Shown here: positions 1-64,000 of the stretch, one piece after another | Layout of the letters: every line of letters starts with the position of its first letter | Numbering within the stretch: position 1 is the stretch's first letter | From: Sulfuracidifex tepidarius | GTDB taxonomy: Archaea; Thermoproteota; Thermoprotei_A; Sulfolobales; Sulfolobaceae | NCBI RefSeq assembly: GCF_008326425.1 | Contig: NZ_AP018929.1 | Location: 1,688,875 to 1,752,874, forward strand | Length of the DNA: 64,000 nt | Direction: 5' to 3' | Position numbers and translations under genes: made by a program | Notes under the pieces: generated by a model | The model's input: only the letters and a program-made list of their open reading frames with translations | Told to the model about the DNA's origin: nothing | Database searches by the model: none

Positions 1-14
1 ATATTGTTCGTTTT

Positions 15-20
15 ACTTTC
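15..20 (+). promoter_or_regulatory. UV-box-like hexamer upstream of cedB
   Basis: The hexamer ACTTTC begins 46 bases before the cedB ATG. It fits ANTTTC, the motif reported in UV-induced promoters of Sulfolobus. The same hexamer lies 43 and 45 bases before upsE and upsA in this window. A six-base motif can occur by chance, so its support is the repeated position rather than the sequence alone. An AT-rich stretch near 38-46 may be the TATA element. Confidence 0.45.
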
Positions 21-60
21 ACTCCCATCTGCGTGTCATTAAATTCAAAGTCATATTATT

Positions 61-1851
61 ATGATTACCGTAGACAAAGAGAAGTTGCTATTTATTTCTC
101 TGCTTTTGCTCGGATTTTTTGCTATCTATTCATTTTTTTCATCTACGTATCTTGCATCTGTTGTTTCAATAATATCAATTGTTTTACTTATTATCTTCTT
201 TAAGTATCAGCATAACGAGAAATTAAGTATAACAGTTGACAGAAATCTCATTCAACTCAACAGGAACTCATATAAAGCCGTACTGGTCGTAGAGGACATC
301 CGTGCAGATTATAGAGACTTTACTGAAACTTCATTAAAATCTAAAATAGCTTCGTTCTACAAAATTATTGGAACCGTAAACGGTGTAGATTTGATACTAA
401 GGAAAATACCTATCGATAAAACAAAATATTTAGACTCTATTGTATCAAATATACAGAACCTCAAGGTAATCTTGGAAAACGATCCCTCTAATGAGAAAGC
501 GAAAAGGAAGGTTGAGGTTTTAACTTCAATTCTTTCAAAAATTGAAGAAGGAGAAGTCCCGTTCAGATATCAGATGTTTATTTTAATATCATCAACTGAT
601 AAGGGTACAGCCTTAGAATCTGTTAGGGTAATCAAAAGAGGTCTAGAGGCAATAGGTATAAGGTGCAGAGAAGCAGACGAAAAGGAAACACAGACTGTTC
701 TTTCAAGCTTGATATATCCTGTAAGAAAAGAAAAAACCAAGGTCACTACTTCTTTTCATATTCCTTTTATGACCCCATTTTCTATAGAAAAGGAGCCTAA
801 CTTTGACCTAATAGAGTCAGGAATACCTATAGGAAAGGAAATCATACATAATAAGCTAATTTTCTGGAATCCGTTTTTAACTTCAAATAGACATGCAATA
901 GTTATAGGACCTACCGGTTCTGGTAAAACTGAATTTCTGCTGTGGCTTGGTTCTCTTTATAATCTAAGTCTAGACTCATCAGTTGTATTCTTCGATATAA
1001 AAGGTGATATAAAGAAAAGATTAAGAGAATATAAATTGCCTTTTAAAGTTATAAACCCATTAGTTTACTCTGTAGGATCTTTTCAGGAATGGAGTGTTCC
1101 TGATGAGATAAAAGTGCTTCAGTTGGAATCTGTAATATCTGCATCATTCAGACTAAATCGTGTGGAATCATCTATTTTATATAAGCTCCTTAGGGACTCA
1201 GTTAATGGTAGGATTAGATCATGGAAAGAAATGAAAAATCATGTAAGGGGTTCAATTGAGAATTTTGACGAGCAAAACTTATTTGAAAAAATATTCGATA
1301 TACTGGATTATATTGAGCCATCGTCAAACTCTAATGGTGACGTTCTCTCAAGGTTGGAGTACGGAGGAATAAACGTTGTGGATTTAACATTAATAAAGTC
1401 CGATGAATTAAAAAAATTTATAATATACACGGTCATTCTTAGAATTTATAACAAGTTTTCTCAGAAAATTACTGATGAAAGTAATAGAATTGCTATTATT
1501 GTCGACGAGGCGTGGACGTTACTTAAGGATGAAAACTCTACTTATTCGATAATTGCAGACATAATAAAGAAAGGCAGAGGCCATGGAATCTCAATTATTA
1601 TGTCTTCACAGAATCTAGAGGATCTTGGAGAGAACCTTCCTATCTATATAGACAATTCAGGTCTGCTTGTAGTGTTAAATAATGGTGATAAAGAGTTCTG
1701 GAAGGAAGTCAAACGTTTCATGGACATCAATGATGAAATTTTATGGAATACAATAGAATACTTAGGAAAAGGAGAGGGCGTAATTAGATTTCTGGGAGAT
1801 CCGAGGCCTCTAGTAGTATCTCTGTTCAATTTCATTAAAGAATCTCACTGA
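61..1851 (+). CDS. cedB: CedB-like VirB4/HerA family DNA-import ATPase
   Basis: A 596-residue membrane-anchored ATPase. Residues about 8-45 are two hydrophobic segments. The RecA-like domain carries a Walker A motif (GPTGSGKTE, about 283-291) and a Walker B motif (IAIIVDEAW, about 477-485), followed by a segment (SIIMSSQNLEDL) typical of the HerA/VirB4/TraG group. In Sulfolobus acidocaldarius CedB works with the membrane protein CedA to import DNA between cells after UV damage. Length, two N-terminal membrane segments and position directly before the lysYZM genes match my recollection of that species' cedB locus. No cedA is visible here. Start is the ATG at 61; an ACTTTC hexamer lies 46 bases upstream. 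A general VirB4/TraG ATPase is the alternative name. Confidence 0.83.
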   Translation: MITVDKEKLLFISLLLLGFFAIYSFFSSTYLASVVSIISIVLLIIFFKYQHNEKLSITVDRNLIQLNRNSYKAVLVVEDIRADYRDFTETSLKSKIASFYKIIGTVNGVDLILRKIPIDKTKYLDSIVSNIQNLKVILENDPSNEKAKRKVEVLTSILSKIEEGEVPFRYQMFILISSTDKGTALESVRVIKRGLEAIGIRCREADEKETQTVLSSLIYPVRKEKTKVTTSFHIPFMTPFSIEKEPNFDLIESGIPIGKEIIHNKLIFWNPFLTSNRHAIVIGPTGSGKTEFLLWLGSLYNLSLDSSVVFFDIKGDIKKRLREYKLPFKVINPLVYSVGSFQEWSVPDEIKVLQLESVISASFRLNRVESSILYKLLRDSVNGRIRSWKEMKNHVRGSIENFDEQNLFEKIFDILDYIEPSSNSNGDVLSRLEYGGINVVDLTLIKSDELKKFIIYTVILRIYNKFSQKITDESNRIAIIVDEAWTLLKDENSTYSIIADIIKKGRGHGISIIMSSQNLEDLGENLPIYIDNSGLLVVLNNGDKEFWKEVKRFMDINDEILWNTIEYLGKGEGVIRFLGDPRPLVVSLFNFIKESH

Positions 1852-2273
1852 GTTGTTGCCCTTTCTAGAATAGATTGCAAACCAGCCTTTATTTTACTAA
1901 ATATTATATCATTATTTACATTTCTAATTATTATCTCTCGTAATTCGTCTTTGTCTATATTTATGTCGTAATCTATCTTGCTAATAATTTTCTCGGAGTC
2001 CAAAATCTTTGAGAGAGCGGTGATGTAGACTTTAGATATGTTCTGTCTAGCCTTGACAATTACCTTGACTACGGGCGGGGTGTATATCACATCTGCTACT
2101 ATTTCGCCCCTTTTATTTTTTATATATTCTAATGTTCCTTTAGTTCCCTTTATAGAAGGCATGTAACCAGACTCCAGTATGCTCAAAAGGTATTCATAGA
2201 GCTCTAATTCTTTTCTTAAAGAGGATATCTTATTCTCTAAAAATTTTCTCAGTTCTTCGATATCAGATTCCAT
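1845..2273 (-). CDS. conserved hypothetical protein with N-terminal coiled coil
   Basis: A 142-residue soluble protein that I do not recognise. Residues 1-35 are charged and heptad-like (IEELRKFLENKISSLRKELE), suggesting a coiled coil. The rest is a mixed alpha/beta region with no cysteine cluster, membrane segment or catalytic motif that I can identify. Its 3' end overlaps cedB by 7 bases in convergent orientation. Its ATG at 2273 is divergent from lysY, and both starts appear to use the AT box around 2291-2300. Position between cedB and the lysine genes gives no functional clue. Confidence 0.7.
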   Translation of the reverse strand: MESDIEELRKFLENKISSLRKELELYEYLLSILESGYMPSIKGTKGTLEYIKNKRGEIVADVIYTPPVVKVIVKARQNISKVYITALSKILDSEKIISKIDYDINIDKDELREIIIRNVNNDIIFSKIKAGLQSILERATTQ

Positions 2274-2290
2274 TCAAAGGTATACTAATA

Positions 2291-2310
2291 GTTTAAAACT
2301 ATTTATAATC
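2291..2310. promoter_or_regulatory. Shared divergent core promoter
   Basis: The AT-rich box GTTTAAAACT (2291-2300) lies midway between the ATG at 2273 on the minus strand and the ATG at 2324 on the plus strand, about 22-29 bases from each. That is close to the usual archaeal TATA-to-start distance for leaderless genes. One element could therefore serve both the small opposing gene and lysY. Confidence 0.5.
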
Positions 2311-2323
2311 TATATTGGTTTTA

Positions 2324-3376
2324 ATGGAATCCAAAGTTAGAGTTGCCGTAATTGGAGGTTCGGGTTATACTGGGGGAGAGTTGCTAAGGCTCCTATCTAT
2401 CCATCCACATCTTGAGATAACAGCAGTTACGTCTAGAGAATATGCAGGTAAGCCTATATCCCTCGTTCATCCAAATTTGAAGGGTTTTTTATCGATAAGC
2501 TTTTCAGATTTAAATATGGATAAAATTACTGAAAAGGCAGATGCTGTTTTTCTAGGCCTTCCACATAAGGTATCAGTCAAGTATGTTCCGGATCTAGTAG
2601 AAAGGGGAATGCGGGTAGTAGATTTGAGCGCCGATTTTAGGTTAAAGAACTCTGAACTGTATAAAGAATGGTATGGCTACGAACATCCATATCCAGATCT
2701 GCTACAGAAGTTTGTTTACGGTCTTCCAGAAATTCATTATGAAGAATTAAAAAATACCAAACTAATTGCGTCTCCTGGTTGCAACGCTACTGCTACGATC
2801 CTTGCTTTGGCCCCGGTAGTAGCTTCAAAAGTAGTAGATTCTAACAAATTTGTAAGTGATGTGAAAGTAAGCAGTAGTGAAGGCGGGGCTAAACCATCGG
2901 AAGGTAGTCATCATCCAGAGAGACAGAACGCAATAAGGCCTTATGATGCTGAGGGACACAGGCATGCTGCAGAGGCGGAACAGGAACTTTCACTGCTCGC
3001 TAAGGATAAAATAAAGGTTAGTATAGTTCCTCACGCTGTGAGTAGTGTAAGGGGAGCTTTAGCATCAGCTCATACGTGGGGAGAAGTAGATGATATGACT
3101 CTCTGGAAAAATTTAGCCTCATTTTACCGTGGTAGAAAATTCATAAGAATAATAAGAGGAAATATTCACCCCTATCCTGATCCAAAGTACGTAATAGGTA
3201 GTAATTTTGCAGACGTGGGTTTTGCTACAGAATCTAGAGTAGGAAGGATTACGATGTTTTCGGCTATAGACAACTTGGTAAAAGGTGCAGCCGGCCAAGC
3301 GATTCAGGCATTTAATCTATCTGTAGGTCTGGACGAAGATGAGGGACTGAGAATACCACCCCTGAGGCCTGCCTGA
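2324..3376 (+). CDS. lysY: LysW-gamma-aminoadipyl phosphate reductase
   Basis: This ArgC-family NADPH-dependent reductase converts LysW-bound aminoadipyl phosphate to the semialdehyde in lysine biosynthesis; in Sulfolobus it also serves arginine. The N-terminal Rossmann motif is GGSGYTGGE (about 11-19), and the catalytic cysteine is Cys153 in SPGCNATA. The C-terminal half has the ArgC dimerisation region. Length of 350 residues is normal. I chose the ATG at 2324 over a TTG at 2315 because the TATA-like box near 2292-2299 predicts transcription starting at about 2322, making it leaderless. It is the first gene of lysYZM. Confidence 0.93.
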   Translation: MESKVRVAVIGGSGYTGGELLRLLSIHPHLEITAVTSREYAGKPISLVHPNLKGFLSISFSDLNMDKITEKADAVFLGLPHKVSVKYVPDLVERGMRVVDLSADFRLKNSELYKEWYGYEHPYPDLLQKFVYGLPEIHYEELKNTKLIASPGCNATATILALAPVVASKVVDSNKFVSDVKVSSSEGGAKPSEGSHHPERQNAIRPYDAEGHRHAAEAEQELSLLAKDKIKVSIVPHAVSSVRGALASAHTWGEVDDMTLWKNLASFYRGRKFIRIIRGNIHPYPDPKYVIGSNFADVGFATESRVGRITMFSAIDNLVKGAAGQAIQAFNLSVGLDEDEGLRIPPLRPA

Positions 3377-3377
3377 T

Positions 3378-4172
3378 ATGATTGTAGTAAAAACTGGAGG
3401 GAGAGTAATAAAGAACAATTTACAAAATTTGATCAAGAGTCTATCAAAAGTAAATGAGAAATTCGTTTTAGTTCATGGAGGAGGCGATCTGGTGACGGAA
3501 TACTCAATGAAGCTAGGCGTGGAGCCTAAGTTTGTTACCTCGCCTGAGGGGATACGTAGCAGGTATACTTCCAAAGAAGAGCTTGATGTTTTCATTATGG
3601 TTATGAGCTGGATTAATAAAAGAATAGTTACTGGCTTGGTGAATCTCGGTAGAAATCCAATAGGAATCACGGGCGCAGATGGAAAGATGGTAATAGCTCA
3701 AAGGAAGAAAAGAATAGTTATTATAAACGAAAGAGGAAAGAAAATGATAATTGAAGGCGGATTTACGGGGAAAATAAAAGAAGTGGACTCAGTGAAGATC
3801 AACTCACTTTTAGAGCATTTTGACAGCGTAGTAATGTCTCCGTTAGCAGTTGATGTAGAGGAAGGCAGTATGCTCAATGTAGATGGAGATCAGATGGCTT
3901 ATGCTCTGTCTACTTCCTTAAAAGCTGAATACTTAATACTATTAACTGATGTAGAAGGTGTGAAATTGAACGATACAGTTCTAAAAGAGATATCAACTAC
4001 TAAAAGTAAGGAAATAGTAAATCAAATTGGTCCAGGTATGAACAGAAAGGTACTTATGGGGTTAGAGGCTGTGGAGAACGGCGTTAAGAAAGTAGTGATC
4101 TCCTCAGGTATTATAGAAGATCCTATATCTAACGCTCTATCCGAAAATGGGACGGTGATACGTAATGGCTGA
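3378..4172 (+). CDS. lysZ: LysW-aminoadipate kinase
   Basis: An ArgB-type amino acid kinase (264 residues) that phosphorylates the side-chain carboxylate of LysW-bound alpha-aminoadipate, and LysW-bound glutamate in the arginine branch. Visible family signatures are an N-terminal KTGG nucleotide-binding loop, VHGGGD near residue 33, and the LLTDVEGV segment before the C-terminal ATP-binding region. It starts one base after the lysY stop codon and its end overlaps lysM by 8 bases, so lysY, lysZ and lysM form one transcription unit. Confidence 0.93.
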   Translation: MIVVKTGGRVIKNNLQNLIKSLSKVNEKFVLVHGGGDLVTEYSMKLGVEPKFVTSPEGIRSRYTSKEELDVFIMVMSWINKRIVTGLVNLGRNPIGITGADGKMVIAQRKKRIVIINERGKKMIIEGGFTGKIKEVDSVKINSLLEHFDSVVMSPLAVDVEEGSMLNVDGDQMAYALSTSLKAEYLILLTDVEGVKLNDTVLKEISTTKSKEIVNQIGPGMNRKVLMGLEAVENGVKKVVISSGIIEDPISNALSENGTVIRNG

Positions 4173-4587
4173 TGTAGATGAGAATGACCAGCGTATACTA
4201 GAAATACTGAAGAAAAATGCGAGAACTCCATACACTCTCATTGCTAAAGACCTAAAGGTAAGCGAAGCAGCCATAAGAAAGAGAATTGAAAAACTAATAC
4301 GTATAGGTATTATTAAGAGATTTACTATAGACTATGAGTTAGCTAATGAAGTTAAGGCTATTGTGATGGTAAAGTCTTCTCCTCAAATACCTACACCTGA
4401 GATCTCGAAGAAGATAGCTAAAACTCAGGGAGTAGAAGTAGTTTATGAAACTACTGGAGACTATGATATAATAGTTGTTGTTCGTGGAACAAATATCTCG
4501 TCCATAAACAGAACCATAGACGAAATAAGAAGCATTCAGGGAGTAATGGGAACGAACAGTACGATAATACTTAGAACATGGTTCTAG
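4165..4587 (+). CDS. lysM: Lrp/AsnC-family lysine regulator LysM
   Basis: A 140-residue Lrp-family regulator. The N-terminal half is a winged helix-turn-helix (DENDQRILEILKKNAR, then a recognition-helix region AAIRKRIEKL). The C-terminal half is the RAM ligand-binding domain with the GDYDIIVVVRG motif. In Saccharolobus solfataricus LysM binds upstream of lysW and responds to lysine. Location inside the lysine cluster, immediately upstream of lysW, supports the same role. Its stop codon sits within a perfect interrupted palindrome (4572-4586), a candidate part of its own binding site. Confidence 0.9.
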   Translation: MADVDENDQRILEILKKNARTPYTLIAKDLKVSEAAIRKRIEKLIRIGIIKRFTIDYELANEVKAIVMVKSSPQIPTPEISKKIAKTQGVEVVYETTGDYDIIVVVRGTNISSINRTIDEIRSIQGVMGTNSTIILRTWF

Positions 4588-4619
4588 AATGAAACCATTT
4601 TTTATGAAAAAGCTTTTTC
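4572..4619. promoter_or_regulatory. Candidate LysM operator and lysW promoter
   Basis: Two dyads lie between the end of lysM and lysW. The first (4572-4586) is TAGAAC-ATG-GTTCTA, a perfect 6-base inverted repeat with a 3-base spacer. The second (4606-4619) is the perfect palindrome GAAAAAGCTTTTTC, whose T-rich half could double as the TATA element. Spacing between dyad centres is about 33-34 bases, roughly three helical turns, as would suit an Lrp-type multimer. Known LysM biology supports regulation at this site; assignment to these exact bases is my inference. Confidence 0.5.
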
Positions 4620-4652
4620 TCCTTGCCGTGGTTGGTTAATTGGGTTTCGAAT

Positions 4653-4823
4653 ATGGTCGTCTTGAAGTGTCCAGTCTGTGGAGGAGATGTTACAGTTGAA
4701 GATGATGCTTTGCCAGGAGAGTTGGTAGAACATGAATGTGGAGCTCAGCTTGAAGTTGTAAAGAATGGAGATAAGTTATCATTAAAGCTAGCAGAACAAG
4801 TAGGAGAGGATTGGGGAGAGTGA
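4653..4823 (+). CDS. lysW: Alpha-aminoadipate carrier protein LysW
   Basis: A 56-residue acidic carrier protein to which alpha-aminoadipate (and glutamate for arginine) is attached and then modified by LysX, LysZ, LysY, LysJ and LysK. The N-terminal zinc-binding motif CPVCGG and the later HECG, plus the C-terminal EDWGE whose final glutamate is the attachment point, are all present. I chose the ATG at 4653 because it gives the family's usual length and N-terminus; an upstream in-frame TTG at 4623 would add ten unlike residues. The stop overlaps the lysX start. Confidence 0.94.
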
Positions 4824-5668
4824 AGGTAGGTATAGCATACGACCTACCAAGATGGGAAGAGAAGAACATTATTCAGGAAGCGAAGAATGAGGGGCATCAA
4901 GTTATTCCGTTTTATTCCAAGCAAGGTATTTTTTATTCAGACTCAAATATTGATATAGAAGCAGACCTCTTTATACAAAGGAACGTTTCTCACAGCAGGG
5001 CGGTTATGACTTCGTTCTTAATAGAGAGTCAAGGAATCCCTATAGTTAACGACTACGTGACTCTCATAAAAAGTGAGAATAAGGCTTTCACTACTTTCAT
5101 TCTATCAAGAGCCGACATAAAGACGCCTAGAACTGCAGTCAGTATGGAAAAGGATATGGCTCTTTCGTCGGCCTCTACATTAGGATATCCAGTCGTAATA
5201 AAACCGATAGAAGGAAGCTGGGGCAGAATGATAGCGAAGGCACAAGATGAGGACTCCTTGAGAAGCTTCATGGAGTACCAAGAGTTCACAAGTATGTATT
5301 ACAGATCAATTTATTATATTCAAGAATTTGTAAAAAAACCTGATAGGGACATAAGGATATTTGCTATAGGGGATGATGCACCAGTCGGGATTTACAGAGT
5401 AAACCCTAAAAACTGGCGCACAAACACTGCCCTCGGAGCTAAAGCGGAACCGCTTGCTATTGACGCTGAACTAAGGGAGCTTGCCCTGAAGGTTAAAGAC
5501 AAAATAGGAGGATTCTTTCTCGGAATAGATGTGTTTGAGGATAAGGAGAAAGGTTACGTTATAGATGAGGTCAACGGAGTGCCAGAGTTTAAGAATACTG
5601 TAAGGGTTACCGGTTTTAATGTATCAAAATATCTTATTACCAAGCTAATGGAGTGGTATAAGAAATGA
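4820..5668 (+). CDS. lysX: LysW-alpha-aminoadipate ligase
   Basis: An ATP-grasp (RimK-like) ligase of 282 residues that joins the amino group of alpha-aminoadipate to the C-terminal glutamate of LysW, protecting it for later steps. The ATP-grasp core shows [28 protein letters not shown] and the metal-binding [13 protein letters not shown] prefer the GTG at 4820, which overlaps the lysW stop (GTGA), over a TTG at 4811; either fits. It is followed by lysJ with an ATGA overlap. ArgX, the glutamate-specific paralogue, is an alternative, but the position beside lysW favours LysX. Confidence 0.9.
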
Positions 5669-6831
5669 TGAAGTATCTAGAACTTTATAAAAGTAGAGGA
5701 CTGTCCATAGTTAAGGCTAAGGGTCAATATGCTTGGGATAACGAAGGAAATAAGTTCCTGGATCTTCATGCGGGGTACGGAGTAGCATTCCTAGGTCATA
5801 GGAACGATAAAGTTGTTGAGTATATCAAAAAACAACTGGACGAAGTAATGTCATTAACTACGGCCTTCGACACTCCCATCAGGGAGGAAATGCTGAAGGA
5901 ACTTGATCCATTAAAGCCGGACGATATGCCATATGTTTTCCTTCTAAACAGCGGTACGGAGGCAGTAGAATTCTCTTTAAAAATAGCTAAAAAAATAACT
6001 AAGCGTAAAAAGCTGGTTGCGTTTAAGAACTCTTTTCACGGAAGAACAGCGGGATCGTTGTCTGTAACTTGGAACAAGAAATATAGAGAACCCTTTGAGC
6101 CTCTAGTAGGTCCAGTGGAGTTCTTGGAATACAACAACGTCGATGCTCTCAAATCCATAGGTGATGATGTTGCAGCCGTTATTGTAGAGCCTGTTCAAGG
6201 GGAGGGAGGAGTAATACCAGCAAGGTTAGATTTCATAAAAGCTATAAGAGAAATAACGAAAGATAAAGGAGCTTTTATGATAGCTGATGAAGTTCAAACT
6301 GGATTCGGAAGAACGGGGAAGGTTTGGGCGTACCAACATTATGGAGTAATACCAGATATCGTTGCCTCGGCTAAGGCTATAGGAGGCGGATTTCCGGTGA
6401 GCGCTGTTTTCGTGCCTGAATGGATAGCACAGAAATTAGAGGAGGGCGATCACGGGACTACTTACGGAGGCAATCCCTTAGCTGTAGCTGCAGTTACTGC
6501 TGCGGCAAAGGTAGTTAAAGAGGATAATGTTCCAGAGCAGGCAGCTACGAAAGGTGATATGTTTATGAAGTTACTATCTGAAGAGCTTGGAGCCCATAGA
6601 TCGGTAAGAGAAGTAAGAGGAAAAGGACTTATGATAGGAATAGATCTTAAACTGAATCCAGGTTTAGCCATAAAGGTACTTCAGGACAATAAAGTTCTAT
6701 CTCTTAAGGCTGGTATTACTACAATCAGATTCTTGTCCCCGTATTTAATTACGAAAGAAGATATGGAGTGGGCTGTAAATGCAACTAGAAAGGGAATCCT
6801 TGAAACAGAAGGCAAGACAAGTTCTTCTTAA
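5665..6831 (+). CDS. lysJ: LysW-gamma-lysine aminotransferase
   Basis: A class III PLP-dependent aminotransferase (388 residues) that converts LysW-aminoadipate semialdehyde to LysW-lysine, and acts in the ornithine branch too. Family features are [52 protein letters not shown] and the PLP lysine in [13 protein letters not shown]. The ATG at 5665 overlaps the lysX stop. The 3' end overlaps the proposed lysK start by 53 bases, consistent with translational coupling. Confidence 0.93.
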
Positions 6832-7825
6832 ACTTGCCTCAGTTTACACTCCTTCAGGAGAAGAGGAGAAAGCTAGTAACGTTATGAAGGAAATAGCAGA
6901 CGATTTATCAATTCCTCTAGTGGAAACTGAGAGTCATTCCTATTATCTAAATCCCGGCTCCGATTTCTTGCTTGCATCTCATATAGATACTGTGCCCGGC
7001 TTCATAGAACCTAAGGAAGAAGGTGAAACTGTATTTGGACGTGGAGTTGTAGACGCAAAAGGTCCACTCACTAGCATGATCTTAGCTGGTTGGTATTTAA
7101 AGCAGAGAGGAATAGACGTTACTGTAGCTGGATTATCTGATGAGGAGAACAAGAGCAAAGGAGCAAGAGAACTCTTAAATTCAGGGAAAAGGTTCAAGGC
7201 TACTATAATCGGAGAGCCATCGAACACATCTGACATAGTTATTGAATACAGAGGTGTAGCTCATTTCGACGTTGTGTGTAACGGCGTAGGAGAACATGCT
7301 TCTTCCTCTTCTACGAATCTGTTGCTCGAGGTAGCAAGGAAACTCTCAGAAATCTCAAACCTACCATCAAGTTACGACTCTCCATCCTTAGTTCCTACCA
7401 TTATGAGGTGTGGCGAAGCAATGAACGTTACGCCGTCCACATGTTATCTTCATTTTGATTGCAGGTTTTCCGTTTCTTCTAATTATAACGAGATCCTAGA
7501 GAAAGTCAAAGAAAAATTTAATCTATGTGAAATTAAGATAGTGGAGCAAATACCTCCCGTGAAGGCTCCTATATCTGCTCTAGTGAAGTCGTTGCAACGT
7601 TCTTTATTGAAGCAAGGTCTTAAACCTAGATTAGTTAAGAAAGCCGGTACCAGCGATATGAATTTACTGGCTCAGATTTCCGACGAAATAGTAGCATATG
7701 GACCTGGGGAATCCAAGTTGGAACATACAAACTTTGAAAAAATAAACTTGGAAGAAATATATATATCTGTTTCCTCCTATGTTAACACGATAGAGGATCT
7801 ATGGCAAAAAATGGGAAAGAAATGA
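6779..7825 (+). CDS. lysK: LysW-lysine hydrolase
   Basis: An M20-family zinc carboxypeptidase (348 residues) that releases lysine from LysW, the last step of the pathway; in Sulfolobales it also releases ornithine. Metal-binding and catalytic segments are visible: [30 protein letters not shown] and GEPSN. The ATG at 6779 lies inside lysJ, a 53-base overlap. An in-frame TTG at 6800 would shorten the protein by seven residues and reduce the overlap, so the exact start is uncertain. Confidence 0.92.
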
Positions 7826-8586
7826 TATTCAGACCTATTTATAGCGTTTATGAGAAATTTCTATGGAACCAGATAAAGCAAGGTCCATTTCCTAAACATG
7901 TTGGGATAATACCGGATGGAAATAGACGATGGGCTAAACTAAAGGGAGCTCAAATCGAGGAAGCTTATCTTAACGGTTACAGGAAATTACGGGAAGTTCT
8001 GATTTGGCTGTTGGATATGAATGTGAGCAACATAAGTGTTTTTGCCTTATCCACAGAAAACTGTGAAAGGAGAAATAGAGATGAACTCAATATTGTATTA
8101 CGTTATATCAAAAAAGGTTTGGAAGATCTTCTGACTGATGATTTAATTCGAGATAACGAAGTGAAAGTAAGTGCTATAGGCAAACTGGAACTCCTTCCTG
8201 CAGATATGAGATCTATGATAAGCAACGTCGTGGAGAAAACATCTAATTACTCTAAGAAAAAGCTTACTTTGGCTATATGCTATGGAGGAAGACAAGAAAT
8301 TCTAGATGCTGTAGCTAGGGTTCTCAAAGAGTATAGAACATCGAATATGGCAGAACTCAAATTAGATGAAGAAACATTCAAGAAATATTTTTATGACAGT
8401 GAGCTTAGCGATATAGATCTTGTAATAAGAACATCTGGTGAAGTCAGAATATCGAATTTCTTATTATGGCATATGGCCTACTCCGAGCTATTCTTCTGTG
8501 ACGCTTATTGGCCTGATTTCAGGAAGATAGACCTATGGAGGGCAATTAGATCTTATCAAAAACGGAAGAGGAACTACGGGGCTTAA
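7822..8586 (+). CDS. uppS: Cis-prenyltransferase (polyprenyl diphosphate synthase)
   Basis: Makes long-chain cis-polyprenyl diphosphate, the lipid carrier precursor for archaeal protein N-glycosylation. The [10 protein letters not shown] motif near the N-terminus carries the catalytic aspartate, and later signatures are [19 protein letters not shown] and [15 protein letters not shown] before [13 protein letters not shown] placed the start at the ATG at 7822, which overlaps the lysK stop in an ATGA arrangement and gives about 254 residues; an ATG at 7801 is also in frame. Co-transcription with the lysine genes seems positional rather than functional. Confidence 0.9.
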
Positions 8587-8623
8587 ATTTTTATTAAACG
8601 ACCAAATATCATCTTGATAATTT

Positions 8624-9010
8624 ATGGGATTTTATCAAGGAAATGACTTGAGAAAGATTACAGGAGGAATGAAGGGTAAGAAAAGGGACAAAAGAAAGAG
8701 TGAGTTAGGTGGCTCCCCTACTTACACCGTGTTATCGGACGAAGAAATTAGAGTTAAAGAAAGAACTATGGGAGGAAACACGAAAGTAAAGTTAAGATAT
8801 GCTGTTTATGCCAACGTGATAAATCCTGCCGATAGTACAGCAAAGAAGGTGAAAGTATTGGGTGTTATCGCAACTCCTGCAAATAAAGAACTGGCAAGAA
8901 GAAGAATTATAATAAAGGGAGCTAGAATAAATACTGAACTAGGAGAAGCGGTAGTCACATCCAGCCCCGGTCAAGATGGGGTTATCAATGCGGTGCTAGT
9001 TAAGCAATGA
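8624..9010 (+). CDS. rps8e: 30S ribosomal protein S8e
   Basis: A 128-residue archaeal/eukaryotic-type ribosomal protein. The N-terminal basic segment (KRDKRKSELGG), the central NPADSTAKKVKVLGV region and the terminal SSPGQDGVINAVLVKQ match the S8e family. A TATA-like ATTTTTATTA box at about 8586-8596 gives a leaderless transcript at the ATG at 8624. Its stop overlaps the SRP19 start, so the two are co-transcribed. Confidence 0.94.
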   Translation: MGFYQGNDLRKITGGMKGKKRDKRKSELGGSPTYTVLSDEEIRVKERTMGGNTKVKLRYAVYANVINPADSTAKKVKVLGVIATPANKELARRRIIIKGARINTELGEAVVTSSPGQDGVINAVLVKQ

Positions 9011-9279
9011 GCACTAGAGATTTCAAGGGAGAAAAGATAATTATTTGGCCTTCTTACTTTTTGGCTGAAAGTAGGAGTAAGGGAAGGAGATCTCCTAAAA
9101 TTAAATGTTCTCTCGAAAATGTAATTTCTGTTTGCAAAAGCTTGGGTCTAGAACCAGAATTCCTTCAGGATAAGCAATTTCCTAGGTCAAGAAAGTATAA
9201 AGGAGCTATAGTGGTAAAGAAACTTCAAAGTAAAAGAAAAACTATTAAGTTAATAACAGATTCTTTGAGGAAAATCTAG
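9007..9279 (+). CDS. srp19: Signal recognition particle 19 kDa subunit
   Basis: A 90-residue SRP19, which binds the 7S RNA helices 6 and 8 and prepares SRP54 binding for targeting of membrane and secreted proteins. Diagnostic features are the N-terminal IIWPSYF, the RSKGRRSPK basic loop and the KQFPRSRKYKGAIVV segment. It overlaps S8e by four bases (ATGA), so the two genes form an operon. No 7S RNA gene is seen in the window. Confidence 0.93.
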   Translation: MSTRDFKGEKIIIWPSYFLAESRSKGRRSPKIKCSLENVISVCKSLGLEPEFLQDKQFPRSRKYKGAIVVKKLQSKRKTIKLITDSLRKI

Positions 9280-9321
9280 GAAGGGATTACTTTTTATACT
9301 AAGATCTTAACATTCTTTTGT

Positions 9322-9428
<107 letters not shown>

Positions 9429-9607
9429 CTCATTGGTCTATGACTTGGATTAGAGGAAAGTTGTGCGGTTACTCTTATATTTAAAAAGGTGATTACTATT
9501 CTGCCTTTCATCTCTACGACTAATTGAAGCACGTGCAGGAGAGAGTAAGTACTTCTAACTAATGCTAAACTTTAAAGCAGTTTATACTTTTTATATAAAC
9601 GATCTCT

Positions 9608-10741
9608 ATGTACGAATTATCAAAAGAAGTGGAGGAATACCAAGCAAAAGTAAGAGAATATTCACAGACTGTAGTTAAAGACTATGCCAAGCATATGGAC
9701 GAAACTAACGATGGAGGAGAGAAGATAGTCCAAGATATGGGGCAAAGAGGATTGTTAGGAATGAAGATACCACCAAGCTTTGGAGGATTGGGACTGGGCG
9801 AAACTGCCTTTGCAATAGCTACAGAGGAGCTTGGCGCAGAAAGTGGAGGGGCTTCTCACAGTCTTCATACGCAACTCAATGCTCTTCAGCTTTTACTTTC
9901 GGTAGGAGGAGATAGTGCTAAAGATTGGATAGAGGCAGGAAATAAAGGGAAGGAGATATACGCTGTAGCTTTAACAGAACCAGCAGCTGGATCAGACTTA
10001 GGAGCATTTCAAACCACTGCTAAACCCGATGGCAATGAGCTTCTAATAAACGGTGAAAAGATTTTCACGAGTGCTGGATCTTTCTCAACTAAGATGGTGG
10101 TTTTGGCTAGGACTAGCGGGAATGTAGGCGATAAACAAGGAGTTTCACTTCTTCTTATTGATTCCAAAACCCCAGGGGTAGAAGTGCATAAGCTTGACTT
10201 AATGGGAATAAGGGGGGCAGGAGTATCATATGTTAAATTCAATAACGCTAGAGTCCCTAAAGACTCTATAATAGGAAAGGAAGGTGACGCATACAAAGGA
10301 GCTATAAAAGCTTTGATGGTGAGCAGAAACGGATACGCTGGAATAGCTGTGGGAATAGCCAGAGGTTCATTGGATGAAGCAGTTAACAGAGCTAATGCCA
10401 GAAAGCAATTCGGTAAAGCATTAATTGACCAGGAATGGATAGGTTTCAATCTAGCTGACGCTTTCATAAAAGTAGAAGCCGCGAGGCTTCTTACAATGAG
10501 AGCTGCATATCTCTTCGATAAGGGAAAGGAGGCACTCTCAGAGGCTTCCATGGCAAAGTATTACGCTGCTACAGTGTCTGCAGAGATATCTAGGCTTGCG
10601 TTACACATCTACGGTGGCCATGGGCTTACTAGAGGATCAAAGGTAGAGAGACTTTACAGAGACTCCAAAGTAATGGAGATAGCAGAGGGCACTAATGAGA
10701 TGCAACTTATGGGAGTATCCAGAATGCTAAGAAAACAATGA
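9608..10741 (+). CDS. Acyl-CoA dehydrogenase
   Basis: An FAD-dependent acyl-CoA dehydrogenase of 377 residues, a standard length. The N-terminal helical domain contains GLLGMKIPPSFGGLGLGE. The middle beta domain has the flavin-binding ALTEPAAGSDLGAFQT and the INGEKIFTSAG segment. The C-terminal helical domain has RKQFGKALID, LHIYGGHGLTR and the catalytic-base region EIAEGTNEMQ. It probably acts in fatty acid or branched-chain amino acid oxidation; chain length preference cannot be read from the sequence. It stands alone between two tRNA-Lys genes and is leaderless, with a TATA-like box at about 9581-9588. Confidence 0.9.
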   Translation: MYELSKEVEEYQAKVREYSQTVVKDYAKHMDETNDGGEKIVQDMGQRGLLGMKIPPSFGGLGLGETAFAIATEELGAESGGASHSLHTQLNALQLLLSVGGDSAKDWIEAGNKGKEIYAVALTEPAAGSDLGAFQTTAKPDGNELLINGEKIFTSAGSFSTKMVVLARTSGNVGDKQGVSLLLIDSKTPGVEVHKLDLMGIRGAGVSYVKFNNARVPKDSIIGKEGDAYKGAIKALMVSRNGYAGIAVGIARGSLDEAVNRANARKQFGKALIDQEWIGFNLADAFIKVEAARLLTMRAAYLFDKGKEALSEASMAKYYAATVSAEISRLALHIYGGHGLTRGSKVERLYRDSKVMEIAEGTNEMQLMGVSRMLRKQ

Positions 10742-10798
10742 AGAAAATATTTATCTTATTTTTAAAGTAATTTTCAATATACAATGATTTTTTACTAG

Positions 10799-10846
10799 TA
10801 GCATTAAAGTCTTCTAGCATTACAAGTTTCTAGCATTAAGTTTAAA
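10799..10846. repeat. Three 16-bp direct repeats before tRNA-Lys(TTT)
   Basis: The octamer TAGCATTA recurs at 10799, 10815 and 10831, exactly 16 bases apart, and the eight bases after each copy are partly alike (AAGTCTTC, CAAGTTTC, AGTTTAAA). The array ends in TTTAAA (10841-10846), the probable TATA element of the tRNA gene at 10870. It could be a regulator site array or a short duplication. Confidence 0.6.
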
Positions 10847-10869
10847 TTCGTTCAAGAAAGAAAAGGTTT

Positions 10870-10964
<95 letters not shown>

Positions 10965-11040
10965 CTCCAGCTTTTCTATCTTGATAATATCGTTTTCCTA
11001 TTCAGTTAGCTTTTTAAGATCTAAGATCTTCTTTGATAAA

Positions 11041-11099
11041 GTAGGGGTATCTAGTCCTCAGACTGCCCCTTAGAGGGTTGAGTGAGGAGGACTTCCTGC
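11041..11099 (+). ncRNA. Candidate structured RNA or leader before pibD
   Basis: A GC-rich 59-base stretch in AT-rich surroundings that can fold as a nested hairpin. GTAGG (11041-11045) pairs with CCTGC (11095-11099) with one wobble. AGTCCTC (11053-11059) pairs with GAGGACT (11087-11093). CCCT (11067-11070) pairs with AGGG (11074-11077). A TATA-like CTTTTTAAG near 11010-11018 would start transcription at about 11040. I cannot assign it to a known RNA family. It could be a small RNA or a 5' leader controlling pibD, which starts 11 bases later. Confidence 0.4.
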
Positions 11100-11109
11100 C
11101 GTGATTTGG

Positions 11110-11832
11110 ATGGATGCGCTGAATATTTTGCAAGTTCTTCTTTCTCTAGTAATGCTTGCACATACTTCATATCTTGACATAAAATATAGAGAGGTGAATC
11201 CGCTAATATGGGTTTTTTACTCTCCTCTAGTTATATTTGGTTTCTTAAATTTTCATTATCTTAATTTATTTCTCTTCGCATATTCATATATAATTACATC
11301 GATAGTAATACTAGTCTTTTACTATCTATCACTTTTAGGTGGAGCTGATCTATTTCTTTTAATAATACTCAACCTAGCAAACGCACATATGAACACATTG
11401 ATGGGAGATTCATTTCTAATCAGTGAAGGAATAGAGCCATTAATCGTTCTTATATACTCACTAGTTCCAATAACCATAGCTGGCCTCATAAATGTATTAA
11501 GAAATTATAGATATACCCCACAAAACTTTAATCTAAAAAATAGGCTTCTTCTAGCCTTTTCAGGAAAACAAATCACAGTAAAAAAATTTCTGGGTAGTAA
11601 ATTTGTATTTCCTCTAACAGAAATTGATCCTGAAGGGAAAAAGCAAATTAGGCTTTCCTTCTCTATAGATGAAGACGATTCGGAATGGAGGAAAAAATTC
11701 AAGGAACTCTTAGACAGTGGAGTCTTAAGAGAGGAAGATAAAATATGGGTAGCATGGGGAGTTCCTGTAATTCCCTTTATACTCCTGGGTTATTCTGTAC
11801 TTTTGATTATAGGTTTTCCTCCTTTTTTATAG
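11110..11832 (+). CDS. pibD: Class III signal peptidase (prepilin/prearchaellin peptidase)
   Basis: A polytopic membrane aspartic protease that cleaves the class III signal peptides of archaellins, pilins and sugar-binding proteins. The two catalytic aspartates lie in SYLDIKYREV and in the GGAD motif. With the ATG at 11110 they fall at residues 23 and 80, matching my recollection of the numbering in Sulfolobus PibD, which is why I prefer it to the GTG at 11101. Hydrophobic helices occupy the first 125 residues; a long basic cytosolic region and a C-terminal hydrophobic segment follow. The 240 residues are slightly longer than I recall for PibD. Likely substrates include UpsA and UpsB encoded at 24889 and 25336. 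Confidence 0.86.
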   Translation: MDALNILQVLLSLVMLAHTSYLDIKYREVNPLIWVFYSPLVIFGFLNFHYLNLFLFAYSYIITSIVILVFYYLSLLGGADLFLLIILNLANAHMNTLMGDSFLISEGIEPLIVLIYSLVPITIAGLINVLRNYRYTPQNFNLKNRLLLAFSGKQITVKKFLGSKFVFPLTEIDPEGKKQIRLSFSIDEDDSEWRKKFKELLDSGVLREEDKIWVAWGVPVIPFILLGYSVLLIIGFPPFL

Positions 11833-11883
11833 AATTAATTGATAAAGGCGTTTAAAAGGAAATAGAGTGTAATTAATGATGCA

Positions 11884-12783
11884 TTGTTTATTTCGGAAAT
11901 TTCGATCGTGGGGAAAAAAGGAAGTGCGACTTTCAAGAGTGTGTTTGAAATAATGGATGATCTAGGATATCTCATAACTTATCCTACGAAAGCGAACGTT
12001 ATTATAGTAATAGGTTCGACAGAAACCGCAATAAAATATTTCAATAAACTAAATCGACGAAAAAATCGTATTCTGATATCAATTTCAGAAGATGGATCTT
12101 ATGTCATTCCTTTGATAGGAGAGACCAGAGGTGGTTCACTGTTAGGTAGTATGATCTCGGATTTACTAGGGGCAGAACTTGTATTGACTTCGTTTTTCTC
12201 TCAGAATGTAATATCTACCCTGGATGAATTTTTATGGGTAAATGGACTAAAAATAATTAACCCAGAGACTAAATCTGCTGTTAATAGAACTTTGAGGGAA
12301 GAGAAAAAAGTAAGGATATTAGTGGATTGCAAATGCATGGAGCTAAAAATAAATGATGGATTTGAAATAGTGAAAGAGCTAGATAAAGCTGATATAATAG
12401 TAACTAAAGATTACGAGAAGTACATTGGTACTGGTAAGGCTATATTAAAGCCCAGGGAGATACTATTTCCTATCTGGTTTACTAATTCAACCCCACTAGA
12501 GACCATAATATATTCTATTTTCACTACTATGAAGTCTGCCTTCCTCTTTGAAAAAAGGGTAGATAAGCTATTCGTTCCTCAGCATACAAATATGAAGTTC
12601 CTTGATGGAATAACCCATGTATTAAGAACTGACGTATGCAAGCTCGATGTTGAAATGTACACCACAGACGAGAATGATTACATGGAATTATGTTCTCATA
12701 TTCTCTCTAGAAATGGGGGGAAACTATTGCTTAAACCAAAGAAAAGAGCCATGGGAGTGATAACCTGCTTAGGTATCAAGTAG
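11884..12783 (+). CDS. CbiG-like protein (divergent cobalamin biosynthesis)
   Basis: A 299-residue protein. The segment IPLIGETRGGSLLGSMISDL resembles the CbiG N-terminal motif in which a GG pair precedes an alanine/leucine helix. CbiG opens the delta-lactone of cobalt-precorrin-5A in anaerobic B12 synthesis. The C-terminal part does not show a clear CbiG C-domain to my eye, so function may differ. The start is a TTG at 11884, supported by a TATA-like GTTTAAAAG box at 11849-11857; nearby ATGs at 11876 and 11879 are out of frame. The next gene, 10 bases downstream, is BtuF-like, which supports a corrinoid link. Confidence 0.45.
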   Translation: MFISEISIVGKKGSATFKSVFEIMDDLGYLITYPTKANVIIVIGSTETAIKYFNKLNRRKNRILISISEDGSYVIPLIGETRGGSLLGSMISDLLGAELVLTSFFSQNVISTLDEFLWVNGLKIINPETKSAVNRTLREEKKVRILVDCKCMELKINDGFEIVKELDKADIIVTKDYEKYIGTGKAILKPREILFPIWFTNSTPLETIIYSIFTTMKSAFLFEKRVDKLFVPQHTNMKFLDGITHVLRTDVCKLDVEMYTTDENDYMELCSHILSRNGGKLLLKPKKRAMGVITCLGIK

Positions 12784-12793
12784 GTAGGGTTCA

Positions 12794-13606
12794 ATGGAAA
12801 CCAAGAGAGTCTATAATCCCTTATTAGACGAGAGAATTCTCCTTCCCTTGAGAATATCAAAAATAGTGTCTCTTGATCCCGGAGCGACAGAGACAATATT
12901 TATGTTAGGTCTTGGTCATCTCGTTAAGGCTACTGACGCATTCAGCTATAGACCACCAGAGGCAAAGGCCCTTCCGAAGATAGGAAGTTACACTCACGTA
13001 AATTACGAAATGCTTGATCAGATATCCCCAGACGTGATCCTTACATCCTATGGTGCTCAAAAGAATCTCGTGAAGAAGCTCATTGAAGAAGGCTATGCTG
13101 TTTATCCTCTTCCAGTCCCTTATAGTTTGAATTCTATCCTTGACAATGTGATACTCATTAGCAACGTTTTGAACGCCCAGCATCTAGCTATGAACCTGCA
13201 AAGGAAGCTAGTTTCAATTATTAGTCAATACACATGTTTCTTGAGGAAGAGTGTAAAAGTATACGTAGAATTTGACCTGGGTGGCCCCATAACCATCGGT
13301 TATCCTACTCACGTGACTCACGCACTTCACATTTTAGGTGTTAGGAATGTCTTCGATAATTATTATGATGCGTATTTTGAACCAGATTATGATGTCCTAC
13401 GTAGATCAGATCCAGATATTGTGATTTATGAACCCAAGAGGCTTACAGAAAATGAGAAGGTAAGGTTCATAGACAGCATCAAGAAAAGGAATTTAGATTT
13501 TCTTTTAGATAAAAAAATAGTTTTCTCTTCGGGTGACTTCTTAGCCCATCTTGGACCAAGTTTCATTACTCTGGGCTTACCATGGCTAGCGTCTGTTCTT
13601 TCTTAA
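12794..13606 (+). CDS. BtuF-like substrate-binding-fold protein, no signal peptide
   Basis: A 270-residue protein of the helical-backbone metal receptor (TroA/BtuF) superfamily. It shows the typical opening IVSLDPGATETIFMLGLG, then LPKIGSYTHVNYEMLDQISPDVILTSY in pieces, and a C-terminal lobe. Binding proteins of this fold normally deliver corrinoids or metal chelates to ABC transporters and carry a signal peptide or lipobox. None is visible here, so it may act in the cytosol. It follows the CbiG-like gene by 10 bases. Its 3' end overlaps the convergent membrane-protein gene by 21 bases. Ligand cannot be read from sequence. Confidence 0.65.
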   Translation: METKRVYNPLLDERILLPLRISKIVSLDPGATETIFMLGLGHLVKATDAFSYRPPEAKALPKIGSYTHVNYEMLDQISPDVILTSYGAQKNLVKKLIEEGYAVYPLPVPYSLNSILDNVILISNVLNAQHLAMNLQRKLVSIISQYTCFLRKSVKVYVEFDLGGPITIGYPTHVTHALHILGVRNVFDNYYDAYFEPDYDVLRRSDPDIVIYEPKRLTENEKVRFIDSIKKRNLDFLLDKKIVFSSGDFLAHLGPSFITLGLPWLASVLS

Positions 13607-14137
13607 GGAGATAAGGAATAGAATTAGTCCGATTATAGCCAGTACTGCGCCTAACGACATTCCTATTTCTAGTACGGTCTGGTATATTCCTAAACCTGAG
13701 TAAAACCTATTTATGAAGGATCCCTGGAAAATTCCATAAGTAAATCCTACGTTGTAACTGTTATTTGAAGTATCTAAAAGATAGATGGAGTACTTCCCAG
13801 GAGGCAGAGTCTCAGTAAAGTCTATGGCATTAGTTAGAGAATTTCCATTTCCTACTACAGTAACATTCACTTTATCGTTTTGATCATCTATAAATGCGAT
13901 TAACGTGTTATCGTCTTTAGTAACGTTTATGTTAGCTACGAGAACCCCTTTCCCTGGCGTCAGGCTAATTTCTTTAAAATTTGAATGAAAAGTGTTCTCA
14001 ACTGTGGCATAGCTAGGATAATAGAAAGGTAATGATAATTCTAATCCTAACAGGACTAGGAATATTAGGACTCCAACCCCGAGCAGTTTAAGCCCAGATG
14101 ATCTATCTTTATTATCAAACCTTATAAATCTCTTCAA
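13586..14137 (-). CDS. Hypothetical membrane protein with exported beta-rich domain
   Basis: A 183-residue protein with one hydrophobic helix near residues 17-36 and another near 156-177. Between them lies a polar, beta-rich region with several N-x-S/T glycosylation sequons, suggesting exposure outside the membrane. I recognise no enzymatic motif. The only available start is a TTG at 14137, preceded directly by an in-frame stop. It is divergent from cimA with about 20 bases between the start codons. Confidence 0.6.
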   Translation of the reverse strand: MKRFIRFDNKDRSSGLKLLGVGVLIFLVLLGLELSLPFYYPSYATVENTFHSNFKEISLTPGKGVLVANINVTKDDNTLIAFIDDQNDKVNVTVVGNGNSLTNAIDFTETLPPGKYSIYLLDTSNNSYNVGFTYGIFQGSFINRFYSGLGIYQTVLEIGMSLGAVLAIIGLILFLISLRKNRR

Positions 14138-14156
14138 TTACATTCACCTATGTTCG

Positions 14157-15740
14157 GTGTTCAAGAAATCCGTTGTTGAGGTATTAGATACAACATTAAG
14201 AGATGGTTCTCAGACAGCCAATATAGGTTTTACTTTAAAGGATAAGATACGAATAGCCCAGGAGCTAGATCAGTTAGGGATAGACTACATAGAAGGCGGA
14301 TGGCCTGGATCGAATCCAAAGGACAAGGAGTTCTTCATGAAAATGAAGGATATATCTCTATCTAGAGCAAAGATTGCTGCATTCGGAAGCACGAGAAGAA
14401 AAGGGATAAGACCTGAAGATGACGTGTCTCTAAATTCAATTTTGGAAGCAGACGTTGATGTGGCAGTACTTTTTGGAAAGTCATGGGACCTCCATGTAAG
14501 AGATGTCATTAAGTCGAGTCTAGAGGAGAACCTGGAAATAGTATACGATAGTATACATTATCTAAAAGAGCATGGATTAAAAGTCATTTTTGATGCAGAA
14601 CATTTCTATCAGGGCTATAAGGATAACAGAGAGTATGCAATGAATGTACTGAGAAATGCTGAGAAAGGAGGTGCAGACGTCATAGTATTAGCCGATACAA
14701 ATGGAGGAACTACGCCTATTGAGGTGTTCGAAGTAACTAAGAATGTTAGAGAAAATATATCCTCTAGGCTGGGAGTCCATATGCATAACGACATAGGATG
14801 TGCTGTAGCGAATTCTTTACTAGCTTTGAGTGCTGGAGCCACGCATGTACAAGGCACTGTAAACGGGCTAGGGGAGAGAACTGGTAATGCAGATCTTATA
14901 CAAATATTGCCTACAATATACTATAAAATGAAAATGATGGTTCTAAATGGAGAAGAAAGTATGAAAAAACTGAAGCAAGTCTCCAAGTTGGTTTACGAAC
15001 TAGCTGGGATCAATCCTAATCCTTATCAACCTTATGTGGGAGAGAACGCTTTTACTCATAAGGCAGGAGTTCACGTCGATGCAGTAATAAAAGTTCCTAG
15101 AGCGTATGAGCATTTAGACCCGACTCTTGTTGGGAATAACAGAAAATTTGTGATATCAGAATTATCTGGTACATCTAATCTTCTAACATATCTGAAGAAT
15201 ATAGGAATAGAGATAGACAAGAAGGATCCGAAATTGAAGAAAGCACTTGAATTGATAAAGGAGAAAGAGAACATGGGATACAGCTTTGACATAGCCCCGT
15301 CTTCCGCTGTGCTCATAGCTATGAAAGCTTTAGGCATTTATTATCCATTTATAAAATTAGATTACTGGAAAGTGATAGGAGAAAATAGTGGTATGTCTAT
15401 AGCGGTAGTTAAGGTCAATTCTAACTTAGAAGTATCAGAAGGTGTAGGTCCAGTTCATGCGCTTGACAAAGCGATAAGGTCTGCTCTAGTTAAAGTGTTC
15501 CCAGAAATAGCTTCAATAAGACTTACAGATTATAGAGTAATTTTGCCAGGAGAAGTAAAGAATACAGAGAGTTTAGTAAGAGTGACTATAGAATTTTCTG
15601 ATGGTACGAACATGTGGAAAACTGAGGGCGTTTCAACGAATGTGATTGAGGCTTCTGTAATAGCCTTAATAGATGGGCTAGACTACTACCTCCAAGTTAA
15701 TAAGAAAATAAAAGGAGCTCTCTCTTCTTTAGAAGTGTGA
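14157..15740 (+). CDS. cimA: Citramalate synthase (isopropylmalate synthase family)
   Basis: A 527-residue alpha-isopropylmalate/homocitrate synthase family enzyme. The start VEVLDTTLRDGSQT, the YIEGGWPGSNPKD segment, HMHNDIGCAVAN and GTVNGLGERTGN match the citramalate-synthase subfamily, which condenses pyruvate and acetyl-CoA in the threonine-independent isoleucine route. The C-terminal third is the LeuA allosteric domain, so feedback control is likely. The start is the GTG at 14157; the ATG at 14150 is out of frame. TTATAAAT at 14122-14129 is the probable TATA box. A role as homocitrate synthase for lysine is less likely given the subfamily features. Confidence 0.82.
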   Translation: MFKKSVVEVLDTTLRDGSQTANIGFTLKDKIRIAQELDQLGIDYIEGGWPGSNPKDKEFFMKMKDISLSRAKIAAFGSTRRKGIRPEDDVSLNSILEADVDVAVLFGKSWDLHVRDVIKSSLEENLEIVYDSIHYLKEHGLKVIFDAEHFYQGYKDNREYAMNVLRNAEKGGADVIVLADTNGGTTPIEVFEVTKNVRENISSRLGVHMHNDIGCAVANSLLALSAGATHVQGTVNGLGERTGNADLIQILPTIYYKMKMMVLNGEESMKKLKQVSKLVYELAGINPNPYQPYVGENAFTHKAGVHVDAVIKVPRAYEHLDPTLVGNNRKFVISELSGTSNLLTYLKNIGIEIDKKDPKLKKALELIKEKENMGYSFDIAPSSAVLIAMKALGIYYPFIKLDYWKVIGENSGMSIAVVKVNSNLEVSEGVGPVHALDKAIRSALVKVFPEIASIRLTDYRVILPGEVKNTESLVRVTIEFSDGTNMWKTEGVSTNVIEASVIALIDGLDYYLQVNKKIKGALSSLEV

Positions 15741-16642
15741 ATTGGGATCCTGGAGGAGCTTCACAAAATAGAAGCAAGTTTTATGTTCTGATGAGGTTTC
15801 TAAGGATAGAGCAAACTCTTTTTAGCTTGCCTATGGCTTACCTAGGCGCTTTTGTAGTTTTAAGAAGAATACCTTCAATATATGATTTAGTTTTGATTTT
15901 CTCAGCTCTATTCTTTCTAAGAATAGCTGGTATGACTAACGATAATCTAGCTGATAGGGAAATAGATTCACGCAATCCAAGAACCCGTACTAGACCACTA
16001 GTTACTGGAGTGATATCTGTAAGTGAAGCGAAGGTCATGATAATCATTGGACTAATAGGCTTCTTTGTTTCTGCATATCTAGTTAATTTTTGGGCTTTCC
16101 TCCTTTCTCCTATAGTCGCAGCTGTCGTAATGACTTATCCTTATATGAAAAGATTTACAGCGTTTGCAAACTATCATTTAGCTTCTATACAGGGGATAGC
16201 AGTATTTAGCGGTGCTGTAGCAGTATTAGGGCAAGTGTATAATTCTTTACCACAAATTATTTACGATGTTCCATGGCTTTTCGTACTGTCCACAATATTC
16301 TGGGCACTGGGATTCGATCTTTATAACCATATTCCAGACGCAGAATTCGACAGTCAATTAGGTCTTCACAGCTTTGCTGTGATGTTGGGTAGTAATGCTT
16401 TGAAATTCGCCGGACTTAATCAGGTAGGCTCAGTCGTACTAGCTTTCTTTGCAGACTATTTATATAATCTAGGTCCAATAGGCTTTCTGTCAACAATTCT
16501 TCATGGAATTATAATGGCATATGCTTACTATTTGGCTTCTAGAGGAGATTTTGGAAGAGCGTTTTATTATAACATTTATTCTTCTATAGTTCTTGGTTTA
16601 GGCGTTGACATAGACATAGCTTTAGGAATACCCTTTTTATAA
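15737..16642 (+). CDS. ubiA: UbiA-family prenyltransferase
   Basis: An integral membrane prenyltransferase of 301 residues with about eight hydrophobic helices. It carries the two aspartate-rich motifs of the family: NDNLADREID in the first half and DLYNHIPDAEFD in the second. These bind prenyl diphosphate through magnesium. It probably prenylates a quinone ring precursor, such as caldariellaquinone or a menaquinone-like compound, or another aromatic acceptor. Its GTG start overlaps the cimA stop (GTGA), so the two are co-transcribed. Confidence 0.82.
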   Translation: MNWDPGGASQNRSKFYVLMRFLRIEQTLFSLPMAYLGAFVVLRRIPSIYDLVLIFSALFFLRIAGMTNDNLADREIDSRNPRTRTRPLVTGVISVSEAKVMIIIGLIGFFVSAYLVNFWAFLLSPIVAAVVMTYPYMKRFTAFANYHLASIQGIAVFSGAVAVLGQVYNSLPQIIYDVPWLFVLSTIFWALGFDLYNHIPDAEFDSQLGLHSFAVMLGSNALKFAGLNQVGSVVLAFFADYLYNLGPIGFLSTILHGIIMAYAYYLASRGDFGRAFYYNIYSSIVLGLGVDIDIALGIPFL

Positions 16643-16833
16643 CCCGTAATGTTCTACATAGTTATATATCTAGTCATATAAAAATTAATTTCTATTTCTT
16701 AAGTACAGAGATAGATATAATTAGAAATAATTAAGTATAATAATACTTAGTTTTGTTGATCCTGAAAGTTAAGGCAATTTGAAACGTAGACTAGAAAAGA
16801 GAAACTACTTTAACCCCTTCACTATTATATATG

Positions 16834-16910
16834 TTCTAGAGATATCTAGGGTCCCTTCAGGCGTAAGCCCCCTGAATACCCCCGGGTCCCTAGGTATCTC
16901 TCTAGAGTCT
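16834..16910. repeat. Long GC-rich inverted repeat / hairpin
   Basis: Left arm TCTAGAGATATCTAGGGTCCC (16835-16855) is matched by right arm GGGTCCCTAGGTATCTCTCTAGA (16884-16906, given here only as a location) with few mismatches. Inside, TTCA/TGAA and GGC-GTAA-GCC form a second hairpin with a GNRA-type loop (about 16856-16876). It lies between convergent ubiA and the FAD oxidoreductase gene and covers the last codons of the latter. It may be a structured RNA, a terminator for both genes, or a MITE-like insertion. I see no second copy in the window. Confidence 0.6.
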
Positions 16911-17786
16911 ATATAGGAATCCCATATTTCCTTTACTAGAGACGTAATGTTTCTCGATGAATCTCTTCATCAATGCCCTTACCCTCGATGTCTTTACGCT
17001 TTCAAAGTTTCCTCCCCAAGGTATATCACTTCTAAAATGTATAGCTTTCCCTCTTCCGGTATCTATTATATTTATTAATATAGGTTTAAAATTATCCTTA
17101 GTTTTCCCGCTTAGATGTTTACCGATGAAAACTCCGCTGCGCATAGCAAGCTCTCCCGTTCTGGGCCATTTTCTTATTAAATCTCCTACGGCATAAATAT
17201 CCTTTTTTATCTCAAAATTGGTTTTATAGTCGAACTCTCCTACTTCCTCCAGAGGCTGGCATTCTGGAATTACGTCATCAGCATTCTCTACTATCTTTAT
17301 TTGAGCTTTCTCCATCTCTTCTTTGACCACGGAGCTAATGTTCTTTCCTGCCCAATTGAGTAGATCCCCTGAATAACTCACGTTCTTCCCGAGTCTCTTA
17401 AGGTAAAATGCCAACTGAATTGCTACAATTTCATCTCTCCAAGATTCTGGTTGTATCGATAGATTGTCTTTTTTAAACAGAGTATCTATAGATTTAATTA
17501 TCTTACCCTTGTTACATCCTAAGGCAATGATCATAGCATCAGGATTATCAGTTGTTCCATCACTGAACTTAACCTCTTTCCTTTCGATATCAATTTCTTT
17601 TACTTCATTGATATTCACAAAGTTTATATTGCTAATGTAATTTGCCCCGTTAATTATGTGCTGTAAGTAAGCAGTGTAGAAAGTAAACTTATTGGAATTA
17701 GATATTAATTTTTTATTAATATTTGCATTTAAATTATAAAAAGCATTTAGGCCAGAATATCCTCCGCCAAGTATCGTAACTCGCAT
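16902..17786 (-). CDS. FAD-dependent pyridine nucleotide-disulfide oxidoreductase family protein
   Basis: A 294-residue flavoprotein. The N-terminal dinucleotide-binding motif is ILGGGYSGL, and the C-terminal FAD motif is IYAVGDLIRKWPRTGELAMRSG in part. The layout resembles type-2 NADH dehydrogenases and sulfide:quinone reductases, but it is shorter than both and I see no conserved redox cysteine pair, so substrate is unknown. I chose the internal ATG at 17786, right before the Rossmann motif, over an upstream start at 17834. It lies next to the UbiA gene, so a quinone link is possible but unproven. Confidence 0.65.
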   Translation of the reverse strand: MRVTILGGGYSGLNAFYNLNANINKKLISNSNKFTFYTAYLQHIINGANYISNINFVNINEVKEIDIERKEVKFSDGTTDNPDAMIIALGCNKGKIIKSIDTLFKKDNLSIQPESWRDEIVAIQLAFYLKRLGKNVSYSGDLLNWAGKNISSVVKEEMEKAQIKIVENADDVIPECQPLEEVGEFDYKTNFEIKKDIYAVGDLIRKWPRTGELAMRSGVFIGKHLSGKTKDNFKPILINIIDTGRGKAIHFRSDIPWGGNFESVKTSRVRALMKRFIEKHYVSSKGNMGFLYRL

Positions 17787-17828
17787 TTCCAGATAGCTTA
17801 TATTATAGTTCCTTCTTCTTTTGAAGTT

Positions 17829-18491
17829 GTGCAACTAAAAATAGGCTATTCTGACGATGAAGAACTAAAGCCGATAATTCCGTTACTTGAGGGTGAAGTA
17901 CAAGGGGAAATAGAAATAATTCCTGTTAAAATTAGGACGGATGAGCTCAAGTTCAAGTTGAATGATTTAGATCTGTCATTTATTCCTTTACCTATTATTA
18001 ACTTTGTAAATAATATAAAGATAGTGACTAATGGAGCTGTAGTTGTTGAAACACTAGGTCTTAAAAAACTAAATGATAGTCCAGAAATATCAAGCGTATG
18101 TGTTAAAGGAAGTAACTCAACAGAGTATTATTTGTTAAGGCTTTTATTACCTCAGAAGATTCAACCAGTTGTTTCAGACCAATGTAAAGGAGATTCGATA
18201 ATAGCATTTGAGAACTACGATGTTTCTCTGGACTCTATTTGGAGAAGATATTGCCCCTCATGCCCTTTAGTGCTTAACGTGATAGGGTCTTCTAGGCTAG
18301 ATTCATCAACTTTAGCTAAGGTTAAAGTTTTATTTAGAGAATCAGCTAAATTTCAGGAAGAGAAGGGTATAGTAACTAAGTACTCTAAAGAACTCGGATT
18401 GAAGGGAAGGGAAGCCATAAGGACCTTCTTCGATCTATGCAATAAAAAGAAGATTTGTAATATAGATTTTAGAAATATAGAGATTTTTTAA
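17829..18491 (+). CDS. Substrate-binding-fold-like hypothetical protein
   Basis: A 220-residue soluble protein opening with MQLKIGYSDDEE and the phrase LDLSFIPLPIINF, reminiscent of type-2 periplasmic-binding folds such as MqnA/MqnD. A Sulfolobales family of this kind (I believe DUF3834, not verified) is the best guess. It has five cysteines, two in the segment RYCPSCP. The GTG start is supported by TTATATTA (17798-17805), 27 bases upstream. It is divergent from the FAD oxidoreductase gene. Confidence 0.5.
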   Translation: MQLKIGYSDDEELKPIIPLLEGEVQGEIEIIPVKIRTDELKFKLNDLDLSFIPLPIINFVNNIKIVTNGAVVVETLGLKKLNDSPEISSVCVKGSNSTEYYLLRLLLPQKIQPVVSDQCKGDSIIAFENYDVSLDSIWRRYCPSCPLVLNVIGSSRLDSSTLAKVKVLFRESAKFQEEKGIVTKYSKELGLKGREAIRTFFDLCNKKKICNIDFRNIEIF

Positions 18492-18628
18492 TTCTTTGTA
18501 GAAATGACTATCTTTATCATCCTTATTAGGATATAAATTGAGGGTAGTAACAACGCCTCAACTACATTTAGCTCTGCTATAGGTAAAGATGAAACCATAA
18601 GGGCTATTGATATCTCTAAATCCTTCAT
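18488..18628 (-). CDS. Possible 46-residue hydrophobic small protein
   Basis: On the minus strand an ATG at 18628 opens a 46-codon frame ending in TAA at 18488. The product (starts MKDLEISIALMV, ends KIVISTKN) is largely hydrophobic with a basic C-terminus, so it could be a small membrane protein. A TATA-like AATTTATC centred at about 18654 lies 26 bases before the ATG, which is the leaderless spacing seen across this window. It converges on the upstream plus-strand gene with a 4-base overlap. I do not recognise it. Confidence 0.42.
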   Translation of the reverse strand: MKDLEISIALMVSSLPIAELNVVEALLLPSIYILIRMIKIVISTKN

Positions 18629-18721
18629 ATATAATATTGGGTTGTTCTTAGATAAATTAGAAACCTTAAATGGTTTCGTATGATATCATTCAACTGAGCT
18701 TTGGTATTATGGGGGTCGTAG

Positions 18722-19828
18722 TTGGCTGACTGGAGAATTACGTTTCTTAGGTCGCTTCTTTTTTATATAGAGAAAGGATATCCGTTGAGCGTATCTATTG
18801 TTAAAGCTAAGGAAGACTCTAAAATCAAAGGTATAAACTGGGACTTAATAGAGGAGGAATCTAGGGATATAATTCTGAATTTTTTCTCACTTTATGGTAG
18901 AAAAAGAAGCGAAAAAGTAGATTACTGGATTAAAAATAAGGAAAGGATATCTCCTTCATTGCCTGACTGGATGGAGAAAGAACTTTCGGTCTATCTTGAT
19001 ACCAAACTTCTGGTATCATCTCTAAGGAAAAGAACCTTATGGCTGAGAGTAAACACGTTGAAAACTAGCGAGGAGAAGACAGCGAGGGAATTAGAGAAAA
19101 ACGGAGTTTTAATAGAGAGAGATAAGGATTTCGAGTTTTTATATAAGGTAGTGGAGTCTAAAGTTCATGTCTCCTCGTTAGATCTAGTTAAGGACTTTCG
19201 CGTCATAATTCAGGATAAGGCGAGCGTGGCAGTAGTAAATGAACTAGAGGCTGAGGCTGGTGATGAACTAGTCGATCTGTCGTCTGCTCCAGGGAATAAA
19301 CTATCCTTATTTGCTATGCTGACAGAGAATAAGTTTAAGGCAATTGCATTAGATCTGGATCAAAAGAGATTAGAAAAGGAGAGGTTATTTCTAAAAAAGG
19401 CTGGAGTAGATCTAGATCGGGTTTCCTTTGTTCTTCACGATTCAACCACATTGGCTATGAGGTCTTTGGTAGCTCAAAAGGTTCTTTTGGACGCTCCATG
19501 CTCTTCATCTGGTATGATCTATAACGATCCGTCAATCTTGCTGTCACTTAAAGACAAAACAAAAGTGGATTTTTTCTCGAGAATTCAGAAAGAGATATTA
19601 AGATCTGCTGTTCAACGCCTTTCGCCTTATTTGATGGTTTATTCCGTATGTTCTATCTTTCCCGAGGAAGGAGAGGAAATCACAGATCTCTTCTCAGATT
19701 TTTTAGTACCATTAAGGAAAAAATACTCTCACCCATATAGAGGATTTAAGTCTGTGCAATCTACAAGACTCTTTCCTTTTTCGGAACAAACAGAAGGATT
19801 TTATATAGCTAAGTTTAAAATACAATAA
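18722..19828 (+). CDS. NOL1/NOP2/sun-family RNA cytosine-5 methyltransferase
   Basis: A 368-residue m5C RNA methyltransferase acting on tRNA or rRNA. The N-terminal part is a helical NusB-like region. The methyltransferase domain has a motif I region (LVDLSSAPGNKLSLF), motif IV LDAPCSSSG with its conserved cysteine, and motif VI VYSVCSIFPEEGEE with the catalytic cysteine. The C-terminus (EQTEGFYIAKFKIQ) is typical. Start is a TTG at 18722, with no better upstream start visible. It sits just before the ups locus on the same strand, but a 150-base AT-rich gap separates them. Confidence 0.85.
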   Translation: MADWRITFLRSLLFYIEKGYPLSVSIVKAKEDSKIKGINWDLIEEESRDIILNFFSLYGRKRSEKVDYWIKNKERISPSLPDWMEKELSVYLDTKLLVSSLRKRTLWLRVNTLKTSEEKTARELEKNGVLIERDKDFEFLYKVVESKVHVSSLDLVKDFRVIIQDKASVAVVNELEAEAGDELVDLSSAPGNKLSLFAMLTENKFKAIALDLDQKRLEKERLFLKKAGVDLDRVSFVLHDSTTLAMRSLVAQKVLLDAPCSSSGMIYNDPSILLSLKDKTKVDFFSRIQKEILRSAVQRLSPYLMVYSVCSIFPEEGEEITDLFSDFLVPLRKKYSHPYRGFKSVQSTRLFPFSEQTEGFYIAKFKIQ

Positions 19829-19979
19829 AAGAAGTACTTAATATTATATTTATAAATATTTTTAATTTATTATTTATAGTAATATAATCATTTTATATCT
19901 GAAATGCTAACATTTGTTTAACTAAATGACTTTATAGTATCGGTATATACTCTGTCGTAAATTAAAATTATAATATAAT

Positions 19980-21968
19980 ATGAAAATACCAGATATAAAA
20001 TATGAGAAACTTATTAACATTCCAGATTTAATTTCTGTATCTCTTACTAGATTTGGGAACACAGTCTTTCTTAGAACTAATTCTAATCATACTATGATAG
20101 ACATCGATGAAGTTGATGCAAGAGAATGGGTTGTAAAGGTAGGTGACTCTTTTCATTATTATGAAGGTAATAAAATAAAGAGGAAAGAAGAAACAGGAAG
20201 AGACATATTAGACTTCATTACTATAGATGGTGAGATCAATAAGGTCAGGAAAGTTGGAAAGAAAGTAGAAATAGCTGGAAATATATATGACCTCTTTGAA
20301 AGGAAGCTAGACAGAGCTGTATTTTCTGATAAACAGAAATTATTTCTAAGTTTTAATAATAAATTGCATTCATTTGATTCTCCTTTGTACTTTATTTTAG
20401 GGAATAGCGTTATTTCTTTACTGTATGAGGATTATAACTTGCTATTTGATTTTATCTCTTCACGAAAAGAGATCTTTAAGGACGGATTGATGCATCTCAG
20501 CATAAAGGAAAATGTCGGTGTTGATTCCAAAGGAAGGATTTACATTGATGACAGTCTGGTAGGTATCTGTAAAAAAGAATACATTAGCTTTATTGGTAAA
20601 TTAAATGGAAATAACGTGTTATTATGTGGGAACGAGATAAAACAATATATGGGAGGCTCATGGTATAATATTGGTGTTACAAATAATAGTGACAACGTCA
20701 AAGCAAATGGAGAGCTTCTAGCTTTCGTAAATGATGACATGCTACACGTCTTCAACATAGATTTAGTTGAAATTGGAAAATTTGTTGATGTAACAGGATT
20801 TGATATTTCATCTAAAGAAGTTTACATTTTAAAAAAGAACAAATGGTACGGAGTTCTAGACTTATTTCCTATTAATGAAATAACTGTATTAAACAGTAAT
20901 ATAACTTATTCATCTAGTCTTGTGATTTCTTATCCGCTTCTCTCTCGAATTAAAGTAACTCCAATTAACGGGAGGATAACTAGCCTAGATTTAGAAAAAT
21001 GTCAGGTTCATATAGATCCAGTTAATTTTGATAATAAAATTAAACTAAAATTAGATTCAAATTTTTACTCATTTGATATAGAATTTCCAGTAAATGTAGA
21101 AAAGGTTTCAGTTTCCTTAGTTAGACCGACCATAGTAATGGGACCAGACGGTTTTAAAATATTGAAAGCTCCTCGCTCGAATTCTTACATGAAAGCTAAT
21201 TTGAAGTATATTTCATCCATAGAAACTAAGCTAAAAATACAGATAGGGAATTTAGAGAAAGATATTCAATTAGAAAAGGGAAAATTTAATGAAAAAATAA
21301 TTATTCCATTAAACTTAGATAAATTGGATCACGAAGTAGTCAAACTCTGTACAGATAAGAACTTCTGTAAAGAATATGTTATACCAATCAAGGTATTAGA
21401 TTCTACTGGTGCTGAAATTAATAAAAAGATAAAGATAAGAAACTCATTTGTAGAAATAGAAGAAGACCGTAAGCTGGATCTATTTGAACAACATCAAATA
21501 ACAGCTAGATCCATTTCCGTTTACAAGAGTATACTTAGGGCAAGGGTAGGAGATATCTTGAATTTAGATGGTAAGGAAATCAAGGTTGAACCCGGACTTA
21601 GGAGGATATTTATATCTCAGGAAAACGAAACCAGAGAATTCTTGATAGAAGGAGTGGAAACTCCGTTATTGGATTTTTCGGCTAAAATAGAAGGAAATGA
21701 TCTTGTCTTATCTACTAAACTAAGCAGAAAGGCTGGAATGGAAATCATTTACTGTAGCGACGACTGGAGGGACCTCGTGGAAGGAAACGCAGCCATAAAA
21801 TTGAATTTATTGCCAGAATGTTCGAATCTGATTGTAAGTCTTTATGATGGTGATCTTATCTGGAGATATAATTATAATTTAGATTTAACAGTATCTTCTT
21901 TTATCAAAACTGCATATCTAAATTCCATTAAAATTAAGCAACATCTAGAAACTTTCGGAATCCTCTGA
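19980..21968 (+). CDS. upsX: UpsX, UV-inducible pili locus protein of unknown function
   Basis: A 662-residue, mostly beta-rich soluble protein with no signal peptide or recognisable catalytic motif. The many short beta segments in residues 1-330 could form a propeller-like domain. Identity rests on position: in Sulfolobales upsX precedes upsE, upsF, upsA and upsB exactly as here, and its length fits. A clear ANTTTC box is not seen at -45; the nearest near-match is ACTTTA at 19929-19934. The ATG at 19980 follows a very AT-rich region. Function of UpsX remains unknown. Confidence 0.8.
   Translation: MKIPDIKYEKLINIPDLISVSLTRFGNTVFLRTNSNHTMIDIDEVDAREWVVKVGDSFHYYEGNKIKRKEETGRDILDFITIDGEINKVRKVGKKVEIAGNIYDLFERKLDRAVFSDKQKLFLSFNNKLHSFDSPLYFILGNSVISLLYEDYNLLFDFISSRKEIFKDGLMHLSIKENVGVDSKGRIYIDDSLVGICKKEYISFIGKLNGNNVLLCGNEIKQYMGGSWYNIGVTNNSDNVKANGELLAFVNDDMLHVFNIDLVEIGKFVDVTGFDISSKEVYILKKNKWYGVLDLFPINEITVLNSNITYSSSLVISYPLLSRIKVTPINGRITSLDLEKCQVHIDPVNFDNKIKLKLDSNFYSFDIEFPVNVEKVSVSLVRPTIVMGPDGFKILKAPRSNSYMKANLKYISSIETKLKIQIGNLEKDIQLEKGKFNEKIIIPLNLDKLDHEVVKLCTDKNFCKEYVIPIKVLDSTGAEINKKIKIRNSFVEIEEDRKLDLFEQHQITARSISVYKSILRARVGDILNLDGKEIKVEPGLRRIFISQENETREFLIEGVETPLLDFSAKIEGNDLVLSTKLSRKAGMEIIYCSDDWRDLVEGNAAIKLNLLPECSNLIVSLYDGDLIWRYNYNLDLTVSSFIKTAYLNSIKIKQHLETFGIL
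21951..21956 (+). promoter_or_regulatory. UV-box-like hexamer upstream of upsE
   Basis: ACTTTC begins 43 bases before the upsE ATG and lies inside the end of upsX. It is followed by a purine-rich stretch and TTTATCTA (21973-21980), a possible TATA box. The arrangement resembles that before cedB and upsA. It suggests an internal promoter that can drive upsEFAB apart from upsX. Confidence 0.45.
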
Positions 21969-21993
21969 AACCTTTATCTATATTTTTTGTTTT

Positions 21994-23394
21994 ATGGGAA
22001 CAATATTATCCTATAAGGTTCTATCAGTTACCGTAAACATTGAGGAGGGAGAAGTGCCGATATATAAAGTGGAAGAACCTTTGCTCACCCAGGAAGAAAA
22101 GGACATATTAGATTCAATGTTGAGGAAATTTTATGTAGATACAACTGTATTAGATTTTAATCATCTAATAAAATATTTTTCTGAATACGATCTAAATCAA
22201 GATAGTTATGAAAAAATCCTCTACTATATCAAGAAAAAATTCTTATATGGTAATTTAACTATCCCAATTCTTGATCCTGAAGTTGAGGAAATAGAATGCA
22301 GAGGATATGGGTATCCTGTGACTTTGGTTCATAGAAGAATAGAGAGATATCCTAGAATATTAACAAATATAATTCCCCGATCTGAAGAAGAGGTAATAAA
22401 TAGCATAGAAAATTTAGCAAATAAATCAGATAAATCAATCAGTTTGGCAAAGCCATATCTAGAATTTTCATTGCCTGAAGGACACAGGGTCGCTGCTACA
22501 GTATCAAAGGAAATAAGCTTGCCTGGTTCTACATTTGACATAAGGAAGTTTCCTTTTTCTCCTATTTCTCCTATTTCGATGTTGAGGAACAATGTCTTTA
22601 CTCCGTTATTTTTTGCCTATATTTGGTTTTTATTAGAGTTCAAACCGTTCCTGATGGTTATAGGACCTACGGGAACCGGTAAAACGACTTTCCTTAATGC
22701 GTTATTAGGAGTCACTAATCCATTATATAAAATTGTAACTATCGAAGACACGCCGGAAATAAATCTCAACAAAGATAACTGGGTTAGGCTTTTCAGTAGG
22801 ACTACATTACAATCAAGTTACGACGTATCTCTATTTGAGCTATCTAAATTAGCGTTAAGATATAGACCCGATTATTTAGTGATCGGAGAGGTAAGGGGGA
22901 AAGAGATAGAAGCTCTAGTGCATGCTTCAGCTTCTGGACACGGTTCAATGGCAACGTTCCATGCTGGAACCCCTAGAGAGGCGATAACTAGAATCTCAAG
23001 CTTACTTACACCAGAGATGGCGAAGCTCTTTTTACAGAACCTATGGGGTGTTATAGTCCTAGGATCAAGGAAAGGTAAAGACGGTATTAACAAGAGGGTC
23101 GTAGTATCATTTTATGAAACTTCAGTAAGTAAGAAAGTGAAGTTTAGAAAAGTGTTTAGTTGGTCAAACGAGAAGGAAAGTCTAATTCCTATTTCGTCAG
23201 AAAACCTGATAAGGGTCTCTCACAGACTCGACTTCATCTCAAGGACCTATGGTATTTCCGCTGACGAGATAAAATCTGAGATCGGTAGAAGGGAGAAGTT
23301 ACTTCATGAGTTATTGACAAATAACATAACCTCTTCAGAAGAAGTTTCCTTACACGTTAAAAAGTTCTATTTAAGTGGTTATAATGTTAAATAA
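21994..23394 (+). CDS. upsE: UpsE, pilus assembly ATPase
   Basis: A 466-residue type II/IV secretion-system ATPase that powers assembly of the UV-inducible pili. Visible are the Walker A motif GPTGTGKTTFLNAL, the aspartate box TIEDTPEINL, the Walker B-like LVIGEVRGKE and the histidine box HASASGHGSMATFHAG. The N-terminal 200 residues are the usual regulatory region. In vivo Ups pili mediate species-specific cell aggregation after DNA damage. It is followed at once by upsF, with overlapping ends. Confidence 0.92.
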   Translation: MGTILSYKVLSVTVNIEEGEVPIYKVEEPLLTQEEKDILDSMLRKFYVDTTVLDFNHLIKYFSEYDLNQDSYEKILYYIKKKFLYGNLTIPILDPEVEEIECRGYGYPVTLVHRRIERYPRILTNIIPRSEEEVINSIENLANKSDKSISLAKPYLEFSLPEGHRVAATVSKEISLPGSTFDIRKFPFSPISPISMLRNNVFTPLFFAYIWFLLEFKPFLMVIGPTGTGKTTFLNALLGVTNPLYKIVTIEDTPEINLNKDNWVRLFSRTTLQSSYDVSLFELSKLALRYRPDYLVIGEVRGKEIEALVHASASGHGSMATFHAGTPREAITRISSLLTPEMAKLFLQNLWGVIVLGSRKGKDGINKRVVVSFYETSVSKKVKFRKVFSWSNEKESLIPISSENLIRVSHRLDFISRTYGISADEIKSEIGRREKLLHELLTNNITSSEEVSLHVKKFYLSGYNVK

Positions 23395-24871
23395 TATTAT
23401 TCGTAGGATATGTAATTTCTATAACAAAAAGCTAGAAAGAGATTTGATGCTGACTGGGGACGATATTTCAGAATATTGTAAAAAATATAAAATATATTTC
23501 TTAATATCAGTCACAAGCATATCTTTGATAATTTTAGGCTCAATTTACATATATCACGACCTGATCTTTACTTCTCTGATACCGTCGCTTCTTCTTCTAA
23601 GTCCTTTGCTGAGGGAAAAAATAGCCAAAGACGAATTTCTAAAGGCACTAGAGAAGGAAGTTCCTATTTTCTCCGCCTATCTTTATGCCAATTCATTATT
23701 AGGAAAATCTCTCTATCAATCTATATTAAATTTGAAAGATTCGAAGATTCTAAAAGGAATTTCAAAGGAGGCTATGCTGTTAGAGAAAAATGTTAGAATG
23801 AGAGGGTTAACTTCAACCACAGCTATCTTAGAGAGGTCGCGTCTGCATAGGAAGGACGCGCTAGGGAGGATTTACTCTGAGTTTATAGACACAGAGTTAG
23901 TGGGAGTCTCAACTAACCAGAGAGCCAAACAGAGCCTGGAGAAGGTAATGGGAGAAATGAAACAGAATCTCAATTCTTATGTACAAAAGTCAGTGGATCT
24001 TTCGGAGGTGATGTTCTCCTTCTTCTTGCTATTTCCTATTATGTTAACCTCATTTCAACTGGCATTCGACAAGAGTATTAACTTAGTTCAGGTAATAACA
24101 CCTTTAATATCATCTCCAGTATTCTATTTAATAATCTCTAGTTTTCAACCTAGTAGTGATTACATTTTCAGTTTTAGCAAAAAAGTGATATTAGGTGTAG
24201 CTGGTGTCTTGGTGATATCCTCTATTTTGCTTCTCAAGTATCTAGGACCGTCTTTGACATTGATGGTAGCAGTTCTCGAGTTGTCAATTGTTTTTTATCT
24301 ACAGCTTAGAGTAGCGGACTCATTAACTTCTAAACTTCCTGCGATACTGGATAAGATATCTGACTATTCTAGAGTTGGCTATGGGTTGAGGTCTTCACTT
24401 CAAAGAGTTATAAATTCAGAGAATATAGATTTAAGAACTAAGAAATACCTTATAGAGTTCCTTAAAAATCTCGATAATGAAAGAGAAATGACGACTCCTT
24501 CTTGGACTTTTAATGCAACATTAGATTTACTAAGGAGGATTGACACTTTAGGTTATGTAGACACGAAGGTTTTCTCAGAATTGTCAGCAATAATTCAAGA
24601 AATGTTAAACATGAGATCTTCGATGCAGTCTAATTTGCAGCTGTTCACTGTGATCTCTGCAATAACTCCAATCCTCTTTCATTTTACTTTGTTCTCTTTC
24701 TCCTTCATGGCTAGCGATAAATACGTTCTAAACCAATTAGTTAATGTCTATACTATAGTGATAGAGATTTTATACTCCAAGATCTCGAAACTCACGCTGT
24801 TCAATTTCCCTTTGGTACTAGTCACTACGGTTATATCCATAATACTTTCGTTTTTCTCACTTCCACTTTAA
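23384..24871 (+). CDS. upsF: UpsF, pilus assembly membrane platform protein
   Basis: A TadC/ArlJ-like polytopic membrane protein (about 495 residues) that forms the platform for UpsE. It has several hydrophobic segments in two blocks (roughly 35-75 and 210-310) and a C-terminal pair, with two cytosolic T2SSF-like domains. An ATG at 23384 or a GTG at 23375 can start it; both overlap the end of upsE, implying translational coupling. Confidence 0.9.
   Translation: MLNNIIRRICNFYNKKLERDLMLTGDDISEYCKKYKIYFLISVTSISLIILGSIYIYHDLIFTSLIPSLLLLSPLLREKIAKDEFLKALEKEVPIFSAYLYANSLLGKSLYQSILNLKDSKILKGISKEAMLLEKNVRMRGLTSTTAILERSRLHRKDALGRIYSEFIDTELVGVSTNQRAKQSLEKVMGEMKQNLNSYVQKSVDLSEVMFSFFLLFPIMLTSFQLAFDKSINLVQVITPLISSPVFYLIISSFQPSSDYIFSFSKKVILGVAGVLVISSILLLKYLGPSLTLMVAVLELSIVFYLQLRVADSLTSKLPAILDKISDYSRVGYGLRSSLQRVINSENIDLRTKKYLIEFLKNLDNEREMTTPSWTFNATLDLLRRIDTLGYVDTKVFSELSAIIQEMLNMRSSMQSNLQLFTVISAITPILFHFTLFSFSFMASDKYVLNQLVNVYTIVIEILYSKISKLTLFNFPLVLVTTVISIILSFFSLPL
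24844..24849 (+). promoter_or_regulatory. UV-box-like hexamer upstream of upsA
   Basis: ACTTTC begins 45 bases before the upsA GTG start. CTTTAAGAA at about 24866-24874 could be the TATA element. The pilin genes would then have their own strong, inducible promoter within the locus, as expected for abundant subunits. Confidence 0.45.
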
Positions 24872-24888
24872 GAAGAGACTTAAATTAG

Positions 24889-25332
24889 GTGAAAAACTTG
24901 AAAACCCTGAAAAGGAGGAAAGCGATTTCCTCTATGTTAGGAACAATAATGGTGATATCAATAACTCTAGTCTTAGGAGGTCTCCTATACGCCTACTCAA
25001 CGGGAATGTTCGGTAACTTAACTCACCAAGTGGATATTTCCCCTAGTGTCACTCTGGTTGTGAATCCGACGTCCAATTCTGCGTATGTGGACTATAGCTT
25101 CGCTAATGACGGTAATATACAAGTAGTGCTCAAGTCCATTAGTGTAGGAAACTCGACATTCACTTTAGGATCAAACGGTCTAACTCTCAATCCAGGTCAG
25201 TCAGTTCAAGGATCTTTATCGTTATCAGGTAGTTACTCAGCAGGTAGCTACTACACCGTGACCATTTCAGGAGATACATCCTCGGGTCAGCCATTCAGCG
25301 AAACATTGAGTGTCCCTGCAACGGTGGAATGA
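24889..25332 (+). CDS. upsA: UpsA pilin
   Basis: A 147-residue type IV pilin-like protein. A short basic leader (KRRKA) precedes ISSMLGTIMV and a hydrophobic helix, the class III signal peptide cleaved by PibD after the alanine. The mature part is serine/threonine-rich and beta-rich, with N-x-S/T sequons suitable for the N-glycosylation known to affect Ups recognition. The GTG start at 24889 keeps the leader short. upsB follows after three bases. Confidence 0.9.
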   Translation: MKNLKTLKRRKAISSMLGTIMVISITLVLGGLLYAYSTGMFGNLTHQVDISPSVTLVVNPTSNSAYVDYSFANDGNIQVVLKSISVGNSTFTLGSNGLTLNPGQSVQGSLSLSGSYSAGSYYTVTISGDTSSGQPFSETLSVPATVE

Positions 25333-25335
25333 GCC

Positions 25336-25734
25336 ATGCCGGCTCGTAAGGCAATTTCATCCGTTTTTTCTTCTTTGATCGTCGTTGCTGTCACTCTCTC
25401 TTTAATTCCTCCATTGATGATTTATTTTAATCAAGCTAACTCATCCGAGTTAAATATATCAAATAATATGTATCGAGAAGAGCAAAATATGCTATTGACT
25501 AAAATATCGTTAATAGATACTGGAAATAATATGAATCAACTGTATATTTATAATTATGGAAATTCAGCTGTCAATATATCCAAAATTTTCATTAACAAAG
25601 TAGAATACAAGGTTTCTTTTTCATTGCCGGAAAACGGTATGGTGAAATTATCATCTCTTGTAAATTTCAGCAAAAACGTTAATACTGTAGGTATTTGTGC
25701 TAACGGAAACCTCTACGTATTTTATGTTAAATAA
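25336..25734 (+). CDS. upsB: UpsB pilin
   Basis: The second pilin of the locus, 132 residues. The leader MPARKA is followed by ISSVFSSLIVVAV and the rest of the hydrophobic helix, a class III signal peptide like that of UpsA. The exposed domain contains many asparagines and several N-x-S/T sequons. UpsA and UpsB are both structural subunits of Ups pili. The gene starts three bases after the upsA stop, so the two are co-translated. Confidence 0.88.
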   Translation: MPARKAISSVFSSLIVVAVTLSLIPPLMIYFNQANSSELNISNNMYREEQNMLLTKISLIDTGNNMNQLYIYNYGNSAVNISKIFINKVEYKVSFSLPENGMVKLSSLVNFSKNVNTVGICANGNLYVFYVK

Positions 25735-25738
25735 TGAT

Positions 25739-26023
25739 TTAGCTTCCAGCTTCAAGGGAATTATTTTCTTTATGTGTTTTGCTTATTGTCATTTCTACAT
25801 TGTAACCATTCTCCAGTCCATCTAGTATCTCTGCTCCTTTCTTAGTCAGTCTGTATACCTTATGAGATCCTCTAGAGTATATTGTCTCTATCAATCCTAA
25901 TCCTTCAAGTATATGAAACATAGATAATATCTCGTATCTAGGTAGCCCACTCTTAGCTACCACGTCTCCAGGATTAACGTGGCCGTCCCTTATTGATTGT
26001 AAAACTACTTTTAGCTCGTACAT
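25739..26023 (-). CDS. Winged-helix transcriptional regulator in the ups locus
   Basis: A 94-residue winged helix-turn-helix protein (YEILSMFHILEGLGLIETIYS, then RGSHKVYRLTKKGAEIL as wing and last helix, similar to PadR/MarR-like small archaeal regulators). The C-terminal tail is polar. It ends four bases after upsB on the opposite strand. It is divergent from the endonuclease III gene, and one AT box (26047-26055) sits about 27 bases from both start codons. Control of the flanking DNA-exchange genes, or of itself, is an inference from position. Confidence 0.78.
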   Translation of the reverse strand: MYELKVVLQSIRDGHVNPGDVVAKSGLPRYEILSMFHILEGLGLIETIYSRGSHKVYRLTKKGAEILDGLENGYNVEMTISKTHKENNSLEAGS

Positions 26024-26046
26024 CGATTAAGTCTCTTTATTTCCCT

Positions 26047-26055
26047 TATTTTTTA
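26047..26055. promoter_or_regulatory. Shared divergent core promoter (regulator / endonuclease III)
   Basis: TTATTTTTTAA lies about 27 bases from the GTG at 26078 (plus) and about 28 bases from the ATG at 26023 (minus). This spacing supports leaderless transcription in both directions from one TATA-like element. An ACTTTC hexamer also occurs at 26058-26063, but downstream of this box rather than upstream. Confidence 0.5.
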
Positions 26056-26077
26056 AGACTTTCTGCCCTTTGGTTTT

Positions 26078-26872
26078 GTGTCATGTTCACTTATAGATTT
26101 CTGTAACGGGAATGTATACCTTATTTACGGAACATTTTTAGTTTTGCCTGAAGTTGATCTCTTCATGAATTGTGAAGGAAGCGAGATTTTCGATAGACTT
26201 TCCGAAGAGTATCATATAGACTCTAAAGACTTTGTTGCATTCGATGTGTGGATCTCCTCCAAAGACCCATTCAAAGTTCTAGTCGCCACTATTCTTTCAC
26301 AGAATACCACTGATAAATCTACATACAAATCGTTTAAGACCCTTGAGGAGAAGGTAGGTGTAGAAGTGAAAAAAATAGCCGATGCAGATTATAACTTAAT
26401 ATCAGAAAGTATACGTTTTTCGGGTCTCAATAACTCTAAGGCAAAAAAACTGAAGGAGATAGCTCAAATTTTATTGAAAGAGTATCATGGAGATTTATGG
26501 AACATCTTGAACGAATCACCGGAAACATCAAGAAAGATTCTAATATCCTTGCCTGGAGTGGGAGACAAGACCGCTGACGTCGTTCTACTTACTTGTAAGG
26601 GGTATGAAGCATTTCCTGTCGATACTCATATACGTCGAATAGCTGTAAGACTGGGAATAGCTAAAGAACGAGAGACGTATACAGTAATATCGAATAGACT
26701 AATGACTCTTTTCCATGGCAAAGACTTTCTAAAAGCACATCATCTGCTCATAACACATGGGAGGAAGACTTGTAAGGCGAATAAACCTTTATGTCAGATT
26801 TGTCCTATTAATTATTGCTGTGAGTTTTACAAACGAAAAGATAATCAAGGTAGGAATCAACAAGCTGCTTAG
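26078..26872 (+). CDS. nth: Endonuclease III-like DNA glycosylase/AP lyase
   Basis: A helix-hairpin-helix base-excision enzyme removing oxidised or UV-damaged pyrimidines. The HhH contains LPGVGDKTADVV with the catalytic lysine, and FPVDTHIRRIAVRLG carries the catalytic aspartate. A 4Fe-4S site is present (C-x6-C-x2-C-x5-C, residues CKANKPLCQICPINYCC). The GTG at 26078 has a TATA-like box 27 bases upstream; an ATG at 26165 would give a more usual N-terminus. In Sulfolobales this gene, a ParB-like gene, a glycosyltransferase and a helicase accompany ups and respond to UV. It overlaps the next gene by 53 bases. Confidence 0.9.
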   Translation: MSCSLIDFCNGNVYLIYGTFLVLPEVDLFMNCEGSEIFDRLSEEYHIDSKDFVAFDVWISSKDPFKVLVATILSQNTTDKSTYKSFKTLEEKVGVEVKKIADADYNLISESIRFSGLNNSKAKKLKEIAQILLKEYHGDLWNILNESPETSRKILISLPGVGDKTADVVLLTCKGYEAFPVDTHIRRIAVRLGIAKERETYTVISNRLMTLFHGKDFLKAHHLLITHGRKTCKANKPLCQICPINYCCEFYKRKDNQGRNQQAA

Positions 26873-27410
26873 ACATGAGGATATAAACTTTCAAAACCTC
26901 GAAAGGTCTATCCAAGAGATAATCAAAACGAGAAAGGTTTCGCCTATAGTTGTTGACTTAAGTTCCTATCTAGTTGTTGATGGGCATCACAGGCTCGCAG
27001 CATTGAAAACGCTTGGTTATGACATGGTACCAGCGTTTCCCATTGATTATGCAAGTCCTTCAGTGAAAGTTTATGGCTGGATGAGACAAATTTCCCCATC
27101 AGGCCAAGCTAAGGACGTAATAAAAGAGTTTCAATCGTCCGGTAAATTCTGTGCCGAATATGAAAACCTTAGAATATGTGAGGATTCCCTTTTCTCTTTG
27201 TATTGGAAGCTTGACTACATCGAAAACTATATGATGAAAATTGGCTTCTGCGTCACAAAAAATCAAGATCGTGGGCTTAGAGTTCCACCTTTGACAAAAG
27301 AGTATATTATAGAAATAGCAAAGAGAGGAGTCTTATTCCCTCCCAAGAGCACTAGACACACATATGACTTTATTATTCCCAAATATTTAATCCCTATTGA
27401 ATGTCTTTAA
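26820..27410 (+). CDS. ParB-like protein of the ups-linked cluster
   Basis: About 196 residues. The ParB/sulfiredoxin-fold signature is VVDGHHRLAALKTLG, preceded by IVVDLSSYLVVDG. Proteins with this motif bind or cut DNA, or use nucleotides; the UV-induced Sulfolobales homologue is called ParB-like, and its exact activity is not established to my knowledge. I prefer the GTG at 26820 because upstream codons encode a hydrophobic stretch that is simply the nth frame shifted. The C-terminus overlaps the glycosyltransferase gene by 10 bases. Confidence 0.8.
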   Translation: MSFTNEKIIKVGINKLLRHEDINFQNLERSIQEIIKTRKVSPIVVDLSSYLVVDGHHRLAALKTLGYDMVPAFPIDYASPSVKVYGWMRQISPSGQAKDVIKEFQSSGKFCAEYENLRICEDSLFSLYWKLDYIENYMMKIGFCVTKNQDRGLRVPPLTKEYIIEIAKRGVLFPPKSTRHTYDFIIPKYLIPIECL

Positions 27411-28801
27411 TAGATTTCGTAATACAGACCTTTATATTATTGATACCTTCTTTGGTTCTATTGAATCAAGTTTGGTTATACTTCCTGCATAAGAAATCTA
27501 TGAAGTTATTTTCAAACGTTCAAGTGAATGGCAATTTCCCTCTCCTCTCTATAATAGTACCTACTAAGGGAGAGAAAATTGAAACTATATTAGGTCTTTT
27601 AGATAATGTAAAGAATTTTAAATGGGATCTATCAAAAATTGAGATAATAATAGTTTCAGATGATTCAGAAGAATTTGTAAATGAGTTGAGAAAAGCTATA
27701 GCTAAAGAGAATGTACAATTTAATGTTAATGTTTTTAGAAGAGAACGAAAGCTAGGATTTAAAAGTGGTGCCTTGTCTTATGGGCTAGAAAGGGCCCATG
27801 GAGAACTTGTAATAACGTTGGACGTAGACTCTAGACTAGACCCAGAATCGATCTATAGAGCATATATGAGAATGATCTCTGCCGGGTGTGATGCGGTATC
27901 TTTAAAGTGGATAGGGTATACTTCAGATAATTCTATCCTAGCTAAGGCTCTACTAGTATCTACAAAACTTGGTAGTTTGACTATGCTGCTCGGTAGGCAT
28001 GCAGCAGGTTTTAATGTGTTCCCTGTAGGTTCTGGAACACTCTATAAGAAGAAATGCCTAGACGACGTTGGAGGGTGGGATTACAGAATGATACAGGACG
28101 ATTTAGAGATAGGTACAAGACTAATGAGCAAGGGTTATAAAATATGTGCTAGTGATTCTCCTATATTCGTAGAGGTTCCAAATAATTTTGTTTCATTTTT
28201 TATACAACAGACCAGATGGGCTATGGGTACGACAGAAGTTTTGAAGAATAGGTTTAGATACATTCTCTTTTCTAAGTCGTCAATAGCTAAGAAGTTAGAA
28301 ACTATACTTTATCTTTCTCAGTATTTTCCTATAGCATTTACTTTCATAACATCTATTTTTCTTCCTTTTTTACCTTTCTTTCATGTTGCAGATCCGTTGT
28401 TTTCTCCTTTGTTTCTTCTATGGATTGCCTCAGTAGCTGTATATTCATTAATTTACATAAAGATTGCAGAGGAGACTAATTTCTCACTCTTTGATTCAAT
28501 TAGGTCTTTGGGCAAGGTATCAGCGTACACTGTCGCAATTTCTCCCTTTATCACGATAAGTCTCATTAAGGGCTTCATGGGTAAGAGAACCTATGTTGTG
28601 ACGCCTAAAGGAAAAGTATCTGATCCTAATAAAAAATACATAAAGATAATCTCTATTATTGGTACTATAGGTATTTTATTCTTGACTGGTGGAATTTTTC
28701 TTATTGTAAGCAGCTATTACCTTGTAGGACTTTGGCTTTTGTATTACGCAGCTGGGTATATTTTCACTGCATTCTCTTATGTAAAAGAGCTAGAATGTTA
28801 G
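27401..28801 (+). CDS. Membrane-bound family 2 glycosyltransferase
   Basis: A 466-residue processive-type GT2 enzyme. One N-terminal membrane segment (about 5-30) is followed by the GT-A domain: IIVPTKGE, the DxD motif in TLDVDSRLD, the acceptor motif QDDLEIGTRL and QQTRWAMG. Several C-terminal membrane segments follow. Homologues lie beside the ups genes in Sulfolobales, where S-layer N-glycans guide species-specific aggregation, so a part in surface glycosylation is plausible. The sugar and acceptor are unknown. Confidence 0.85.
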   Translation: MSLIDFVIQTFILLIPSLVLLNQVWLYFLHKKSMKLFSNVQVNGNFPLLSIIVPTKGEKIETILGLLDNVKNFKWDLSKIEIIIVSDDSEEFVNELRKAIAKENVQFNVNVFRRERKLGFKSGALSYGLERAHGELVITLDVDSRLDPESIYRAYMRMISAGCDAVSLKWIGYTSDNSILAKALLVSTKLGSLTMLLGRHAAGFNVFPVGSGTLYKKKCLDDVGGWDYRMIQDDLEIGTRLMSKGYKICASDSPIFVEVPNNFVSFFIQQTRWAMGTTEVLKNRFRYILFSKSSIAKKLETILYLSQYFPIAFTFITSIFLPFLPFFHVADPLFSPLFLLWIASVAVYSLIYIKIAEETNFSLFDSIRSLGKVSAYTVAISPFITISLIKGFMGKRTYVVTPKGKVSDPNKKYIKIISIIGTIGILFLTGGIFLIVSSYYLVGLWLLYYAAGYIFTAFSYVKELEC

Positions 28802-28835
28802 TTTATAATTTCACCAAGTTTAATCTTCTTCCCAA

Positions 28836-31463
28836 ATGACTGTGAGTTACGCTAACTTCGAGAAGGAAGACAAAGTTTTCTCGATGTTGAGGCCATATGT
28901 GTCGACGTGGCTCAAAGAAAAATATGGAGAGTTCACACCACCGCAGAGGGCTTCAATTCCACTTATAAAATTAGGAAATAATGTCCTTGTCTCCAGCCCG
29001 ACTGGGAGCGGAAAGACCCTTTCAGCTTTTCTTGGCATTTTGGACACGCTGTTTGAGCTTGGAGAGAAGGGCCAACTAGAGGATAAGGTGTATGCAATTT
29101 ACATTTCCCCATTAAGGGCCCTGAATAACGATATGAAGAGAAACCTTCTATCACCCCTTAATGAGATCAAAGAAAGGGTTCCTAATCTGCCTCAGATTAG
29201 GATAGGAGTGAGAACTAGCGATACGTCTTCTTACGAGAAACAGAAAATGGTGAAGACGCCTCCTCATATTCTAATTACAACCCCAGAATCATTTGCGATA
29301 TCCATGGTTTCCCCCAAGTTCAGTGAAAGGCTACAAGATGTGAGATGGTTAATAGTAGACGAAATTCATGAAATAGCTAACAGTAAGAGAGGTTCTTATT
29401 TATCTGCTATGATAGAGATATTTCAAAATCTAATAGCAAAGCAGGAAATTACAAGAATAGGCTTGAGCGCCACAGTATCTCCCTTGGACAGTATTGCTCA
29501 GTTTCTTGTAGGGAAGAACAGAGATTGCAAGATAATCGATGCTAGGTTCGTAAAACCGGTAGATTTGAAAGTGATCTCCCCGGTCAGAGATTTAGTTCAT
29601 GAGCCTGAAAGTAAAATTGAGGAAGGCATATATAATTCTATACTTGAAGAAATAAAAAAGCATAGAACTACTTTGATCTTTACTAACACGAGACATGCAG
29701 CGGAGAATGTGTCATATAAACTTAGGAGAATAGCGAAGATTAAAGGACTTTTCCCAGAGGACTCGATAGAGGCTCATCATAGTTCGCTAAGCAAAGAAGT
29801 GAGACTCGAAGTAGAAGAGAAGCTAAAACGCGGAGATCTGAAAGTAGTTATTTCATCTACCAGTCTAGAGTTAGGGATAGACATAGGTTACATTGACGTT
29901 GTAATTCTTTTAAGTAGCCCTAAGAGTGTGAGCCGTCTGCTCCAACGTATAGGGAGAGCCGGTCATCACATAAGGTCTATAAGTAAAGGAAGGATGATTG
30001 TGGTAGACAGGGACGATCTTGTAGAATGTAGCGTATTAGCACAGTTAGCCAGAGAAAAGAAGATAGACGCAGTTCATATACCTAGAAATCCTTTGGATGT
30101 GCTCTCACAAGTCATAATAGCATCTACAATAATTTCGAGGGGAATTCAAAAGGACAAGCTTTACGATATCGTAACATCCTCTTATTCATATTCTACACTT
30201 AACAAAGATGATTTCGATATGGTTTTAAATTATTTATTGGGAGAATACGGGCTGGAGCAAAGGAACGTATATTCAAAGATAGGACTTGACGATAACGGAA
30301 ACATAAGGCCAAAGGGAAGCATGAGAATGATATTTTACATGAATAGCGGAACTATCCCCGATGAGGCCGTGGTTCCTGTCATGACTGAGAATGGTAGGTA
30401 TGTAGGTAACTTAGAGGAAGAGTTCGTCGAGATGCTCACTCCAGGGGATGTGTTCGTATTGGGAGGCAGAACGTATCAGTTTCTATCTAGCAAGGGCCTA
30501 TCCGTAGTTGTTAAGTCTGCAGAAGGTCAAAGGCCTACAGTTCCTAGCTGGTTTTCTGAGATGCTTCCTTTAGCTTATGAGTCCGCATTAGAGATCGGAA
30601 AGTTCCGTAGGGAAGTCAAAGAGATGCTGGATAGAGGCGATCCTAAAGACGAGATAGTAAATTGGATATCTAAAAGGCTGGATATAAGTAAGTATGCTTC
30701 CATTTCAATTTACTATTATATAGCAGAAATGTATTATTTCACTAATGGTATAATACCATCAGATAATAACATCTTAATTGAAAAATTTGATGATGAGGAC
30801 GGAAGACGAAACTTCATCTTCCACGCTTTATATGGAAGGAGGACACTGGACGCCTTATCTAGGGGAGTTGCACAGATAGTTACAAGGGATCTCGAAGAAG
30901 ACGTCAAACTATCAGTTTTAGATAACGGTTTCATAATAACTCTTCCTAGGAAGACTGACTACGAAATAGAAAACATCTTTGAAAAACTAGATGTAGAAAG
31001 ATTCTATGAGGAGCTTAGCGACGTGATCCTGAGAACCGAAATGATGCGTCGTAGGTTCAGACATTGCGCCGAAAGGTCATTCATGTTACTGAGGAGGTAT
31101 AAGGGGCATAAGACAAACCTTGAGAGAAGACAAATAAATTCAGAGGTTCTGCTTAGTGTTGTAAAAGACCTAGGAGGTTTTCCAGTGCTCAAAGAAACTA
31201 TAAGGGAGATCCTAGAAGACCATATGGACATACAAAGGGCTATTGAAGTTTTAAGGAAGATAAAGTCTAATGAAATACATGTAACCGTAATTGGACCGAA
31301 TACTATACCAAGCCCGTTCTCTCATTCCATGTTATTGAAGGAGCATTATGATGTAGTTTTAGCCGAGGATAAGAGGAATTTAATGAAGAAGCTTCACGAG
31401 TCTGTCATAGAGTTCTTGAGAGAGAAAGGAGTTAACATCGATCTTGACTACACTTCCGTGTAA
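28836..31463 (+). CDS. Lhr-like superfamily 2 DNA helicase
   Basis: An 875-residue helicase. Motif I is SPTGSGKTLSAF, motif II DEIHE, motif III GLSATVSP, and motif VI QRIGRAGHH. A winged-helix region and the long Lhr C-terminal core follow. Archaeal Lhr enzymes unwind forks and recombination intermediates. The gene is the last of the ups-linked DNA-processing set and is probably involved in recombining imported DNA. An AATTTC hexamer (28807-28812) and a TTTAAT box precede it. The ATG at 28836 and a GTG at 28842 are both possible starts. Its last 84 bases overlap the opposite JAMM gene. Confidence 0.88.
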   Translation: MTVSYANFEKEDKVFSMLRPYVSTWLKEKYGEFTPPQRASIPLIKLGNNVLVSSPTGSGKTLSAFLGILDTLFELGEKGQLEDKVYAIYISPLRALNNDMKRNLLSPLNEIKERVPNLPQIRIGVRTSDTSSYEKQKMVKTPPHILITTPESFAISMVSPKFSERLQDVRWLIVDEIHEIANSKRGSYLSAMIEIFQNLIAKQEITRIGLSATVSPLDSIAQFLVGKNRDCKIIDARFVKPVDLKVISPVRDLVHEPESKIEEGIYNSILEEIKKHRTTLIFTNTRHAAENVSYKLRRIAKIKGLFPEDSIEAHHSSLSKEVRLEVEEKLKRGDLKVVISSTSLELGIDIGYIDVVILLSSPKSVSRLLQRIGRAGHHIRSISKGRMIVVDRDDLVECSVLAQLAREKKIDAVHIPRNPLDVLSQVIIASTIISRGIQKDKLYDIVTSSYSYSTLNKDDFDMVLNYLLGEYGLEQRNVYSKIGLDDNGNIRPKGSMRMIFYMNSGTIPDEAVVPVMTENGRYVGNLEEEFVEMLTPGDVFVLGGRTYQFLSSKGLSVVVKSAEGQRPTVPSWFSEMLPLAYESALEIGKFRREVKEMLDRGDPKDEIVNWISKRLDISKYASISIYYYIAEMYYFTNGIIPSDNNILIEKFDDEDGRRNFIFHALYGRRTLDALSRGVAQIVTRDLEEDVKLSVLDNGFIITLPRKTDYEIENIFEKLDVERFYEELSDVILRTEMMRRRFRHCAERSFMLLRRYKGHKTNLERRQINSEVLLSVVKDLGGFPVLKETIREILEDHMDIQRAIEVLRKIKSNEIHVTVIGPNTIPSPFSHSMLLKEHYDVVLAEDKRNLMKKLHESVIEFLREKGVNIDLDYTSV

Positions 31464-31748
31464 GATGAAACCTTCAATACAATTTCTCCCAACGATTATC
31501 CAAGGTTCTTTCCATGCATTCATGTTCTCAATATCTTTTTCACTTGGATAACATATTCCACTCAGATGGGTATGAAAAAGAGCCTTGAGTTTTTCGACGC
31601 CTCTATCTTTCAATATACTATATAACTTAATATAATCACAAATAAATTCATGATCATTAGTAGCTATATTCTCAATTTCTATGATCTCATCATCCATTAT
31701 TATTCCACATCTCTCTTTTTCAACCATCCTTCTTGTCATTGTGTTCAT
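31380..31748 (-). CDS. JAMM/MPN metalloprotease-like protein
   Basis: A 122-residue protein with the JAMM zinc signature HTHLSGICYPSEKD (H-x-H, then S and D) and an upstream acidic cluster that may supply the catalytic glutamate. Archaeal JAMM proteins remove ubiquitin-like modifiers (SAMP/Urm1) or small adducts. Methionines at positions 1, 4 and 8 are alternative starts. The gene is antisense to the 3' end of the helicase gene over 84 bases. Link to DNA repair or protein degradation is only positional. Confidence 0.75.
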   Translation of the reverse strand: MNTMTRRMVEKERCGIIMDDEIIEIENIATNDHEFICDYIKLYSILKDRGVEKLKALFHTHLSGICYPSEKDIENMNAWKEPWIIVGRNCIEGFILHGSVVKIDVNSFLSQELYDRLVKLLH

Positions 31749-31836
31749 AATTTAATGAGTATATCTGTCTGGTAATTTCGAAAAACATAGACTATTGTCT
31801 TTGAGATATCTAATAATAAGCTTGAAAAGATTATTT

Positions 31837-31888
31837 TTAAGAAATGGCTTTAACCTAGTTAATATTTCATTAGGCTAAGATTTCTTAA
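31837..31888. repeat. Imperfect inverted repeat before an 8-codon frame
   Basis: TTAAGAAAT (31837-31845) pairs perfectly with ATTTCTTAA (31880-31888), and the inner TTTAACCTA and TAGGCTAAG pair partly, giving a stem of about 18-20 bases. A strong Shine-Dalgarno-like GGGGGAG (31889-31895) follows, then ATG at 31899 and a stop after eight codons. The 215-base gap 31749-31964 otherwise holds nothing I can identify. This could be a leftover of a lost gene or mobile element. Confidence 0.45.
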
Positions 31889-31964
31889 GGGGGAGTAAAT
31901 GGCTATAGATGTAATCATAATGTAACATATACTGTATTAGAAAACATACGTCATAATATTCAGA

Positions 31965-32867
31965 TTAAGGAACCCATAAGCCTTCTAGTCCAGCTATCGC
32001 TTTTAGTATATCCGTCCTAGTTACTATTCCAATAGCTCTACCATCAGAATCTAACACAATTAATCTTCCTACATTATAAATTATCATCTTTTTTATCGCA
32101 TCAAGTATATCATCTTCGCTAGATATAGTTATAACTTGCTTCTTCATGTAATCTGATACCTTGGCTTCAAAATTTCCTTCAAAGAAAGCTTTTATTATAT
32201 CAGCTGTAGTTAATATTCCTAGAATTTCTTCGTTCTCTCCTAACACCGGTGCTCCTCTTATTCCTTCCTTGTACAAGTTTATTGATGCTTCCTTTAGAGT
32301 ATAAGATGGTCTAAGAGCCACCAACTTCTTGGAAATTAAGTTTTTCACTTTCTCTTTAGGTATGCTTATCATCCTCTTTACATCGATTACTATTTCTCGG
32401 CTTTTCTCATCTAGATGAAGCAAAATACCTTCTATTACAAGTCTGCTGTAGGGAGTCGGCCCTAGTCTTACTGGATCTCCTACCTTTAGTTTTCTTAAAT
32501 CTCCATCTATTTCGAGCAAAACCTTGTTTGCTAAAGGGTTTGTTATATCTAATATTTCAATATTGTTTATTTTTATATCAGTTTCTATCATTCCCTTGTA
32601 TAGGTTTAGCTTATCATAAATAGGGGTAATGACTGGGTTCTTTATCACTTCATAAGCTTTCAACGTTGGCATGTATCCCCCATTAGGTCCTGGTTTAGAA
32701 TCTATTAAACCGAGAACCTTCAAGCTTAATATTATATTTCTTACAGTTCCTTCATCCTTATTTATAACATCAGCTACTTCCTTGCTCTTAATCATCTTTT
32801 TGTTTTTAGTATAGAGATCCACTAGGGCTAGCAATATTTCCCTCTGAGTTGGCGACAGATTTTGCAT
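31965..32867 (-). CDS. HTH and CBS-domain regulator
   Basis: A 300-residue protein. Residues 1-75 form a winged helix (QREILLALVDLY, then SKEVADVINKDEGTVRN), 90-170 a middle beta-rich domain, and 180-298 a pair of CBS domains (RGAPVLGENEEILGILTTADI and VGRLIVLDSDGRAIGIVTRTD, shown in part). CBS pairs bind adenine nucleotides, so it may sense energy state or SAM. Related Sulfolobales and Pyrobaculum proteins are annotated as CBS-domain transcription regulators. Its targets are unknown. It lies 24 bases downstream of the next minus-strand gene, probably in one unit. Confidence 0.8.
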   Translation of the reverse strand: MQNLSPTQREILLALVDLYTKNKKMIKSKEVADVINKDEGTVRNIILSLKVLGLIDSKPGPNGGYMPTLKAYEVIKNPVITPIYDKLNLYKGMIETDIKINNIEILDITNPLANKVLLEIDGDLRKLKVGDPVRLGPTPYSRLVIEGILLHLDEKSREIVIDVKRMISIPKEKVKNLISKKLVALRPSYTLKEASINLYKEGIRGAPVLGENEEILGILTTADIIKAFFEGNFEAKVSDYMKKQVITISSEDDILDAIKKMIIYNVGRLIVLDSDGRAIGIVTRTDILKAIAGLEGLWVP

Positions 32868-32891
32868 CGTTAATTATAATTTGATAGTTTC

Positions 32892-33602
32892 TTAAAAATT
32901 TCTTTGTGGCACCTTGACGCCTAGAGCTCTATTCAATATCCTTTCTTTTACCTTAAAGACATTGGACGATATAAGGGCCACATAGTCTTCCCTTGGTAAA
33001 GGATAGTCTATCCCAATCCTTATCGCTATTGCCTTCTTAGTTGCAATGAAGCTGTACTTGTCCTTTATTTCCCCTTCAGCGATGGATTCTGCCAACTTGA
33101 ACGCGGTGTAGAACCTCGCAAAGCTCTTAGCCGTATGCTTTATTTCGTCCGTTTCAGAGAGAAACAAGTTTCTCAAATCGGTTATTAGTTCTTCTTCCTC
33201 AGCTAATGAGAAGATAACCATGGTGAAGAGTAACCTAAGAGATCTGGCCAAAGAATCTTTACTCTTCTCAGCTAAGTTGAATGCCTCCTCTGGTGTTCCT
33301 TTTCTAATCACTCTCTCAATTTCCTCATAATTTTTCTCTATATAGAATATCCTATTGAATAAATCTGGCATTTCTTGATCCAATCCCAAGCCATATTTTC
33401 CTATCACGTAAAGGCTAGATAGTTCCTTATCGTATACATCATTAGCGTTAAATCCCCTAAATGGCTGTATATGGTCTTCCTTATAACGTTCCTCTAAAAG
33501 AGTTTTTACTCTTTCTCTATCATAAACTACTGGGTTTTGTGATATAATACTCCATACATCTGTTAGTGTCTTTACCTTTGGCTTGTAGATGTCCTTCACC
33601 AT
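32892..33602 (-). CDS. Conserved crenarchaeal protein (possibly DUF2192)
   Basis: A 236-residue, mostly helical soluble protein with no catalytic motif that I recognise. The segment LTDVWSIISQNPVVYDRERV and the C-terminal YPLPREDYVALISSNVFKV suggest a family I recall as DUF2192, restricted to Sulfolobales and relatives; this is unverified. It sits upstream of the HTH-CBS gene on the same strand and is divergent from the coiled-coil gene at 33662. Confidence 0.6.
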   Translation of the reverse strand: MVKDIYKPKVKTLTDVWSIISQNPVVYDRERVKTLLEERYKEDHIQPFRGFNANDVYDKELSSLYVIGKYGLGLDQEMPDLFNRIFYIEKNYEEIERVIRKGTPEEAFNLAEKSKDSLARSLRLLFTMVIFSLAEEEELITDLRNLFLSETDEIKHTAKSFARFYTAFKLAESIAEGEIKDKYSFIATKKAIAIRIGIDYPLPREDYVALISSNVFKVKERILNRALGVKVPQRNF

Positions 33603-33661
33603 GTCAATCTCTCTTCTATATGCTGGTTTGCTTAAAAAGGATTTGAGTTAAGTCAAATCAC

Positions 33662-34054
33662 ATGAGCACTTTAGAAGAAAATCTAAAACCAAGCATTGTT
33701 TTGTTGTCTACCTCAGATTTAGAGATCGAGGTAAAGGAACTTAAGGAACAGATTCGGAACCTCAAAGAAAACAGCGACGCTGAACATCTGAAAATAGAAG
33801 AGAAAATTGACGGAGTGATAAGAGGGTTAGCATGGCTCAACATTGCTAAATCTCAAGGTATGTGGAAGTCAAGAACGTGCAGGTACATGGATAATGACGC
33901 ATGCTCAGCGTGGAATGTGAATGAGCCTGAGAAATTGGGGATTCCCGCTGATGCTGTGACGCTAGAGCAGAACGGTAATAAGAGAATATCTGTGTTGAAG
34001 TTTCCAGAGTTATGTATATCCTGTCCTCTATACGAAGCCAAAAGAACTCAATAA
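33662..34054 (+). CDS. Coiled-coil protein with four conserved-looking cysteines
   Basis: A 130-residue protein. Residues 18-52 are a charged coiled coil (EIEVKELKEQIRNLKEN). The C-terminal part contains TCRY, ACSAW and CISC, four cysteines that could bind zinc or an Fe-S cluster. I do not recognise the family. A TTAAAAA box at 33632-33638 gives leaderless expression from the ATG at 33662. It overlaps the convergent HTH gene by 27 bases. Confidence 0.6.
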   Translation: MSTLEENLKPSIVLLSTSDLEIEVKELKEQIRNLKENSDAEHLKIEEKIDGVIRGLAWLNIAKSQGMWKSRTCRYMDNDACSAWNVNEPEKLGIPADAVTLEQNGNKRISVLKFPELCISCPLYEAKRTQ

Positions 34055-34396
34055 TTCATTCGTTTCTGCTTCTTTCAATACTTCCATTAATTTTTTAAGA
34101 TCTTTGTTATCTTTGAGGCTGGAAACTTCTACATTCTCTAAGAACTCCAAAAGACTGCTCGATAGATCGTTTAATATTATATCGTTGATCTTCCTTCTTT
34201 CATCTTCTTGTGCTATGGAGTACGCTCTTTTCAGGACCGTATCGCTCGGATGCGTAACGTTATTTATGTATTTAGTTATAAGTGCTGGAGAAACTCCTAA
34301 TTCCAACGCTAATTCTTTTTTACCCCTTCTTTCTAGTAATAGTGAAATTATATCTATGCGAGCATCTTTGCTTAAGTTATGAAAAATTCTTTCCAT
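34028..34396 (-). CDS. Small HTH DNA-binding protein
   Basis: A 122-residue protein. The N-terminal helix-turn-helix is visible as KKELALELGVSPALITKYINN, an XRE-like arrangement. The C-terminal half is helical and acidic and probably dimerises. Its start at 34396 shares a perfect palindromic TTTTAAAA box (34418-34425) with the divergent MDR gene at 34448, so it may regulate that gene and itself. The effector is unknown. Confidence 0.68.
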   Translation of the reverse strand: MERIFHNLSKDARIDIISLLLERRGKKELALELGVSPALITKYINNVTHPSDTVLKRAYSIAQEDERRKINDIILNDLSSSLLEFLENVEVSSLKDNKDLKKLMEVLKEAETNELLSSFGFV

Positions 34397-34417
34397 GTTA
34401 AGAAGTACCCTTAAAAC

Positions 34418-34425
34418 TTTTAAAA
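34418..34425. promoter_or_regulatory. Symmetric shared TATA element
   Basis: The palindrome TTTTAAAA has its centre 26-27 bases from the plus-strand ATG at 34448 and 25-26 bases from the minus-strand ATG at 34396. One symmetric TBP site could direct leaderless transcription both ways. This is the clearest example in the window. Confidence 0.6.
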
Positions 34426-34447
34426 ATGAAATAAGGTAAAGTGTAGA

Positions 34448-35329
34448 ATGAAGTCGTTAGTTTTCGACCAAGGTATTATACCAAAGGACATCCCTGCAAA
34501 ACAAGTCGGAAAGAATCAGGTTGCGATCAAACCTTGCAGAGTGCTCATATCTTCAATTGAAAATTCTATCTACTTAGGTCTACTATGGGTTAATCCGTCT
34601 ACAGTATTAGGAAGTATAGGGATGGGCAAGGTTGCGGAAGTTGGAGTAGAGCTGGATCCCAGTTTAAGGGGCAGGAAAGTGCTAGTCTCTCCTTATTCCT
34701 CTCAAGGAGGGATAGGAACTGAAATAGATGGTCTACTGACGGAGGAAGCTGTCATACCTTACGACGCGATAGAAGTTCTGCCTAATGATATAGGGGAAGA
34801 AGCGGTCTTACTTCCTTTCATCACGTTCGCCAGGAAAGTGAAGGAGAAAGTAGGGGGAGGAAATCTTCTACTGATAGGAGGAGGTCTATTTTCGCTGACT
34901 GTCTCCATCCTTCTTTCGGATCAAATGAGCAGTATAGGTCTTATCACAGAAGAGAAAGCTGGAATGTTTAGGCAGTTCGGCGTAGAGGACATTAGTAATT
35001 TAGAAAGGAAATGGGATTACGTTATCATTTCTACAATGAGGACGTGGGCTAGGTTTGTATCTCCAAGTCTAATAAGGGAAAAGGGTAAAATCTTCGTCCC
35101 CAACATAATGAAGAGCTGGCCGGTTATAATGTCACCAGAAATGGAGAAAATCAATATAAACGATATAAATGAAGAGGATTACTTTATATTACGTAAAAAA
35201 ATCAACCTAAAAACCTTAGAGCAGTTCTTAACTTTCTCTGACGACTTTTCTACCGCAATACCGTCATCTGGTCTTGGCACGATTGTGAGGACCGACATAG
35301 CTTTCAAGAGGCTGATAATTCTTCCTTAA
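34448..35329 (+). CDS. Medium-chain dehydrogenase/reductase-like protein
   Basis: A 293-residue protein resembling zinc-type alcohol dehydrogenases. A GroES-like N-terminal domain ([34 protein letters not shown]) precedes a Rossmann-like segment ([17 protein letters not shown]). It is shorter than usual MDR enzymes, and I cannot find the normal zinc-ligand pattern, so it may be catalytically changed. The 3' end overlaps lysN by 26 bases in convergent orientation. Substrate is unknown. Confidence 0.62.
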
Positions 35330-36521
35330 TGACCTTTCCAAGAGTCTCAATCCCTCTTCTGAGTTGTTCCTTGGAAGGATAGCTGAAGTTCAGCCTCATC
35401 GTGTTCTTTCCGCTGTAATCATAGTAAAAGCTCGATCCTGGTACGTAGGCTACTCCATTTGCCATGGATTTTTCAAGCATTTTAGTTGTGTCTATTCCCT
35501 TAGGTAGCCAAGCGAAAACGAACATTCCTCCAACGGGCCTGCTCCATTTAGCTTCCTTAGGGAAGTTCTCCTCTATGGCTTGCAACATCACGTTCCTTTT
35601 CTCTATGTACGTATTCTTAACCTTTGGGAGGTTATTCATGATCACTCCACGTTTTATTGCCTCTCTAGCTATGTACTGGGACAGCGTGGGCGTATGGAGA
35701 TCCACGTTTTGCTTGTAAATCTCCATCTCTTTTATTACGTCCGTTTCAGCTACAACCCAACCCAGCCTAAGACCTGGCGAGAGAATTTTACTAAACGTGC
35801 TGGTATATATTACTCTCCCTTCTTTATCCAAAGCCTTTAAAGGAGCTGGAGAGTCACCCTCGAAGACTAAGAAGCCGTAGGCGTCGTCTTCCATGATTAT
35901 AAAATCGTATTGTGAAGCCAATTCAAGGAGTCTCTTTCTGTCCTCTAGTTTCATTGTAGTGCCAGCTGGATTCTGCGCGGTCGGTATAACGTAAAACATT
36001 TTAATTTTCTTATTTTCTTGCTTCATTTGTCTTAATTTTGTTTCTAATTGATCTAAATTCGTTCCGTTCTTTGGATCCACATCTATTCCAATAAAGTTTG
36101 GTTGCCTTGCTCTCAGTATGTTGAGGGCTGCCAAGTAAGACGGGTTCTCCACTGCTACATAGTCTCCTTTGTCGATGAAAATGTTGAAAATCATGAATAA
36201 GGCTTCTTGACTCCCTACAGTTACAAAGATGTTATCCTCAGATATCGAGGAAATTCCTCTCATCTTAGATAGATTTACTAATTCTTTCTTGAAACTTAAT
36301 ACACCAGATGTGGTAGAGTATTGTAATGCTTGGGCAGACTCTTCCTTTATAACGTCATCAGCTATCCTCCTTATGTCCTCTGCAGGAAAGGTTGTGGGGT
36401 CTGGTAGTCCTCCTGCTAGGCTTATTACCTCCCTTCCTTCAGTTAGCTTTAACAAATCTCTAATTTCCGACGTCTTCAATAAGGAGGTATCTTTGCTTAG
36501 AAAAGGCTGATAGTTCACCAT
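35304..36521 (-). CDS. lysN: Class I/II aminotransferase, LysN-like (2-aminoadipate transaminase)
   Basis: A 405-residue fold-type I PLP enzyme. The PLP lysine lies in [15 protein letters not shown]; other signatures are [33 protein letters not shown] and EDDAYGFL. It belongs to the alpha-aminoadipate/aromatic aminotransferase (LysN/KAT II) group, which converts 2-oxoadipate to alpha-aminoadipate, the LysX substrate. Broad specificity is usual, so the lysine role is likely but not exclusive. Leaderless ATG at 36521 with TTTATAAA at 36545-36551, overlapping the promoter of cinA. Confidence 0.8.
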
Positions 36522-36524
36522 TGA

Positions 36525-36551
36525 ATATTTTAGTGAATACTGCCGTTTATA
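36525..36551. promoter_or_regulatory. Overlapping opposed promoters of lysN and cinA
   Basis: ATATTTTA (36525-36532) lies about 28 bases before the proposed cinA GTG at 36557. TTTATAAA (36545-36551) lies about 27 bases before the lysN ATG at 36521 on the other strand. Both TATA-like elements are therefore packed between two start codons 36 bases apart, and bound transcription complexes should exclude each other. Confidence 0.5.
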
Positions 36552-36556
36552 AATTC

Positions 36557-37339
36557 GTGGAAACGAAAGCTGAGATCATTTCAATAGGCAATGAAGTAGT
36601 GAGTGGCAGGACTGTGAACACCAACGCTTCTCATATAGCATGGAGATTAACGTCTATGGGTTTCTTTGTGAAAAGAATAGTTTCAGTTAGAGACGAAGAA
36701 GACGAGATAAAAGACGCCTTACTTGATTCTATAAGGAGAGGCGCTTCTTTGATCGTGACTACGGGGGGATTGGGCCCTACTTATGACGACAAAACTCTAG
36801 AGTCTATAGCAAAGGCTCTTCAACTAGATCTAGAATTGAACGAAGACGCATTGAAAATGATTGAGGCTAAATACAGATCAAAAGGTATTCCTTTAACCGA
36901 GGATAGAAGAAAGATGGCCTTACTACCAAAAGGTTCTATTCCCATAGAAAACAATGAGGGTATAGCTCCTGGCGTGATTATAGACTACAAAGACTCTCAG
37001 ATCCTCTGCACTCCTGGAGTACCAAGGGAAATGGAGGGTATCCTGGAGACGTTTCTTAAGGGATATCTTAAAAGTAGGCCTGAAACTTCCTATTATGAAG
37101 AGTCATTCGTTGTTTCTGGCATAGGGGAATCCTCGATATCTCCACTTATTAAAGAACTAGTGAAGAAATACAACCTTTACATCAAATCACACCCTAAAGG
37201 AAAGGAGTTACAAGATCCTGAACTGGAAATTCAGATAGCAGGGAATGGGCAACTAGATGAGATAAGGAGGAGGGTAAAGGAATGCAGAGAGGAAATGGAA
37301 AAGGCCATCTTGAAGAATAATCTTAGCAAAAAATATTAA
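36557..37339 (+). CDS. CinA/MoaB-like molybdopterin-binding domain protein
   Basis: About 260 residues of the CinA N-terminal type. Features are [40 protein letters not shown] and [11 protein letters not shown]. Bacterial homologues act on ADP-ribose or NMN; archaeal stand-alone proteins of this domain are less characterised. I chose the GTG at 36557 rather than a TTG at 36521 because the family starts at this residue and ATATTTTA lies at the expected distance upstream. No deamidase C-terminal domain is present. Confidence 0.75.
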
Positions 37340-37403
37340 TGTTTTCTTAAATAATACGAGACTGCTTTACACTACAAGATAAAAATCTAAGCTAAATTAT
37401 CTT

Positions 37404-39020
37404 TCAAAGAAAATGTTTCATTATTTTAGAAAGGCTAATTTCTGCAGACACCACAGGATATTGTATTCCGAACTTATCTAAGAGCTCTGGAGACACCTCG
37501 CCTAGTTGTCCTACCTCTTCATTTCCTATGACTATTGATGCCGACCTTCCGTTGATGAAATATGGCGATTCTTTTCTGATATAAGATGGTTGAAATCCTA
37601 AGTTTAATAATACCTGATGTAAAGGAGCTTGTATGTCTTCGTAATTAGCTTTGGAGTCCATTATAGCTAGGGCTAGTCTCTTGTCATTTCTGTACCCTGT
37701 ATCGCTCTCTTCGTCCCTAACTACTACGTCAGCGCTTTCGAATATCCTTATGGGGAACCTGGAGCTCTGGTTTCTAGATAAGAAATCCATGAAGACGGGT
37801 ATCAATGAGTTTCTCACAGAATTATATTCTTCTGTTATAGGATTAGCGATTGTTACATATTCTCCAGTAAGATATTCTTTTCTAGTTAATACGTAAGTGA
37901 AAACTTCAATGAAGCCTGAACCTAAACAAAGGTCCTTCAATGACCTTTCTAATAATGTTATGGTTTCAAGGCTACCTCTTTCATGAACTGACAATTTTGT
38001 AGGCTCTATTCTTGAATATCCATACATCATAGCAACGTCTTCAGCTACATCCTCATCCCTTGATATGTCAACTCTGTATGGTGGTATTCTGAGAGTTTTA
38101 CTGCTCAATTCAAAGTCCATTCTATCTTTAGCCAGAAGGTGGACTATCTCCTTATCGCTTAGTCTGATTCCTAAAACTTCTACGATATTTTTGGTATTTA
38201 CCTGAATTTTTCTTCTCTCCATGAACTTGATATTTAAATTGGACTCAAGCTTAACCGAATATATTTTTCCTCCACCTTCAGCCAAGTTTGAAGCTATGAT
38301 GTTGATAGTCTGTGTCACTGCGTCTAGTGAAGTACCCGTAACGTCTATGAATAGATCACTTGTTTTCTCTGTGACCCTAGTATGTTCGGAGTTTATGACT
38401 GGAGGTATGCTCATTACCTTTCCATTTTCCTCTATAACTGAAGGAATAACTCCTCTTTCCCAGTCAGTAGATAGGTTGCCGTATTCCTTCCCTTGCAACG
38501 TGCTTGAGAGCACTTCCTTTACCTCCTCTTCGTGAGCTTCTCCCAGCGGTATGAACTTGTAATTTAACGGAATTTCCTTATAAAATATAGTTTTGCTCTT
38601 AATTTTACTAAGGTCATGTATACCTATTGCGACTTTCTTCCTTTTTCTTCCTATCGTTCCATGAAGTTTCTCTTGGAACTGTATAAGTTCTCTCAATGAT
38701 TTATCGTCTAGCTCAACGTTCTTGACGATGGTTGCGATGGCATAAGGTCTTCTCTTTACGTTGCATATTTTCATTACGTAGTCCGAAGGATTAACCTCAT
38801 AGACGGGCTCTCCCAAAGATATCTCTTTCAGCCCTTCTATAGCCCTCTTGATACCATCAGAGGAAAAGAGATCAGGTCTGTCAGCGTTAACTTCTATCTC
38901 TATATCGTCTCCAATTACTTTTGATTCTGATTTCAGATTAAACAGTAAATCCTCTAGCTCTTTCTCATCAACTTTGAGTTTTCTAAGTAATCTGTCCCTA
39001 TCAAGGTTGATTGTTACCAT
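37404..39020 (-). CDS. pheT: Phenylalanyl-tRNA synthetase beta subunit
   Basis: A 538-residue archaeal-type PheT. The N-terminal B3/B4 editing region and the B5 domain (DEDVAEDVAMMYGYSRIEP) are visible, with a catalytic-like core at the C-terminus (VGQLGEVSPELLDKFGI). It pairs with PheS to charge tRNA-Phe. Its start overlaps the pheS end by seven bases, so the two subunits are coupled. Length is the archaeal norm, shorter than bacterial PheT. Confidence 0.93.
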   Translation of the reverse strand: MVTINLDRDRLLRKLKVDEKELEDLLFNLKSESKVIGDDIEIEVNADRPDLFSSDGIKRAIEGLKEISLGEPVYEVNPSDYVMKICNVKRRPYAIATIVKNVELDDKSLRELIQFQEKLHGTIGRKRKKVAIGIHDLSKIKSKTIFYKEIPLNYKFIPLGEAHEEEVKEVLSSTLQGKEYGNLSTDWERGVIPSVIEENGKVMSIPPVINSEHTRVTEKTSDLFIDVTGTSLDAVTQTINIIASNLAEGGGKIYSVKLESNLNIKFMERRKIQVNTKNIVEVLGIRLSDKEIVHLLAKDRMDFELSSKTLRIPPYRVDISRDEDVAEDVAMMYGYSRIEPTKLSVHERGSLETITLLERSLKDLCLGSGFIEVFTYVLTRKEYLTGEYVTIANPITEEYNSVRNSLIPVFMDFLSRNQSSRFPIRIFESADVVVRDEESDTGYRNDKRLALAIMDSKANYEDIQAPLHQVLLNLGFQPSYIRKESPYFINGRSASIVIGNEEVGQLGEVSPELLDKFGIQYPVVSAEISLSKIMKHFL

Positions 39021-40417
39021 CGTATATCTACCTTCCTTTGTCTTAAGAATTCAATATCATAAGAATATAATTTCCTCACGTCATCGACCCCTGTGTACAA
39101 CATGGCTAATCTCTCTATTCCCATACCCCATGCCCCAGCCCTTTCCTTGACGTGTACTGTTTCAAGTATCTCTGGTCTTAGCATTCCAGCTCCGCACAGC
39201 TCCACCCAACCAAGCCTCCCTATCAACCCGTATGCTTCGACACTGGGTTCCGTGAAAGGGAAATACGCAGGTTTAAATTTAATCTTCTCAATCCCGATTC
39301 CCTTGAATATCTCCTCCAACGTGCCAAGTAACTCCTTAAAGGTGAAACCATCCTCTATTATTAATCCATCTAATTGGTGAAACTCAAGGATGTGAGTCGC
39401 GTCTATTGCATCTGGTCTGAAGACCTTACCTATAGTGAAGGACTTGAATGGAGCCTTAGGTCTCTTTGCCAAAGTCCTTGCAGTAGTAGCGGTAGTATGG
39501 CTTCTCAGGAGCAACCTCTTAGATATTTCCTGGTTCCATTCGTATTTCCACCATGTTTCGTGCATAGACTTCACTTCCTCTACTAAGTTCTGATCCATCG
39601 GTTTTCCCTTACCTTCTATGGCAAAGCTATCGTGGATCTCCCTTGCGGGGTGGTCTTGAGGCTGGAACAGTAGATCAAAGTTGAAGAACTCTATTTCTAC
39701 ATAATCCGTTATAACTTCCTTGAACCCCAAGCTGACCATTACATCCTTTAATTTTTCAAGGAAAAGCTTAAAGAAATGTTTTTTCGCCACCGGGTAAAAT
39801 GGGGGAAATGCCTCAACATTGAAAGGTCTGAAATCCTTTTTCTTCCATTCCTTGCTAAGGAGAACCTCATGGGTCACGGCGTTCAAGAAGTCCTTGGTCT
39901 CTACCTTTTTAATGAGAGATACCTTAGATGTAATCCTCCTGCTTCTTTTTAGCAACCCTCTGCTTACCAGAGTATCTATTTCAGGAGAGTGTCTTGAGGG
40001 ATCAATTAGCGCCTCATATTCTGGAGATCTATAACTGGTTACTTTCGGTACGACCTTCCCATCCTTTATTTCAATTAAATTTTTTCTCTTAGCCCACGTG
40101 ATCGCTATTGAAAAATCTTTCCCCATTATCTTTTTGATTTCGTCGACTTTCAACTGATTTCCTTTCAATACTTCATTAATCAAAATATCCTCTGGTAACC
40201 CTTTCTCCCGTCTTAACTTTCCCTCTTCTGTCAGATCTACTTGGTCTATCTCTTGTGTCTCAGTGTTAACTATGCCCTTGGATTTAAGTAATTCTAGGAG
40301 ACTAAGAACTGAATTGTGATCCATCCCTAAGTCTTTGGAGATCTCTAAGGAGGTGACTTCCCTCGACGGCTCCTTAGACAAGTAATCTACTATTTTCCTC
40401 TCATTTTCGCTTAGCAT
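39014..40417 (-). CDS. pheS: Phenylalanyl-tRNA synthetase alpha subunit
   Basis: The 467-residue catalytic subunit. Residues 1-80 contain winged-helix modules (SLEISKDLGMDHNSVLSLLE) as in eukaryotic PheS. Class II motifs follow: motif 2 region (LRSHTTATTARTLAK, VFRPDAIDATHILEFHQ) and motif 3 (GAWGMGIERLAML). It is the first gene of a pheS-pheT unit. UPF0173 follows immediately upstream on the same strand with four bases between them, so three genes may be co-transcribed. Confidence 0.94.
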   Translation of the reverse strand: MLSENERKIVDYLSKEPSREVTSLEISKDLGMDHNSVLSLLELLKSKGIVNTETQEIDQVDLTEEGKLRREKGLPEDILINEVLKGNQLKVDEIKKIMGKDFSIAITWAKRKNLIEIKDGKVVPKVTSYRSPEYEALIDPSRHSPEIDTLVSRGLLKRSRRITSKVSLIKKVETKDFLNAVTHEVLLSKEWKKKDFRPFNVEAFPPFYPVAKKHFFKLFLEKLKDVMVSLGFKEVITDYVEIEFFNFDLLFQPQDHPAREIHDSFAIEGKGKPMDQNLVEEVKSMHETWWKYEWNQEISKRLLLRSHTTATTARTLAKRPKAPFKSFTIGKVFRPDAIDATHILEFHQLDGLIIEDGFTFKELLGTLEEIFKGIGIEKIKFKPAYFPFTEPSVEAYGLIGRLGWVELCGAGMLRPEILETVHVKERAGAWGMGIERLAMLYTGVDDVRKLYSYDIEFLRQRKVDIRW

Positions 40418-40421
40418 GGTG

Positions 40422-41102
40422 TTACAGCTCGATTTCTTGTCCAGGATAGAGAACCAAAGGTTTAAATCCTTTCTCCTTCACGTAATTCTCAAAATCTCCT
40501 ACGTTAACGTTTATGAGATCCCATGTATTGTAGTGAATTGGTATTACCCCCTTCCTAGGTTTCAGCATTGTAGAGGCTATAGAAGACTGGAAAGGATCCA
40601 TTGTAAACCTTCCTCCGCTAGGAAGTAATACGTAGTCAGGAGAGAACAACTCTCCTATTAGTTTCATATCTTCAAATAGTCCGGTGTCTCCGGCGTGATA
40701 TATTACGTTATCTCCAGTGTTTATGACTATCCCTGTTGGATCCCCATGTTCACTTGAGTGCACTGCTTTCGTAAGTGCCATCTTTATTCCTTCTACGTCT
40801 ATGTAACCTCCTACGTTAGCTGGTATCATTCTCTCCCATGGTATTTTATATTGATTGTTAAGGAAATTCTCTAAATCCCATGTTGCTATTAATTTAGATT
40901 TATCGTTATTCTTCATCAGTTCTATCGCGTCTCCTAAATGGTCGTAATGGTCGTGAGTAATTCCTATTATGTCTGCACCGTAGAAATCTTCTAAGGGAAA
41001 TTTATTTAACGGGTTATCTTTTATTAACGGGTCTATTAAAATTCTTAATCCGTTAACTTTTATTTCTGTTGCTGCATGACCTAACCATCTAAGGCTTGTC
41101 AT
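40422..41102 (-). CDS. UPF0173-type metallo-beta-lactamase-fold hydrolase
   Basis: A 226-residue hydrolase. The metal-binding motif is [10 protein letters not shown], with later ligands in [17 protein letters not shown] and IHYNTW. The fold is the metallo-beta-lactamase type; substrates of UPF0173 are not known. I placed the start at the ATG at 41102 because the sequence from [13 protein letters not shown] matches the family start, while the longer frame to 41336 is antisense to map. It shares an AT-rich promoter region with divergent map. Confidence 0.85.
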
Positions 41103-41125
41103 GCTATAAAATGACTCAAGACAAA

Positions 41126-41138
41126 GATTAAAGTTTAG
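41126..41138. promoter_or_regulatory. Shared divergent promoter box (UPF0173 / map)
   Basis: GATTAAAGTTTAG sits near the midpoint of the start codons at 41102 (minus) and 41158 (plus), about 26-28 bases from each. It is a third likely bidirectional TATA region. Confidence 0.45.
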
Positions 41139-41157
41139 AGAGAACCAATTCAGAGAT

Positions 41158-42066
41158 ATGAATGACGAAGAACTAAAGAAGGTACTTGAAGCTGGCAGAA
41201 TAGGAGCCAGAGCTAGAGAAGCGGGAGCTAAGTTAATAAAAGCAGGGGCGAAGGTATTAGACGTTTGTGAGGCAGCGGAAAAGATAATAATAGAAGCAGG
41301 AGCTTTTCCTGCATTTCCGTGTAATTTATCTATCAATTCAGAAGCTGCTCATTACAGTCCTTTGATAGGAGACGAAAAGGTGATACCAGAAGGTGCAGTA
41401 GTGAAGTTAGATATAGGTGCACATATAGACGGCTTCATATCAGATACCGCAGTAACTGTTAGCCTTGAAGACCGTTATGAGAAACTGTTAGATTCCTCAA
41501 GGGATGCTCTGAAGTTTGCCATAATGAACTCTAAGGTAGGAGCTAACATAGGGGATATAGGTAAAGTCATAGAGAAGACAATTAAGATCAATGGTTTTAA
41601 ACCAATAAGGAATCTAGGAGGTCATCTCATAAAACGTTACGAGCTTCACGCTGGAGTTTTCATACCTAATGTATACGAAAGGAATGCCGGAACTCTACAA
41701 GACGGTAATACATATGCTATAGAACCCTTCGCGACCGATGGTGCGGGAATGGTAATAGAAGGGAAGCAGATAACTATATATTCGGTGAGAAGCGTCGACG
41801 AGAAGGGACTGAACGACGTGGAACGTAAATATCTTTCCGAGATCTTTCATAGGTTTAATTACCTGCCCTTCAATGAGAGATGGTTAAAGGATATTGGAAG
41901 TGCAGACGAAATAAGGTCTAATTTAGTTTCCTTGTCGAAGAAAGGCAAACTATACGGCTACCCAGTCCTGATAGAAGCCAAGAAGGGAATTGTAGCACAG
42001 TTCGAGCATACAATTTACGTCTCTAAGGATAACTTGATAGTTACCACAGATGTCAACAATTCTTGA
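41158..42066 (+). CDS. map: Methionine aminopeptidase, type II
   Basis: Removes the N-terminal methionine of new proteins. The metal-binding residues are visible in [19 protein letters not shown] (two aspartates), [13 protein letters not shown] (histidine), [12 protein letters not shown] (glutamate) and [10 protein letters not shown] (glutamate). The insertion between the histidine and the last glutamate marks it as type II, as in archaea and eukaryotes. 302 residues is typical. The ATG at 41158 is leaderless or nearly so. Confidence 0.94.
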
Positions 42067-42110
42067 ATAAAGTTTAATTTGTGGAAGTGAGAGAAGACAT
42101 AAGATACAAC

Positions 42111-43247
42111 ATGAGTATTTTAATAGCACTTGCATCAAGTAGCAGTGGTTCATCGTCTTATGTCTATTTGAACACTTTGTTCTTCGTCGCAATATTCCTA
42201 TTTTACATGTTGCTAGCTTTGCCAGGGCCAGGTACCAAGATTAACATGATGTTTCTATCTAGGGGTATAGAGGCACAACTTAGCCAAATAGAGACCTATC
42301 TGAAGGACTCTAAGAAGAAAATGCAGGAAGTTTTAGCTTCAAAGGGGGTTCAGAAACCAGATGAAGTGATAGATAGAGTTTCAGAAATCTTCACGATAGA
42401 TCCAGTCTCAGTTGAGCCCACAGATATAATAGGAAGAATGAGGTTGATGTTAAGAACTACTGAAGACAAGATAAGGGACATAATGGAACTTTCAGCTCCT
42501 AACATTGACCCCGTTACGAGGAGTAAGTTAGAAGTCTCTGCAGAGGTGGTTAATACACTGAACATGATCCACAAAGTAATAAGGCACTACCTCTTGTCAG
42601 CTAAGAAGACAAATAGCATTTTCATTCTCTATCAGCTCCAAATGGTTGTTCCACAGCTAGTTAAGTTATCTGAAGCTTATTCTAAGGCCATGAACACCTT
42701 TATGAAAGGGATACCCGTTGGGGACTCTCTAGGTCCTTTAGTTGCTGCAAATCTCCTGATGAACTCTCAAAACAAGTGGAATCCAAGCAGGGATACTGTA
42801 GCAGGAGAAGTGGAATACGAAGACAGGAAGTTAGTAGTAGTGAAAGCTGAGGGGCCAATGGCAACAGTGGGAAGGCCCGGAGAAGCGGTAGCAAACGTTA
42901 TAGAAGAATACAAAGGCAACGTTAAGAGAATAATAACTATAGACGCCGCGTTAAAACTCGAAGGGGAGGATACAGGTAGTGTAGCTGAAGGTACGGGTGT
43001 AGCGATGGGAGATCCAGGACCTGAGAAGATAGCAATAGAAAGAGTTGCAGTGAAGTATGGAATTCCTATAGATGCTATAGTTGTGAAAATGGGGATGGAA
43101 GAAGCTATAACTGAGATGAGAAAGCCAGTCTTTGATGCTTCCTCTAAAGTTATGGATATGCTAAGGAGAATAATTCAAGAAAGAACTAAACCTGGAGACC
43201 TAGTAGTTGTTGTAGGAGTAGGAAACACTTCTGGGGTGGCTCAGTAA
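42111..43247 (+). CDS. DUF1512 family membrane-anchored protein
   Basis: An archaeal conserved protein of unknown function, about 378 residues. An N-terminal hydrophobic segment (about 18-40) precedes a helical region and a C-terminal domain containing [18 protein letters not shown] and [18 protein letters not shown], which looks like a nucleotide or phosphate-binding fold. I recall this family as DUF1512; not verified. ATG at 42111 is preferred because GTTTAATTT at 42072-42080 predicts transcription from about 42102; a GTG at 42081 is an alternative. It forms an operon with the next small gene (TAATG overlap). Confidence 0.75.
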
Positions 43248-43441
43248 TGTCGTCAACCCAACAAAAAGAACAACTAAGCGTGTTCACCGTCATAAAGTGC
43301 AGGACATGTGATTATAACAACACAAGAGCCTTTATGGAAGGTGACTTCGTTTTGAAAGAAGTAGGGAAGTGTGAAAAGGACGGAGGCACTCTTTACATCG
43401 CTGGAATATATGCAGTAAGTCAGGGAAAGGACAATAAATAG
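43247..43441 (+). CDS. Small zinc-ribbon-like protein
   Basis: A 64-residue protein with CRTCDYNNTRAF and GKCEKDGG, three cysteines and possibly a fourth ligand, suggesting a rubredoxin- or zinc-ribbon-type metal site. It begins within the stop codon of the DUF1512 gene, so the two are coupled. Function unknown; conserved small zinc proteins often bind nucleic acid, but nothing here shows that. Confidence 0.7.
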   Translation: MSSTQQKEQLSVFTVIKCRTCDYNNTRAFMEGDFVLKEVGKCEKDGGTLYIAGIYAVSQGKDNK

Positions 43442-43471
43442 CTTTTTTAATGCTGGTTCAGCTTATACTTT

Positions 43472-43593
43472 GCTACCCGGTCATAGTAGACGGGCAAACA
43501 CCCGGACTCATCTCGAACCCGGAAGTTAAGCCGTCTACGTTGGTAGGGCGGTGGATTCCGAGAGGATCCGCAGCCCTGCCGAACCGGGATGGC
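43472..43593 (+). rRNA. rrf: 5S ribosomal RNA
   Basis: Sequence features of archaeal 5S rRNA are clear: CCCGGTCATAG near the 5' end, ACACCCGGACTCATCTCGAA, CCCGGAAGTTAAGCC and GGATCCGCAGCCCTGCC. The terminal stem pairs GCTACCCGGT with ACCGGGATGGC. A TTTTTTAA box at about 43442-43449 lies 26 bases upstream. It stands alone; no 16S or 23S gene is in the window, as is normal in Sulfolobales. Ends are set by the terminal stem and may be off by one or two bases. Confidence 0.95.
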
Positions 43594-43624
43594 TTTAAAG
43601 CTGAATTTTTATCTTAATTTACTG

Positions 43625-44797
43625 ATGAAGAAAGTTTTTGACGATTTGCATGGTTATGTTAGTCTGGACGACGTTGAGGTAAGGATACTTGACCATCCGC
43701 TTCTTCAGAGACTTAGACGCATAAAACAGACAAGCTTAGCGTTTATGGTTTATCCAGGGGCGGTTAATACTAGGTTTAGCCACGCCATAGGAACGGTCTA
43801 TTTAACATCTAAACTCGGCGAAATTCTAGAAGATAAAGGATTTGTTACGAATGACGAAATAAGGAAGCTGAGACTCGCAGCACTACTTCATGATATAGGT
43901 CAGTTTCCATTCTCCCATTCTCTAGGAGGTTTCTTCATGTCTAAAAATTTCTCCAATTCTGACTTTGGAGATATGCTGATTTCCTTAACTGACATAAAGG
44001 ACATTCTTAGTGAAGGAGGGTATCCTTACAAGGAAATTAAGGATATTCTGTGGGGAGGTAACAGCTTGAGGGGAGTAATAGATAGTGACGTTGACGTTGA
44101 TAGAATGGATTATCTGTTACGCGATTCTAAGTACAGTGGGGTTCAACTCGGGAGCATAGATCTTCAACGTTTAATGGATAACGTGAATTATGAAGATGGT
44201 AAGATAAGGATCCATGAGAAGGGGCTATATAGCGCAGAAAACTTCTTCATAGCTAGGCTTCATATGTACCAGGCTGTGTATTACCACAAAACGATAGTTG
44301 GATATGAACTGCTGGTTAGAAAGATTTACTCAGACATGATCGAAGAATGTGAAGTTCCGGGCACTCCCGGAGAACTGAGAGAAATAGTACAGGGAAATGG
44401 AATCTTCATGTGGGACGATGAATGGGTTTATTCAAGGCTTTACAACTGTTACTTGACCACAACTAATGATACGCTCAGAGAGAAAATATGGAACTTCATT
44501 AACAGAAGAGGACCAAAGATGATATACGACGAGCCATACCCGCAGACGGGAAAGAATATTCACGATATTCTAGAAAAACTGGAATCTTCTAATATACCAA
44601 AGGACTCTATATATCCTATAGAAGAAGACATCTCAATTATAGATAAGAAGAGGATCTCTTTTATTAGGAAAACTGGAGACGAATCGACAATAGACGAGAT
44701 GGGGTTTTTACTTAAGTCAGTGCCAGCTAGACTGTCAATAAATAGAGTATACGTAGATGCTATATTCGCTCCTAAGGCAAGGGAGATCATACCTTGA
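43625..44797 (+). CDS. HD-domain phosphohydrolase (dNTPase/SAMHD1-like)
   Basis: About 390 residues. HD-domain metal ligands appear in HDIGQFPFSHSL and later SDVDVDRMDYLLRDS; the N-terminal RLRRIKQTSLA and NTRFSHAIGTVY match the dGTPase/SAMHD1-like group. It may hydrolyse dNTPs or other nucleotides. The ATG at 43625 is chosen because TTTAAA at 43594-43599, just after the 5S gene, predicts a leaderless transcript; the longer frame from 43589 starts within 5S. Confidence 0.82.
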   Translation: MKKVFDDLHGYVSLDDVEVRILDHPLLQRLRRIKQTSLAFMVYPGAVNTRFSHAIGTVYLTSKLGEILEDKGFVTNDEIRKLRLAALLHDIGQFPFSHSLGGFFMSKNFSNSDFGDMLISLTDIKDILSEGGYPYKEIKDILWGGNSLRGVIDSDVDVDRMDYLLRDSKYSGVQLGSIDLQRLMDNVNYEDGKIRIHEKGLYSAENFFIARLHMYQAVYYHKTIVGYELLVRKIYSDMIEECEVPGTPGELREIVQGNGIFMWDDEWVYSRLYNCYLTTTNDTLREKIWNFINRRGPKMIYDEPYPQTGKNIHDILEKLESSNIPKDSIYPIEEDISIIDKKRISFIRKTGDESTIDEMGFLLKSVPARLSINRVYVDAIFAPKAREIIP

Positions 44798-45489
44798 TCA
44801 AGGTAATCCTCTTTGATTTGGATGGCACTTTAACGATCGATAGAAATAGTTATTTACTAGACCTCGATGCACTCAATTCAATTAGGGATTTGCAAAGTCT
44901 TGGCGTTAAGGCCTTCTTGGTTACCGGCAATTCATATCCGGTTTCTAGAGGGCTCGCAACATATTTAGGTATGGATGGAGTTGTTGCAGAGAACGGTTGC
45001 GTAGTTTATGCTGGAGAAGAACATTTTCTTTGTAAAGAAATAGACCACATTATAGTTAAGGAGTTTGAATCCAAGTTTGGACTCAAGGGTAGTTGGCAGA
45101 ACAAATTCAGGAAATACGACTTCGGTTTCTATCCTCCGCAGATTACCCCTCCTATGGAGGAGTGGGCCTTAGAGAACGGGTTTTCATTGAAAACTAGCGG
45201 GTATGCGCTCCATTTGAGTTATAATAGCCAAGGTAAGCTGATTGGAGTGAGGAAACTGCTGGATCTGTTAAAATTGGATGAAAAAGACGTAGCTGCTATA
45301 GGCGACTCGCTAACTGATATAGATATGATGAAATTAGCTGGTGTGAAGGTCGCGGTAGCTAACGGGGACGACGAACTGAAAGCTATAGCAGATTTAGTAA
45401 CTAAAGGGAAAAGCGGTGAGGGTGTAAAAGAATATATTATGAGCATAGTCAATGCTTTACATGGAAGAAATCAGAGAACTTGCCCGTAA
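44794..45489 (+). CDS. pgp: Phosphoglycolate phosphatase, archaeal HAD type
   Basis: A 231-residue HAD hydrolase. Motif I is LFDLDGTLT, motif II FLVTGNS, motif III includes KLIGVRKLLD and motif IV GDSLTDIDMMKLAG. The cap domain is of the Cof/archaeal PGPase kind. It probably removes phosphate from 2-phosphoglycolate formed during DNA repair. A TTG start at 44794 overlaps the HD gene stop, and the 3' end overlaps gltX, so the three genes are tightly packed. Confidence 0.82.
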   Translation: MIKVILFDLDGTLTIDRNSYLLDLDALNSIRDLQSLGVKAFLVTGNSYPVSRGLATYLGMDGVVAENGCVVYAGEEHFLCKEIDHIIVKEFESKFGLKGSWQNKFRKYDFGFYPPQITPPMEEWALENGFSLKTSGYALHLSYNSQGKLIGVRKLLDLLKLDEKDVAAIGDSLTDIDMMKLAGVKVAVANGDDELKAIADLVTKGKSGEGVKEYIMSIVNALHGRNQRTCP

Positions 45490-47176
45490 ATATGCCCTTC
45501 AGAATGCTTATACTCATGGAGGTAAAGCTCAATCTGGATCAGTAGTAAGCAAGATTTTTGCCGAAAGACCTGACCTGAAGACCAAGGCTAGAGAGATCGT
45601 CTCCATAGTGAATGAAGTTACAACCCAAGTAAACTCCATGAGCCTAGAAGATCAAAGGCACGAGTTGGAGGAGAAGTATCCTCATTTACTAGAAAAGAAA
45701 AAGGAAGAGAAGGAAATAAAGACCCTTCCAGAACTTCCTAACTTGAGGGGAAAGGTAGTCACTAGGTTTGCACCCAACCCTGACGGGCCGCTTCATCTAG
45801 GTAACTCACGTGCAGCTATAATATCTTACGAGTATGCTAAGATGTATAAAGGGGACTTCATCTTAAGGTTCGATGATACAGACCCGAAAGTGAAGAAGCC
45901 AATCAAGGAAGCGTATGGCTGGATAAGAGAGGACCTGAAGTGGCTTGGTATTTCGTGGACGGAGGAGTTCGCAGCATCATCGAGGTTCGAGAGATATTAT
46001 GATGTAGCGAAGGATCTGATTGAGAAGAGTTATGCCTACGTGGATACTTGCAATAAAGAGACATTCTTGGATTTTTCTATGAAAAGGATCTCCGAACCGG
46101 AATGTCTTCACAGGAGTTCCCCGAAGGAGAAAAACCTAGAGTTATGGGAACAGATGCTCGAAGGTAAATTCAAAGAAGGCGAGGCTGTACTTAGAATAAA
46201 GACCGATATGGACGACCCAGATCCTTCTCAAAGGGATTGGGTAATGTTTAGGGTCATCAACACAGAGGAGAACCCTCATCCGCTTACTGGGAACAAATAC
46301 ACGGTATTTCCGACCTACAACTTCGCTACTTCAGTAGATGACCACGATAAGGGAGTAACTCACGTCTTCAGGGCAAAGGAGCACATGTCTAACTCACTTA
46401 AACAGAAGTGGGTCTTCAACTATTTGAACTGGGAGTTCCCAATAGTCATGGAATTCGGAAGACTTAAGCTCGAAGGCTTTATGATGAGTAAGTCTAAAAT
46501 AAAGGAGATCCTTGAGAAGGGAGTTACGAGAGACGACCCTAGATTGTCGACGCTAGCCGGTTTAAGGAGGAGAGGAATACTCCCTGATACTATTAAGGAA
46601 ATAATAATCGAGGTGGGTTTGAAGACCTCTGATGCTACGATAAGTTTTGATAATATAGCAGCAATAAACAGGAAGAAATTAGACAAGACTGCAAAGAGGT
46701 ACATGTACATACCTAAAGATAAGGCAAAATCTATGAGGATATCAGGCATGTCTGGTTGTATAACTGCTAAAATCCCATTTAATTTCTCTAATCCTAATGA
46801 ATTTAGAGAGATAAAGGTATGTGAAGGAGACGAAATTATCTTGGACTCAGACGACGCCAGAGAAGGAAGGCATCTGAGACTAATGGATCTCTGCAACGTG
46901 AGAGTGGAAGGAGGCAATCTGGTATATGAAAGCAGGACTTTAGAGGAAGGTAAAGCTAAAGATGCGTCTATAGTACAATGGGTTAAGTCGGCTGAGAGTT
47001 TTCCTATGATTTTAAAGAAGTACAACGGCAATGACGAAAGGGAAGAGCGTGGCTTTGCTGAGTCTTCCATATCATCCCTTAATGTGAACGATATTATCCA
47101 ATTCTTCAGGTACGGTTTCGTTAGGATAGACGAGAAGAAATCCGATATTATGGTTGCCATCTTTTCCCATGATTGA
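45461..47176 (+). CDS. gltX: Glutamyl-tRNA synthetase
   Basis: About 571 residues, class I, archaeal/eukaryotic GluRS type. The HIGH motif is FAPNPDGPLHLGNSR and the KMSKS motif is MMSKSKIKE. The C-terminal region is the beta-barrel anticodon domain of the GlnRS-like group rather than the bacterial helical domain. Archaeal enzymes of this type charge both tRNA-Glu and tRNA-Gln, the latter then amidated. ATG at 45461 and ATG at 45452 both overlap the phosphatase gene; 45461 gives the usual start. Confidence 0.93.
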   Translation: MEEIRELARKYALQNAYTHGGKAQSGSVVSKIFAERPDLKTKAREIVSIVNEVTTQVNSMSLEDQRHELEEKYPHLLEKKKEEKEIKTLPELPNLRGKVVTRFAPNPDGPLHLGNSRAAIISYEYAKMYKGDFILRFDDTDPKVKKPIKEAYGWIREDLKWLGISWTEEFAASSRFERYYDVAKDLIEKSYAYVDTCNKETFLDFSMKRISEPECLHRSSPKEKNLELWEQMLEGKFKEGEAVLRIKTDMDDPDPSQRDWVMFRVINTEENPHPLTGNKYTVFPTYNFATSVDDHDKGVTHVFRAKEHMSNSLKQKWVFNYLNWEFPIVMEFGRLKLEGFMMSKSKIKEILEKGVTRDDPRLSTLAGLRRRGILPDTIKEIIIEVGLKTSDATISFDNIAAINRKKLDKTAKRYMYIPKDKAKSMRISGMSGCITAKIPFNFSNPNEFREIKVCEGDEIILDSDDAREGRHLRLMDLCNVRVEGGNLVYESRTLEEGKAKDASIVQWVKSAESFPMILKKYNGNDEREERGFAESSISSLNVNDIIQFFRYGFVRIDEKKSDIMVAIFSHD

Positions 47177-47203
47177 AAAACTTTTATAGGAAAGAACACA
47201 CGT

Positions 47204-47239
47204 ATGAAATGCGCGACCTAAAAGGTGAGGATGAGCGCT
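47204..47239 (+). promoter_or_regulatory. Possible L7Ae-binding kink-turn in the rpl7ae leader
   Basis: GCGC (47211-47214) followed by GA can pair with GCGC (47235-47238) preceded by AGGATGA (47228-47234), a close match to box C (RTGATGA). The stem with GA/GA is the core of a kink-turn or kink-loop. It overlaps the Shine-Dalgarno-like GGTGAGG (47224-47230) and abuts the ATG at 47240. A five-codon frame (ATG at 47204) also lies here. Archaeal L7Ae is known to bind kink-turns in its own leader and repress translation, so autoregulation is plausible. Confidence 0.45.
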
Positions 47240-47617
47240 ATGTCTAAGCCAACATATGTAAAATTTGAAGTACCCCAGGAGCTTGGGGATAAAGCTCTAG
47301 AAGCAATAAGAAAAGCAAAAGAATCAGGTAAAATAAAGAAAGGTACAAATGAGGCAACTAAAGCTATAGAGAGAGGACTTGCTAAATTGGTGGTAATTGC
47401 CGAAGATGTACAACCTGAAGAGATAGTTGCACATCTTCCTCTTCTCTGTGAAGAAAAGAAGATACCATACGTCTATGTCAGTAATAAGAAATCTCTAGGA
47501 GAAGCAGCAGGCCTTCAAGTAGGTTCTTCAGCAGTAGCCATAGTAGATCCGGGAGAAGGTAAAGACGTACTTGATGAAGTTATAAAGAGAGTAAATGAGA
47601 TAAGAGGTAAGAGCTAA
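47240..47617 (+). CDS. rpl7ae: Ribosomal protein L7Ae
   Basis: A 125-residue kink-turn-binding protein found in the large ribosomal subunit, box C/D and H/ACA RNPs and RNase P. The [10 protein letters not shown] and [18 protein letters not shown] motifs are diagnostic. I chose the ATG at 47240: the GGTGAGG at 47224-47230 is correctly spaced for it, while the ATG at 47231 is directly adjacent to that site. CTTTTATA at 47181-47188 is the TATA box, so the transcript has a leader of about 30 bases, unlike most genes here. Confidence 0.94.
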
Positions 47618-47850
47618 ATAAAAGTTATTATTTACTAGTTTTTTGTGGTTCTATTTTTAATTTATATCGTTATTTCTACGCTAATATTTCCTTCCTTTTA
47701 GTTCTTGAGGTTTGTGAAAATTGTCTAGTAATCTTCTGTGTTCATTCAAGGCAATAAAATTAGGTTTCTTACTACGTTCTTCAGCACTACTAGAAATAAG
47801 GTCATATATAACTAGTGTTTTAGAATTGAAATCATACTGGGCTTATTTAA

Positions 47851-47980
47851 TGGGCCCAGAGGGATTTGAACCCCCGACCACTGGGTCTCTCCGTTCCAGA
47901 TATAATTCATTCCCCTTTAGGGGTCTTCAGACCCAATGTTATCTGGAGCCCAGCACTCAACCTGGCTGAGCTATGGGCCC
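47851..47980 (-). tRNA. tRNA-Trp(CCA) with a 56-nt intron
   Basis: Read on the minus strand, the gene has acceptor GGGCCCA/TGGGCCC, a D arm, anticodon stem CTGGG/CCCAG, T arm GGGGG-TTCAAAT-CCCTC and discriminator A. No CCA is encoded. The anticodon CCA is at 47946-47944. The anticodon stem closes only when bases 47942-47887 are removed, a 56-nt intron at position 37/38. The intron contains complementary GGGTCT/AGACCC and CCCCT/AGGGG segments. A CTGA is present but I see no convincing full C/D guide structure. Confidence 0.92.
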
Positions 47981-48302
47981 ATTATCGATCACGGACTAGA
48001 ATTAAGTATTCACTTACCTTTTAAAAATTTTTTGACGTGCAGTAGGAGTTTGTATGCCTATTCAGGTCTCTTAAACAACGTGCGAAAAAAAAACGTAAAT
48101 TCCATACTTCATCAGACCTTAAGAGCCAAGGTAGGTATAAGTCAGTTCATGGATTATGACCTTAAAACGAATTATCAGGTAAATTCGTCTTGCCCTTTAT
48201 AGACTGAGCAAGTGTAATCTAAGGTTAAATTCGCAATAGATTAAATAGCATCTAGATAACACAGATATTCTTTAATTTTGCATCTAGGCATATGACTAAG
48301 TC
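47981..48302. other. 322-base intergenic region between tRNA-Trp and lysS
   Basis: This holds the tRNA-Trp promoter on the minus strand (ATACTTAAT-like box near 48001-48010) and the lysS promoter on the plus strand (CTTTAATTT near 48271-48279). The middle has a run of nine A at about 48086-48094 and no open frame that I would call a gene. I see no repeat or attachment site. Confidence 0.5.
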
Positions 48303-49784
48303 ATGAAGTGGGACGAAAGAAGAGTCGAGATAATTAACGAATTGAAGGAGAAGGGCATTCAACCTTACCCTCATAAATTCGAATTCACTAACACCATACA
48401 AGAGCTCAGGTCTATAGCTAAGGAGAAAGGCAATCCTTCAAGTCATGATCCGTTCCTTTACGGTATTTCCACCGTAGGAAGGGTAGCCAATATAAGGAGG
48501 CACGGAAAAGCGGGATTTGTAGACATATTCGACGAAGGCGAGAAACTACAACTTTATCTACGTGTTAACGAGTTAGGCGATCGCTATGAATGGTTCATGA
48601 AATACATAGGTAGGGGAGACATAATCGGAGTGAAAGGCGATCTGTTTTATACTATGAAAGGAGAGCTATCGCTCTTAGTGAAAGAGTTCTCACTCTTAAG
48701 CAAAGCATTAATAGAACCCCCAGACTGGACTACTTTAACTTCCGAGTTTAGATATGCCCATAGATACGTTGATTTCCTCTATAATGATAAAGCCAGAAAC
48801 GCTATGATGGTAAGGTTCACATTGGAACGGGAAATAAGAGAATTCCTGTATTCCAGAGGGTTCATCGAAGTCGAAACTCCAGTAGTTCAGCCAGTTTACG
48901 GGGGGGCATTGGCTAAACCTTTCAAGACTCATGTGAACTATCTTGACGAGGACTGGTACCTCAGAATAGCGTTAGAGCTTTACCTGAAAAGGTTCATCGT
49001 TGGTGGTTTCAATAAGGTTTTCGAAATAGGGAAAGTCTTCAGGAATGAGGATATAGACGTCACCCATAACCCAGAGTTTAGCCTTCTAGAGCTCTACTGG
49101 GCATACGCTGACTATAATGACATTATGGAGCTGACAGAATCTCTCATCAGAGAGACCTTCAAGAAAATATTATCTACTGATACAATAAAGTATAATGGAA
49201 AAGAAATCCATCTAGAAAATAAATTCAAGAAAATCTCCATGCATGATTCCCTTAGTGAAGCTTTAGGAAAAGACGTGGATTCCATATCCGACGACGAGTT
49301 AAAGGAATTGCTGAGACAGAACCAGCTTAAACCCAGAGGATGTCAATACGTCAGAGGGCTGATGATAGAGAAACTATTCGACAAGCTTGTGTCAAATAAC
49401 CTGCAAGAGCCTACGTTTATAACAGATCACCCAATAGAGACTACGCCTCTATGCAAGCCACATAGGTCCAAGCCGGGGATGGTAGAGAGGTTCGAGCTAT
49501 ACATCGCAGGCATGGAAATAGCTAATGCCTATACTGAACTTAATGACCCAATACTTCAGGACAAGCTCTTCAAGGAAGAACAGGAGATGTTCAAGAGAGG
49601 AGACCAAGAAGCGCATCCATATGATAAAGACTTCATAAGGGCGTTAAGTTACGGAATGCCTCCGACAGGAGGTCTGGGTATAGGCATAGACAGACTTGCG
49701 ATGCTAGCTACGGACAACATAAGTATAAAAGAAGTAATACCTTTCCCCATGATCAGTTCCAAGCTCATCCAAGGAGATGATTAG
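48303..49784 (+). CDS. lysS: Lysyl-tRNA synthetase, class II
   Basis: A 493-residue class II LysRS. The N-terminal OB-fold ([20 protein letters not shown]) binds the anticodon. Catalytic motifs are [33 protein letters not shown] in part (motif 2) and [12 protein letters not shown] (motif 3). It charges the two tRNA-Lys encoded at 9322 and 10870. Sulfolobales use the class II form. The 3' end overlaps the convergent protease gene by 20 bases. Confidence 0.94.
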
Positions 49785-50856
49785 ATAGTAGTATGGTATA
49801 AACGAAAACCAAGATCAGCAGAGCTTGGAAGTACAGGGAAATTTTTTCTCCGTTTGATCCAAGTGCCCTCTTCAACAGCTCAGTAAATATCTTTCCCCCA
49901 TCGGTAATAACTAGGGGCGCTCCATTAAATAGAGCAAGGCTAAAGTTGATCGTAAACATCCAGAAGATGAACGTGTAGACGTCAATCCAGATAGAGGGTA
50001 TATCATAAGTTACGTAAACCCCTAGGAAATGGTTCGGTGTATTTATAGTGATAGTCTCCTCCGAGCCGTTAGCTAAAAGTATAGTATAACTGTTTTTAGT
50101 GTTTTTATCTAGGTAGTTACCTAACTGATAAGGGCTATTGACTGTTTGTCCGTCTATTGCTTTTATTATATCTCCAGAGGAAATGGATGCGTTGTAAGCC
50201 GCTGAGTCTTTCATTACACCTTCTATTAATACGCCCTGAGATACTAATGACGGGAAAAATAGGGTCAGGGGGAAGAATATAGCTGCCAGTATCAGGTTCA
50301 TTGCTATACCTGCAGCTATCACTTTGACCTTTTTTGACAACGTGCTCGAATTGAAACTTTCCTCGTCAGGTTCTACGAAAGCTCCAGGAAATATACCTAA
50401 GAGCAGGATGCCTCCATTCCTCACCTTTATACCATTAGACGTTGCAGATAAGGCATGCATGATCTCATGTAAAGCAACCGAGATCCCCAACGCTAGAAGA
50501 AGGAAGGGAGTTTGAGAAAGTGATATCGTGACGCCCGGTATTATTGGGGTCAGCGAAACCGCTGGCTGGGAAGACGGATGAGGTACAATAAATTCTGAAA
50601 TAATGTAAAATATTAGTATTATACCTCCTAACATAGAAATTAAAGATAATACTATTGCCGCTTTCTCGTAATATCTATAACCTTTGCTCAGAGATATTGA
50701 AGGAAACCAGATATCCCTGACCTTTGACTTATACATCAAAAGGAAAGGTATGGGAACGTTTAGTCCGAACTTCTCAAGCCTTTTCCTGGCTAAATAGAGA
50801 AGCGCCCAAGCCACAAAGAATAGTAAGACTATCGCTATTATTTCTGCTTCTATCAT
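49765..50856 (-). CDS. Site-2-type intramembrane metalloprotease (M50)
   Basis: A 363-residue membrane protease with about six hydrophobic segments. The zinc site is HEIMH at residues 130-134. A PDZ domain follows (about 205-275, with [20 protein letters not shown]), and the third ligand region is [11 protein letters not shown]. Such enzymes cut membrane-bound regulators or signal peptides. No partner substrate is encoded next to it. ATG at 50856. Confidence 0.88.
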
Positions 50857-50954
50857 AAGTGATGTCTCTGCGTTCCAAAGTTTAAAATCTCTCCGAAAGA
50901 GCCTTTTTATCTCATAAAAATGTTTTTGAACGAACTCTCTTTATATTTTCCCTG

Positions 50955-51503
50955 ATGATAAAAGGCAAGATAGGAGGGTTAGAGGTAACTTGCTCTGAGT
51001 CTAAAAGAACTCACATAAGGGAATTATTTTACTTCACGCTCTTCGTTGATAACATTCAGGTCGCCAAGGTCTCCTTCTTTACTGGTAGAGAGTATTACCC
51101 ACCTTGGATAGAGCTAGACTATGACCCATGGTTGAGGAAGAGGAATCTGGAAACGGATCTCTTCAAACTCATCTATGAGAAACTAGACTGTAACGGAAAG
51201 TTGTTCGTTACTTACGATAAAGACAAGGAAACTGAAGGGATGATACTGAAAGGCTATTCCGCTGTCGACACACCCCTCGGTAGGTCGATGCTTGAAGCCG
51301 GATTTACATGGTTCAAGACTTGGTATATTCCAGAGGGAGGAAACGAAGGTTCAGCCAAGATTCAGGGGAACAAGAGTTGTAACCTGGAGGACTCCGTAAG
51401 GCAATTGAGAGAGCTTCTAGATGACGTTAAAACTGAAGAAGTTAAACAGATAATACTGAAGAGAATTGACGATATCAGGAAATCCAGAGATAACACTGTA
51501 TAA
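50955..51503 (+). CDS. DUF1122-like protein
   Basis: A 182-residue conserved archaeal protein that I recall as DUF1122 (unverified). The central part contains [12 protein letters not shown] and [14 protein letters not shown], and it may have an acyltransferase-like fold. The C-terminal 40 residues are helical and charged ([20 protein letters not shown]). It starts the unit continued by the radical SAM gene, which overlaps it by 38 bases. Confidence 0.68.
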
Positions 51504-52515
51504 TAACCCTCTACCCAAGGGTTGTGAACTTTGCAGGCTAGGATCTAAGTTGGTAGTTTTCATATCTGGCGAGTGCGGTGATTCATGTTACTATTGCCCA
51601 GTGAGCTCTGAGAGGTTCAACAAGGACAAGATGTTCGCTAACGAGATGGAAGTGAAAGATTTGATGGACTACATTTACGAGAGCTACAGGATGAACGCAT
51701 TAGGTGCTGGAATTACTGGAGGCGATCCTATCCTGGCTTTGGACAAGGTCACAGAGCTTATTGGAATGTTCAAAGAGGAGTTTGGAGAATCATTTCACAT
51801 ACACCTCTACACTTCGGGCAGGTATGTGACTAACGATGTTCTGAAAGAATTGGTTGGCGTTGGGCTAGACGAAATAAGATTTCATCCTCTGAAAGAAGAA
51901 TATAAGGAAGCTATTAGAAAAGCGTTGAAATACGATCTAGATGTAGGGATAGAGATACCCTCTATTCCAGGGGAAGGCGAGAGAACCGTAGAACTGGTCA
52001 AGTGGGCTAAGAAAGAGGGCGTTAAATTTGTGAACCTAAATGAACTTGAGCTCAACGAGAGGAATTTCTTCCAACTGAACTCTAGAGGGATGAAGGTAGC
52101 TCACGGAATAACAGGAGCTAAAGGGAGCTATGAAAATGCTAGAAAAGTAGTAGAGGAATTTAGAGAGGACAAGGAAATTACAGTTCATTATTGTAGCTCA
52201 GTTTACAAAGACGTTGTTGAAACCAGAACTAGGTTTTTGAGAACCATCAGGTTCTCATCTAAAGCGTATGAAGGTTTCACAGGCGAGGGAACTGTAGTTA
52301 GAGCCATATTAAAAGGAAAAGTGGATGACCTGACTTACGGTGAGAAGATAGGGAATGATCTGTATTCATTTTATCCCGAAGTTATAGATGAGCTAGTCTC
52401 AAAGTATGACGTCAGCGAAGTCAAGATAGTGGAGGAGCACCCAGACAGTAGGAGACTCAAGGTTTCCGAGAGGCTAATCTATTCCAAATCTCAGCAGGCA
52501 GGCTATTCCTCCTAA
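51466..52515 (+). CDS. Radical SAM protein
   Basis: A 349-residue radical SAM enzyme. The 4Fe-4S motif is ECGDSCYYC (C-x3-C-x2-C), followed by GITGGDP, a GGE-like SAM-binding motif. An extra CELC pair lies before it near residue 20. The TIM-barrel region runs to about residue 230. Substrate unknown; archaeal homologues are uncharacterised. The start is a TTG at 51466 overlapping the previous gene; no in-frame ATG precedes the CELC pair. Its last 42 bases overlap pelA on the opposite strand. Confidence 0.82.
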
Positions 52516-53490
52516 GTTCCTTAATTCATAGTAAGCAGGAGAGTCTTTAGGTACCAGTATAACCCTTCCTCCTTTCTTTGCAGCGTCCTCCAAGATCATT
52601 TGGTATTCCTGTTTTCCCTCCTCCGTCTCCTTCATTATTAACTCAGAGAGTATCACCAAAGTCTCCACAGCTCCCATTTCGACGGCTTTCTTTACCTCTT
52701 CCTTGCCGTAAGTGGCTAACCTGGACCCCTTGGCTATTAACTCGTTTATTCTATCCATCTGCTTTCTTCCCTCTGCTATCTCGTAGTCACGGATGAGCTG
52801 GTCTATCATGTCTCTTCTTAACAACTCGTTGAGTCCCGTACGACCAGGAGAATTCACATCATCTACATATATTTTGTATTTCTTTTCCAGCAATTTGGAA
52901 ACTTCTAATTTAAAAAATCCTGGTCCTGCAATTAGGATAGCATCTGGAGACAATGAAGACGAGTATGATTCTATTTCTTTAGCTATCTCCTGTGCGTTTT
53001 CCGTCAAACTTTCTTCGGGCTCTGGCAAAGATCTATCAGCGAGTATCTTTATCCCCTGTACCATTGGTACGGCTATCAAATATTCGTCAATATCGACAAC
53101 AGCTATCAGGATCTTTGACTTTCTTTCTGCCTGATTATAGATTTTGTCAAGTTCATATTTCTCCCATTTCCTCACTATGGTTAAGTCATCTCCTATACCC
53201 AAGTTTATGGTGTGATGAGAGCCCTTCACGCTATACCTCTCTGGAGCGTCTAGGACTATGCCGTGTATTCTCAGTCTGTTCGTGAACTCTTGAAACTCAG
53301 TGCGTTCAACCCTTAGGGTTATGATCATTGGAACTCTTCTGCTGTTATCCCCCACACTTACGTCCCTCAAAGTCTTAGCTATTACTTCGTCGTCCTTTCT
53401 CAGAACCAAATAGAGTAGCCATAAGTCGTCCTCTGTATCTATATGCACAGTCAGGGAGTCTTGTTTCTCGTCAAATTCTAATATTCTCAC
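52474..53490 (-). CDS. pelA: Pelota, ribosome rescue factor
   Basis: A 338-residue archaeal Pelota (Dom34), which with aEF1alpha and ABCE1 splits stalled ribosomes. The N-terminal Lsm-like domain, middle domain ([21 protein letters not shown]) and C-terminal eRF1-like domain ([20 protein letters not shown]) are in order. GGQ is absent, as expected, so it does not hydrolyse peptidyl-tRNA. GTG start at 53490. It diverges from the acetyltransferase gene with about 20 bases between start codons. Confidence 0.93.
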
Positions 53491-53509
53491 ATGGAACTAA
53501 AGTGGAAAA

Positions 53510-53968
53510 TTGGTAGTTATACTTGACGCAACGGAAGGAGATCTAGCTAAGATCTACGAAATCGAAGTTCAGTCATTCGACCAGCCTTATTCATTGAAGC
53601 TGTTGAAAGCTTACTTATTTCTCTCTGAGGGCTTGTATATAGTAGCAAAGGAACACGATGAAATTTTAGGATATGCGATAGGATTAATACAGAATCGATT
53701 TAAGGGCCACGTTATATCAATAGCTACAGCCAGAGGAGCTAGGAGAAAGGGAATAGGCTCGGCCCTACTTCAGGAGCTCAATTCAAGGTTCGTGTCTATG
53801 GGCTCTACGTATTCTTATCTTGAAGTAGAAGTGAAGAATAGAGACGCTATAAGTTTCTACTCGCACAATAAGTACCATATATCGTATACAAGAAGAAATT
53901 ATTATGGAAAAAACAGGCACGCTTTCATAATGATTAAGTTACTGAAGGGGAATTACGATCTTGACTAA
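53510..53968 (+). CDS. GNAT N-terminal acetyltransferase (RimI/Ard1-like)
   Basis: A 152-residue GNAT enzyme. The acetyl-CoA-binding motif is ARRKGIGSALLQEL (Q/R-x-x-G-x-G/A form), and EVEVKNRDAISFYSHNKY is typical for N-terminal acetyltransferases. In Sulfolobales the Ard1 homologue acetylates many N-termini, including Alba. This one may be that enzyme or a paralogue. The TTG start at 53510 is supported by TAATATTC at 53480-53487; the ATG at 53491 is out of frame. Confidence 0.85.
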   Translation: MVVILDATEGDLAKIYEIEVQSFDQPYSLKLLKAYLFLSEGLYIVAKEHDEILGYAIGLIQNRFKGHVISIATARGARRKGIGSALLQELNSRFVSMGSTYSYLEVEVKNRDAISFYSHNKYHISYTRRNYYGKNRHAFIMIKLLKGNYDLD

Positions 53969-54176
53969 TGATCTACACGTAATATTAATGTCCACTACGC
54001 TTGAAAAAAGGAATTCTTTGAAAAACAGAGGGAAAATGAGGTGCGTAGTACCTTCTACCTTATATCTTTAAAATGATAGAAGTAGGCACATTCCTTTTCA
54101 AAAAGGTAAATAAAACAAAGAAGAGTGAACTGTCACTGATAATAGATTTTATTTTGTTAGTTCCTCTAAGGGCTTT

Positions 54177-56303
54177 ATGCTGAAAGAATTTTTTGTATTA
54201 GACTTTTCATACGAAAACGATCCTCTCCCAAAAGTGTACATTTGGGCAATCTCAGAGGATGGAAAAAGGAGCTTATTAGTTAAGGATAACTTCAATCCTT
54301 ATTTTTACGTACTTCCGAAAGCAGAAGAGAACCTAAAGGAGAGGATATTATCCTTGTCAAATAAGAACTTTAGAATAATAGACGTACAAGAGGTAAACAA
54401 ACCTTATTTAGGTAGAGACACTAAATTTCTCAAGGTAATATGTGATACTCCTAGTGCCATAAGGTATCATAGAGATGCTATCTCGAAGCTTGACTCTGTT
54501 AAGGGAATATATGAGGCTGACATAAGGTTTTCAATGAGGTTTTCAATAGATTCAGAGATACTTCCTTTCACTTGGATCGTCGCTGATGTAGAACCTACAG
54601 AAAACATGGAATTCAGGGTTGATAACGTATACAACGTTTCTTCAATTAAACCGAAAGTTAGGGAAGACACACCTGAATTGATGTTTATGGGTTTTGAACT
54701 ATCCATTGACAGCAAGTATGGCTTCATAAACCCCAGAAGGGATCCGATTTCCTCTTTATGCGTAAACCTAAATGGGAGAGAACAAAGGTTCGACAATGAC
54801 GGAGTGGACGATACAAAGCTAATAAAGGACTTCGTCTCGTTTGTAAAAGAGAACGATCCTGATATTATAGCTACTAGAAGTTCCTTTCAATGGAGGTACA
54901 TAATAGAAAGGGCTTCTTTCAGGAACATAAGGCTTGACGTTTCGAGGAAAGTAGGTGAGGAAGTATCCTCTGGGACTTACGGTCATTATTCGACTCCTGG
55001 TAGGTTGAATATAAACATCAATAAGTTTTTGCAAAATATCTTGAGGTTAGGATATGTAGAGTCACATAAGGATATTTACGCTTATTTCGGTATTCCTGAT
55101 AGTCAAGGTCAGTGTGAGTACGGAGGAAATTTGCTAGGTGAGATTATCAAGCTTGGTATGGGGCTCTCTAAACAGTTCGGAATGCCTATGGATCAATTGT
55201 TTTCAGCCAGTATGTTCTCAGCAATTGAATGGTACCTAGTGAGACAGAGTGTCGGACTCGGTCTCATAGTACCTAACAAGCATGATTCCGTTGCTAGGGT
55301 CGAGCCTAAGAGCAACATTACCGAATCAGTTGGAGGGTTATTTGAAGATGTGAACGGTTTCTTCTTCAATTTTATGCCACTTGAAATGCTTGAATCTTAT
55401 AACATAAGCCCTGAAACAGTAGAAGGCGGAGTTGAGACTAAAGGGTTTTTACCTAGTGTTTTGCCTTCACTATATAAGCAGATAGAGTCAGAAGCTAGGA
55501 AGAATTTCGGGGTTAGAGCGTTAAAGGATCTAACAACTACCTTGAGTAACAGTGTCATAGAATACTTCACATGGTCTGGGTCTAGATGGTTCTGCCCTCA
55601 GTGCAGGAAGAACCTGGAGAAATTGATTCTTTATGAAATGAAGAATAAGGTCGAGACCATAAAGAGAAAAGGGGCATCAGTTCTGTTCGCTAGGGGAAAC
55701 GTGATATTAGCTAAGGGGATAGACGAAGTCGAAAACACAATTAAAATTAAGTATAAGAGAGTAATTATAGGGGATGATTTCTTCATCGGTTTAGATAACG
55801 ATAACGTTATAGATCCTCTAAGCAGGGCCTTTCCTTACGGAGATTGGTCTGAGGTATCTAAGAAAGTTTACGTAAACATTGTAGATAAACTCCTGAAAGA
55901 GAATCCGGACTTAGCTATTAGAGAAGCGAGGGATGAGATAAAGAGAATTAGAAGGGGAGAGTTTGAGGTAAAAGAAATGATAATCTGGAAGGAAATAGAT
56001 AGAGACCTCTCAGTGTATAGACAGCCTTATCCGTTATTCGTGGTAGCAGCGATGAAAGCCAATAAGCAAGGCGGTAGCATAAACAGAGGAGATAGAATAG
56101 GGTATGTCGTCTGTGAGGGAGCAAGAATGCAGGACAAAGTCGAACCTTTCTTTATGGTGAAGGATAAGAGAAGGATAGATAAGGAGTTTTACGTGGAAAA
56201 ACAGATAATACCATTAGCTATGCGAGTTTTAAAACATGTAGGAGTGAAAGAAAAAGACTTGAGAGAGGGAGGATTCGATATATCAAATTACTTTAGGAGG
56301 TGA
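54177..56303 (+). CDS. Family-B DNA polymerase homologue, catalytic residues lost (PolB3 locus)
   Basis: A 708-residue protein with family-B layout but ruined active sites. The exonuclease I DIE position reads FELS (173-176); the exonuclease II FD reads FQ (237-238); motif A (DFxSLYP) reads FNFMPLE, with Phe396 where the catalytic Asp should be; motif C (YGDTDS) reads FARGNV (504-509), both Asp lost. NISPET (409-414) and RRDPI (187-191) remain, confirming homology. The place beside dnaG matches that of PolB3 in Saccharolobus as I recall. It may be a structural subunit or regulator of replication, or a diverged paralogue. Intact frame and normal start argue against a simple pseudogene. Confidence 0.78.
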   Translation: MLKEFFVLDFSYENDPLPKVYIWAISEDGKRSLLVKDNFNPYFYVLPKAEENLKERILSLSNKNFRIIDVQEVNKPYLGRDTKFLKVICDTPSAIRYHRDAISKLDSVKGIYEADIRFSMRFSIDSEILPFTWIVADVEPTENMEFRVDNVYNVSSIKPKVREDTPELMFMGFELSIDSKYGFINPRRDPISSLCVNLNGREQRFDNDGVDDTKLIKDFVSFVKENDPDIIATRSSFQWRYIIERASFRNIRLDVSRKVGEEVSSGTYGHYSTPGRLNININKFLQNILRLGYVESHKDIYAYFGIPDSQGQCEYGGNLLGEIIKLGMGLSKQFGMPMDQLFSASMFSAIEWYLVRQSVGLGLIVPNKHDSVARVEPKSNITESVGGLFEDVNGFFFNFMPLEMLESYNISPETVEGGVETKGFLPSVLPSLYKQIESEARKNFGVRALKDLTTTLSNSVIEYFTWSGSRWFCPQCRKNLEKLILYEMKNKVETIKRKGASVLFARGNVILAKGIDEVENTIKIKYKRVIIGDDFFIGLDNDNVIDPLSRAFPYGDWSEVSKKVYVNIVDKLLKENPDLAIREARDEIKRIRRGEFEVKEMIIWKEIDRDLSVYRQPYPLFVVAAMKANKQGGSINRGDRIGYVVCEGARMQDKVEPFFMVKDKRRIDKEFYVEKQIIPLAMRVLKHVGVKEKDLREGGFDISNYFRR

Positions 56304-57510
56304 AGAGATCTGAGAAAGTGAGTAATGTGACGTTCTTAGGTCTCTTATTGACTCCGCCTATTCTAGCTCCCGCTATTAATTTCACGTTCTTTTCGCTTGC
56401 AAGGTCGAGTAATCTCTGAGTTATTACTCCATCAAACACTATATACAACACTTTTCCGTCTTCTGCAGTTTCAAGTTTCGGTATTATGTCTCTAACTTGA
56501 ACTTTCTCTATCTGCTCCCAGTTGTTTCCGTACATAACCCCCTCTAAGGTTCCGGGTAATTTCTTGATTTCTTCTAAAATTTGCGGTGGGATTACTATCG
56601 GGACTTCAGTTTTCTTCTGTTCTGTCTCTTGGACTACGGCTTGTACAACACCTTGGGAAGATTCAGCGAGCTGAACTGGCATTTCCTGTCTCTTAAGGTA
56701 CTGTTGAAGCGGTACCATGTTCGATAGTGCTTTAGCTATTTCTTTCCCTGTAAGTTCCTCGACCTCCCTTCCTACTGGTGCTCTAGCTACGTAGTCTATC
56801 TTTACGTTATGGCTCTGTAGTTCCTTAAGGATTAGATCTCCACCGTGATCTCCGTCGACGAATGCAATTACTACCTTCTTGTTTTTGCTAAGTGATATCA
56901 GTGAGTCTGGTATCTTAGAATTAGCTCCTCCTACTGCTACAGTGTTTCTGTATCCATATCTCAACAAGTTTATTATGTCAGCCCTTCCTTCTACAATTAT
57001 TAACGTAGGATCTTTCTCCACATCAGGACCAGCAGGAAGTCTATCAGGACCGAATTCTATTATTTCTCCAACCTTTACTGCTGAGCTTATTTCATTCAGG
57101 ACTTCCTTTATGTCCAAGTTCTTTTCCTTGTTCCATACCGTTAGGATATCCTTAGCACGGTCTATTATCTTCTTCAGTTTCTCGGCCCTTATATCCTCTA
57201 CTTCTACCAATTCGAACTTGGAATTGTAAGGTCCTACCTTCTCTACGCTTTCTACCATTGACGCAATTAGCGCTGTTTCTATTCGATCTAGATTTGAAGG
57301 TATTATTACTTCGCCATCAGCTCTGTTCCCCTTAGGGTAGATCTCTACGGTTATTCTTCCAAGTCTTCCCTTGTCTTGCAGTTCCCTTAGGTCAAACTCA
57401 TCTCCAAACAAGTTTTCAGTTTGACCGAAGATTGCGCCTATTACGTCGGTTTTCTCGACTATTCCGTCAACTTGAAACTTAAGTTTTATATTATATTTCA
57501 AACTTATCAC
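56293..57510 (-). CDS. dnaG: Archaeal DnaG-like primase / exosome-associated protein
   Basis: A 405-residue archaeal DnaG. The TOPRIM domain shows LIIVEGRADIINLLRYG and VIAFVDGDHGG with the acidic metal ligands. In Sulfolobus DnaG has primase activity and also binds the RNA exosome. The GTG at 57510 overlaps the tyrS stop (GTGA), so it is co-transcribed with tyrS. Its end overlaps the polymerase-like gene by 11 bases in convergent orientation. Confidence 0.93.
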   Translation of the reverse strand: MISLKYNIKLKFQVDGIVEKTDVIGAIFGQTENLFGDEFDLRELQDKGRLGRITVEIYPKGNRADGEVIIPSNLDRIETALIASMVESVEKVGPYNSKFELVEVEDIRAEKLKKIIDRAKDILTVWNKEKNLDIKEVLNEISSAVKVGEIIEFGPDRLPAGPDVEKDPTLIIVEGRADIINLLRYGYRNTVAVGGANSKIPDSLISLSKNKKVVIAFVDGDHGGDLILKELQSHNVKIDYVARAPVGREVEELTGKEIAKALSNMVPLQQYLKRQEMPVQLAESSQGVVQAVVQETEQKKTEVPIVIPPQILEEIKKLPGTLEGVMYGNNWEQIEKVQVRDIIPKLETAEDGKVLYIVFDGVITQRLLDLASEKNVKLIAGARIGGVNKRPKNVTLLTFSDLFTS

Positions 57511-58586
57511 CTTGTGATATTTTTACTAATTTTTGCAACTATTTCTTGCATTTCTGGTTTACTGTTGAGCCTCTGCCTCATAGGCTCTATTATTTCATTT
57601 AGTTTTCTCGCTGTTGCCTTCTTTAAATCCATTGGATGAAGTTTGCCTTCAGCGAACAACGATTCGAGTTCATTGTAAGTTTTGACCTCAAGATCTCCTC
57701 CATATTTTTGATCCCTTTCTATCTTTAGTGAATTAAATTTAGGAAATATTATGAACTTGTTTATCTGTAAAATAGGATTATTTTCAACTACTCCTCTAGG
57801 GCAATAGGCTGCCATTATTTTGGACTCTACAGAGTCTGCAGGATCATTGATGAAAACAGCATTTTCCGGCTTGGACTTGCTCATCTTTATATTCGACATG
57901 AAGTCTTCATCATCTGTAGGTGCATTCATCCTTTCTCCACCTTGCAATCCAACTAGCAAGGGAGTATGAAGTGATATCACCTTCTTAGCTCCCATTTTTT
58001 CCGATAGGTCTCTTGCTAGCATGTGAGCTTTCCTTTGGTCTGTCCCTCCCAAAGCTATGTCTAAATCCATGTAGTAAATGTCTGCAACCTGCATGGCAGG
58101 GTATATCAGTTTCGAAGTGTCTATTTCAGCCTCTTCTGCATTCCTTCCCATTATGGTCATTGCCCTCTTCATTCTCGCTAAACTGGTATTCTTGGAAATC
58201 TTTATCACGAGCTTCCAATAATCCTTGTCTCCTACCAAGTCCTCGGCGTCTACTACGTTGATTTTGCTTCTGTCTATTCCAAAAGTTTCAAGCACGTCAA
58301 CTGCGTACTTTCCTGCCTCCTTTATCAATTGAAGATCTCCACCGAGCTTATCATTGATCCACGCGTGCCAAGTAGCCTCCAATAAGTTCATTTTTACGTC
58401 AGCTTCGGTAAGGTCTTTCACCTTCTGAGCCCAAATGAGCCATCCTATGTGGAATAGGCCGCTAGGCTCGAAGCCTATGTAACCTTTGAGTACCTGACCG
58501 CTTTCTAGTTTTTGCTTCAGTTCCTCAGTGGTTACGATTTCTTCTAGATTTCTTGTAATCAATGATAATCTTTCATCAGGGTTCAT
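57507..58586 (-). CDS. tyrS: Tyrosyl-tRNA synthetase
   Basis: About 359 residues, archaeal/eukaryotic class I TyrRS. The HIGH region is EPSGLFHIGW and the KMSKS region is IKMSKSKPENAV. The substrate pocket region GGTDQRKAHMLARD is typical. The ATG at 58586 is the conservative start; a TTG at 58601 would add five residues, and TTTTTAAT at about 58624-58631 would place transcription start at about 58600, so both are possible. Confidence 0.93.
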   Translation of the reverse strand: MNPDERLSLITRNLEEIVTTEELKQKLESGQVLKGYIGFEPSGLFHIGWLIWAQKVKDLTEADVKMNLLEATWHAWINDKLGGDLQLIKEAGKYAVDVLETFGIDRSKINVVDAEDLVGDKDYWKLVIKISKNTSLARMKRAMTIMGRNAEEAEIDTSKLIYPAMQVADIYYMDLDIALGGTDQRKAHMLARDLSEKMGAKKVISLHTPLLVGLQGGERMNAPTDDEDFMSNIKMSKSKPENAVFINDPADSVESKIMAAYCPRGVVENNPILQINKFIIFPKFNSLKIERDQKYGGDLEVKTYNELESLFAEGKLHPMDLKKATARKLNEIIEPMRQRLNSKPEMQEIVAKISKNITR

Positions 58587-58638
58587 TGTGATTTTCCCCA
58601 AAACTAAAAGAAAGAAGCAGATTAAAAATAGTTCTAAT

Positions 58639-58953
58639 TTATGAGTCCTCCATTGCCTGCCTCAAGAAAAGTAGGATAGGATGTTCATCTCCTAGCCTAT
58701 ACTCCAAGTCTTCATATATTACATCAAGGTCTATTTCGTTCATTACAGCAGTTTTTATCAGTTCTTCCGTGAACAGGTAAGAGTTAGCTACTACTTTTTC
58801 CTGGTCTTCGTTAGTTTCTAATTCTTCCCTTATCCTCGATTCATTTCCAGTAATAAGGGAAGTTAAATAATCATTCACTATTTTCCTTATGCACTGTCTA
58901 TCTTGACATTCTGATAACTTTTTAAAAGGAGAAGATCTTAATGCTGGTGGCAA
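58639..58953 (-). CDS. Small helical hypothetical protein
   Basis: A 104-residue acidic, mostly helical protein (NEDQEKVVANSYLFTEELIK; IYEDLEYRLGDEHPILLFLR) with two cysteines close together (CQDRQC). I do not recognise it. The only start is a TTG at 58953, with an AT-rich box near 58975-58983 about 26 bases upstream. It lies upstream of tyrS on the same strand, 50 bases away, but with its own separate promoter for tyrS in between. Confidence 0.55.
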   Translation of the reverse strand: MPPALRSSPFKKLSECQDRQCIRKIVNDYLTSLITGNESRIREELETNEDQEKVVANSYLFTEELIKTAVMNEIDLDVIYEDLEYRLGDEHPILLFLRQAMEDS

Positions 58954-58996
58954 TATTTATCAGGTAAATGAATGTGTATTACTGGTAAAAAAATAC

Positions 58997-59398
58997 TCAT
59001 TCACCTATTACCTTTATAGAGATGTTTCTAGTCCTGGGTCCATCAAATTCAAGGAAAATTATTCTCTGCCATGTTCCTAGATCTAACTTTCCTTCAGAAA
59101 TGGGAACTACTCTTGAGTTTCCTATAATGGAAGAGATCACGTGTGCATGACCATTGTTGTCCATGACATTATGCTTAAATTCGCCTTCAGGAGGAACAAG
59201 CTTCTTAGACCACTCGAGATAGTCAGACATCAACCCCTTCTCTGCTTCGTTAACTATCAACGCACACGTTGTATGTTTTGAAAAAATGTATGCTACTCCT
59301 TCTTTTACGTCTATCTTGCTCTGAACGTCTTCAGTTATATCAATACTTTGAAACTTGGAAGACGTCTTTACAGTAAGGGAGAAAGTTTTGACCTGCAA
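58997..59398 (-). CDS. UPF0047/YjbQ-family protein
   Basis: A 133-residue protein of the YjbQ family. The conserved HTTCALIVNEAE and HNVMDNNGHAHVISSIIG segments and the ending GTWQRIIFLEFDGPRTRNI are diagnostic. Members bind metal and some show weak thiamine-phosphate synthase activity; the true role is unclear. It is divergent from the AIR-synthase-like gene with about 37 bases between starts. Confidence 0.85.
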   Translation of the reverse strand: MQVKTFSLTVKTSSKFQSIDITEDVQSKIDVKEGVAYIFSKHTTCALIVNEAEKGLMSDYLEWSKKLVPPEGEFKHNVMDNNGHAHVISSIIGNSRVVPISEGKLDLGTWQRIIFLEFDGPRTRNISIKVIGE

Positions 59399-59434
59399 GG
59401 TAACCAGCTTAGAGATTTATTTTGAGTAATATAA

Positions 59435-60742
59435 GTGAACATGGACGAAATGGATCTAGAAGGAATAGCGAGGAAACTGTCCCATGATAAGAGAGCTGCA
59501 GAAGCTAAACTGGAGGAAGAACTCTCCTTCTACAAGGGAAAGGAATTTCCAATAAGGGATATCTCTCACGCTGTGATAACCGAGGTCGAGCATTCGCTAA
59601 AAGCTTCCAAGTACGCTTACAACGAAATAGGCTTACGCGCTGGCGAGGCAGGTTTAGGTTCCAGAGGAGTCGGAGATCACATTATACACGAAGCCCTCTT
59701 CAAGATAAGCGGGAGGTCTTTGAGCTCTTTTGACGACGCCGGAATAGCGGAAGACGTGGTAGTCTCTGTCGATGGAATACACTCTAGGCTCAGTTATTTC
59801 CCTTTCCTAGCAGGTTTTCATGCGACTAGAGCAACTCTCAGGGACATCATGGTGAAAGGCGCTAGACCTTTAGGTGTGCTCGTGGACATACACTTATCTG
59901 ACGATAGCGACATCGGTATGCTCACCGATTTCGAGGCCGGAGTTTCCTCTGTTACAGACTTTTTAGGGATAAAAATCCTTGCAGGAAGTACGTTAAGGAT
60001 AGGAGGAGATCTAGTAATAGGAGAAAGGATAAGCGGTGGGGTAGCTTCAGTAGGTAAGATAGGGAAGAAATCTTTCCCCAGATCTAATGTGAGAGAAGGT
60101 AATTCATTGGTTCTCACAGAAGGGAATGGTGGAGGTACTATCGCTACTACTGCTATATTTCATGGGTTTCCCGAGGTTGTAGACTCTACCTTAAGTCTTA
60201 AGGACATTGAGGCATGCAGGATAGTAACGAACTACGTTTCAGATAAAGTAGATTCCATGACCGACGTCACAAACGGCGGAATCAGGTCCATATCGTCAGA
60301 GATTAACGCTGGAAGGGAATCTAGTAAGGTCACTTTACAGATCAATAAAGATTCGTTTAACTCCATGATAAATCCCACAGTTAGAGATATGTTAGACAAG
60401 CTATCAATCGACCCGCTGGGGCTATCCATAGACTCTATTCTGATTTTCACTGATTATCCAGACGACGTAATTGCAACGTTGAAATCTAATGACATAAACG
60501 CATCCGTAATAGGTGAGGTCAAAAAGTTCAACGGCCATAACATAATATCATATGAAGGAGAGCCCTTAACAGAGAACTTTAGAGAAAGCCCTTACACTCC
60601 GGTTAAAAAAGTGATAGGAAACTGGTCACCTTATCCTTTGAACGAGATAAGGCTGAGGGTCGATAAAGCCATCTCTAAGTCGCTCAAGATGAAGGAGGAG
60701 ACATTGAAAAACTTAAAAAGAGGAAATGCATACACGATCTAG
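59435..60742 (+). CDS. AIR synthase-related (PurM/HypE/SelD-like) protein
   Basis: A 435-residue ATP-binding protein of the PurM superfamily. The N-terminal ATP-binding half has DDAGIAEDVVVSVDGIHSR and FHATRATLRDIMVKGARP; the C-terminal half has SMTDVTNGGIRSI. An extra N-terminal helical region of about 60 residues and a C-terminal tail extend it. Archaeal proteins of this type are not characterised; phosphorylation of a substrate with ATP is expected from the fold. GTG at 59435, ATG at 59441 and ATG at 59450 are possible starts. It ends 10 bases before rps13, so it heads the ribosomal operon. Confidence 0.75.
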   Translation: MNMDEMDLEGIARKLSHDKRAAEAKLEEELSFYKGKEFPIRDISHAVITEVEHSLKASKYAYNEIGLRAGEAGLGSRGVGDHIIHEALFKISGRSLSSFDDAGIAEDVVVSVDGIHSRLSYFPFLAGFHATRATLRDIMVKGARPLGVLVDIHLSDDSDIGMLTDFEAGVSSVTDFLGIKILAGSTLRIGGDLVIGERISGGVASVGKIGKKSFPRSNVREGNSLVLTEGNGGGTIATTAIFHGFPEVVDSTLSLKDIEACRIVTNYVSDKVDSMTDVTNGGIRSISSEINAGRESSKVTLQINKDSFNSMINPTVRDMLDKLSIDPLGLSIDSILIFTDYPDDVIATLKSNDINASVIGEVKKFNGHNIISYEGEPLTENFRESPYTPVKKVIGNWSPYPLNEIRLRVDKAISKSLKMKEETLKNLKRGNAYTI

Positions 60743-60752
60743 TTGATGCTTA

Positions 60753-61241
60753 ATGAGCCAACAGTTTAAGTACGTTGTGAGAATGTTTGGCCAAGATATA
60801 GATGGCACTATGAAACTTCCATATGGATTAGCAATGGTGAAAGGAATAGGTTATAATACAGCTAGAGCAATAATAAGGAATTTGGGCTTCGATCCTCATC
60901 TTAGACTAGGAGAGCTTTCTGACAGCGATCTGAAAAAAATAGAAGAGCAGCTCGAGAGCAAGGTAATTAAGGGTCTTCCAGTATGGATGTATAATAGAAG
61001 AAAGGACTATGAGAGCGGGAACGATTTACATTTAGTTACATCAGATCTGATATTTTATGCTAGGAACGATATAGAGAAGGAGAAGAAAATTAAGAGCTGG
61101 AGAGGTGTTAGACACTCTCTTGGTCTGAAAGTAAGGGGTCAGAGAACCAGAACTACTGGAAGGTCTGGATATACTATAGGTGTAACAAGGAAGAGAGTTG
61201 CACAGCCAACTTCAAGTAGTTCTACTCAGAAAAGTGGGTGA
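60753..61241 (+). CDS. rps13: 30S ribosomal protein S13
   Basis: A 162-residue S13. The helix-two-turn-helix region [19 protein letters not shown] and the C-terminal basic [19 protein letters not shown] are diagnostic. A serine/threonine-rich tail extends it slightly. First ribosomal protein of the S13-S4-S11-Rpo3 gene order common to archaea. ATG at 60753. Confidence 0.96.
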
Positions 61242-61246
61242 TTAGA

Positions 61247-61804
61247 ATGGGAGATCCTAAGAAGAGCAGGAGGAAGTGGGAAGGTCCAGGTCATCCTTGG
61301 ATAAGGCAGACCTTAACTGAGGAGCAGACTCTAATGGGGAAATATGGACTCAGAAACAAGAAGGAACTATGGTTAGCCAGAACGTTTACCAGAAACCTTA
61401 GACATCAAGCTAGGTCTCTCTTAGCTTTGCCCCCAGCAGAGAGGGCAGTGAGGGAGAAGCAACTGATAAGCAGGGTTTACAAGTTAGGTCTAATCCAGAA
61501 CGAGAACGGCACGGTAGATGACATACTAAGCCTTAATGAGAAGAACGTGCTGGAGAGAAGGCTTCAGACGATAGTGTTTAACAAGGGTATGGCACGTTCA
61601 ATTTATCAAGCTAGACAACTGATAATACACGGTCATATCTCCATAGGAGGGAAGAGAATAACTTCCCCTGGATTCCTTGTTTCGAGTGATGAGGAGGGTA
61701 TGATAGAGTTCTACGCTACGTCACCTTTTAAAGATAGACCTCCAACAGTAGTTCAGTCCGAACCTCAATCAGAAGTAGGTGATCAGAATGTCCAGCAGGC
61801 GTGA
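61247..61804 (+). CDS. rps4: 30S ribosomal protein S4
   Basis: About 185 residues. The S4 RNA-binding domain is visible as [20 protein letters not shown]. The ATG at 61247 is preferred over a GTG at 61238 because the GGTGAT at 61237-61242 is a well-spaced Shine-Dalgarno site for it. The C-terminal tail is rich in Q, S and E. The end overlaps rps11. Confidence 0.95.
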
Positions 61805-62186
61805 AATTAAGTGGGGCGCAGCTCACATATACGCTTCTCAGAATAATACAATACTCACTATATCTGACATAACCGGGGCTGAGATAGTCGCAAGGGCTTC
61901 TGGCGGTAATGTTGTTAAGGCAGACAGGGAGAAGCCCTCCCCTTACGCTGCAATGTTAGCTGCGAACAGGGCAGCTGCAGACGCACTAGACAAGGGAATA
62001 ATGGCAATTCACATAAAAGTAAGAGCCCCTGGCGGATATGGAAGCAAGACTCCTGGCCCTGGAGCCCAACCTGCAATAAGGGCCCTATCCAGATCAGGTT
62101 TCATAATAGGAAGGATTGAGGATATAACTCCTGTACCTCATGACAGCATTAGAAGACCTGGAGGAAGAAGAGGAAGAAGGGTATAA
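61788..62186 (+). CDS. rps11: 30S ribosomal protein S11
   Basis: A 132-residue S11. [36 protein letters not shown] and the ending [11 protein letters not shown] are diagnostic. The ATG at 61788 follows a Shine-Dalgarno-like AGGTGATC at 61777-61784; a GTG at 61779 also fits. The gene overlaps rps4 by 17 bases. Confidence 0.96.
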
Positions 62187-62213
62187 AGAAAGCAATTAAA
62201 GAGGTTTTTTGTT

Positions 62214-63014
62214 ATGTCTATAACCAAACTTTCTGGTGATTCTAACAGGCTGGAATTAGTACTAGAGGGATATCCCCTAGAGTTCGTGAGCACAATACGT
62301 CGCTCTTTAATGTTGGAAGTTCCAGTTATGGCAGTAGACGAAGTCTACCTCTTAGACAATAGCAGTCCTCTTTATGACGAAATGATAGCTCATAGGTTAG
62401 GTTTGGTTCCTCTACTCAGTGATGATGCTTTAGATTCCTATAAAAGACCTGAAGAATGCGAGCAATGTTCATCTTCAGAATGTGATGGCTGTTATACGAA
62501 GATCTATCTTGAGGCTTCAGCTGATGTCTCTCCTAGGATGGTCTATTCCAGCGAGATCAAGACGGACGATCCCAGCGTAACTCCGGTTTCCGGGGATATA
62601 CCTATTGTTATGCTAGGACCTAAACAGAAAATATCTTTGGAGGCTAAGGTCAGGCTGGGCTATGGAAAGGAGCATGCTAAGTTCATCCCTGTATCAGAGG
62701 CTGTGAGCAGATACTTCCCTATAGTTCAGATCAAAGACCAATGCACTGAAGCATATAAGGTATGTCCAGAAGGGGTATTCTCAATTGAGGGAGATAAGCT
62801 AGTGATTAAGAACGAGCTTTCGTGCACTTTGTGTGAAGAATGTTTAAAGGTATGCGGAGGGAAAATAGCAATTTCTTATGATCTGAACAAGTTTATCCTA
62901 CAAGTTGAGGGTGTAGGTTCGTTAAAGGTAGAGAGAATTTTATTAGAGGCTGGAAATAGCATTTTAAGGAAGTTGGAAGATTTTGAAAAGAAGTTAGATC
63001 AGGTGAGCTCATGA
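62214..63014 (+). CDS. rpo3: RNA polymerase subunit Rpo3 (subunit D) with Fe-S cluster domain
   Basis: A 266-residue subunit that nucleates polymerase assembly with Rpo11. The alpha-like N-terminal region ([21 protein letters not shown]) is clear. A ferredoxin-like insert has [13 protein letters not shown] and [13 protein letters not shown]; in Saccharolobus the homologous domain holds an Fe-S cluster that stabilises assembly. An extra cysteine group ([13 protein letters not shown]) lies near residues 81-95. Start ATG at 62214; a GAGGT about 10 bases upstream is a likely ribosome site. Confidence 0.95.
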
Positions 63015-63367
63015 AAAGAACCGGAAGTACGGATATGAATATAAGGAAGCTTTTAGTCTCTTTAAAGGAGCATGAGAAAGCTTTCTGGAATTATGTAGGA
63101 GAAGAAATGGATAAACCAAGGAGGAAGATGACAGAAGTGAATATTTACAAAATAAACTCGATGACTAAGCCTAATGACATAGTTGTAGTTCCTGGAAAAG
63201 TTCTTGGGGTCGGTTTCCTAGACCATCCCGTTACAGTAGCGGCTTTGTCTTTCTCTAAATCTGCACAACAGAAAATAAATCAGGCTGGAGGGAAAATCAT
63301 GTCGATTAATAAGGCATTGGAGGAAATAAAAGACTTTAAGAATAACAATGTGAGGTTGATGAAATAA
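63011..63367 (+). CDS. rpl18e: 50S ribosomal protein L18e
   Basis: A 118-residue L18e (uL15 relative). The segment [24 protein letters not shown] and the following [15 protein letters not shown] are diagnostic when read together. It begins within the Rpo3 stop codon (ATGA) and ends in a TAATG overlap with L13, so translation is coupled. Confidence 0.95.
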
Positions 63368-63828
63368 TGTCTAGTCAGACTTCCTCATCACAAGCCTCAC
63401 CTTCAGTTGTAATTGATGCTGATGGTCAGATATTAGGAAGGCTCGCGACTAACGTAGTGAGGTTACTGAAGGAGGGAAAGAAAGTCGAAGTAGTTAACGT
63501 AGAAAAGATAATACTTAGCGGACCTAAGAACAGGGTATTAGCTTCATACACTCTCATGTTTGATGTTAAGACACTATTTAACCCGTACACTAACAGCGTC
63601 ATAAGGCCAAGGTCTCCGGAGAGGATATTTAAGAGGACAATAAGGGGTATGCTTCCTAGAGGACAAAAGGGTATGAGAATGTTGAAAATGGTGAAAGCCT
63701 ACATTGGAGTTCCAGAGCATTTAGCTAACAAAGAGAAGATCAAGCCCTCTACTTCAGACGGAGCTAGACTTAAAGGTAAGTTCGTTACACTGTACGAAGT
63801 ATCTAAGAGCCTAGGGTGGAAAGAATGA
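63367..63828 (+). CDS. rpl13: 50S ribosomal protein L13
   Basis: A 153-residue L13. IDADGQILGRLATNVVRLL near the N-terminus and RTIRGMLPRGQKGMRML are family signatures. The N-terminal 13 residues are serine-rich and extend the usual start. Continuous with L18e and S9 in the operon. Confidence 0.95.
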   Translation: MSSQTSSSQASPSVVIDADGQILGRLATNVVRLLKEGKKVEVVNVEKIILSGPKNRVLASYTLMFDVKTLFNPYTNSVIRPRSPERIFKRTIRGMLPRGQKGMRMLKMVKAYIGVPEHLANKEKIKPSTSDGARLKGKFVTLYEVSKSLGWKE

Positions 63829-64000
63829 GCCAATCCGAAACTATAATATCATACGGAAGAAGGAAGATGGCATCTGCTAGGTGCTACTTAAAGAAAGGTA
63901 AAGGAAGAGTATTCTTTAACGATATACCCATTGATATATATCCTAATGAGATGATCAGGTTAAAGATAATAGAACCATTGATGTTGGCAGGAGATAACGT
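63825..64000 (+). CDS. rps9: 30S ribosomal protein S9, 5' part only
   Basis: The first 58 codons of S9 are present before the window ends. The opening SYGRRKMASARCYLKKGKG is typical of archaeal S9. The ATG at 63825 overlaps the L13 stop (ATGA). The C-terminal part, including the basic tail, lies outside the window. Confidence 0.93.
   Translation, partial: MSQSETIISYGRRKMASARCYLKKGKGRVFFNDIPIDIYPNEMIRLKIIEPLMLAGDN

What the first reader, a model, noticed from the sequence alone, without database searches (positions are those of the whole stretch)
54177..56303. Family-B polymerase next to dnaG with every catalytic motif destroyed
Residues replacing the exonuclease DIE and FD motifs and the polymerase motif A and C aspartates are all non-catalytic, yet the frame is intact, the promoter looks normal and other family segments persist. 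Its place next to dnaG is that of PolB3, which I recall as active in Saccharolobus. This suggests conversion of a polymerase to a structural or regulatory role.
Basis: partly seen in the sequence, partly recalled or inferred. Interest (0 to 1): 0.65.

Follow-up and report, generated by a model that had tools for sequence, protein, structure and literature searches.

The report
Dead PolB3 polymerase in Sulfuracidifex
In a genus of heat- and acid-loving archaea, the DNA polymerase PolB3 has lost every residue needed to make or proofread DNA, yet evolution still protects the gene, its promoter, its uracil-sensing pocket and its sliding-clamp tag, so it probably now works as a DNA- and clamp-bound reader rather than an enzyme.

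Summary
The 708-aa ORF is a vertically inherited PolB3 (dnaG synteny; tree), not PolB2. Both exonuclease and polymerase sites are destroyed: seven catalytic acidic residues read E/S/Q/Q and F/R/N, and about 28 residues around ExoIII are deleted. All three Sulfuracidifex genomes share this. The window's genome keeps an intact PolB1, plus PolB2 and PolY. The gene is not a pseudogene: dN/dS is 0.094 (omega=1 rejected, 2dlnL 336), frames are intact and a TATA-like promoter block is conserved.

Erosion is selective. The N-terminal domain, including all seven uracil-pocket positions, the thumb and the C-terminal PCNA motif persist; the palm is rewritten. AlphaFold gives a complete polymerase fold. 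I read it as a non-catalytic PCNA/DNA-binding factor, possibly a template-uracil reader (inferred).

PolB3 decays repeatedly in Sulfolobaceae: exonuclease residues lost in at least four lineages, the polymerase triad in at least two, including Saccharolobus solfataricus, whose PolB3 is usually called active. Sulfodiicoccus and HS-7 lack the gene. Nearly every PolB3 read outside the family was intact.

The parts
54177..56303 (+). PolB3 ortholog, 708 aa, catalytically dead
54138..54156 (+). conserved upstream block GATAATAGATTTTATTTTG (TATA-like promoter of a probably leaderless mRNA; role inferred)
   Evidence: alignment of upstream DNA of three Sulfuracidifex copies
54210..54212 (+). uracil-pocket residue Y12 (Pfu Y7)
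54297..54302 (+). uracil-pocket residues P41-Y42 (Pfu P36-Y37)
54459..54461 (+). uracil-pocket residue I95 (Pfu V93)
54513..54554 (+). EADIRFSMRFSIDS (aa 113-126), uracil-pocket strand with I116, F118, R121; longest block invariant in Sulfuracidifex
54696..54704 (+). ExoI site, DIE replaced by ELS
54879..54893 (+). ExoII site, NGFDW replaced by SS-FQW with 2-aa deletion
55128..55133 (+). junction of the ~28-aa deletion that removes the ExoIII region
55356..55388 (+). motif A site, VLDFSSMYPSI replaced by GFFFNFMPLEM
55521..55574 (+). motif B site, NAxYGYMGW replaced by NSVIEYFTW
55662..55700 (+). KRKGASVLFARGN (aa 496-508): overwritten motif C (YGDTD to FARGN), now itself invariant in the genus
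55773..55790 (+). KKRY region lost (DD--FFIG)
56265..56300 (+). EGGFDISNYFRR (aa 697-708), PCNA-interacting motif at C terminus, invariant in the genus
56293..57510 (-). dnaG, convergent neighbour that marks the PolB3 locus
53510..53968 (+). RimI-like acetyltransferase gene upstream, part of the conserved order

Best explanation
The gene encodes the Sulfuracidifex PolB3, a polymerase turned pseudoenzyme. Shown by sequence: the exonuclease and polymerase metal-binding residues are all gone, the fold is predicted intact, and the gene evolves under purifying selection. Inferred: after a burst of change on the stem of the genus it became a non-catalytic protein that still binds PCNA through its C-terminal motif and DNA through its N-terminal domain and thumb. 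Most specific guess: it docks on PCNA at template uracil or hypoxanthine (deaminated bases, frequent in hot acid), marks or shields the site, and so steers which enzyme (UDG/BER, PolB1, PolB2 or PolY) acts next. My odds: vertical, catalytically dead PolB3 under constraint about 0.95; non-catalytic DNA/PCNA role about 0.75; uracil reader in particular about 0.35.
For: Catalytic residues replaced in three independent genomes. dN/dS 0.094 against 0.033 PolB1, 0.021 dnaG, 0.051 PolY for the same pair (PolB1 partial in UBA167), omega=1 rejected, and omega under 0.14 in every domain tested. Conserved-column retention: N-terminal domain 0.76, thumb 0.63, exonuclease 0.47, palm A/fingers 0.29, palm C 0.19 (N-terminal versus palm Fisher p 5e-8). 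All seven uracil-pocket positions kept (one V to I, as in several other lineages). The four invariant blocks of 12 or more aa in the genus include the pocket strand, the rewritten motif C and the C-terminal PCNA motif (four such blocks by shuffling p 0.00045). AlphaFold pLDDT 84.9, pTM 0.80, best PDB match PolB3 5mdn Z 41.9. Promoter block conserved.
Against: dN/dS is 3-4 times that of PolB1 and dnaG, so constraint is weaker. Relatives have lost the gene (Sulfodiicoccus, HS-7) or carry it split by a transposase, so the role is dispensable in some lineages. The pocket lies in a domain that is kept as a whole, so the pocket is not singled out from its surroundings. The PCNA motif lacks the canonical Gln and has low model confidence. 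No binding, expression or phenotype data for this genus.
Confidence: 0.7

Rival explanations
1. Structural subunit: the dead PolB3 forms a complex with an active polymerase (PolB1, PolB2 or PolY), as proposed for other dead B-family modules such as the C-terminal half of Pol epsilon.
For: Complete polymerase fold kept; the rewritten motif C block is invariant in the genus, as a new interface would be. PolB1, PolB2 and PolY are all present.
Against: PolB3 of Sulfolobus did not bind the PolB1 subunits PBP1/PBP2 in two-hybrid tests (PMC5418573). Nothing in the neighbourhood points to a partner gene; no complex was modelled.
Confidence: 0.2
2. Gene on its way out: catalysis was lost first and the rest is decaying slowly; deletion follows, as in Sulfodiicoccus and HS-7.
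For: Recurrent decay in the family; outright absence in three genomes and a transposase-split copy in one Metallosphaera; higher dN/dS than neighbours.
Against: dN/dS 0.094 at dS 0.87, no stops or frameshifts in three genomes, conserved promoter and blocks.
Confidence: 0.08
3. Hidden activity: the protein still makes DNA by other residues, as PolB2 (Dpo2), once called inactive, turned out to be a polymerase.
For: Precedent of PolB2/Dpo2 (PMC8764526 abstract, PMC11791011).
Against: PolB2 keeps the motif A Asp and the distal motif C Asp; this protein keeps neither and has no nearby Asp. Motif B and KKRY are also gone.
Confidence: 0.05
4. It is an ordinary member of the known inactivated PolB2 clade.
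For: Both are B-family proteins with disrupted motifs.
Against: PolB2 is a separate 545-aa gene in the same genome; tree puts the protein in PolB3 (99), PolB2 grouping AU p 0.013; PolB3 locus synteny.
Confidence: 0.01

Closest known systems
Crenarchaeal PolB3 (e.g. Pyrobaculum calidifontis, PDB 5mdn)
   Same: Orthologous locus, full-length fold, uracil pocket, thumb, C-terminal PCNA-type motif
   Different: All exonuclease and polymerase catalytic residues replaced; ExoIII region deleted
Saccharolobus PolB3 (Dpo3, e.g. S. solfataricus)
   Same: Also lacks exonuclease residues and both canonical motif C aspartates; pocket kept
   Different: Keeps the motif A Asp and an Asp at the middle motif C position; less diverged; reported weakly active in vitro (PMC7785828 citing Choi 2011 and Bauer 2012)
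PolB2 / Dpo2, the known 'inactivated' archaeal B-family clade (PMC2527604)
   Same: B-family protein with eroded exonuclease and polymerase motifs
   Different: Separate clade and locus; PolB2 keeps motif A Asp and distal motif C Asp, is shorter, and is active in translesion synthesis
C-terminal half of eukaryotic Pol epsilon
   Same: Dead polymerase module kept for a non-catalytic role
   Different: Fused to an active polymerase; unrelated event

Membership tests
Archaeal PolB3 | Groups with PolB3 rather than PolB1 or PolB2 in a tree | tested here: met
   PolB3 one group, support 99
Archaeal PolB3 | Crenarchaeal PolB3 locus: rimI-polB3-dnaG order | tested here: met
Archaeal PolB3 | N-terminal, exonuclease, palm, fingers and thumb fold | tested here: met
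   model matches 5mdn over 676 residues, Z 41.9
Archaeal PolB3 | Uracil-recognition pocket residues | tested here: met
   7 of 7 positions (V93 as I, as in other PolB3)
Archaeal PolB3 | C-terminal PCNA-interacting motif | tested here: met
   FDISNYF aligned with QKSLFDFF of outgroups, Gln absent as in all Sulfolobaceae; binding not tested
Active B-family DNA polymerase | Motif A Asp and motif C Asp pair | tested here: not met
   F, R, N
Active B-family DNA polymerase | 3'-5' exonuclease residues D, E, D, D | tested here: not met
   E, S, Q, Q and ExoIII deletion
Active B-family DNA polymerase | Primer extension in vitro | not testable with these tools
   needs purified protein
PolB2 (Dpo2) | Membership of the PolB2 clade | tested here: not met
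   AU p 0.013 for grouping with PolB2; own PolB2 elsewhere
PolB2 (Dpo2) | Retained motif A Asp and distal motif C Asp | tested here: not met
Pseudogene | Relaxed constraint, stops or frameshifts | tested here: not met
   omega 0.094, intact frames in three genomes

The most novel reading that the evidence does not exclude
A DNA polymerase that lost all chemistry and was kept as a dedicated PCNA-tethered reader of template uracil or hypoxanthine, and that PolB3 in Sulfolobaceae generally works this way: its selected function is sensing, not synthesis, which is why catalysis could be lost repeatedly.
Probability: 0.3. Interest if true: 0.82.

Novelty: new variant of a known kind. Interest (0 to 1): 0.64.

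Why it matters
PolB3 is the most widespread archaeal B-family polymerase and its role in Sulfolobales is described as unresolved (PMC7785828). In Sulfuracidifex it cannot be a polymerase, and in S. solfataricus it lacks the canonical residues, so the damage-sensitivity phenotypes of polB3 deletions in Sulfolobus islandicus (PMC8100216), whose PolB3 is likely of the same type, may reflect a non-catalytic function. The series from intact through exonuclease-dead to fully dead and lost copies makes this testable with catalytic-site and pocket mutants in genetically tractable species. Dead polymerases with a kept fold are rare and bear on how structural polymerase modules arise.

Tried and rejected
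Membership of PolB2: rejected. Misalignment hiding intact aspartates: rejected, alignment is gap-free at ExoI and motifs A and C. Pseudogene: rejected by dN/dS and frames. Single shared loss of polymerase residues with Saccharolobus: the PolB3 tree alone cannot reject it (AU p 0.40), but the PolB1+DnaG tree rejects the implied species grouping (p 6e-10), so independent losses are the simpler reading unless the gene moved; a third loss inside Saccharolobus is only weakly supported (p 0.034). First FastTree runs placed Sulfuracidifex inside Saccharolobus with support 0.15, a likely long-branch effect. Link with uracil repair by gene content: UDG is in all 31 genomes, with or without PolB3, so presence is uninformative. 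Two IQ-TREE runs failed or timed out. Edgell 1997 and the JBC 2011 paper were not held; I recall that Edgell noted non-conserved substitutions in S. solfataricus B3, unverified. The paper searches that ran on PolB3/Dpo3 and its motifs brought up no report of dead PolB3 in the titles, abstracts and passages I read.

Full report
Observation. The ORF at 54177-56303 (+) is intact, 708 aa, and converges on dnaG with an 11-bp 3' overlap. It matches the B-family exonuclease domain and the thumb end of DNA_pol_B, and PDB best matches P. calidifontis PolB3 5mdn, E 6e-83. In the aligned family, ExoI DIE reads ELS, ExoII NGFDW reads SS-FQW, the ExoIII region is deleted (about 28 aa), motif A VLDFSSMYPSI reads GFFFNFMPLEM, motif B is rewritten, motif C YGDTDS reads FARGNV and KKRY is absent. 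At the seven catalytic columns the window has E, S, Q, Q, F, R, N. Register is gap-free at ExoI, A and C, so there are no displaced aspartates. Two other genomes agree: the MAG UBA167 (86% identity) and a complete genome of 2,191,724 bp (62%), the size published for Sulfuracidifex metallicus DSM 6482 (PMC10793343).

What it is. All 31 Sulfolobaceae genomes have dnaG; 28 have PolB3. In the genomes whose neighbourhood I read, the order pelota-rimI-polB3-dnaG is kept in the window, S. metallicus and S. solfataricus, and in G007 apart from its transposase. A tree of PolB1, PolB2 and PolB3 puts the protein in PolB3 (99) and grouping with PolB2 is disfavoured (AU p 0.013). The window's genome has its own PolB1 with DIE, DFASLYPS and YGDTD intact, a 545-aa PolB2 and a PolY.

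Selection. Pairwise codon ML between the window and UBA167 gives omega 0.094 (dN 0.081, dS 0.87), with omega=1 rejected by 2dlnL 336; PolB1 (partial in UBA167) 0.033, dnaG 0.021, PolY 0.051. Each of six domains is under 0.14. Active PolB3 pairs give 0.02-0.05, the S. acidocaldarius-type pair 0.14, Saccharolobus pairs 0.17-0.27. The dS of pairs with S. metallicus is saturated, so those omegas are not used. The stem of the genus is long (1.6-2.1 changes per site), a burst followed by constraint. An 18-19 bp TATA-like block at 54138-54156 is conserved in all three copies.

What is kept. Of columns conserved in at least 85% of active PolB3 (the script's threshold; its printed header says 90), the window keeps 76% in the N-terminal domain, 63% in the thumb, 47% in the exonuclease domain, 29% in palm A/fingers and 19% in palm C; N-terminal against palm, Fisher p 5e-8. 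The seven positions of the Pfu uracil pocket (Y7, P36, Y37, V93, I114, F116, R119, mapped through the PDB alignment; pocket list from my knowledge of Fogg 2002, cited in PMC5911459) are Y, P, Y, I, I, F, R. The same pocket holds in all dead Saccharolobus copies (one F to Y) but is broken in G005, whose polymerase motifs are intact, so it can be lost. Four blocks of 12 or more residues are invariant in the genus: the pocket strand, 334-346, the overwritten motif C, and the C-terminal PCNA-type motif; p 0.00045 by shuffling, which ignores local correlation. AlphaFold gives a full polymerase fold, pLDDT 84.9, with the last ten residues disordered; 5mdn aligns over 676 residues, Z 41.9.

Family picture. 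The outside-family PolB3 rows of the motif table are intact, except one bathyarchaeal copy (L070) whose exonuclease residues are altered and two fragments that cannot be judged in full. Inside Sulfolobaceae, exonuclease residues are lost in at least four lineages and the polymerase triad in at least two. The genome identified as S. solfataricus through a Dpo4 identical to PDB 1jx4 has ExoI D-x-Q, ExoII P, ExoIII N and motif C N-D-L, with motif A Asp kept. This conflicts with the statement that S. solfataricus PolB3 holds the conserved motifs (PMC5911459), and sits oddly with reported weak activity (PMC7785828); contamination or a residual site could explain that, untested. Sulfodiicoccus (known, PMC6647314) and a 2.15-Mb genome of the size of strain HS-7 (PMC8459659) have no PolB3 at dnaG. 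In G007, a Metallosphaera-type genome, a transposase ORF lies inside polB3 whose motifs are otherwise intact.

Mechanism. Catalysis can be excluded with good confidence from sequence alone; that the protein is kept for binding is inferred from what persists. The PCNA motif, N-terminal domain and thumb suggest a clamp- and DNA-bound factor. The uracil pocket makes a template-uracil reader the most specific testable idea, about one in three. A structural partner role is the main rival.

Novelty. Inactivated B-family polymerases are known (PolB2, Pol epsilon C-terminal half), so this is a new variant of a known kind: a dead PolB3, in a clade called active. Substitutions in S. solfataricus B3 may have been noted in 1997 (recalled, paper not held).

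Noticed in passing
L014, L187 (S. solfataricus-type genome G015): PolB3 of the model species lacks the ExoI Glu, ExoII and ExoIII Asp and both canonical motif C Asp, against the usual description as an active polymerase.
   Followed up: partly
L183 2122-3201: A transposase ORF splits polB3 in a Metallosphaera-type genome; the catalytic motifs downstream are intact, so the insertion looks recent.
   Followed up: partly
L030 / L039 (G005): Opposite pattern: polymerase motifs intact, exonuclease dead, and uracil pocket broken (Y7 to T, V93 to W, F116 to P).
   Followed up: no
L182 (HS-7-size genome G004): No polB3 beside dnaG; an unrelated membrane-protein ORF lies there. Second genus without PolB3 besides Sulfodiicoccus.
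   Followed up: partly
L070: A bathyarchaeal PolB3 with ExoI DIE replaced by SII and intact polymerase motifs, the only exonuclease-dead copy seen outside Sulfolobaceae.
   Followed up: no
L012, L011 (S. acidocaldarius-type): PolB3 with dead exonuclease and altered motif B but intact motif A and C aspartates; long branch and dN/dS 0.14.
   Followed up: no
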